Of a DNA stretch of 33,448 nt, positions 1-33,448 are shown one piece after another (positions within the stretch are counted from its first letter, which is position 1; each line of letters starts with the position of its first letter). The notes beneath the pieces were generated by a model. It had not been told where the DNA came from. It did not search any database and saw only the letters and a list, made by a program, of their open reading frames with translations. A program made the position numbers and the translations under genes. The stretch is from NCBI GenBank assembly GCA_025463555.1, contig JAODAS010000034.1:1-33448 (forward strand). The letters are read 5' to 3'. The DNA is from Schumannella sp. Its GTDB lineage: Bacteria > Actinomycetota > Actinomycetes > Actinomycetales > Microbacteriaceae.

Positions 1-894
1 ATCCAGGGCGCGGGCGCGGCGGGGCTCACTCCGACCGCCGGGGTGCATGTCGGTGACACGCTGACGGCCACTCCGCCGACCTTCCTCGAGGCCGACAATG
101 TGACGACGCTGGGCGGCTCGCCGGACATCACGTACACCTGGTATCGCAGCGGCGTGGCGATCGCGGGGCAGACCGCGGATGTCTACACGCTGACTGGGGC
201 CGACCTCGGCAAGATCATCACCGTGAAGGCGACCGCAAGCCTCCCGGGCCGCCTCGCGCGGACGTCTCTCGCAAGCCCCGCTACGGCTGCGGTCGCGATC
301 GGCACCATCCAGCCGGGCACCTACCACCCGGTCGTGACCATGCCCAACCCGGCCAACGGCATCGTGGTGGCGAACTTCGCCGGCACGCCCACCGTCCCGG
401 CATCGGGTGGCTTCACTATGACCTACAAGTGGTACCGCGAGGGGGTCGTCGCGCCGATCTCGACGGCGATGAGCTACAAGCTCGTCGCTGCGGACACCGG
501 CAAGTCCGTGAGCGTGGTGGTGACGATCGCAAAGCCCGGATTCGCCACGTACACGGGCTTCGCAGCGGTGCAGGCGAACGCGATCATCCCCGCTGAAGCG
601 CTTGTCGCCCAGGTCAATGGCGCCAACGTGACGACGGCCGCCTTCGGCAACACCTTGAACGCGGCACCGCCGTTTTACTATCTGCAGGAGCAGTACCCGA
701 GCGGCACAGAAATAGATGATGCGTTCCGTACTCTCCAGTGGTACATCGACGGTGCACCGATCGCGGGCGAGACGGGCTTCTACTACGTCGTACGTGCGAC
801 CGACAGCGGACACCTCATAAACGTGAAAGTGACCGTGACGTCGCCCCTTCACAAGACGCTTGTGGACCCCAGCAACGTGATCACGATCAGCTAG
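1..894 (+). CDS. Ig-like repeat surface protein, C-terminal part (5' truncated by window)
   Basis: The reading frame is open from base 1, so this is the C-terminal ~297 residues of a larger protein. Three degenerate modules are visible, each built around a W-Y motif and a G-x-x-I/V-x-V-K/V strand: YTWYRSGVAIAG, YKWYREGVVAP and LQWYIDGAPIAG, each followed about 20-30 residues later by a strand such as GKIITVKATAS or GHLINVKVTVTSP. This is the pattern of Ig-like repeats found in secreted or wall-associated actinobacterial proteins. There is no LPXTG signal or terminal membrane helix; the protein ends VITIS, so it is probably released or anchored by its missing N-terminal part. No enzyme domain is visible. 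The specific function is unknown. Confidence 0.75.
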   Translation: MQGAGAAGLTPTAGVHVGDTLTATPPTFLEADNVTTLGGSPDITYTWYRSGVAIAGQTADVYTLTGADLGKIITVKATASLPGRLARTSLASPATAAVAIGTIQPGTYHPVVTMPNPANGIVVANFAGTPTVPASGGFTMTYKWYREGVVAPISTAMSYKLVAADTGKSVSVVVTIAKPGFATYTGFAAVQANAIIPAEALVAQVNGANVTTAAFGNTLNAAPPFYYLQEQYPSGTEIDDAFRTLQWYIDGAPIAGETGFYYVVRATDSGHLINVKVTVTSPLHKTLVDPSNVITIS

Positions 895-929
895 CAGTCA
901 ACCCCGCGACGCGATCCGGAGGCGCGACA

Positions 930-941
930 TACCGTTGAGGC
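930..941 (+). promoter_or_regulatory. Candidate -10 box for a leaderless topoisomerase mRNA
   Basis: TACCGT at 930-935 fits TANNNT and ends exactly six bases before the ATG at 942, the spacing expected if transcription starts at the A of the start codon. The only purine-rich stretch, GAGG at 937-940, is one base from the ATG and too close to act as a ribosome-binding site. Confidence 0.4.
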
Positions 942-1910
942 ATGCCGCGCCTCCGTCGTTCCGACACGAACGTGCCCGGATTCCGGCGAGTGAAGTCGGG
1001 CAAGGGGTTCCGGTACACGACGGACGAGGGCGACCCCGTCGATGACGCGACGCGGGAGCGGCTCGCGGCCCTCGTCATCCCGCCGGCCTGGACCGACGTG
1101 TGGATCGCGCCGTACCCGAACGGCCACATTCAGGCGACCGGAGTCGACGCCGCGGGCCGTCGCCAGTACATGTACCACCCCGCGTGGCGCGAGCAGAAGG
1201 ACGGGGTCAAGTACGACAGGGCCCTCGAGCTGGCCGAGACGCTGCCCACCGCGCGCCGCGGGGTGACGATCGACCTGCGTCGCGACGACCTGTCGCGTGA
1301 GCGGGTGCTGGCGGGGGCGTTCCGGATGCTCGACACGGGCAGTCTTCGCGTCGGCTCCGAGCGCTATGCGGCCGAACACGGCAGCTTCGGTCTGTCGACG
1401 CTGCTGTGCGCGCACGCGATCGTCACGCGCGACGACAAGGTCGAGTTGAAGTTCCCGGCGAAGAGCGGGCAGGAGTGGGAGAGCGACATCCGCGACCCGG
1501 ATCTCGCGGCGCTGGTGCGCCGGCTCAAGCGGCGGGGCGCGAACGCTCGGCTGCTCGCATGGAAGGACGAACGGGGCTGGCACCCCCTGACGGCGGAGGA
1601 GATCAACGAGGACGTGCGCCGCCGCACCGGGGGAGCGTTCACGGCGAAGGACTTCCGCACGCTGCACGGCACCGCTGCGGCAGCGGTGTCGCTTGCGAAG
1701 ACGGGACCGCGCGAGACGGCTTCTGGCCGGAAGCGCGCCATCGTCGATGCCGTCCGCGCAGCAGCCGACGACCTGAACAACACCCCGGCGATCGCGCGCG
1801 GCAGCTACGTCGATCCGCGGGTGCTCGACGCGTATGAGGGCGGCGTGACCATCGACCCGGCGCGCACGGCCTCTGTTGAGTCCGAGTTGCGGGAGTTGCT
1901 CGGGCAGTGA
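942..1910 (+). CDS. Type IB DNA topoisomerase (poxvirus-like)
   Basis: A 322-residue enzyme predicted to relax supercoils by transient 3'-phosphotyrosyl nicking, without ATP. The N-terminal domain (about 1-90) has the family's VIPPAWTDVWIAPYPNGHIQATG stretch (47-69, core PPAW...GHIQATG). The catalytic domain has LRVGSERY (R136), LKFPAKSG (K170/K174 region), KDFRTLHGT (R239) and NTPAIARGSYVDP, whose Y289 is the expected nucleophile. Length is normal for bacterial poxvirus-type enzymes. It is a stand-alone gene; no SSB or gyrase genes adjoin it. It probably starts without a leader (see the -10 box). Family assignment is firm; its physiological role in bacteria is not defined by this context. 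Confidence 0.93.
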   Translation: MPRLRRSDTNVPGFRRVKSGKGFRYTTDEGDPVDDATRERLAALVIPPAWTDVWIAPYPNGHIQATGVDAAGRRQYMYHPAWREQKDGVKYDRALELAETLPTARRGVTIDLRRDDLSRERVLAGAFRMLDTGSLRVGSERYAAEHGSFGLSTLLCAHAIVTRDDKVELKFPAKSGQEWESDIRDPDLAALVRRLKRRGANARLLAWKDERGWHPLTAEEINEDVRRRTGGAFTAKDFRTLHGTAAAAVSLAKTGPRETASGRKRAIVDAVRAAADDLNNTPAIARGSYVDPRVLDAYEGGVTIDPARTASVESELRELLGQ

Positions 1911-1923
1911 CCCGCGCATGCTC

Positions 1924-1952
1924 TCGACGCGGTCCCCTCGCCACGCCACAAT
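1924..1952 (+). promoter_or_regulatory. Possible promoter of the small helical-protein gene
   Basis: TCGACG (1924-1929), a 17-base spacer and CACAAT (1947-1952) form a weak sigma70-like pair upstream of a gene that has a good ribosome-binding site. Both boxes deviate from consensus, so this is tentative. Confidence 0.25.
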
Positions 1953-1993
1953 GAGGGGTCGGCCGGGACGCTCCCTGCCGCCGGGAGGAAACC

Positions 1994-2329
1994 ATGGGAC
2001 TCGACGACATCGTCGACAAGGCCAAGGACGCAGCGTCCGACGCTGCCGACAAGGCGAAGGACATCGCCGGGAACGCCGCTGACGCCGTGAAAGACAAGGC
2101 CGAAGACGTTCAGGATGCGGCTCATGGAGCCGTGCACAGCGAGAAGGCGGAGCACGCCAGCGACACCGTCCTCGACGGCGCCGAGAAGGCCGCCAACTTC
2201 GTGACCGGCGGAATGCTCGACGACAAGATCGGAGAGATCCGCGACGACGTGGACGCCAAGATCGGCGACGACGAGGCGCGCGAAGCGGCGGCGAAGGCTG
2301 CCGAAGAGAAGGGCGGCGGGGGCCGCTAG
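1994..2329 (+). CDS. Small charged amphipathic-helix protein (antitoxin-like or LEA-like)
   Basis: A 111-residue, Ala/Asp/Lys-rich protein with no Cys or Trp, no signal peptide and no membrane segment. It is built from irregular 11-residue-like blocks (KAKDAASDAADKAKDIAGNA and similar), predicting long amphipathic helices, and ends in a Gly-rich tail. The N-terminus MGLDDIVDKAKDAA resembles the Rv0909/MT0933-type antitoxin family, and the whole also resembles LEA/CsbD-like stress proteins; I cannot separate these by eye. The start is supported by GGGAGG at 1981-1986. No toxin gene is adjacent, which argues against a toxin-antitoxin pair. Its stop codon shares a CTAG with the stop of the convergent regulator gene. 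Confidence 0.6.
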   Translation: MGLDDIVDKAKDAASDAADKAKDIAGNAADAVKDKAEDVQDAAHGAVHSEKAEHASDTVLDGAEKAANFVTGGMLDDKIGEIRDDVDAKIGDDEAREAAAKAAEEKGGGGR

Positions 2330-3096
2330 CGACCCGTCAACCGTGATGTGAGCGCGGCGGCCGTCTCTACGGTCGCCGCGCTCAGTTCGTTGCGGACGGA
2401 TTCGCCCACTGCGGCCCGCAGGAACGTGACGCCGATCGCCGCCGCCGGGTAGCCGTTGCGGTCGAGCGCGGCCGCCCCGACGGACGCGTACTCGGGCGTC
2501 ACATCGCCGTCTTCGCTGGCCCACCCGCGGTCGCGGACGACGTTCAGCAGTGCGTCGAGTTCGGACAGCGTCGACGGGCCCGACGCATTGCGGTGGGTGA
2601 GGGCGTCCCGCGAGGGATACAGCGCCCGGAGTTGCGGCCGCGGCAGTGCGGCGAGCATGGCGCGGCCCGTCGCCGTGAGGTGCGCGGGCAGGCGCACCCC
2701 GACCTCGGAGACCGTCGTCGGGGCGCGGAACCCCTGCACCCGGCCCGCGTAGACCACGTCGGAGCCGCCGAGGACCGCGAGGTGCGCGACGACCGGGGCG
2801 GGCGCGGATGCCACGAGCCGTTCCAGCAGCGGGCGCGCGAGGCGTCCGATGCGTTCCGATGCGCTCGCCGCGGAGCCGAGCTGGGCGACGACGTCGCTGA
2901 GCCCGTAGGTGCGGTCCTCGGGGTAGTGCACGACGAAGCCCTCGTCGCGGAGCACCTCGAGCAGCTGGTACATGCTCGAGCGCGGGACATCGAGCTCACG
3001 CGCCAATGTGGTGGCGCGCAGGGGACCGCCCCGCGCGGCCAGCACGCGCAGAACGCCGAGCGCCGAGCGCGCAGCGGGCATGCGGGTGTCTGACAT
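2326..3096 (-). CDS. hutR: IclR-family transcriptional regulator, likely HutR
   Basis: A 256-residue protein with an N-terminal winged helix (about residues 10-65; SALGVLRVLAARGGPLRATTLARELDVPRSSMYQLLEVLRDEGFV, core RATTLARELDVPRSSMYQLL) and a C-terminal IclR effector domain (about 80-250, with HLTATGRAMLAALP). It is divergent from hutH, 61 bp away, so it is inferred to control histidine degradation, as the IclR-type HutR does in corynebacteria; the ligand (histidine or urocanate) is not shown by sequence. I chose the ATG at 3096 because the upstream frame extension is low-complexity and runs through the promoter region. A perfect palindrome covers this start codon. A later start at 3081 would remove only five residues. 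Confidence 0.82.
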   Translation of the reverse strand: MSDTRMPAARSALGVLRVLAARGGPLRATTLARELDVPRSSMYQLLEVLRDEGFVVHYPEDRTYGLSDVVAQLGSAASASERIGRLARPLLERLVASAPAPVVAHLAVLGGSDVVYAGRVQGFRAPTTVSEVGVRLPAHLTATGRAMLAALPRPQLRALYPSRDALTHRNASGPSTLSELDALLNVVRDRGWASEDGDVTPEYASVGAAALDRNGYPAAAIGVTFLRAAVGESVRNELSAATVETAAALTSRLTGR

Positions 3097-3105
3097 CTCA
3101 GACAC
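3086..3105. promoter_or_regulatory. Candidate HutR operator: perfect 20-bp palindrome over the iclR start codon
   Basis: GTGTCTGACATCTCAGACAC has 8-bp perfect arms around a 4-bp centre. Its core TCTG-N6-CAGA with a central AT resembles the TCTGwwATwCCAGA motif I recall for Corynebacterium resistens HutR. The regulator's ATG (3094-3096, minus strand) lies in the centre. The site is 53 bp upstream of the hutH ATG, where it could also act on the divergent hut promoter. No second copy was seen in the hut cluster. Confidence 0.6.
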
Positions 3106-3109
3106 ATTA
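3104..3109 (-). promoter_or_regulatory. Candidate -10 box of the IclR gene
   Basis: On the minus strand TAATGT is followed by seven bases (GTCTGAG) and then the ATG. This TANNNT placement suggests a leaderless or nearly leaderless transcript. No clear -35 box is seen. The box touches the operator palindrome, so binding there should block the regulator's own transcription. Confidence 0.4.
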
Positions 3110-3157
3110 TCGCCGGAGGCTACTGCGCGGGCGGGCCCCGAGGTGTTGCATGGCGCC

Positions 3158-4711
3158 ATGACCGCAGCCACCGTCGTCGTCGGAACCGGACCCGTCACGA
3201 TCGAGGAGGTCGTCGCGGTAGCCCGGGACGCAGCCACTGTGCGCCTCAGCGACGATTCGCTGGAGGCGATCGCGGCATCCCGAGCGCTGATCGAGCAGCT
3301 GGCCGGCGACCCGGAACCGCACTACGGGGTGTCGACCGGGTTCGGGGCGCTGGCCACGACATCCATCCCGCCCGAGCGGCGCCAGCAGCTGCAGCGCTCG
3401 CTGGTGCGGTCGCACGCGGCGTCGTCGGGGCCGGAGGTCGAGCGCGAGGTCGTGCGCGGCACCATGCTGCTGCGCCTGTCGACACTGGCGACCGGGCGAA
3501 CGGGCGTGCGGCCCGAGGTCGCGCTGCAGTACGTCGCGTTGCTCAACGCCGGAATCACGCCGGTGATCGGCGAGTACGGAAGCCTCGGCTGCTCGGGAGA
3601 TCTGGCGCCCCTGGCCCACATCGCGCTCGCGGCGATGGGCGAGGGCGATGTGCGCGATGCCGCCGGGGTCGCCATGGGGGGCGCCGAGGCACTCGCCGCG
3701 GCAGGTCTCGAGCCGATCGTGCTGCAAGAGAAGGAGGGCCTGGCGCTCATCAACGGCACCGACGGGATGCTCGCGATGCTGGCCCTCGCGATCACCGATC
3801 TGCGTGAGTTGCTGACGACGGCCGATCTCGCGGCTGCAATGAGCGTGGAGGGGTTGGCCGGCACGGACCGCGTGTTCGCAGCCGACCTGCAGGCGCTGCG
3901 TCCGCATCCGGGGCAGGCGGTGTCGGCATCCGTCATGCGCGCTGTGCTCGCCGGATCGGGCGCGATCGCGGCTCATGCGACGACCGGGTTCACCCGCGTG
4001 CAGGACGCGTACTCGCTGCGCTGCGCGCCGCAGGTGCACGGGGCGGCCCGCGACACCGTGGAGCACGCCGCCGTGGTCGCCGGCCGGGAGCTGGCGAGCG
4101 CGATCGACAACCCGGTGGTGACGCTGGATGGTCGGCTCGAGTCGAACGGGAACTTCCATGGGGCGCCGATCGGGTACGTGCTCGACTTCCTGGCGATCGC
4201 GGCCGCGGATGTGGCGAGCATGAGCGAGCGGCGCACGGACCGCTTTCTGGACAAGACGCGCAACGGCGGGCTCACGCCCTTCTTGGCCGAGGACCCCGGC
4301 GTGGATTCGGGGCTCATGATCGCGCAGTACACCGCCGCCGGAATCGTCACCGAGCTGAAGCGCCTGGCGGCCCCCGCATCCGTGGATTCGATTCCCACCA
4401 GTGCCATGCAAGAGGACCACGTGTCGATGGGCTGGTCGGCGGCGCGCAAGCTGCGGCGATCGATCGACGGGTTGCAGCGCGTGCTCGCGATCGAGTTGCT
4501 GACCGCCGCCCGGGGGATCGAGTTGCGCGGCGAGGCGCCCGCGCCGGTGACGGCTGCGGTGATCGCGTCGATGCGGCAGACGATCCCCGGCCCCGGCCCC
4601 GACCGGTACCTCGCTCCCGAGATCGCCGCCGCGGTGGCGCTCGTGTGCTCGGGTGCGCTGCTCGCGCATGTGCCGGCGCCTCCCGCGACCGAGCACGTTT
4701 CCGCCCAATGA
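3158..4711 (+). CDS. hutH: Histidine ammonia-lyase
   Basis: A 517-residue enzyme deaminating L-histidine to trans-urocanate, the first step of the Hut pathway. [10 protein letters not shown] (residues 56-65, catalytic Tyr56) and [14 protein letters not shown] (141-154) are the diagnostic motifs. The triad that cyclises into the MIO electrophile is Cys145-Ser146-Gly147 rather than the usual Ala-Ser-Gly, a variant I recall from Streptomyces HutH. The start at 3158 matches the family N-terminus; a nearby ATG at 3150 is out of frame. The last residues (EHVSAQ) are encoded by the left arm of a dispersed palindromic repeat. First gene of the hutHUGI cluster; aromatic-amino-acid lyases share the fold, but context fixes histidine. 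Confidence 0.96.
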
Positions 4712-4748
4712 GCACGGCCCACCACCCACGCTCGGCGCAAACGTGCTC
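4691..4748 (+). repeat. Palindromic repeat family A, copy 1 (hutH 3' end / hutU leader)
   Basis: A 58-bp imperfect inverted repeat starting GAGCACGTTT and ending AAACGTGCTC. The right arm carries the 18-bp core CGCTCGGCGCAAACGTGC at 4729-4746, found identically in two other copies in this window. It overlaps the last seven codons of hutH and fills most of the hutH-hutU gap, so its RNA could form a hairpin between the two cistrons. No T-run follows. Confidence 0.85.
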
Positions 4749-4781
4749 GCTCGGCGCGCGGGTCCCCCTGAAGGAGAAACC

Positions 4782-6440
<1,659 letters not shown>

Positions 6441-6443
6441 CCC

Positions 6444-7307
6444 ATGGCCATCGCCCTGCCGAATGATCCGCTCTGGCCCCGCGCGGGATCGTGGCCGGAT
6501 GCCGTACCCGGCCAGCGCGCGGACATCGCCCTCGCGGGCATCCCGACCCACACCCGGTCGCTCTCGCCGACGCAAGCGCACCTCACCCCCGCGGCCGTGC
6601 GGGAGGCGCTGAAGCGGTATTCGTTGCATACCTCAGGGTTGCGCGTGGTGGACGCTGGGGACGCCGTGGATCCGGATCTGGTGGATGCAGCACCATGGAT
6701 CGCGGCTGTGGAGGCCGAGTTGCTGATCGCCATCGGCGGCGACAACTCCGCCACCGTCCCCGTCGCGCTCGGCCGTGGCGCGACCGGGCTCGTGACGGTC
6801 GACGCCCACCACGACCTGCGCGACGGCGTGTCGAACGGGTCGCCGGTGCGGCAGCTGATCGAGGCGGGGATCGCCGGGACCGCCGTCGTGCAGATCGGCA
6901 TCGAACCCCTCGCCAACTCGCGCGAGTACGCCAAACGCGCCGCCGACCTCGGCATCACCGTGGTCCTCCGCGACGAGCTGCGGCGCCGCCCGATCGACGA
7001 CGTCATGGCCGAGGCCCTGGAGCTCGCGGGGTCGGGCAACCGCCGCGTGCACGTGGATCTGGATGTGGACGTCTGCGATCGGGCGGCCGCTCCGGCGTGC
7101 CCGGCGTCGGTACCCGGAGGCCTCTCGGCGATGGAACTGCGCACCGCCGCGCGGCTGGCGGGACTGCATCCGGATGTCGTCTCGATCGACCTGACCGAGG
7201 TGGATGCCGCGGCCGACACCCCCGACGGGCGCACCGTGCGCTTGACCGCGCTGTGCGTACTCGAAGCGGTGCGTGCGCGCGTCGAGCTCATCGAGGACCG
7301 CGCGTGA
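6444..7307 (+). CDS. hutG: Arginase-family hydrolase, probable formimidoylglutamase
   Basis: A 287-residue ureohydrolase-fold protein, inferred to split N-formimino-L-glutamate into glutamate and formamide, closing the Hut pathway. Manganese-site motifs are GGDNS (98-102), DAHHD (120-124) and DVDVCD (207-212), followed by VPGGLS. The first motif has Asn101 where GGDHS normally supplies a His ligand; the remaining ligands are present. Substrate comes from context: it sits between hutU and hutI and no separate deiminase (hutF) is seen. Agmatinase or guanidinobutyrase activity is the alternative. Its TGA overlaps the GTG start of hutI (GTGA), indicating translational coupling. Confidence 0.85.
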
Positions 7308-8440
7308 CCTCGACCCTGGTCACCGGGATCGGCCTTCTTGTCACCCATGACGCCGAGCGTCCACAGCGTGCGGATGCCGCCCTGCTTGTGGAGGACGGGT
7401 TGGTCGCCTGGGTAGGAGACGCCCTCGACGCACCGGTCGCCGACGAAGCGCTCGATGTGGAGGGAAGGTGCGTCATCCCCGGCTTCGTCGACTCGCACAG
7501 CCACATCGTGTTCGCAGGGGATCGAGCCGACGAATTCGAGGCCCGGATGGCGGGGCGGCCCTACGAGGCGGGTGGCATCAGGCGGACCGTGCGTCTCACC
7601 CGCGAGGCGTCGGACGACGCGCTGCTCGCGAACGCGCGACGGCTGCTGGCGGAAGCCCGCTCGCAGGGCACCACCACACTCGAGATCAAGTCCGGGTACG
7701 GGCTCACGGTTTCCGACGAGGAACGTGCGCTCGCGCTCGCCGCGACCCTGACCGATGAGGTCACCTATCTCGGCGCCCACGTCGTGCCCGACGGCACCAC
7801 GCGGGAGGAGTACGTGGACCGGGTCTGCGGCGCGATGCTGGAAGCGTGTGCTCCGCACGCGCGCTGGATCGACGTGTTCTGCGAGACCGGTGCGTTCACG
7901 GTGGAGGAGTCGCGGCGCATCCTCGAAGCCGGAAGCGCCGCCGGGCTCGGGTTGCGGATGCACGCGGCGCAGCTCGGCCCGAACCCCGAGGCGATCGCGC
8001 TCGGGGTCTCGCTCGATGTGGCCTCGATCGACCATTGCACGTACCTGTCCTCCACCGACATCGAGGTGCTCGCCGGGTCATCCACCGTGGCGACTCTGCT
8101 GCCCGGTGTGGAATTCTCGACGCGGCAGCCGTACCCCGACGGGAGGCGTCTGCTCGATGCCGGGGTCGCGGTGGCGCTGGCCTGCGACTGCAACCCCGGA
8201 TCGAGCTACACGACCTCGATGCCGTTGTGCATCGCGCTCGCTGTTCGCGAGATGGGTCTCACCCCGTACGAGGCCCTGCGCGCGGCGACGCTCGGCGGAG
8301 CAGCCGCCCTCCGCCGCACCGACATCGGCCACCTGCAGGTCGGCGCCCGCGCCGACCTCGTGGTGCTCGACGCCCCGAGTTTCACGCACCTCGCGTACCG
8401 CCCGGGGGTCCCCCTGGTCTGGCGCGTGCTCGCGCCCTGA
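7304..8440 (+). CDS. hutI: Imidazolonepropionase
   Basis: A 378-residue metal-dependent amidohydrolase that opens the imidazolone ring of imidazolonepropionate to give N-formimino-L-glutamate. Motifs in order: [16 protein letters not shown] (metal ligands H65 and H67, substrate-contact segment 70-78), EIKSGYGL (127-134), [14 protein letters not shown] and [13 protein letters not shown] (metal Asp). A C-terminal composite strand ([11 protein letters not shown]) completes the amidohydrolase fold. The GTG start overlapping the hutG stop gives the family N-terminus and a normal length; the upstream in-frame extension is the shadow of hutG. Last gene of the hut cluster; GC-rich inverted repeats follow. 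Confidence 0.96.
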
Positions 8441-8454
8441 CCCGCGCGCGCCCC

Positions 8455-8472
8455 GGCGCCGCGCGCGGCGCC
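8455..8472. repeat. 18-bp perfect GC palindrome downstream of hutI
   Basis: GGCGCCGCGCGCGGCGCC is fully self-complementary and lies 15 bases past the hutI stop, immediately before repeat family A copy 2. With that copy it could end or stabilise the hut transcript. No T-run follows, so intrinsic termination is not shown. Confidence 0.5.
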
Positions 8473-8485
8473 TCCGACGCCGAGC

Positions 8486-8543
8486 GTGCACGTTTGCGCC
8501 GAGCGAGCACGGCAGGCCACGCTCGCTCGACGCGAACGTGCTC
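8486..8543 (-). repeat. Palindromic repeat family A, copy 2 (upstream of the DUF559 gene)
   Basis: A 58-bp inverted repeat pairing 20 of 23 positions between its arms. The conserved 18-bp core is in the left arm (8488-8505) as the reverse complement of the core in copies 1 and 3, so this copy is inverted relative to them. It lies between the hutI stop and the nuclease-like gene. Confidence 0.85.
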
Positions 8544-8626
8544 GGGTGGGCGCATCCACAGGGCCGGTTGCCCACAGGTTCGCGCGAACGGCCTATCGGC
8601 GAGGGGCGGCGCGGACACCATCGGGC

Positions 8627-9556
8627 ATGACTGATCTGCCTTCTCTGCCTTTCGTCCGAGCCGCCGACGTCCGGCGCGAGGGCGAGTCCGAACGCCGGCT
8701 CGCCCGCTCTGCGCAGTCCGGCGACCTGTCCCGGGTGCGCCGCGGCGCCTACGCGGATTCCGCCCTCTGGCAAGCACTCTCGCCCGAAGACCGGCACCTC
8801 ATCCGCGTGCTCGCGACCAGTGCGGCCGCGCGCGGCACGCCTGTGTTCTCGCACGAATCGGCCGCCGTCGCCTGGAGGATGCCGATCGTCGGCGGCCTGC
8901 CCACTCGTCCTCAGATCACGGTGCCTCCCGGTTCCGGCTTGCGCAGCAACCGCGCCGTCGTCCGACATGAAGCGCCCCTCGGCTCGCAGGACGTGGTGGA
9001 GCTGGACGCGTTCCGCCTCACGGCTCCCGACCGGACCCTGGTCGACTATGTCGCCGGGCGGACGTTCCTGAGCGGGGCGTGCGCCCTGGAGTCCGCCCTG
9101 CACTCCGGCCTCACGGACCGGGATCGCATCGACCGCGCCATCGCTCGGCGACGCCCGTTCCGCGGTTCGCGCAAGGCCGAGGCGGTCGCTCGCTTCGCGA
9201 GCGAACATTCCGCCTCCCCGAATGAGACGCTCTGCCGCGTCAGATTCCACGAGCTGGGGTTCGCCCAGCCCGAGCAGCAGAAGCGGTACACCGGACGCGG
9301 CGGACAGCACTACTGGGTCGACTTCTACTGGCCGGAATTCGATGTGATCTGCGAGTCCGACGGACGAGTCAAATATGAGGACCCGAGATTCCTCGCCGGC
9401 CGGACGCCCGAGCAGGCGCTCTGGGACGAGAAGCTGCGCGAGGACGAGCTCCGCGCGCAGTCATCCGGGTTCGTGCGCCTCACGTGGAACGACGCCTGGA
9501 ACCGCGCCGGTCTGGTCGCCAAACTCGCTGCCGCGGGCATCCCGCGTCGTCGCTGA
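8627..9556 (+). CDS. AbiEi-like / DUF559 (Vsr-fold) nuclease-like protein
   Basis: A 309-residue protein. The N-terminal ~100 residues resemble the AbiEi-type winged-helix region common in actinobacterial proteins (LARSAQSGDLSRVRRGAYAD, then FSHESAAVAWRMPIVG). The C-terminal ~110 residues resemble DUF559/Vsr-like PD-(D/E)XK folds: NETLCRVRFHELGF (E200), WVDFYWPEFDVICESDG (D232, E243, D245) and DEKLREDELRAQSSGFVRLTW. D232 and E243 are plausible metal ligands, so a nuclease is inferred. There is no signal peptide or membrane helix and no AbiEii partner. The ATG at 8627 matches the start of the globular domain; earlier in-frame codons lie in a repeat. CACCAT at 8616-8621 is a weak -10 five bases before the ATG. 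Inverted copies of repeat family A flank it. Biological role unknown. Confidence 0.75.
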   Translation: MTDLPSLPFVRAADVRREGESERRLARSAQSGDLSRVRRGAYADSALWQALSPEDRHLIRVLATSAAARGTPVFSHESAAVAWRMPIVGGLPTRPQITVPPGSGLRSNRAVVRHEAPLGSQDVVELDAFRLTAPDRTLVDYVAGRTFLSGACALESALHSGLTDRDRIDRAIARRRPFRGSRKAEAVARFASEHSASPNETLCRVRFHELGFAQPEQQKRYTGRGGQHYWVDFYWPEFDVICESDGRVKYEDPRFLAGRTPEQALWDEKLREDELRAQSSGFVRLTWNDAWNRAGLVAKLAAAGIPRRR

Positions 9557-9564
9557 TGCCGAGC

Positions 9565-9623
9565 TTGCACGTTTGCCCCCGTGCGAGCACGTACGACCAC
9601 GCACGCTCGGCGCAAACGTGCAC
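9565..9623 (+). repeat. Palindromic repeat family A, copy 3 (downstream of the DUF559 gene)
   Basis: A 59-bp inverted repeat beginning TTGCACGTTTGC and ending CAAACGTGCAC, with one extra base in its left arm relative to the other copies. The 18-bp core is at 9604-9621 in the same orientation as copy 1. It starts 8 bp after the stop of the nuclease-like gene and could serve as its 3' hairpin. Confidence 0.85.
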
Positions 9624-9684
9624 GCTGGGCGCCGGGCGCGGCCGCGCCGCGCGCCGCCCGCCCGCGCCGCGCGACACGCCCGGG

Positions 9685-9713
9685 TTGCAGCAAATGCGGC
9701 AGTGTGGCAAACT
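9685..9713 (+). promoter_or_regulatory. Candidate promoter of the S10 operon
   Basis: TTGCAG (9685-9690) matches the -35 consensus at four positions; a 17-base spacer is followed by CAAACT (9708-9713). Transcription from about 9720 would give a leader of roughly 250 nt before rpsJ. It is the best-spaced pair in the region, though the -10 is weak. Confidence 0.5.
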
Positions 9714-9728
9714 CTTCTAGTTCAACAC

Positions 9729-9943
9729 CCCGCGTACTTGCGTGCGCGGGTCACTGCCCAGGCAGTGCACAGCCCCCGGCGAAAGCCGGACGCGGCTGGG
9801 CCGCAGGCAGCAGAACACGTTTCACTCGAATCCCACCCGGACCGAACTCGTTTGCGCGAGTTCCAACGGCGTGCGGATTGACAGAAGAACAGCGGTGCGC
9901 GAACAGCAGTGTTGCGCGTGTGCTCTGCCCCAGCGACAGAGCA
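9729..9943 (+). promoter_or_regulatory. Structured rpsJ leader with tandem hairpins
   Basis: Three successive stem-loops follow the candidate promoter: a 9-bp stem (9729-9737 with 9742-9750, loop TTGC, one G-U pair), CACTGCC-CA-GGCAGTG (9752-9767), and CCGGC-GAAA-GCCGG with a GNRA loop (9776-9789). A fourth, TGCTCTG...CAGAGCA (9921-9943), ends ten bases before the purine-rich ribosome-binding site. In E. coli the S10 leader is the target of L4 autoregulation; an analogous role here is inference, and the structures do not obviously match the E. coli leader. Confidence 0.5.
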
Positions 9944-9968
9944 TGAGACGAAAGAGAAGAGAACGCAC

Positions 9969-10277
9969 ATGGCGGGACAGAAGATCCGCATCCGGCTCAA
10001 GTCGTACGACCACGCCGGTCTCGACGCCTCGGCGCGCAAGATCGTCGACACGGTGACCCGCGCGGGTGCGACCGTCGTCGGCCCGGTCCCGCTGCCCACC
10101 GAGAAGAACGTGGTCGTCGTGATCCGCAGTCCTCACAAGTACAAGGACAGCCGCGAGCAGTTCGAGAAGCGCACCCACAAACGACTCATCGACATCATCG
10201 ACCCGACGCCGAAGGCCGTCGACTCGCTCATGCGTCTCGACCTGCCCGCCGACGTCAACATCGAAATCAAGCTGTAG
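9969..10277 (+). CDS. rpsJ: 30S ribosomal protein S10
   Basis: 102 residues, the standard S10 length, starting [20 protein letters not shown] and ending VNIEIKL. It is a 30S head protein and, as NusE in complex with NusB, part of transcription antitermination complexes. The basic loop [20 protein letters not shown] and the [17 protein letters not shown] block are typical. The start is fixed by homology and by the purine-rich AGAGAAGAGA at 9953-9962; an upstream in-frame ATG at 9909 would add non-homologous residues. First gene of the superoperon, directly downstream of a structured leader. Confidence 0.98.
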
Positions 10278-10286
10278 GGCATCGCC

Positions 10287-10940
10287 ATGACTTCAACGAA
10301 GACCACCAAGGGTCTGCTGGGCACCAAGCTCGGCATGACGCAGGTCTGGGACGAGAACAACAAGCTCATCCCGGTGACCGTCGTGGAGATCACCCCGAAC
10401 GTCGTCACCCAGCTGCGCACCGAAGAGGTCGACGGCTACGTCGCGATCCAGATCGCGTACGGCCAGATCGACCCCCGCAAGGTGAACAAGCCGGCCTCCG
10501 GCCACTTCGACAAGGCCGGCGTGACGCCGCGCCGCCACCTCACCGAGGTGCGCACCGCCGACGCCGCCGAGTACACGCTCGGGCAAGAGCTCGCGGTCGA
10601 CATCTTCGAGGCAGGCCAGTACGTGGATGTCGTGGGCACCTCCAAGGGCAAAGGCTTCGCCGGCGTCATGAAGCGCCACAACTTCAAGGGCGTGTCGTCC
10701 AGCCACGGTTCGCACCGCAACCACCGCAAGCCCGGCTCGATCGGCGCCAGCTCGACCCCGAGCCGCGTCTTCAAGGGCATGCGCATGGCCGGTCGCATGG
10801 GTGGCGAGCGCGTCACCGTGCAGGGCCTCAAGGTGCACTCGGTCGACCTCGAGAAGAACATCATCCTGGTCAAGGGCGCCGTTCCCGGCGCTCGCGGCCG
10901 CATCGTCTTCGTCCGCAACGCGGTGAAGGGAGCCAAGTAA
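10287..10940 (+). CDS. rplC: 50S ribosomal protein L3
   Basis: 217 residues. L3 is an early 23S rRNA assembly protein whose central loop reaches the peptidyl-transferase centre. [15 protein letters not shown] near the N-terminus, then [19 protein letters not shown] and [35 protein letters not shown] (core [12 protein letters not shown]), are the L3 signatures, including the extended loop. It follows rpsJ by 9 bp with only a weak ribosome-binding site (GGG at 10278-10280), so translation probably relies partly on coupling. Confidence 0.98.
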
Positions 10941-10942
10941 CC

Positions 10943-11692
10943 ATGGCCACGACACTCGACGTCGTCGACTCGAAAGGCAAGAAGACCGGTTCGGTCGACC
11001 TGCCCGGCGCGATCTTCGACGTGCAGACCAATGTCCCCCTCATCCACCAGGTCGTGACCGCGCAGCTCGCTGCCGCCCGCCAGGGCACTCACAAGACCAA
11101 GGGTCGCGGCGAGGTCTCCGGTTCCGGCAGCAAGCCTTTCAAGCAGAAGGGCACCGGCCGCGCCCGTCAGGGCTCCATCCGCATGCCGCAGCACCGCGGT
11201 GGCGGAATCGTCCACGGACCGGTGCCGCGCGACTACTCCGAGCGGACCCCCAAGAAGATGATCGCCGCAGCCCTGCTCGGCGTCCTCTCCGACCGGGCTC
11301 GCGGTGAGCGGTTGCATGTCATCGAGACGTTCGCCGTCGACGGTGCACCTTCGACCAAGGCCGCGGTGTCGGTCCTCGAGAACGTGGCGACCAGCAAGAA
11401 CGTGCTGATCGTCATCGAGCACGACGACGAGATCACGCTCAAGAGCGTGCGCAACCTCAAGAACGTGCACGTGCTGACGGTCGACCAGCTGAACGCCTAC
11501 GACGTCGTGGTCAGCGACGACGTCGTCTTCACCAAGGCCGCCTACGACTGGTTCGTCACCAAGAAGCAGGGCGCGACCCCCGCCGAGGCCAAGGCCGAGC
11601 CGAAGACCGAGGCCAAGGCCGAGCCGAAGACCGAGGCCAAGGCCGAGGCCAAGGCCGAGCCGAAGGCTGACAAGAAGGAGGCCGGCGAGTGA
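10943..11692 (+). CDS. rplD: 50S ribosomal protein L4 with C-terminal EAK repeat tail
   Basis: 249 residues against about 205-220 usually. The core (1-213) contains [28 protein letters not shown] (core [18 protein letters not shown]), the rRNA-binding loop, and [14 protein letters not shown] near the end. The remaining ~35 residues are a low-complexity tail made of EAKAEPKT twice and then shorter EAKA/EP units, encoded by a 24-bp tandem repeat from 11585. L4 is the S10-operon autorepressor in E. coli; whether it is here is unknown. AAGGGAG at 10926-10932, inside the end of rplC, serves the start. The TGA overlaps the rplW GTG. Confidence 0.97.
11585..11670 (+). repeat. 24-bp tandem repeat in rplD encoding EAKAEPKT units
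   Basis: Two exact 24-bp units (11585-11608 and 11609-11632) are followed by partial units, encoding the charged C-terminal tail of L4. In-frame copy-number change would alter only tail length. Confidence 0.8.
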
Positions 11693-11988
11693 GCGGCAAC
11701 AACAAGGACCCGCGCGACATCATCCTCAAGCCGGTCGTCAGCGAGAAGAGCTACGGCCTGATCGACGACGGCAAGTACACCTTCGAGGTCGACCCGCGCA
11801 GCAACAAGACCGAGATCAAGCTCGCGATCGAGAAGATCTTCAACGTCAAGGTCGCCTCGGTCAACACCCTCAACCGCACGGGCAAGCTGCGTCGCACGCG
11901 GTTCGGCATCGGCAAGCGCAAAGACACCAAGCGCGCCATCGTCACGCTCAAGTCCGTCTCGATCGACATCTTCACGGCTGTCGGCTAG
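11689..11988 (+). CDS. rplW: 50S ribosomal protein L23
   Basis: 99 residues. L23 lies at the polypeptide exit and docks trigger factor and [29 protein letters not shown] (core [13 protein letters not shown]) and [30 protein letters not shown] (core [18 protein letters not shown]) are diagnostic. The GTG start shares GTGA with the rplD stop; it gives the family N-terminus, and AAGGAG at 11675-11680 lies just upstream. Confidence 0.98.
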
Positions 11989-12005
11989 GGCTCAGGGAGA
12001 ACAAC

Positions 12006-12842
<837 letters not shown>

Positions 12843-12857
12843 GGGTAGAAGAAGCAG

Positions 12858-13139
12858 ATGCCTCGCAGTCTCAAAAAGGGTCCCTTCGTCGACGACCACC
12901 TGTTCCGCAAGGTGGCGACGCAAAACCTGGCCAACACCAAGAACGTGATCAAGACCTGGTCGCGTCGCTCGATGATCATCCCCGACATGCTCGGGCACAC
13001 GATCGCCGTGCACGACGGTCGCAAGCACATCCCGGTCTTCGTGACCGAGACCATGGTCGGTCACAAGCTGGGCGAGTTCGCCCCGACGCGCACCTTCCGT
13101 GGACACGAGAAGGACGACAAGAAGGGACGGCGTCGCTGA
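12858..13139 (+). CDS. rpsS: 30S ribosomal protein S19
   Basis: 93 residues. A 30S head protein that contacts S13 and the A-site finger. [49 protein letters not shown] (core [18 protein letters not shown]) and [16 protein letters not shown] are canonical. The stop overlaps the rplV start (TGATG). Confidence 0.99.
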
Positions 13140-13537
13140 TGGTCGAGTCGATCGCGCGTGTGCGCCACATCCGTGTCACGCCCATGAAGGCGCGCCGCGT
13201 CGTGGATCTGATCCGCGGCAAGCAGGCCACCGAGGCGCTGGCCATCCTCAAGTTCGCGCCGCAGAGCGCCAGCGAGCCGGTGTACAAGCTGGTCGCCTCG
13301 GCGATGGCGAACGCCCGGGTCAAGGCCGACGCCTCGAACAGCTACCTCGACGAGCAGGACCTCTTCATCTCGAAGGCGTACGTCGACGAGGGAGCCACGC
13401 TCAAGCGCTTCCGCCCGCGTGCCCAGGGCCGCGCGTTCAAGATCCTCAAGCGCACCAGTCACATCACGGTCGTGCTCAGCACGCCCGACGAGCTGGCGGA
13501 TGCCGCAGCAGCCAAGTCCAAAAAGGCAGGTAAGTAA
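13139..13537 (+). CDS. rplV: 50S ribosomal protein L22
   Basis: 132 residues. L22 spans domains of 23S rRNA, and its beta-hairpin lines the exit tunnel, the site of macrolide-resistance changes. The N-terminus [23 protein letters not shown] and the hairpin region [35 protein letters not shown] (core [14 protein letters not shown]) are typical. A short [10 protein letters not shown] tail ends it. Start overlaps the rpsS stop; the rpsC ATG follows its TAA directly. Confidence 0.98.
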
Positions 13538-14299
13538 ATGGGCCAGAAGGTCAACCCGTACGGCTTCCGCCTCGGGATCACCACCGACCACGTGTCGCGC
13601 TGGTTCTCCGACTCGACGAAGCCCGGTCAGCGCTACTCGGACTACGTGACCGAGGACATTAAGATCCGCAACTCGCTGAAGACGAGCCTCGACCGTGCCG
13701 GCGTCGCCCGCATCGAGATCGAGCGCACCCGTGATCGCGTGCGTGTGGACATCCACACCGCGCGCCCCGGAATCGTCATCGGACGCCGCGGCGCGGAGGC
13801 CGAGCGCATCCGCTCCGACCTCGAGAAGCTGACGGGCAAGCAGATCCAGCTCAACATCCTCGAGGTGAAGAACCCCGAGGCCGAGGCTCAGCTGGTCGCT
13901 CAGGGCATCGCCGAGCAGCTCAGTGCACGTGTGGCGTTCCGCCGCGCGATGCGCAAGGGCCTGCAGGGTGCTCAGCGCGCCGGAGCGAAGGGCGTCCGCA
14001 TCCAGGTGTCCGGCCGTCTCGGCGGCGCCGAGATGAGCCGCTCCGAGTTCTATCGCGAGGGCCGGGTTCCGCTGCACACGTTGCGCGCGAACATCGACTA
14101 CGGCTTCTACGAGGCCCGCACCACCTTCGGCCGCATCGGCGTGAAGGTCTGGATCTACAAGGGCGACATCACCAACAAAGAGCTGGCGCGCGAGCAGGCT
14201 TCGCAGAAGTCGACCCGCCCCGAGCGTCGTGACGACCGTGGCCCCCGTGGCCGCGGACCCCGTGATGGCGCTCCCGTCGCCGCAGGAGCTGAGAGCTAG
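13538..14299 (+). CDS. rpsC: 30S ribosomal protein S3
   Basis: 253 residues. S3 forms part of the mRNA entry tunnel and helicase. [14 protein letters not shown] at the start, the type II KH domain with [15 protein letters not shown] (GxxG loop GRRG), and the C-terminal domain [31 protein letters not shown] (core [12 protein letters not shown]). A basic Arg/Gly-rich tail ([18 protein letters not shown]) extends the protein by about 30 residues, a feature seen in other actinobacterial S3 proteins. Confidence 0.98.
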
Positions 14300-14301
14300 A
14301 C

Positions 14302-14720
<419 letters not shown>

Positions 14721-14721
<1 letters not shown>

Positions 14722-15053
14722 TGGCCGTCGGATCCAAGGAGCTCGCACCTGTCGAGCTCGACACCTTCGAAGACGACCGTCTGGTCGACGAACTGAAGAA
14801 GGCCAAGGAGGAGCTGTTCAACCTGCGCTTCCAGTCGGCCACCGGTCAGCTCGAGAGCCACGGCCGCCTGCGCGCCGTCAAGCGCGACATCGCCCGCATC
14901 TACACGGTCATCCGTGAGCGCGAGCTGGGCATCCGTGCCACGCCTGTCGTGTCCGAAGCGCCCGCCAAGGCCCCTAAGAAGGCTGCGGCACCCAAGAAGT
15001 CGGAGGCTGCTGACGCTGCCGCCGAGACCGAGACCGCCGAGGAGGCCAAGTAA
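14721..15053 (+). CDS. rpmC: 50S ribosomal protein L29 with long C-terminal tail
   Basis: 110 residues, against 60-75 in most bacteria. The core (about 10-75) has [20 protein letters not shown] and the conserved [16 protein letters not shown] helix. The last ~35 residues are an Ala/Lys then Ala/Glu low-complexity tail ([20 protein letters not shown]). L29 sits beside the exit tunnel near L23, so the tail would project at the nascent-chain side; that placement is inference. The ATG overlaps the rplP stop and its own TAA overlaps the rpsQ ATG. Confidence 0.96.
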
Positions 15054-15376
15054 TGGCGAAGGCAACCGAGCCCGCCGCTCCGACGGGGCACGAAGGCGCC
15101 GCCCACGACGTTCGCGACGCAAGCGCCCGTGGATACCGCAAGGTGCGCCGTGGGTACGTCACGAGCGACAAGATGGACAAGACCATCGTCGTCGAGGTCG
15201 AAGACCGCGTGAAGCACCCGCTGTACGGCAAGGTCATCCGCCGCACCTCCAAGGTGAAGGCCCACGACGAGCAGAACAGCGCCGGCATCGGCGACCTGGT
15301 GCTCATCAACGAGACCCGCCCGCTCTCGGCAACGAAGCGCTGGCGTCTCGTCGAGATCGTAGAGAAGGCGAAGTAG
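15053..15376 (+). CDS. rpsQ: 30S ribosomal protein S17
   Basis: 107 residues, some 20 longer than E. coli S17 because of an N-terminal segment ([20 protein letters not shown]). The OB-fold core begins at [34 protein letters not shown] (core [19 protein letters not shown]) and ends [22 protein letters not shown], both conserved. It binds 16S rRNA early in 30S assembly. The start overlaps the rpmC stop. Confidence 0.98.
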
Positions 15377-15379
15377 CTC

Positions 15380-15748
15380 ATGCTGCAGCAAGAATCCCGC
15401 GTCAAGGTCGCGGACAACACGGGCGCCAAAGAGCTGCTCACCATCCGCGTGCTCGGCGGCTCCGGCCGTCGTTACGCGCGGCTCGGTGACGTCATCGTGG
15501 CGACCGTCAAGGACGCGATCCCCGGCGGCAACGTCAAGAAGGGCGACGTCGTCAAGGCGGTCATCGTCCGCACCAAGAAGGAGTCCCGTCGCGCCGACGG
15601 CTCGTACATCAAGTTCGACGAGAACGCCGCCGTCATCCTGAAGCCGGATGGGGACCCCCGCGGTACCCGCATCTTCGGACCGGTCGGCCGCGAGCTTCGT
15701 GACAAGAAGTTCATGAAGATCATCTCGCTCGCCCCGGAGGTCATTTAG
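15380..15748 (+). CDS. rplN: 50S ribosomal protein L14
   Basis: 122 residues, the exact usual length. Starts [34 protein letters not shown] and [28 protein letters not shown] (core [16 protein letters not shown]) are canonical. It forms an intersubunit bridge with 16S rRNA helix 14. First gene of the segment equivalent to the E. coli spc operon; no promoter is visible in the three-base gap after rpsQ, so it is read through from upstream. Confidence 0.99.
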
Positions 15749-15750
15749 TC

Positions 15751-16110
15751 ATGGCGAACATCAAGAAGGGTGACCTGGTCCAGGTCATCAGCGGGCCGAC
15801 CCAGGCGCGCGGCGGCGACCGCGGCAAGCAGGGCAAGGTCCTCGAGATCCTGTCCGGCAAGGACAAGATCCTCGTCGAGGGCATCAACTACGTGACCAAG
15901 CACATCAAGGTCGGCCAGACCCAGCGCGGCACGAAGACCGGTGGCGTCGAGCAGCATGAGGCGCCCATCCACATCTCGAACGTCCAGCTCGTCGACCCGA
16001 AGACCAAGAAGCCGACCCGCGTCGGATTCAAAGAAGAGGTCGTCGAGAAGAACGGCGTCAAGAAGACCGTGCGCGTGCGTTACGCGAAGAAGTCCGGAGA
16101 GAAGTTCTGA
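15751..16110 (+). CDS. rplX: 50S ribosomal protein L24
   Basis: 119 residues. A 50S assembly initiator with an N-terminal KOW motif: [30 protein letters not shown] (core [13 protein letters not shown]), then [12 protein letters not shown] and the [24 protein letters not shown] block. GGAGG at 15736-15740 lies in the end of rplN. The TGA overlaps the rplE ATG. Confidence 0.98.
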
Positions 16111-16703
16111 TGGCTACCGCAACTGCCGCGCAGGCAGGCAAAACCCTGCCGCGCCTGAAGCAGAAGTACCGTACCGAGATCACCAAGACCCTGACCGAGG
16201 AGTTCAAGTTCACGAACCCCCACCAGGTTCCGGGTCTCGTGAAGATCGTCGTGAATACCGGTGTCGGCGAGGCCGCCCGCGACTCCAAGGTGATCGACGG
16301 GGCCGTCAAGGACCTCACCCTGATCACCGGCCAGAAGCCGCAGGTCACCAAGGCCCGCAAGTCGATCGCCCAGTTCAAGCTGCGTGAGGGCATGCCGATC
16401 GGCGCGCACGTCACGCTGCGGGGCGACCGCGCATGGGAGTTCCTCGACCGGCTGCTGTCGCTCGCGCTCCCGCGCATCCGCGACTTCCGTGGCCTCAGCC
16501 CGAAGCAGTTCGACGGCAACGGCAACTACACCTTCGGTCTCGCAGAGCAGAGCGTGTTCCACGAGATCGACCAGGACCAGATCGACCGCGTCCGCGGCTT
16601 CGACATCACTGTCGTCACCACGGCGAAGAACGACGACGAGGGGCGAGCGCTGCTGCGCGAGCTCGGGTTCCCGTTCCAGTCCACCGAGAAGGCTGCCTCC
16701 TAG
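16110..16703 (+). CDS. rplE: 50S ribosomal protein L5
   Basis: 197 residues. L5 binds 5S rRNA and contacts P-site tRNA. Core motifs: [25 protein letters not shown] (core [16 protein letters not shown]), [48 protein letters not shown] (core [17 protein letters not shown]) and [23 protein letters not shown] 20-residue N-terminal extension precedes the conserved part. The usual next gene, rpsN, is absent; a hairpin spans the stop codon. Confidence 0.99.
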
Positions 16704-16751
16704 GCAGCTCAATCAAACAGGTCCGTAGGGGGTGAACCCCGTACGGAAACC
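16692..16751 (+). promoter_or_regulatory. Two hairpins in the rplE-rpsH gap
   Basis: GCTGCCT-CCT-AGGCAGC (16692-16708) includes the rplE stop codon. It is followed by CCGTA-G-GGGG-TGAA-CCCC-G-TACGG (16723-16746), nine pairs with one G-G mismatch, extended by GGT/ACC at 16720-16722 and 16749-16751. No T-run follows. The 72-bp gap is unusually long for this operon and occupies the place of rpsN. In E. coli S8 represses from a site just upstream, near the rplX-rplE junction; a similar function here is only a possibility. Confidence 0.55.
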
Positions 16752-16775
16752 GTCTGAATAAAGGAAACCAATCAC

Positions 16776-17174
16776 ATGACGATGACAGACCCGGTAGCTG
16801 ACATGCTCACCCGTCTGCGCAACGCGAACCGTGCCTACCACGACACGGTCTCGATGCCCAACAGCAAGCTCAAGACCCACATCGCCGAGATCCTCCAGAA
16901 AGAGGGTTACATCGCGGGATGGAAGGTCGAGGAGGCTCGCGTCGGCAGCACGCTGACCATCGACCTCAAGTACGGCCCGAACCGCGAGCGGTCGATCGCC
17001 GGCATCAAGCGCGTCTCGAAGCCCGGACTGCGCGTGTACGCGAAGTCCACCGAGATCCCGCACGTGCTCGGCGGTCTGGGTGTCGCCATCCTGTCCACCT
17101 CGTCCGGTCTGCTGACCGACCGTGGAGCGAACAAGAAGGGCGTGGGTGGGGAAGTCCTCGCCTACGTGTGGTGA
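16776..17174 (+). CDS. rpsH: 30S ribosomal protein S8
   Basis: 132 residues. A central 16S rRNA-binding protein needed for 30S platform assembly. [23 protein letters not shown] opens it; the C-terminal signature [26 protein letters not shown] (core [16 protein letters not shown]) carries the conserved loop. AAAGGAAA at 16759-16766 precedes the ATG. It follows rplE after a structured 72-bp gap instead of rpsN. Confidence 0.99.
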
Positions 17175-17180
17175 CCTGAG

Positions 17181-17717
17181 ATGTCACGTATCGGACGCAT
17201 GCCCATCACCGTGCCCGGCGCGGTCACCGTCACCATCGACGGACAGAAGGTCGCGGTGAAGGGCCCGAAGGGCGAGCTGTCGCTCGTCGTCAAGGCCCCG
17301 ATCGAAGCGAAGCTCGAAGACGGCCAGGTCATCGTGACCCGACCGGATGACGAGCGCGCATCGCGCTCGCTTCATGGCCTGAGCCGCACGCTCATCGCCA
17401 ACCTGATCATCGGCGTCACCGAGGGCTACGAGAAGAGCCTCGAGGTCGTCGGAACCGGTTACCGTGTCGCGTCGAAGGGTTCGGGCGTCGAGTTCGCGCT
17501 CGGCTACTCGCACTCGATCACCGTCGAACCGCCCGCCGGCATCTCATTCGAGGTCGAGGGCACCAACAAGCTGACCGTCAAAGGCATCGACAAGCAAGCC
17601 GTCGGTGAGGTCGCAGCGAACATCCGCAAGCTCCGCAAGCCCGAGCCCTACAAGGGCAAGGGCGTGCGGTACGCCGGCGAGGTCGTTCGCCGCAAGGCCG
17701 GAAAGAGTGGTAAGTAA
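17181..17717 (+). CDS. rplF: 50S ribosomal protein L6
   Basis: 178 residues, the standard two-fold repeat architecture. [32 protein letters not shown] (core [10 protein letters not shown]) and the C-terminal [25 protein letters not shown] (core [13 protein letters not shown]) are family signatures. L6 sits near the factor-binding region by L7/L12. Its TAA overlaps the rplR start. Confidence 0.99.
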
Positions 17718-18076
17718 TGGCTACCGTGAGCAAGAGCGCACAGCGCGACCGTCGTCACGCCCGGCTCCGCAAGCGCATCGCCGGCACGCCGGAGCGCCCG
17801 CGCCTCGTCGTCACCCGCTCGTCCCGGCACGTCTTCGTGCAGGTCGTCGACGACAGCAAGGGCCACACCGTGGCCTCTGCCTCGACGCTCGAGGACGACA
17901 TGCGCACCTTCAAGGGTGACAAGACCGCCAAGGCCAAGAAGGTCGGCGAGCTGATCGCCGAGCGCGCCAAGAAGGCCGGAGTCGGCGCCGTCGTCTTCGA
18001 CCGCGGAGGCAACCGGTTCGCCGGACGTGTCGCCGCGATCGCCGAAGGCGCCCGCGAGGGAGGGCTCGACCTGTGA
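17717..18076 (+). CDS. rplR: 50S ribosomal protein L18
   Basis: 119 residues. A 5S rRNA-binding protein. [35 protein letters not shown] (core [16 protein letters not shown]) and the C-terminal [28 protein letters not shown] (core [18 protein letters not shown]) are conserved. Coupled to rplF by TAATG and to rpsE by GTGA. Confidence 0.99.
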
Positions 18077-18840
18077 GTGACGCAACAGCAGATAACAAGG
18101 AGCAGGACGTGACGTCCGAAGAGACCACCGAAGCTGCAGCCGAGACGGTGACGACCCCCGAGGTCGCCGAGGTGCCCGAGGGCACCGTCGTCGAGACCGC
18201 AGCCGGTACCGCACAGAACGGCAACGAGCGCGAGGCCCGTCGTGGCAGCCGCGAGCGCAGCCCGCGCAACGATCGCGGGGGTGCCAGGGGCAGCCGCGAG
18301 GACAGCCAGTTCCTCGAGCGCGTCGTCACCATCAACCGCGTGAGCAAGGTCGTCAAGGGCGGCCGTCGCTTCAGCTTCACGGCGCTCGTCGTCGTGGGTG
18401 ACGGCAACGGCATGGTCGGCGTCGGCTACGGCAAGGCACGTGAGGTGCCGCTGGCGATCTCGAAGGGCGTCGAAGAGGCGAAGAAGAACTTCTTCCGCGT
18501 CCCGCGCTCGCAGAAGACGATCCCGCACCCGGTGCAGGGCGAGGCCGCTGCCGGCGTCGTGCTGCTTCGTCCGGCCGCTGCCGGTACCGGCGTCATCGCC
18601 GGTGGCCCGGTCCGCGCCGTGCTCGAGTGCGCCGGCATCCACGACGTGCTCAGCAAGTCGCTCGGTTCGTCGAACACGATCAACATCGTCCACGCGACGG
18701 TTGCGGCACTCAAGCAGCTCGAAGAGCCGCGCGCCGTCGCCGCCCGCCGCGGCCTCGAGTTCGAGGACGTCGCACCGGAGCGCCTCATCCGCGCCGAGGC
18801 CGACGACCGCGCCGCGGCAACCGCGAAGGCAGGTGCCTGA
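18073..18840 (+). CDS. rpsE: 30S ribosomal protein S5 with N-terminal acidic/RG extension
   Basis: 255 residues, against about 165 in E. coli. The first ~75 residues are low-complexity: Thr/Glu/Ala-rich and then Arg/Gly/Ser-rich ([20 protein letters not shown]). The S5 core runs from [21 protein letters not shown] through [25 protein letters not shown] to [21 protein letters not shown] (core [12 protein letters not shown]). S5 acts in decoding fidelity and mRNA entry. I chose the GTG overlapping the rplR stop, served by GAGGGAGGG at 18055-18063. A second in-frame GTG at 18109 has AAGGAG at 18097-18102 and would shorten the protein by 12 residues. Confidence 0.97.
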
Positions 18841-19025
18841 TGGCCGCCCGTCTCAAGGTGACCCAGATCAAGTCCAAGATCAGCGAGAAGCAGAACCAGC
18901 GGGACACGCTGCGCAGCCTCGGACTGAAGCGCATCGGCGACGTCGTCGTGCGTGAGGACAACAAGCAGAACCGCGGCTACGTGAACACGGTCGCGCACCT
19001 CGTCAAGGTCGAGGAGATTGACTGA
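18840..19025 (+). CDS. rpmD: 50S ribosomal protein L30
   Basis: 61 residues, normal size. [32 protein letters not shown] (core [16 protein letters not shown]) is the family signature, followed by [22 protein letters not shown]. Both ends overlap its neighbours (TGATG at the start and at the end), so it is translationally coupled to rpsE and rplO. Confidence 0.98.
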
Positions 19026-19801
19026 TGGCCGATAACGATAAGACCAGCGAAGACAAGAAGCCCGCCGCCAAGAAGCCGGCGGCCGCCAAGGCTGCCGCGC
19101 CGAAGGCTGCGGCTGAGAAGAAGCCCGCTGCTGCGAAGGCTGCTGCCCCCAAGGCCGCTGCCGAGAAGAAGCCCGCGGCTGAGAAGCCCAAGGCCACGGC
19201 CGCCGCCGCGCCCAAGGCTTCGGCCGCGAAGGCTCCGGCGTCGACGGGATCGAAGGCCGAGTCGAGCGCGAAGGCGACGACCGCTGCCAAGGCGACCCCG
19301 GCATCCGGCGCCTCGTCGCCGAAGGCGAGCAAGAAGCAGAGTGAAGCCTCGAAGGAATCGCGTCCGCAGATCCTCAAGGCGCACCACCTGCGCCCCGCCG
19401 CCGGCGCCAAGAAGGCCAAGACCCGCGTCGGACGCGGTGAAGGCTCGAAGGGCAAGACGGCCGGCCGTGGAACCAAGGGCACGAAGGCGCGCTACCAGGT
19501 GCGCGTCGGGCTCGAGGGTGGAAACCTGAACTCGGTGATGCGTGCGCCCAAGCTGCGCGGCTTCAAGAACCCGTTCCGGGTCGAGTACCAGGTCGTCAAC
19601 CTCGAGAAGCTGGCCGAGCTCTACCCGAAGGGCGGCGATGTCAGCATCGCCGATCTCGTGGCCAAGGGCGCCGTTCGCAAGAACGAGAAGGTCAAGGTTC
19701 TCGGGTCGGGTGACATTGCAGTTAAGCTGAACGTTGCCGTCGATAAGGTCTCCAGCTCTGCTGAGCAGAAGATCGTCGCCGCCGGCGGTTCCATCAAGTA
19801 G
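19025..19801 (+). CDS. rplO: 50S ribosomal protein L15 with a histone-like N-terminal extension
   Basis: 258 residues, against about 145 usually. The L15 core starts near residue 113 ([34 protein letters not shown], core [20 protein letters not shown]) and is complete to GGSIK. The preceding ~112 residues are Ala/Lys/Pro-rich, with a 16-residue unit ([16 protein letters not shown]) repeated twice, resembling the C-terminal tails of histone H1-like bacterial proteins. The ATG overlapping the rpmD stop is the only start compatible with coupling; no internal ATG precedes the core. The tail's function is unknown; RNA or DNA binding would fit its charge. Confidence 0.95.
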
Positions 19802-19811
19802 CCATCGGGTA

Positions 19812-19844
19812 GGTGGCCACAGTGTCTTCACGAACTGGGCCACC
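19812..19844 (+). promoter_or_regulatory. Strong stem-loop between rplO and secY
   Basis: GGTGGCC-A-CAGT / ACTG-GGCCACC pairs 11 bp with one bulged A around a 10-nt loop (19824-19833). It starts ten bases after the rplO stop and has no T-run. The 100-bp gap before secY is long for this operon, so an RNA-level role (processing, stability or attenuation lowering secY relative to ribosomal genes) is plausible but unproven. Confidence 0.55.
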
Positions 19845-19901
19845 CGTCCCGTCGGTCCACTCCGGACTGCCGCATTCCACGTTCCATCCTGGGAGGCTCC
19901 C

Positions 19902-21227
19902 GTGTTCAGTGCCGTCGCGCGGATCTTCCGCACGCCAGATCTGCGTAAGAAGATCGGGTTCACGCTCGGCGTCATCGCGATCTTCCGCCTCGGGTCCTTC
20001 ATCCCTGCGCCGTTCGTCGACTTCGGCAACGTGCAGGAGTGCCTGAAGCAGAACAGCAACGCCGGCGGCCTCTACGACCTCGTCAACCTGTTCAGCGGCG
20101 GTGCACTGCTGCAGCTGTCGGTGTTCGCGCTCGGCATCATGCCGTACATCACCGCGTCGATCATCGTGCAGCTGCTGCGCGTCGTCATCCCCCGGTTCGA
20201 AGCCCTGTACAAGGAGGGGCAGGCCGGTCAGTCCCGCCTGACCCAGTACACCCGGTACCTCACCATCGCGCTCGCGGTGCTGCAGTCGACCACGCTCATC
20301 ACGGTCGCCCGCAGCGGGCAGCTGTTCGGCACCAACTCGGGTGCGTGCGGCGATCTCATCGCAGACGACGCCTGGTACGCCATCCTGCTCATGGTCATCA
20401 CGATGACCGCCGGAACCGGCGTCATCATGTGGCTGGGCGAGCTCATCACCGAGCGCGGCGTCGGCAACGGCATGTCGATCCTGATCTTCACGTCGATCGC
20501 GGCGCGCTTCCCCGACTCGCTCTCCAAGATCCTGACGGAGCGCGGCCCCGAGGTGCTGATCGCCGTCATCGGCATCGGCGTGCTCATCATGATGGCCGTC
20601 ATCTTCGTCGAGCAGTCGCAGCGCCGGGTCCCCGTGCAGTACGCCAAGCGCATGGTCGGCCGCCGCACCTACGGCGGCAACAACACCTACATCCCGATCA
20701 AGGTCAACATGGCGGGCGTCGTGCCGGTCATCTTCGCCTCGTCGCTGCTGTACCTGCCGTCGCTGATCGCTCAGTTCAATCAGCCGGCCGTGGGCAGTGC
20801 GACAGCTCCGGCACCCTGGGTCGACTTCATCAACACCTACCTGACACGCGGCGACCACCCGCTGTACATGGCGCTGTACTTCCTGCTCATCGTCGGCTTC
20901 ACCTACTTCTACGTCGCCATCACGTTCAACCCGGACGAGGTCGCCGACAACATGAAGAAGTACGGCGGGTTCATCCCCGGCATCCGTGCCGGCCGGCCCA
21001 CCGCCGAGTACCTCGACTACGTGCTGACCCGCGTGACGCTCCCCGGCTCGATCTACCTCGGCTGCGTGGCGCTCATCCCGCTCATCGCGCTGGCCTTCAT
21101 CAACGCCAACCAGAACTTCCCGTTCGGCGGCACCAGCATCCTGATCATGGTCGGCGTCGGCCTCGAGACGGTGAAGCAGATCGACTCCCAGCTGCAGCAG
21201 CGGCATTACGAAGGCCTGCTTCGTTGA
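19902..21227 (+). CDS. secY: Preprotein translocase subunit SecY
   Basis: 441 residues with about ten hydrophobic segments: the channel of the Sec translocon. The N-terminal [29 protein letters not shown] (core [20 protein letters not shown]), [27 protein letters not shown] (core [20 protein letters not shown]), the cytosolic loop [32 protein letters not shown] (core [17 protein letters not shown]) and the C-terminal [20 protein letters not shown] are canonical. The start is the GTG at 19902, preceded by GGGAGG at 19891-19896 and giving the family N-terminus; the longer in-frame extension reads through the intergenic hairpin and is not homologous. The TGA overlaps the adk TTG. Confidence 0.98.
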
Positions 21228-21817
21228 CGGCCCGCCTGCTCATCGTCGGTCCTCCCGGCGCCGGCAAGGGCACGCAGGCGGCGCGCATCGGCGAGCGGTT
21301 CGACATCCCGACGATCTCGACGGGGGACATCTTCCGCGCGAACATCGCGAACGAGACCGATCTGGGCAAACAGGTGAAGGCGATCGTGGATGCCGGGGAC
21401 TACGTCCCCGATGAGCTCACCAACGCACTGGTCACCGACCGTCTCAACGAGGCGGATGCCGACGGCGGGTTCCTGCTCGACGGGTATCCGCGCACTCCCG
21501 ACCAGGTGAAGTACCTGGCCGATCTGCTCGCCGGGCACGGGCATGTGCTGGATGCCGTGGTCCGCCTGGTCGCGGATGAGGACGAGATCGTGCGCCGGCT
21601 TCGTCAGCGCGCCATCGAGCAGGGTCGCGTCGACGACTCGGAGGCGTCGATCCGCCACCGGCAAGAGGTGTACCAGCGCGAGACGGCCCCGCTGCTGGAG
21701 ATGTTCCGCGAGCAGGGCCTGCTGGTCGAGGTCGACGGCCTCGGACCGGTCGACGAGGTCACGACGCGGATCTTCGCCGCGCTGGCGGAGCGCGGCCTGG
21801 GCGAAGCGGCCGCATAG
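21224..21817 (+). CDS. adk: Adenylate kinase
   Basis: 197 residues; interconverts ATP + AMP and 2 ADP. The P-loop [14 protein letters not shown] lies at residues 9-22, then [11 protein letters not shown] (AMP binding), [10 protein letters not shown] and the basic segment [15 protein letters not shown]. The LID is the short form, without the zinc-type insertion of long adenylate kinases. The start is a TTG in TTGA overlapping the secY stop; it gives the family's [12 protein letters not shown] beginning, and no alternative start precedes the P-loop. Many actinobacteria carry map next; here infA follows after 145 bp. Confidence 0.97.
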
Positions 21818-21835
21818 CCCGCTTTCGCAGCGTGG

Positions 21836-21865
21836 TGTGCAACGACGCGCGAAATACCGTAAAGT
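21836..21865 (+). promoter_or_regulatory. Possible promoter upstream of infA
   Basis: TAAAGT at 21860-21865 fits TANNNT within an AT-richer patch (GAAATACCGTAAAGTAGA). A -35-like TGTGCA at 21836-21841 lies 18 bases upstream. A separate promoter for the infA-rpmJ-rpsM-rpsK-rpoA-rplQ part is plausible because of the 145-bp gap after adk. Confidence 0.45.
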
Positions 21866-21962
21866 AGACCCTTGGTGCCTTGCGCCGCTTTCCGCGTGCG
21901 CTTCGAGTACCACACAACCCACCAACCCGCAGACCGGCTCGGCCTGCACTGTGAAACGAGTC

Positions 21963-22184
21963 ATGGCAAAAAAAGACGGCGTCATCGAGATCGAAGGCTC
22001 GGTGCTGGAGGCTCTGCCCAACGCGATGTTCCGCGTTGAGTTGACCAACGGCCACAAGGTCCTCGCGCACATCTCTGGCAAGATGCGCCAGCACTACATC
22101 CGCATCCTCCCCGAGGACCGCGTGATCGTGGAGCTGAGTCCCTACGACCTGACCCGCGGCCGCATCGTCTACCGCTACAAGTAG
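21963..22184 (+). CDS. infA: Translation initiation factor IF-1
   Basis: 73 residues, a single S1/OB fold that occupies the 30S A site during initiation. [42 protein letters not shown] (core [16 protein letters not shown]) and [13 protein letters not shown] are canonical. No clear ribosome-binding site is seen before the ATG (GAAACGAG at most). It probably has its own promoter. Confidence 0.99.
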
Positions 22185-22227
22185 ACCGCGACCCCACGAC
22201 ATCCCGAGCCGAGAAGTAACGGCCTTG

Positions 22228-22260
22228 ATCTCGATACACCGGCTGACGCCGGCACTCGAT
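22228..22260 (+). repeat. Palindromic repeat family B, copy 1 (infA-rpmJ gap)
   Basis: A short element containing TCTCGATACACCGGC-TGAC-GCCGGCACTCGA: a perfect CCGGC/GCCGG stem inside TCGA/TCGA flanks. It belongs to a family I recognise as dispersed in Microbacteriaceae genomes. It fills the gap between infA and rpmJ. Confidence 0.8.
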
Positions 22261-22295
22261 TCCCGAGGCACGATGACAGCGAGAGAAGAAGCATC

Positions 22296-22412
22296 ATGAA
22301 GGTCAACCCCAGCGTCAAGCCGATCTGCGATCACTGCAAGGTGATCCGCCGCAACGGCGTCGTGATGGTCATCTGCAAGAGCAACCCGCGGCACAAGCAG
22401 CGCCAGGGTTGA
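22296..22412 (+). CDS. rpmJ: 50S ribosomal protein L36
   Basis: 38 residues, below common gene-finder limits. [20 protein letters not shown] and the following [12 protein letters not shown] keep the zinc ligands C11, C14, C27 and H33, so this is the zinc-binding (C+) form. A purine-rich GAGAGAAGAAG at 22281-22291 precedes the ATG. A strong hairpin begins at its stop codon. Confidence 0.97.
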
Positions 22413-22454
22413 GCCAAAGGTTGACGCGGCGTAGCCGCATCAACCGAAGGCTCA
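22410..22454 (+). terminator. Hairpin starting at the rpmJ stop codon (terminator or processing site)
   Basis: TGAGCC-AAA-GGTTGA-c-GCGGC-GTA-GCCGC-a-TCAACC-GAA-GGCTCA: 6 bp, a symmetric 3x3 AAA/GAA internal loop, then 11 pairs with one C-A mismatch and a GTA loop. The inner part (22419-22445) resembles repeat family B. There is no T-run, so a factor-assisted terminator or RNA-stability element is as likely as an intrinsic terminator. Confidence 0.5.
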
Positions 22455-22489
22455 GGGTTGAGTAGCCGCGCAGCGGCGTGTCGAAACCC
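22455..22489 (-). repeat. Palindromic repeat family B, copy 3
   Basis: GGGTTGAGTAGCCGC-GCA-GCGGCGTGTCGAAACCC (15- and 17-base arms). It is the family B element in reverse orientation and follows the rpmJ hairpin directly. Confidence 0.8.
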
Positions 22490-22536
22490 ACATCCCGAAC
22501 ACACAACTGAATACACAACACGCAGCACCAGATCCC

Positions 22537-22572
22537 TGGTCTCGATACACCGGCTCCGCCGGCACTCGACCA
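22537..22572 (+). repeat. Palindromic repeat family B, copy 4
   Basis: TGGTCTCGATACACCGGC-TCC-GCCGGCACTCGACCA: TGGTC/GACCA and CCGGC/GCCGG stems. It lies in forward orientation between rpmJ and rpsM, 47 bp from an inverted copy. The remaining 80 bp before rpsM show only the ribosome-binding site AAGGAGAAG (22638-22646). Confidence 0.85.
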
Positions 22573-22651
22573 CCGGGGGGACACCTCGGGTGGAGGCCCG
22601 GGCACAGGTTCTGCATCACACCTCCACGAATCTCTACAAGGAGAAGCCGAC

Positions 22652-23032
22652 ATGGCACGTCTCGCCGGCGTCGACATTCCGCGTGACAAGCGCGTAGAAG
22701 TCGCACTGACGTACATCTACGGAGTGGGCCGCACGCGCGCCCTCGCCACACTGAAGGAAACCGGGATCAGCGGAGACATCCGCGTCAAGGACCTCAGCGA
22801 CGACCAGCTCGTCGCCCTGCGTGACTTCATCGAAGGCACATACAAGGTGGAGGGTGACCTGCGCCGCGAGGTGCAGGCCGACATCCGCCGCAAGGTCGAG
22901 ATCGGTTCGTACCAGGGCATCCGTCACCGTCGTGGCCTGCCCGTGCACGGCCAGCGCACCAAGACCAACGCCCGCACCCGCAAGGGCCCGAAGCGCACCG
23001 TCGCGGGCAAGAAGAAGGCAGGCAAGAAGTAA
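22652..23032 (+). CDS. rpsM: 30S ribosomal protein S13
   Basis: 126 residues. A head protein contacting P-site tRNA and the 50S subunit. [29 protein letters not shown] (core [19 protein letters not shown]) and [28 protein letters not shown] (core [20 protein letters not shown]) are canonical; the C-terminus is Lys-rich. Preceded by AAGGAGAAG; coupled to rpsK by TAATG. Confidence 0.99.
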
Positions 23033-23433
23033 TGGCCGCACCGAAGGCAGCCGCCGGCCGCAAGCCGCGCCGCAAAGAGAAGAAGAACATCGCCGTGGGC
23101 CAGGACCACATCAATTCGACGTTCAACAACACGATCGTGTCGATCACCGACCCGAGCGGCGCGGTCATCGCGTGGGCTTCGGGCGGCGACGTCGGCTACA
23201 AGGGTTCGCGCAAGTCGACCCCGTTCGCGGCAGGCCTCGCGGCCGAGTCCGCTGCCCGCAAGGCGCAGGAGAACGGCATGAAGAAGGTCGACGTGTTCGT
23301 CAAGGGACCGGGCTCCGGTCGTGAGACCGCGATCCGCTCGCTGCAGTCCGCCGGCCTCGAGGTCGGATCGATCAACGACGTGACGCCGCAGGCGCACAAC
23401 GGCGTTCGTCCGCCGAAGCGTCGCCGCGTCTAG
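23032..23433 (+). CDS. rpsK: 30S ribosomal protein S11
   Basis: 133 residues. A platform protein near the mRNA exit. [29 protein letters not shown] (core [15 protein letters not shown]), the [16 protein letters not shown] block and the C-terminal [18 protein letters not shown] are diagnostic. Where several bacteria have rpsD next, here a composite palindrome precedes rpoA. Confidence 0.99.
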
Positions 23434-23443
23434 TTCTATCGGC

Positions 23444-23476
23444 GATCGAGTAGCCGCGTCGCGGTGTATCGAGATC
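23444..23476 (-). repeat. Palindromic repeat family B, copy 5 (rpsK-rpoA gap)
   Basis: GATCGAGTAGCCGC-GTC-GCGGTGTATCGAGATC, the family B element in reverse orientation. It forms the left half of a larger inverted pair with copy 6. Confidence 0.85.
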
Positions 23477-23485
23477 TCCCCACGG

Positions 23486-23520
23486 GGTGGCCTCGATACG
23501 CCTGCGGCTACTCGATAACC
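23486..23520 (+). repeat. Palindromic repeat family B, copy 6 (rpsK-rpoA gap)
   Basis: GGTGGCCTCGATACGCC-T-GCGGCTACTCGATAACC, in forward orientation. With copy 5 the whole 23445-23517 stretch can fold as one long hairpin: 13 perfect pairs, a small internal loop, then 11 more pairs. This lies just upstream of the rpoA leader. Confidence 0.85.
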
Positions 23521-23573
23521 GCGCACTTCATAACTCAACACAACGGCGGACCAGCCACCCGCTGAACTTCCGT

Positions 23574-23609
23574 GAGTGCCATATGGCGGGCACTCTCGCC
23601 GAAAGGAAA
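23574..23609 (+). promoter_or_regulatory. rpoA ribosome-binding site preceded by a hairpin
   Basis: GAGTGCC-ATATGGCG-GGCACTC (23574-23595) is a perfect 7-bp stem ending six bases before GAAAGGAAA (23601-23609), the ribosome-binding site that supports the GTG start at 23617. Confidence 0.5.
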
Positions 23610-23616
23610 CAACCCC

Positions 23617-24609
23617 GTGCTTATCGCACAGCGTCCCACCCTGTCTGAAGAGAGCATCTCCGAGTTCCGCTCGCGCTTCGTGATCGAGCCCCTCGAGCCC
23701 GGCTTCGGGTACACCCTGGGCAACTCGCTCCGTCGCACCCTGCTGTCGTCGATCCCCGGCGCAGCGGTCACCAGCATCCGCATCGACAACATCCAGCACG
23801 AGTTCGCAACCATCCCGGGTGTGAAAGAGGATGTCGTTGAGATCGTCCTCAACATCAAGCAGCTCGTCGTCTCGAGCGAGCACGACGAGCCGATCACCGC
23901 GTACCTGCGCAAGACCGGTTCCGGTCAGGTCACCGCGGCCGACATCTCGGCGCCGGCCGGTGTCGAGATCCACAACCCCGACCTGGTGATCGCCACTCTG
24001 AACGACAAGGCGAAGTTCGAACTCGAGCTGACCATCGAGCGTGGCCGCGGCTACGTCTCGGCGAGCCAGAACCGCAGCGAGTTCAGCGAAGCCGGTCAGA
24101 TCCCGATCGACTCGATCTACTCGCCGGTGCTGAAGGTCACGTACCGCGTCGAGGCGACCCGTGCGGGCGAGCGCACCGACTTCGACCGCCTCGTGGTCGA
24201 CGTCGAGAGCAAGCCGGCGATCACGCCCCGCGATGCCATCGCATCCGCGGGCCGTACCCTCGTCGAACTGTTCGGCCTGGCGCGCGAGCTCAACTCGGCT
24301 GCCGAGGGCATCGAGATTGGCCCCGCGCCGGTCGACGCGGTGCTGTCGAGCGAGCTGAGCATGCCCATCGAGGACCTCGACCTGTCGGTGCGTTCGTACA
24401 ACTGCCTCAAGCGCGAGGGCATCAACACGGTCAGCGAGCTCGTCGCCCTGTCGGAGACGCAGCTCATGAACATCCGCAACTTCGGCCAGAAGTCGGTCGA
24501 CGAGGTGAAGGACAAGCTGGTCGAGATGGGCCTGTCGCTGAAAGACAGCGTCCCCGGATTCGACGGCGCCCACTTCTACGGCGGCTACGACGACGAAGAA
24601 AGCGTCTAG
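23617..24609 (+). CDS. rpoA: DNA-directed RNA polymerase subunit alpha
   Basis: 330 residues. The N-terminal domain (about 1-228) dimerises and nucleates RNA polymerase assembly: [33 protein letters not shown] (core [20 protein letters not shown]). The C-terminal domain (about 245-310) binds UP elements and activators: [21 protein letters not shown] and [20 protein letters not shown]. The GTG start gives [12 protein letters not shown], the actinobacterial N-terminus; an upstream in-frame ATG at 23572 would read through the leader hairpin. Normal length; acidic C-terminus. Confidence 0.99.
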
Positions 24610-24656
24610 GCCGGGCTCGCCCGATCTGAGACCGGAAACACTGGAGAACTGAGACC

Positions 24657-25271
24657 ATGCCCAAGCCCACGAAGGGTCCCCGCCTCGGCGGCGGTCCGGC
24701 ACACGAGCGCCTGCTGCTCGCGAACCTCGCCGCGGCGCTGTTCACGAAAAAGAGCTTCCAGACCTCCGAGTCGAAGGCCAAGCGCCTGCGTCCGCTGGCC
24801 GAGCGGCTCATCACGTTCGCGAAGCGCGGCGACCTGCACGCGCGTCGTCGCGTGCTGACCGTCATCCACGACAAGGGCGTGGTGCACGAGCTCTTCACCG
24901 AGATCGCGCCCCAGGTCGCCGACCGTGAAGGCGGCTACACGCGCATCGTGAAGACCGGCTACCGCAAGGGCGACAACGCCCCCATGGCCGTCATCGAGCT
25001 CGTCCTCGAGCCGGTGTCGAAGAAGCCGGCCTCGTCGAAGAAGTCGGCCGCCCGTGCCGACGTCAAGGTCGAGAAGCCGAAGGCTGCGGCTGAGGCTCCT
25101 GCCGACGAGACGACCGAGGCGCCGGCCGAGGAGACCGCCGCCGAGACCGCCGCCGAGACGCCGGCCGAGGCCGTCGAGAACGACGCGGTCGAGTCCGTCG
25201 AGGCCACGGAAGAGACCCCCGCCGAGGCGGAGGCCGAGACCGAGGCTGCTTCCGAGGACGAGTCCAAGTAG
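24657..25271 (+). CDS. rplQ: 50S ribosomal protein L17 with long acidic C-terminal tail
   Basis: 204 residues. The L17 core (1-120) has [24 protein letters not shown], the [17 protein letters not shown] helix and RREGGYTRI-like [27 protein letters not shown] (core [19 protein letters not shown]). The last ~80 residues are Ala/Glu/Thr-rich and strongly acidic after a short Lys-rich linker, a longer tail than in most bacteria. L17 lies by the exit tunnel, so the tail would be at the surface. GGAG at 24643-24646 precedes the ATG. A terminator follows. Confidence 0.98.
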
Positions 25272-25284
25272 CTCGCACCGCATT

Positions 25285-25318
25285 CGAAAGGGCCCTCGCT
25301 CCGGCGCGGGCCCTTTCG
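25285..25318 (+). terminator. Intrinsic-type terminator after rplQ
   Basis: CGAAAGGGCCC (25285-25295) pairs perfectly with GGGCCCTTTCG (25308-25318) around a 12-nt loop, 13 bases past the rplQ stop. The 3' T-run is short (TTT within the stem), as is usual in high-GC actinobacteria. It should close the superoperon. Confidence 0.85.
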
Positions 25319-25331
25319 CGTACCCGGCGGG

Positions 25332-25343
25332 TAGCGTGGAGGC
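25332..25343 (+). promoter_or_regulatory. Candidate -10 box for a leaderless polymerase-domain gene
   Basis: TAGCGT (25332-25337) ends six bases before the ATG at 25344, the same geometry as upstream of the topoisomerase, ligase and truA genes. The GGAGG at 25338-25342 lies within the six-base spacer and is too close to the ATG to be a normal ribosome-binding site. Confidence 0.4.
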
Positions 25344-26375
25344 ATGGCATCCGAGGCGACGACCCTGCAGGTCCCCGGCCCGAACGGCGTCCGCGAGATG
25401 CGGGTCTCCAGCCCGAACCGCGTCCTGTGGCCAGAGCTCGGCATCACCAAGCTCGAGTACGCCGAATACCTGGTCGCCGTCGGCGATGCGTTCGTCGCGG
25501 CGAACGGCGACCGGCCGGTCGCGCTGCAGCGCTACCCCGAGGGCGTCGACGGCGAGCAGTTCTTCTCCAAGAGCCCGCCGAAGGGCGCGCCCGAGTGGAT
25601 CCGCACCACCGAGGTCACCTTCCCGAGCGGACGCAAGCACCCGATGCTGGTGATCGACGAACCCGCCGCCGCCGTGTGGATGGCGCAGATGAACACCATC
25701 GTGTTCCACCCGTGGCCGACGCTCGCGGCCGACATCGACCACCCCGATCAGCTGCGGCTCGACCTCGATCCCCAGCCGGGCAGGGGGCTTCAGGATGCGG
25801 TGCCCGCCGCTCTCGAGCTGCGACAGGTGCTGCAAGAGGCAGGCCTGACGGCGTTCATCAAGACATCCGGCAATCGCGGATTGCACGTGTACGCGCCGAT
25901 CGATGTCGAACACGACTTCATCGGCGTCCGGCACGCGGTGATCTCGGCGGCGCGCGAGCTCGAGCGGCGCATGCCCGACGCGGTGACGACCGCGTGGTGG
26001 AAGGAGGAGCGCGGCGAACGCGTCTTCGTCGACTTCAACCAGGCGGCGCGTGACCGCACCATCGCCGGCGCGTACAGCGCGCGGGCACGGCCCGACGCGA
26101 CGGTGTCGACACCGCTGGACTGGGACGAGGTCACCCCGGATCTGGACTCCACGCGCTTCACCGTCCGCACGGTCGCGGACCGGGTCGCGGCGATCTCCGA
26201 CCCGTGGAAGGACTTCGGGGCGAGGCGCGCGAACATCGACACCCTGCTGACCTGGTGGGAGCGGGACCTGGCGAACGGGCAGGGCGAGTTGCCGTACCCG
26301 CCGGAGCACCCGAAGATGCCGGGAGAGCCGCCGCGCGTGCAACCGAGCCGCGCCAAGAAGCCGGCGGCCGACTAG
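25344..26375 (+). CDS. LigD-type polymerase domain protein (archaeo-eukaryotic primase family)
   Basis: 343 residues, a stand-alone version of the LigD polymerase domain (Prim-PolC type), which adds ribonucleotides or nucleotides at gaps and breaks. Motifs: LDLDP (metal Asp140/Asp142), KTSGNRGLHVYAPI (H181) and VFVDFNQAARDRTIAGAYSARARP (core DFNQAARDRTIAGAYSAR, Asp230). N-terminal SPNRVLWPELGITKLEYAEY and SKSPPKGAPEW are also family features. It converges on an ATP-dependent ligase gene, like mycobacterial Prim-PolC next to LigC; a shared role in gap repair is inferred. No Ku gene is seen. Its TAG shares CTAG with the ligase stop. Confidence 0.93.
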   Translation: MASEATTLQVPGPNGVREMRVSSPNRVLWPELGITKLEYAEYLVAVGDAFVAANGDRPVALQRYPEGVDGEQFFSKSPPKGAPEWIRTTEVTFPSGRKHPMLVIDEPAAAVWMAQMNTIVFHPWPTLAADIDHPDQLRLDLDPQPGRGLQDAVPAALELRQVLQEAGLTAFIKTSGNRGLHVYAPIDVEHDFIGVRHAVISAARELERRMPDAVTTAWWKEERGERVFVDFNQAARDRTIAGAYSARARPDATVSTPLDWDEVTPDLDSTRFTVRTVADRVAAISDPWKDFGARRANIDTLLTWWERDLANGQGELPYPPEHPKMPGEPPRVQPSRAKKPAAD

Positions 26376-27415
26376 CTCAAGACCTCCGACAGGTCGTAGG
26401 CGTTCGCGATCTCGAGCTGGTCGTACGTGCACGACTTCGGGTCGCGGTCGTCGCGCCACCGCAAGAACTGCACGGTGTGCCGGAACCGCCAGCCCTCCAT
26501 CTGGTCGTACTTCACCTCGAGCACCCGTTCGGGCCGCAGCTTCACGAAGGACACATCCTTCGACGACGAGAACCGGCTGCGCTCGCCCTCCCCGGTGACG
26601 ACGGCGCCGGAGTCGTCGCGCTCCACCAGCGGCGCCAGCTCGTCGATCAGCTCGAGCCGTTTCGCATTCGAGAACGCCGAAGCCCCGCCTACCGGCAGCA
26701 ACTGCCCGTCGTCGCCGTAGAGCCCGAGCAGCAGCGACCCGACGCCCTGACCGGACTTGTGGGTGCGGTACGCGATCAGCACCACATCCGCCGTGCGGGA
26801 GTGCTTGATCTTGAGCATCGTGCGCTTGCCGGGCTGGTAGGTCGCGGCGAGCGGTTTGGCGATGACGCCGTCGAGCCCGGCACCCTCGAACTCGACGAGC
26901 CAGCGGCGGGCGACCGCGGCATCCTGAGTCGTCTGCGACAGGTGCAGAGGAGCCTTCACGGCCCCGAGCACCCGTTCGAGAGCGGTTCTGCGTTCCGAGA
27001 ACGGGGTGTCGAGCAGCGAGGTGCCGCCCTCGGCCAGCAGGTCGAATCCGACGAACGAGGCCGGGGTCTCGACCGACAGCTTCTGTACGCGGCTGTCGGC
27101 GGGGTGGATGCGCTGCGAGAGTCGCTCCCAATCGAGACGCTCGTTGCCCGGCTCGCCCCGGCGCACCACGATCTCACCGTCCACGACGGTGCCCGGAGGC
27201 AACTGCGCCGCGAACTCGGACACCAGTTCGGGGAAGTACCGCGTCAGCGGCTTCGAGCCCCGGCTGCCGATCTCGACGTCGCCCTGGGGCGAGACGGCGA
27301 CGATCGCGCGGAATCCGTCCCACTTCGGCTCGAACGCCAGCCCCCCGGTCTCGGGGACGTCGGAGACCGGCTTGGCGAGCATCGGCTCGGGGATGGGGTC
27401 GAAGGGCGCAGCCAT
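26372..27415 (-). CDS. ligC: ATP-dependent DNA ligase, LigC-like
   Basis: 347 residues. Motif I is EPKWDGFR with the adenylated Lys31; GSRGSKPLTRYFPEL is motif Ia/III region, VDGEIVV motif III, DGVIAKP motif IV and MLKIKHSRTADVVLIAYR (K-I-K, motif V). The C-terminal OB domain has SFVKLRPERVLEVKYDQMEGWRFRH (core LRPERVLEVKYDQMEG). There is no polymerase or phosphoesterase domain, so it is LigC rather than LigD. It seals nicks using ATP; in mycobacteria LigC works with Prim-PolC in base-excision repair. TAGGCT six bases before the ATG suggests a leaderless mRNA. The symbol rests on domain architecture. Confidence 0.92.
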   Translation of the reverse strand: MAAPFDPIPEPMLAKPVSDVPETGGLAFEPKWDGFRAIVAVSPQGDVEIGSRGSKPLTRYFPELVSEFAAQLPPGTVVDGEIVVRRGEPGNERLDWERLSQRIHPADSRVQKLSVETPASFVGFDLLAEGGTSLLDTPFSERRTALERVLGAVKAPLHLSQTTQDAAVARRWLVEFEGAGLDGVIAKPLAATYQPGKRTMLKIKHSRTADVVLIAYRTHKSGQGVGSLLLGLYGDDGQLLPVGGASAFSNAKRLELIDELAPLVERDDSGAVVTGEGERSRFSSSKDVSFVKLRPERVLEVKYDQMEGWRFRHTVQFLRWRDDRDPKSCTYDQLEIANAYDLSEVLS

Positions 27416-27427
27416 GTCGCGAGCCTA
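27416..27427 (-). promoter_or_regulatory. Candidate -10 box for a leaderless ligase mRNA
   Basis: On the minus strand TAGGCT (27427 to 27422) is followed by six bases (CGCGAC) and the ATG at 27415. No ribosome-binding site is present between them. Confidence 0.45.
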
Positions 27428-27461
27428 CGCGCGCCCCCGCCCCCGCCCCCCACCCCTGATC

Positions 27462-27537
27462 CGGATTCGCAAGCGCGCGCGGACACGCCGCCCGGCCGGG
27501 CGGCCGAGCGGCGTGTCGCGTGCGGGTTGCGAATCCG
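27462..27537 (-). terminator. Large GC-rich inverted repeat downstream of the symporter gene
   Basis: CGGATTCGCAA (27462-27472) pairs with TTGCGAATCCG (27527-27537), and ACACGCCGC with GCGGCGTGT nearer the loop, giving a 76-nt hairpin. It lies 11 bases beyond the symporter stop and just upstream of the ligase promoter, so it is likely the symporter-operon terminator and an insulator for the ligase gene. Confidence 0.7.
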
Positions 27538-27547
27538 CGAGAGGGGG

Positions 27548-29158
27548 CTAGCGGTCGGTCGGCTTCTCGGCTCCGTGCCCGGTGAGCGCGCGCACGCGCA
27601 TCTCGGACTCGAGCCGGGGGTTCTCGGCAGTGCCGGTCAGCGTGCCGATGACGCCCAGCAGGAACCCGACCGGGATGGAGATGATGCCGGGGTTGTTCAG
27701 CGGGAACCAGTGGAAGTCGACCCCCTGCACCATGGGAGTCGGACCGCCGGACACGGCCGGCGAGAACACGATCAGCACGATCGCGGTCAGGAGGCCTCCG
27801 TACATGCTGAGCACGGCGCCGCGGGTGTTGAACCGCTTCCAGAACAGCGAGAACAGGATCGTCGGCAGGTTGGCGCTCGCGGCGACCGCGAACGCCAGGG
27901 CGACGAGGAACGCGATGTTCTGACCTTGCGCCAGGATGCCGCCGAGGATCGCCACGATTCCGATGACCACCACCGTTCGTCGTGCCACCTTCACCTCGTC
28001 GAGCGACCCGGACTTGCCCTCGCCGCGCTTCAGCACGTTCGCGTAGATGTCGTGCGCGAACGACGTCGCCGCCGTGATCGTCAGCCCGGCCACCACCGCC
28101 AGGATCGTCGCGAACGCGATCGCCGAGATGATGCCCAGTAGCACAGGTCCGCCCAGTTGCAAGGCGAGCAGCGGAGCAGCCGAGTTCACGCCGCCCGGCG
28201 CGGCCAGGATCGCGTCGGCACCCACCAGCGCGGCCGCGCCGTACCCGAGCACGAGGCTGAACAGGTAGAAGATGCCGATGATCCAGATGGCCCACACCAC
28301 GCTGCGGCGGGCCTCCTTCGCCGAGGGCACCGTGTAAAACCGCATCAGCACGTGGGGCAGGCCCGCGGTTCCGAGCACGAGCGCGAGCGCCAGCGACACG
28401 AAGTCGAGCGGGTTCGCACCGTACTGCAGCCCGGGTGCGAGGATCGCGGAGCCGTCGACACCCGCGGTCGCCGCCTTCTCGCTGGCGCCGAAGGTCGTCG
28501 CAGCGGCATCCAGTACCGCCGAGAAGCTGAACCCATGGATCGCGAGCACCCACACGGTCATGACCGCTGCGCCGCCCACGAGCAGGATCGCCTTGATGAT
28601 CTGGACCCACGTCGTGCCGCGCATCCCGCCGATGAGCACGTACAGGATCATCAGCAGTCCGACGACGGCGATGACGATGCCGACGTTGACCGGCCCCTCG
28701 ATTCCGAGAAGCAGTGCCACGAGACCGCCGGCGCCCGACATCTGCGCCAGCAGGTAGAAGAAGCACACCACGAGGGTCGTGATCGCCGCCGCCGTCCGCA
28801 CCGGACCCTGCTTGAGCCGGAACGACAGCACGTCGGCCATCGTGAAGCGACCCGTGTTGCGCATCAGCTCGGCGACCAGCAGCAGGGCGACCAGCCAGGC
28901 GACGAGGAATCCGATGGAGTAGAGGAATCCGTCGTAGCCGTTCACCGCGATCGCCCCGCAGATGCCGAGGAAGGATGCCGCGGAGAGGTAGTCGCCCGAG
29001 ATCGCGAATCCGTTCTGCGGGCCGGTGAACGAGCGTCCGGCCGCGTAGTAGTCGGCTGCGGTCTTGTTGTTGCGGCTGGCACGGAACACGATGACCAGCG
29101 TGATCACCACGAACGCGAGGAAGATCGAGATGTTCAGAACCGGGTTGTTGTCGGTCAT
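27548..29158 (-). CDS. actP: Cation/acetate-type symporter (SSS family, ActP/MctC-like)
   Basis: 536 residues with about 13 hydrophobic segments; sodium:solute symporter family. NKTAADYYAAGRSFTGPQNGFAISGDYLSAASFLGI (core GPQNGFAISGDYLSAASFLG) near the N-terminus is the acetate-permease signature, followed by MADVLSFRLKQGPVR, GGMRGTTWVQIIKA and GTAGLPHVLMRFYTVPSAKEARRS (core GLPHVLMRFYTVP). It probably imports acetate or a related short monocarboxylate (pyruvate, propionate). Its ATG overlaps the stop of the upstream DUF485 gene (ATGA), the usual actP-yjcH pairing. Substrate is inferred from family. Confidence 0.93.
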   Translation of the reverse strand: MTDNNPVLNISIFLAFVVITLVIVFRASRNNKTAADYYAAGRSFTGPQNGFAISGDYLSAASFLGICGAIAVNGYDGFLYSIGFLVAWLVALLLVAELMRNTGRFTMADVLSFRLKQGPVRTAAAITTLVVCFFYLLAQMSGAGGLVALLLGIEGPVNVGIVIAVVGLLMILYVLIGGMRGTTWVQIIKAILLVGGAAVMTVWVLAIHGFSFSAVLDAAATTFGASEKAATAGVDGSAILAPGLQYGANPLDFVSLALALVLGTAGLPHVLMRFYTVPSAKEARRSVVWAIWIIGIFYLFSLVLGYGAAALVGADAILAAPGGVNSAAPLLALQLGGPVLLGIISAIAFATILAVVAGLTITAATSFAHDIYANVLKRGEGKSGSLDEVKVARRTVVVIGIVAILGGILAQGQNIAFLVALAFAVAASANLPTILFSLFWKRFNTRGAVLSMYGGLLTAIVLIVFSPAVSGGPTPMVQGVDFHWFPLNNPGIISIPVGFLLGVIGTLTGTAENPRLESEMRVRALTGHGAEKPTDR

Positions 29159-29484
29159 TTCACACCCGCTTCGAGCTCGCCCTGAATCTTCTCGGCGAGC
29201 GGGTCGAGTCTGCGGTTCGCGTACCGCACGTACGCCATCGTGATGATGAACGTGGTCACGAACTGGCCGAGCCCGAACAGCAGGCCGACGTTGACGGATC
29301 CGAACACCGGCGTCGCCATGAAGTCGTGTGCGTAGGCCGCGAGCAGCACGTACACGAAGTACCAGACGAGAAACAGCACAGCCAGCGGGAACACGAAGCT
29401 CCGATGGCGTCTTTGGAGTTCACGGAAGTCGGCAGACTCCGCCACCTCCGTGTAGTCGCGCGAATCGGGGGCAGAGTCAGACAT
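29155..29484 (-). CDS. DUF485 membrane protein (YjcH-like symporter partner)
   Basis: 109 residues with two membrane helices (about 33-54 and 65-88): RSFVFPLAVLFLVWYFVYVLLAAYAHDFM (core FPLAVLFLVWYFVYVLLAAY) and VNVGLLFGLGQFVTTFIITMAYVRYANRRLDP (core GQFVTTFIITMAYVRYANR), the DUF485 pattern. These proteins are nearly always encoded before ActP-type symporters; a role in transporter assembly or activity is assumed, not proven. AGGAGGT on the minus strand (29494 to 29488) precedes the ATG. First gene of a two-gene operon. Confidence 0.93.
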   Translation of the reverse strand: MSDSAPDSRDYTEVAESADFRELQRRHRSFVFPLAVLFLVWYFVYVLLAAYAHDFMATPVFGSVNVGLLFGLGQFVTTFIITMAYVRYANRRLDPLAEKIQGELEAGVK

Positions 29485-29528
29485 ACGACCTCCTTGTCGT
29501 GGGGTCGGGCTCCCCGGGTTTTGCTCCG

Positions 29529-29557
29529 AGTATCACAAACACGTAACGGCCGGACAA
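29529..29557 (-). promoter_or_regulatory. Promoter of the DUF485-symporter operon
   Basis: On the minus strand TTGTCC (29557 to 29552), a 17-base spacer and GATACT (29534 to 29529) form a good sigma70-type pair, 45 bp upstream of the ATG. The rest of the 230-bp gap up to the acyltransferase stop holds no gene. Confidence 0.65.
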
Positions 29558-29646
29558 GGGGTGGTGCGCTGAGGGGGCTTTGTGCATGGATGACGCGGTC
29601 GGCCCCGGGAAGACGTCGCGGTTGCCGCTGACTCGTTCGGGAGCGC

Positions 29647-29680
29647 ATCACTTCCGAGGCATATAGGACGCTGAAGTGAT
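29647..29680. repeat. 8-bp inverted repeat between the acyltransferase stop and the symporter promoter
   Basis: ATCACTTC (29647-29654) and GAAGTGAT (29673-29680) are perfect inverted arms separated by 18 bp of AT-richer sequence (CGAGGCATATAGGACGCT). It could be a terminator hairpin for the acyltransferase gene or a dimeric operator upstream of the symporter promoter. Confidence 0.4.
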
Positions 29681-29714
29681 CGGCTCGCGAGGGCGAGGCG
29701 CTTCCCGAGCGCGG

Positions 29715-31643
29715 CTAGACGGGCTGCGGGAGGGACTGGTTGGCGCGGTCGTCGCGCAGGGGCGGCAGTTCGGCGAGGCGCTGGAGGGCGTCGCTGATCG
29801 TCTTGCTGAAGATGGTGGCTCCGGCCTCGCCGAAATGGATCTGGTCGCCGGCGAGCACGCTGAGAGACGGCTGGATGGTGTCGTGCCAGTTGGCCAGTTC
29901 GACGTTGCGGTAGTCGAGTGCGAAGGCCGACAGGGTCGAGTTGACGCCGGCGCTCCAGTAGCGAGGCGCCTGCACGTTGACCACGACCATCAGCCGGTCG
30001 GGGCCGGCCATGTCGCGGATCTGGTCGAGCACACCCCGGTCGATGGGCCCGTTCGTTCCGAGCGCGAGCACCAGCACCTGGCGCAGCTTGCCCTTGTTGA
30101 TCAGACGCTGGATGATGTCCGGCGCCACGTAGATCGACCGCGACACCTGCGCGTCCACGTAGATGCCGGGGAACTTCGCGTACAACGTCGGCCCTGCGGC
30201 GAGCATCACCGAGTCGCCGATCGCCGTGATCTGATCCCCGCCGACCGGCTTCGGGGGAGCGTCGGCGTCGGGCGCAGGATCCGCACCGGGGGTGTCCGTC
30301 GGATCGGGTGTCGCCGCGGCTTCGTGCGCTGCCGCCTCATCCAGAGCCTGTTGTCCCGCCGCGACCAGCAGCTCCGCCTCGCCGCGGCCCGGATCCGCGG
30401 CGACCGCACCCACGGTGCCGATCCCCGCCGACAGGAGCAGCACCACGACCCACACGCCCGCCAGGAACGAGTGCTGCGCCCGACCGCTGAACCAGCCGGC
30501 GAACGCAGCCCCCGTGGCGCGGAAACCGTGGCGCCGGATCGGCTGCTCCACGAGCTCGTATGACACCGCGGCTGCCGTGACGGTGATCACCAACGCGACG
30601 CCGCCGAGGACCCAGCCCTGCCATCCGTCCCGGGTCCAGCCCGGAAGCCCCGCCACCAGCAACAGGAACACGGGCCAGTGCCACAGGTACAGCCCGTAGC
30701 TGCGCTGCCCGATCCAGCGCAGCGGAGCCCAGTCGAGCACCCGGCCGAGCAGGGTCCCCGGCACGAGCAGGGTGGCGAGAACGACGGCGCTCAGCACGGA
30801 GACGAGAGCGAGCCCGCCTTGGAAGGGGGCCGCAGAATCCTCGTTCAGAACCGCGGCGATCGCCAGGATGCCGGCCAGCGCCACCGGCCCGGTCACGCCC
30901 AGGATGACCCTCAGTGCTCGCGGCCACTCCAGCGCGCGCGCCGGCCAGGACGCGGCCACGAACGCCAGGATGGCGCCGATGGCGAGACCGAAGAAGTGGG
31001 TGTCGGTGCCGTAGTAGACGCGGGTGGCGTTGTCGGCGCTCCACAGCACCGCCATCCACACCGCGGAGCCGACCGCCAGCAGCGACACCCCGGCGATGCG
31101 CGCCCACCGCGGCACACGCAGCAGCACGAGTACCAGCAGCAGCGGCCAGAGCAGGTAGAACTGCTCTTCGACCGCCAGTGACCACAGGTTGCGGAACAAC
31201 TCGGGCACCGATGCGTCGAAGTAGTCCGAGGAGCCGGCCAGGAACAGCCAGTTGCTGCTGAACGTGACCGCGCCGGCCAGTTGCTGCCGCACACCCACCA
31301 GGATGTCCCCGCCGATCGCATACGCCGCCGTGCAGCACACCAGCAGCAGCACGCCCAGAGCCGGCAGAAGCCGCCGCGCCCGGCGGCGCCAGAACGCGCT
31401 CAGCGAGATGCGTCCGGTCGCGGCGCGCTCGCGCAGCAGCAGCGACGTGATGAGGAACCCGCTGACCACGAAGAACAGGTCGACGCCGAGGAATCCGCCG
31501 ACGACGGCACCCGGCGTCAGGTGGAAGAGGATCACCAGGACCACCGCGATCGCGCGCACGCCGTCGAGCCCGACCACGCGGAACGGCGTCGACGACGAGG
31601 CCGTTTCGGGTGCCGGGACGGTGTTCGGGGTCTGGGGCTTCAT
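29715..31643 (-). CDS. OafA/YrhL-like membrane acyltransferase with C-terminal SGNH domain
   Basis: 642 residues. The N-terminal ~400 residues are an acyltransferase-3 domain with about ten or eleven membrane helices; VGLDGVRAIAVVLVILFHLTP shows the R30-x10-H41 pair and FFVVSGFLITSLLLRE follows. After an Ala/Asp/Pro linker (about 430-460) comes a periplasmic-type SGNH domain: IGDSVMLAAG (Ser478), LGTNG (Asn531) and DQIHF (Asp600, His603). Such fusions O-acetylate cell-wall polysaccharide or peptidoglycan; the acceptor here is unknown. The ATG at 31643 gives the family N-terminus; the longer frame runs into truA. Divergent from truA by 32 bp. Confidence 0.92.
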   Translation of the reverse strand: MKPQTPNTVPAPETASSSTPFRVVGLDGVRAIAVVLVILFHLTPGAVVGGFLGVDLFFVVSGFLITSLLLRERAATGRISLSAFWRRRARRLLPALGVLLLVCCTAAYAIGGDILVGVRQQLAGAVTFSSNWLFLAGSSDYFDASVPELFRNLWSLAVEEQFYLLWPLLLVLVLLRVPRWARIAGVSLLAVGSAVWMAVLWSADNATRVYYGTDTHFFGLAIGAILAFVAASWPARALEWPRALRVILGVTGPVALAGILAIAAVLNEDSAAPFQGGLALVSVLSAVVLATLLVPGTLLGRVLDWAPLRWIGQRSYGLYLWHWPVFLLLVAGLPGWTRDGWQGWVLGGVALVITVTAAAVSYELVEQPIRRHGFRATGAAFAGWFSGRAQHSFLAGVWVVVLLLSAGIGTVGAVAADPGRGEAELLVAAGQQALDEAAAHEAAATPDPTDTPGADPAPDADAPPKPVGGDQITAIGDSVMLAAGPTLYAKFPGIYVDAQVSRSIYVAPDIIQRLINKGKLRQVLVLALGTNGPIDRGVLDQIRDMAGPDRLMVVVNVQAPRYWSAGVNSTLSAFALDYRNVELANWHDTIQPSLSVLAGDQIHFGEAGATIFSKTISDALQRLAELPPLRDDRANQSLPQPV

Positions 31644-31659
31644 CGGCGATTCCGCGCCC

Positions 31660-31669
31660 AGCCTAGACT
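31660..31669. promoter_or_regulatory. Overlapping divergent -10 boxes (acyltransferase and truA)
   Basis: AGCCTAGACT contains TAGACT (31664-31669) reading rightward, six bases before the truA GTG (leaderless geometry), and TAGGCT (31665 to 31660) reading leftward, 16 bases before the acyltransferase ATG. The two boxes share two bases inside a CTAG, so both promoters probably cannot be occupied at once. Confidence 0.45.
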
Positions 31670-31675
31670 CGGCGC

Positions 31676-32593
31676 GTGGAAACCGGCGAGCCCGATCCGG
31701 GGCGCATCCGCCTCGACCTCTCGTACGACGGCACGGACTTCGCGGGCTGGGCGCGTCAGCCCCACCAGCGCACCGTGCAGGGTCAGCTGGAGGAGGCGCT
31801 GGCGACGATCTTCCGGCGCAGCGGCGTGCAGCCGCGCCTCGTCGTCGCGGGCCGGACCGACGTCGGCGTCCACGCGATCGGGCAGGTCGCGCACGTCGAC
31901 CTGAACCCGGCGCAGGTGCACACACTGGCCCGCCCGGCCCGCGGCGCGCGGCAGGCGATCACCGGTGCCGAGTCGCTCGCGTCCCGGCTGAACGGCATCG
32001 CGGGACTCAGTTCCGACGTGCGGGTGATCCGCTCATACCTCGCGCCTCCCGGATTCGACGCCCGGTTCTCTGCCCTCTGGCGCCGATACGAGTACCGGAT
32101 CGCCGACGTCGATGCGACGCACGACCCGCGCCGGCGCACGCACACCCTCTGGTATCCGGCCGCTCTCGATGAAGACGCGATGCAGGATGCCGCGCGCAGC
32201 CTGCTCGGCCTCCACGATTTCGCGACCTTCTGCCGCCCGCGACCGGGTGCGACGACGATCCGCACCCTGCAGGCCTTCGAGTGGAGTCGCGACGCGGACG
32301 GCGTCCTGTGCGCCCGGCTCCAGGCCGACGCGTTCTGCCACAGCATGGTGCGCTCGCTGGTGGGGGCGTGCGTGGCCGTCGGCGAGCGGCGTCTGGCGAG
32401 CGAGCGGGTTCCCGAGCTGCGGGATGCCGCTCAGCGACCCAGCGAATTCAAGGTGATGCCGGCGAAGGGCCTCACGCTCGTCGAGGTCGGTTACCCGCCC
32501 GACGAGCAGCTCGCCGCGCGAGCGGAGGAGACCCGGCAGCGCCGTGCGATCGACGCCTCGGCCGGTTTGGCGGAAACCCAGGGCATCGACTAG
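31676..32593 (+). CDS. truA: tRNA pseudouridine synthase A
   Basis: 305 residues; isomerises U38-U40 in the tRNA anticodon stem. RIRLDLSYDGTDFAGWARQP opens the catalytic fold, VVAGRTDVGVHAIGQVAHVD carries the catalytic Asp62, and YEYRIADVD, HDFATFCRPRPG and ADAFCHSMVRSLVGACVAVG are further TruA signatures. The GTG start at 31676 fits the family N-terminus. In many bacteria truA follows rplQ and precedes rplM; here it keeps rplM-rpsI but is about 6.4 kb from rplQ. Its TAG forms the first half of the rplM -10 box. Confidence 0.97.
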   Translation: METGEPDPGRIRLDLSYDGTDFAGWARQPHQRTVQGQLEEALATIFRRSGVQPRLVVAGRTDVGVHAIGQVAHVDLNPAQVHTLARPARGARQAITGAESLASRLNGIAGLSSDVRVIRSYLAPPGFDARFSALWRRYEYRIADVDATHDPRRRTHTLWYPAALDEDAMQDAARSLLGLHDFATFCRPRPGATTIRTLQAFEWSRDADGVLCARLQADAFCHSMVRSLVGACVAVGERRLASERVPELRDAAQRPSEFKVMPAKGLTLVEVGYPPDEQLAARAEETRQRRAIDASAGLAETQGID

Positions 32594-32596
32594 CCT
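32567..32596 (+). promoter_or_regulatory. Candidate rplM-rpsI promoter overlapping the truA stop
   Basis: TTGGCG (32567-32572), an 18-base spacer and TAGCCT (32591-32596); the first three bases of the -10 are the truA stop codon. The resulting leader of about 115 nt contains a possible stem CGAGCCCT/AGGG...CTCG (32629-32656) and CGCT/AGCG (32670-32683). Confidence 0.45.
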
Positions 32597-32719
32597 ATGG
32601 AGGTTGCCCGCTTACGCGTGGCAGCATCCGAGCCCTTCATCGCAGGGTTGCACTCGATCCGGGTACAACGCTCACCGAAGCGGGATTCACGAACACCTCG
32701 ACCAGAAAGCAGTTCTCTC

Positions 32720-33166
32720 ATGACGCGTACGTTCAGCCCCACGCCGGCGGACATCAAGCGCGAGTGGATCGTCATCGACGCCACCGACATCGTGCTGGGC
32801 CGTCTCGCCAGCCACGCCGCCGCCATCCTGCGCGGCAAGCACAAGCCGACCTTCGCACCCCACATGGACATGGGCGACTTCGTCATCGTGGTCAACGCGG
32901 AGAAGATCGCCCTGACCGGCCAGAAGCTCGAGAAGAAGCTGGCCTACCGTCACTCGGGCTACCCGGGCGGCCTGTCGGCGCAGACCTACGTCGAGATGCT
33001 CGAGAAGCACCCGACGCGCGCCGTCGAGAAGGCGATCCGCGGCATGCTGCCGAAGAACTCGCTGGGCCGCGCCCAGATCAAGAAGCTGAAGGTCTATGCG
33101 GGCGCCGAGCACCCGCACGCCGCACAGCAGCCCAAGACCTACACCCTCACCCAGGTCGCGCAGTAG
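32720..33166 (+). CDS. rplM: 50S ribosomal protein L13
   Basis: 148 residues. An early 50S assembly protein. [50 protein letters not shown] (core [19 protein letters not shown]) and [44 protein letters not shown] are canonical. The ATG at 32720 gives the normal N-terminus; a longer in-frame start would translate the leader. The ribosome-binding site is weak (AGAAAG at 32704-32709). Followed by rpsI after 32 bp. Confidence 0.98.
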
Positions 33167-33198
33167 CGCCCGCTCAGACTTTCTAAGGAACAGACACC

Positions 33199-33448
33199 AT
33201 GGCGAAGATCGAAGACACCGCTCCTGACGCAGCCGAGACGGAGGCCGTCGAGGCCCCGGCGACGGAGGCCCCCGCGACCGAGGCCCCCGCGACCGAGGCT
33301 GACGCACCCGAGGCCCCGGCGGCCGAGGCTGACGCACCCGAGGCCCCCGCGACGGACGCTGACGCACCCGAGGCTCCGGCGGCCGAGGCCGAGCCCGAGC
33401 CCGAGGCTGCTGTGGCACCCGCGGCCGCCGAGGAGCCCGAGGCGCCCG
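33199..33448 (+). CDS. rpsI: 30S ribosomal protein S9, N-terminal acidic extension only (cut by window end)
   Basis: 83 codons are present and the frame remains open. Only a low-complexity Ala/Glu/Pro-rich acidic segment is visible (MAKIEDTAPDAAETEAVEAP, then APATE and ADAPEAPAAE units); the S9 core lies beyond the window. The call rests on position directly after rplM and on actinobacterial S9 proteins commonly having such N-terminal extensions. AAGGAA at 33185-33190 precedes the ATG. S9 reaches the P-site tRNA with its C-terminal tail. Confidence 0.85.
   Translation, partial: MAKIEDTAPDAAETEAVEAPATEAPATEAPATEADAPEAPAAEADAPEAPATDADAPEAPAAEAEPEPEAAVAPAAAEEPEAP
33253..33387 (+). repeat. Tandem repeats in the rpsI 5' region
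   Basis: Three 15-bp units encoding APATE (33253-33297) are followed by three 30-bp units encoding ADAPEAPA(A/T)(E/D) (33298-33387), nearly identical at DNA level. All units are in frame. Confidence 0.85.

Follow-up and report, generated by a model that had tools for sequence, protein, structure and literature searches.

The nuclease locus

The window (33,448 nucleotides, the whole stretch of DNA that was analyzed) belongs to a draft genome of Schumannella sp. (G000; 2.73 Mb, 77% complete), and a congener (G001) was used for comparison. Genes were called with a simple codon-usage predictor made for this analysis. The following features are relevant to the nuclease gene and its palindromes.

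4684 to 4756, no strand: repeat A copy 1, a dispersed palindrome that overlaps the hutH end, with forward motifs at 4686 and 4705 and inverted motifs at 4723 and 4742
7304 to 8440: hutI (predicted amidohydrolase), upstream of the nuclease gene
8478 to 8552, no strand: repeat A copy 2, the upstream palindrome, with forward motifs at 8481 and 8500 and inverted motifs at 8518 and 8537; profile limits 8481 to 8544
8627 to 9556, + strand: AbiEi-Vsr-type nuclease gene (P0001, 309 aa), from the open frame, codon usage, and homologues
8627 to 9202, + strand: predicted N-terminal AbiEi-like DNA-binding part (residues 1–192), from structure comparison and PADLOC
9206 to 9553, + strand: predicted C-terminal Vsr/homing-type nuclease part (residues 194–309), from structure comparison and invariant residues
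9224, 9320, 9353, 9359, and 9371, + strand: nuclease-part residues E200, D232, E243, D245, and K249, respectively
9558 to 9631, no strand: repeat A copy 3, the downstream palindrome, with forward motifs at 9560 and 9580 and inverted motifs at 9598 and 9617; profile limits 9560 to 9629
9969 to 10277, + strand: rpsJ, downstream of the nuclease gene and a recurrent neighbor of its homologues in several genera

The first-pass annotation described a 930-bp gene between two repeat copies, and both palindromes and a 309-codon gene at 8627 to 9556 were confirmed. Approximately 75 to 83 nt separate copy 2 from the nuclease start, and 1 to 4 nt separate the stop from copy 3. The gene is single-copy in G000, and G001 has the nuclease gene and all three repeats of the window. 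At E ≤ 1e-20, homologues of P0001 were found in 93 of 150 genomes of the family. A known RNA family was ruled out by the lack of any Rfam match at gathering scores over the whole window, and a known phage protein family by the lack of PHROGs matches for four proteins. No hairpin in the window is stronger than that at 27453 to 27546 (score 25.2), which lies between two genes on the − strand and is not repeat A.

Predicted structure of P0001

The AlphaFold2 model of P0001, based on a 71-sequence alignment, has a mean pLDDT of 95.4. Residues 5–192 of the model resemble the AbiEi antitoxin of Streptococcus agalactiae (6y8q; Z 11.8, rmsd 6.3, 173 residues aligned), and the AbiEi entry was the only Foldseek match at E ≤ 0.001. 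The best fold match of residues 194–306 is the homing endonuclease I-Bth0305I (3r3p; Z 9.9, rmsd 2.7, 94 residues), followed by NGO0050 (3hrl; Z 9.1), which we take to be a DUF559-type protein, Vsr (1cw0; Z 8.9, 106 residues aligned), and TnsA (Z 6.5). Residues E200, E243, D245, K249, E268, K269, R271, and R284 are invariant in the 71 homologues, and D232 is conserved in 99% of them. The aligned homologues are 30 to 42% identical to P0001, except that of G001 (67%).

In profile searches, the PADLOC AbiEi model matched all 71 homologues and Pfam AbiEi_4 matched 27, whereas none matched Pfam DUF559 at E ≤ 0.01. NCBIfam holds no name for P0001, and a profile search of PDB sequences with P0001 gave nothing up to E 1. 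Of the original label of the protein as an AbiEi/DUF559 nuclease fold, the AbiEi part is thus upheld by PADLOC (71/71) and 6y8q, and the DUF559 part finds no support in sequence (0/71). The description as a Vsr-like nuclease is backed by the structure comparison, in which the C-terminal half of the model appears to have a Vsr/DUF559-like fold. According to a published study (PMC7319586), AbiEi binds two and Rv2827c binds four 23-bp inverted repeats at their promoters. By analogy with this reported binding, the N-terminal half of P0001 likely binds the four-motif palindrome.

Repeat A in the source genome and its congener

Repeat A is a palindrome of ~70 nt in which one 12-bp motif occurs four times (allowing up to 3 mismatches), twice in forward and twice in inverted orientation. 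The motif starts are spaced by 19-18-19 nt in copies 1 and 2 and by 20-18-19 nt in copy 3. Copy 2 folds better than all of 200 dinucleotide shuffles (z −3.8), and the folding of copy 3 is weaker (z −1.8; 7 of 200 shuffles equally good). The repeat A palindromes are far from chance. Model R1, which represents repeat A, matches 26 places in G000, each at E ≤ 3.3e-11 on the better strand (one further doubtful match, E 0.008, was left out), and it matches 13 of the 150 family genomes. Copies 2 and 3 had been thought to lie in opposite core orientation. This was not borne out: the + strand scores best for both, weakly determining the orientation of copy 2 (60.5 versus 57.4 bits; 60.8 versus 45.5 bits for copy 3), and the two copies align better directly (44) than inverted (33).

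Copy placement was analyzed for 25 of the 26 places in G000. All 25 copies, and all 21 in G001, overlap a stop codon or lie at most 45 nt from one, a zone that makes up 24% (G000) and 27% (G001) of the intergenic sequence in the analyzed stretches, which were chosen because they bear repeats. Divergent gaps account for 31 and 36% of the intergenic bases, respectively, and hold no copy of repeat A. The suggestion that repeat A simply accumulates at gene 3′ ends therefore holds in this genus. It had been posed as the alternative to a module of nuclease and repeat, but the two readings are compatible. With all 46 copies this close to a stop codon, repeat A may also end transcripts, and its strict position fits a host function equally with mobility. 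In other genera the placement rule is looser. In G009, 3 of 20 palindromes are in divergent gaps and 2 of 20 inside predicted genes; in G099, 3 of 7 are inside predicted genes; and G022 has 1 of its 13 in a divergent gap. Copy 1 is present at the same gene end in G001; in both genomes it covers the hutH stop codon (4709 to 4711 in the window), and the final HutH codons are inside the palindrome.

Palindrome pairs around homologues

Imperfect palindromes were sought in the 450 nt before and the 350 nt after the gene at 75 high-ranking Microbacteriaceae homologue loci (74 distinct loci, since L037 is apparently the same record as L069). An upstream and a downstream palindrome were counted as a pair at a local score ≥ 28 between them, a level set after the data of this first set. 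A matching pair brackets the gene at 43 of the 75 loci (42 of 74 distinct), and the palindromes are alike within a locus and unlike between genomes. One passing locus, L218, resembles GC-rich noise. Pairs drawn from different loci reached 28 in 3 of 600 cases (0.5%). Chance bracketing was ruled out by control genes near the homologues, taken from the neighborhoods of the first set only: none of 122 reached even 20, whereas 6 of the 15 nuclease genes there reached 28. A comparison with hairpin-free flanks had a heavy-tailed null and was discarded. Over the 43 pairs, the median distance is 111 nt from the upstream palindrome to the start codon and 3 nt from the stop codon to the downstream palindrome. 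The other 32 loci divide evenly: a palindrome with a 19/20-nt repeat is present on at least one side of 16 and missing from the remaining 16. The flanking of homologues elsewhere by palindromes, which the first-pass annotation had set as a test of its proposal, was thus found as pairs at 43 of 75 loci, with a palindrome of the same build at half of the remainder.

With the same settings, 10 of 28 loci of a class-wide homologue set passed and 18 fell below (by family: f1 2/6, f2 1/2, f10 1/2, f26 4/12, f33 1/2, f35 0/1, f37 0/2, and f45 1/1). Among 20 further homologues of the family, 8 passed and 12 were below; this set overlaps the first one at the G122 and G124 loci, both below 28 there. The relative orientation within 42 bracketed loci, a weak test for palindromes, was better direct (by ≥ 4) in 21 and better inverted in 11, with the remainder neither. 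At L237, the 68-nt palindromes on the two sides are identical.

Two loci near rpsJ deserve separate mention. At L200 (G058), a very strong 70-nt hairpin (6515 to 6584) is found shortly before rpsJ at a site where the nuclease is absent; the nuclease homologue of G058 is ~47 kb from this hairpin, and its flanks are unrelated to it. The rpsJ-side homologue of G022 (L067) contains an in-frame TAG, and the palindromes on its two sides have a common core that is missing from most other G022 copies.

Common architecture of unrelated palindromes

In 47 of 83 palindromes, an arm holds a direct repeat whose two units are offset by exactly 19 nt. A 20-nt shift was found in 10 of 82, and any other shift from 8 to 30 nt in at most 6; shuffled palindromes show the 19-nt internal repeat in 1 to 3% of cases (about 2%). 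In the 20-locus set, 11 of 16 palindromes have it. It is absent from all four f26 loci with pairs, so that the 19-nt repeat may not extend to every family. Among control hairpins, it occurs in 3 of 19. Two of these three are identical, adjoin the rpsJ of G084, and on visual inspection look like the hairpin downstream of L207, a nuclease homologue at the rpsJ address; the third is apparently in coding sequence. The shared 19-nt architecture would be explained most simply by a multimeric binder of double-stranded DNA.

The palindromes themselves are mostly unrelated between genomes. Below 60% protein identity, the median score between palindromes is 11 to 13, and protein identity and palindrome similarity are uncorrelated over 780 pairs (Spearman −0.01). 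Only above 60% identity are the palindromes mostly alike (4 of 6 pairs).

Dispersal and turnover

A joined query of 24 palindromes was searched against their 24 genomes, and 14 first-look candidates per genome were scored. A bracketing pair itself yields at most four matches (two palindromes on two strands). More matches than the own locus can give were found in 19 of the 24 genomes, with up to 34 in a genome (lower bounds). The remaining five (G139, G066, G074, G099, and G022) had four or fewer matches among the candidates scored, that is, no dispersal. Among the matches listed, each palindrome hits its own genome, with the exception of G007, which also carries the palindrome of its congener G089. 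Some of the dispersed palindromes form close pairs (G060 C3:601681/601782, G133 C3:460294/460466, G050 C8:240668/240830, G148 C1:2389107/2389292, and G022 C1:1173330/1173459), like REPs in BIMEs.

Of 25 repeat A copies in G000, 5 are at the same gene end in G001, namely the three in the window and two more; a sixth row was excluded because it joins neighboring but different gaps. The nuclease-flanking pair is among the stable copies, and most other copies turn over, a contrast that would shrink with any G001 copies missed by model R1. Filled and empty palindrome sites were seen at three orthologous gene ends of G000 and G001 that the analyzed stretches happened to cover. At one orthologous convergent gene end (L045 2960 to 3070, L136 4300 to 4490), G001 carries the palindrome at the place of a hairpin with a T-rich tail in G000. 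One of four Agreia strains lacks the palindrome downstream of the nuclease gene; the missing segment is bounded by short direct repeats, and gain or loss of the palindrome is therefore possible. Other repeats were also noted in these strains. One gene end is followed closely by a different strong palindrome with the core CCTGAGCTTGTCGAAGGG in Agreia Leaf283 (L040 3779 to 3845) and by ~220 nt of yet another repeat in Agreia VKM Ac-1783 (L039, about 3597 to 3820); the two other strains have neither. These extra repeats may be families with other source enzymes.

Chromosomal addresses of the nuclease gene

The neighbors of the homologues, in clusters named by their Pfam hits, are recurrent: among 74 loci, the rpsJ cluster was found 13 times, a biotin-carboxylase-type gene 11 times, and a guaB-type gene 7 times. 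Ribosomal_S10 was found in 10 of 71 downstream neighbors. The addresses are clustered on the tree (11 changes for six labels versus a shuffled mean of 24.1), and the rpsJ address needs 5 changes. The congeners G007 and G089 both have a related nuclease gene at the rpsJ address, but the palindromes around these two genes differ; a palindrome can thus be replaced without a change of address. Searches of a plasmid collection (72,556 records, E ≤ 1e-10) and a phage collection (50,697 records, E ≤ 1e-5) yielded no homologue. The nuclease gene looks resident.

Proposed mechanism and alternative explanations

Based on the paired cognate palindromes, their common architecture, their dispersal and species turnover, the predicted fold, and the invariant residues, we consider it fairly probable that the locus is a resident enzyme-plus-repeat system, in which the nuclease recognizes its own palindrome and lets the palindrome, not the gene, copy elsewhere. 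The single-copy chromosomal gene would encode a protein of two halves, one AbiEi-like for DNA binding and the other a nuclease of the Vsr/homing type. This protein would recognize its own palindrome of ~60 to 75 bp as double-stranded DNA through four short motifs with a 19-nt period, with the N-terminal half binding the four motifs, and the upstream palindrome probably doubles as an operator for autoregulation. In the next step, the nuclease half would nick or cut DNA, and repair on a palindrome-bearing template would copy the palindrome, but not the gene, into new intergenic sites. The copies would persist where they are least harmful, in this genus just after stop codons, and the surviving ones may act as two-way transcription ends. 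The interrupted nuclease gene of G022, which coexists with at least 13 palindromes, counts against this mechanism. So do the loci below the pair threshold (32 of 75, 18 of 28, and 12 of 20), the setting of that threshold after the first set, the noise-like pair of L218, the five genomes with no dispersal, the f26 pairs that lack the 19-nt repeat, and the restriction of the protein–palindrome correlation to identities above 60%. A wider generalization, on which we are evenly divided, is that AbiEi-Vsr-type nucleases drive minimal selfish palindromes across the actinobacteria in a homing-like manner without HUH transposases. Every nuclease of this large family would be matched to a four-motif palindrome of its own, the pair would switch specificity wholesale between close relatives at the same address, and the palindromes would be recruited as transcription ends.

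The palindromes could instead be operators of an AbiEi-like autoregulator and two-way terminators recruited by the host, spread by general recombination and not by the nuclease. Such a role would suit the stop-codon placement of all 46 copies in G000 and G001 and their absence from divergent gaps, as well as the gene end at which the G001 palindrome stands where G000 has a hairpin and then a T-rich stretch. According to the same study (PMC7319586), AbiEi-fold proteins autoregulate via inverted repeats upstream of their own gene. An operator, however, needs no palindrome just past the nuclease stop, the placement is looser in G009, G022, and G099, and the dispersed copies track the cognate sequence of each genome and turn over; we regard this explanation as unlikely, although it is the best of the alternatives. 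Appreciably less probable is a role of the nuclease in self/non-self discrimination or genome care, in which the chromosomal palindromes would tether it or protect, and DNA that has mismatches or lacks the palindromes would be cut. The Vsr-like nuclease half and the AbiEi-type N-terminal half, which PADLOC lists under defense, would suit such an enzyme, as would the coexistence of distinct nuclease–palindrome pairs in one genome (L077 and L205 in G089, L088 and L230 in G080). Nevertheless, the homologues have recurrent housekeeping neighborhoods rather than defense islands, no toxin gene was seen adjacent, and neither the plasmid nor the phage collection holds a homologue.

That the gene and palindromes form a transposon with the palindromes as its ends seems very improbable. 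The identical palindromes of L237 and the 5 tree changes of the rpsJ address, by which the gene must have moved or been lost repeatedly, would agree with it, but there is no fixed inverted orientation (21 direct versus 11 inverted of 42), the gene is single-copy in G000, and no plasmid or phage match was found. Together with the recurrent addresses, these results also speak against the original proposal of a mobile or defense module using repeat A as its ends. Finally, repeat A follows many genes in G000, and a nuclease gene might happen to sit between two copies of a 3′-end repeat; this coincidence is hardly credible because differing pairs bracket homologues in dozens of genomes versus 0 of 122 control genes.

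Comparison with known systems

The textbook example of a population of bacterial repeats linked to a single resident enzyme is that of REP palindromes and their RAYTs. The system described here is reminiscent of this case, having a single-copy resident gene flanked by palindromes that are dispersed intergenically. The protein family was expected to differ from that of the REP-associated transposases, and it does: P0001 combines AbiEi and Vsr-like folds in its model, and the Y1 transposase (PF01797) was found in none of 27 genomes, compared with 5 of 14 known genomes as the control, by which mobilization by a RAYT was ruled out. In two published accounts (PMC8266576, PMC3733652), the REPtron is described as a resident, usually single-copy gene whose flanking palindromes are dispersed in intergenic regions and which shows no sign of moving itself. 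Flanking by a dispersed palindrome was found here as well (43 of 75 loci; 19 of 24 genomes, lower bounds). In contrast to the REPtron, the enzyme is unrelated, the palindrome is longer with four motifs and a 19-nt period, and there is no GTAG tag; within 6 nt of the palindrome base, GTAG was found in 2 and CGTC in 10 of 84.

The AbiE type IV toxin–antitoxin systems (AbiEi/Rv2827c) share the AbiEi-fold N-terminal half, and AbiEi binds upstream inverted repeats. Here, by contrast, a nuclease half is fused on, and the palindromes occur on both sides and dispersed. The AbiEii/DUF1814 nucleotidyltransferase toxin gene is absent beside the window gene, whose neighbors are hutI and rpsJ. The 71 downstream neighbors matched 77 families, and AbiEii is not one of the 25 most frequent, so that at most two of these neighbors could carry it. 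An AbiE toxin–antitoxin operon was ruled out, as no AbiEii toxin gene is adjacent.

The nuclease half of the model resembles in its catalytic fold I-Bth0305I, presumably the EDxHD family of homing endonucleases, but here there is neither an intron nor a phage context, and an AbiEi-like half and dispersed palindromes are present. The very short patch repair endonuclease Vsr, which acts at T:G mismatches beside dcm, is similar in the fold of the nuclease half; no link with T:G mismatches or dcm was seen for the present nuclease. NGO0050 is also similar in this fold, and P0001 differs from it by having no Pfam DUF559 match, an extra N-terminal half, and palindromes. As to transposons with terminal inverted repeats, the ends are not regularly inverted (21 direct versus 11 inverted of 42), and neither several copies of the unit (one in G000) nor carriage by the mobile elements searched was seen. 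A classical transposon was ruled out by the single copy, the lack of a fixed orientation, and the lack of a plasmid or phage match.

Among the matches listed in a search of open-licence literature (titles and abstract openings), no paper linked such a nuclease with palindromic repeats. Each known kind that was tested has a defining feature which the system lacks, and it is therefore set apart as a new kind; if any enzyme with dispersed palindromes counts as one kind, it is a variant of that kind. The idea of an undescribed REP-like, repeat-associated nuclease finds strong support in the cognate pairs, their dispersal and shared architecture, and the absence of RAYTs from the 27 genomes searched, whereas the reading as a mobile or defense module with repeat ends does not hold. 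The fusion proteins, known to family libraries merely as AbiEi-type, gain a function to test, and the cognate protein–DNA pairs offer a testable set for binding, cutting, and repeat spread. The arrangement of enzyme and palindromes is seen in Microbacteriaceae and other families of the class, and if the proposal is true, many actinobacterial intergenic palindromes gain a named source. A second, unrelated enzyme family would then behave like the RAYTs, and such arrangements would have evolved more than once.
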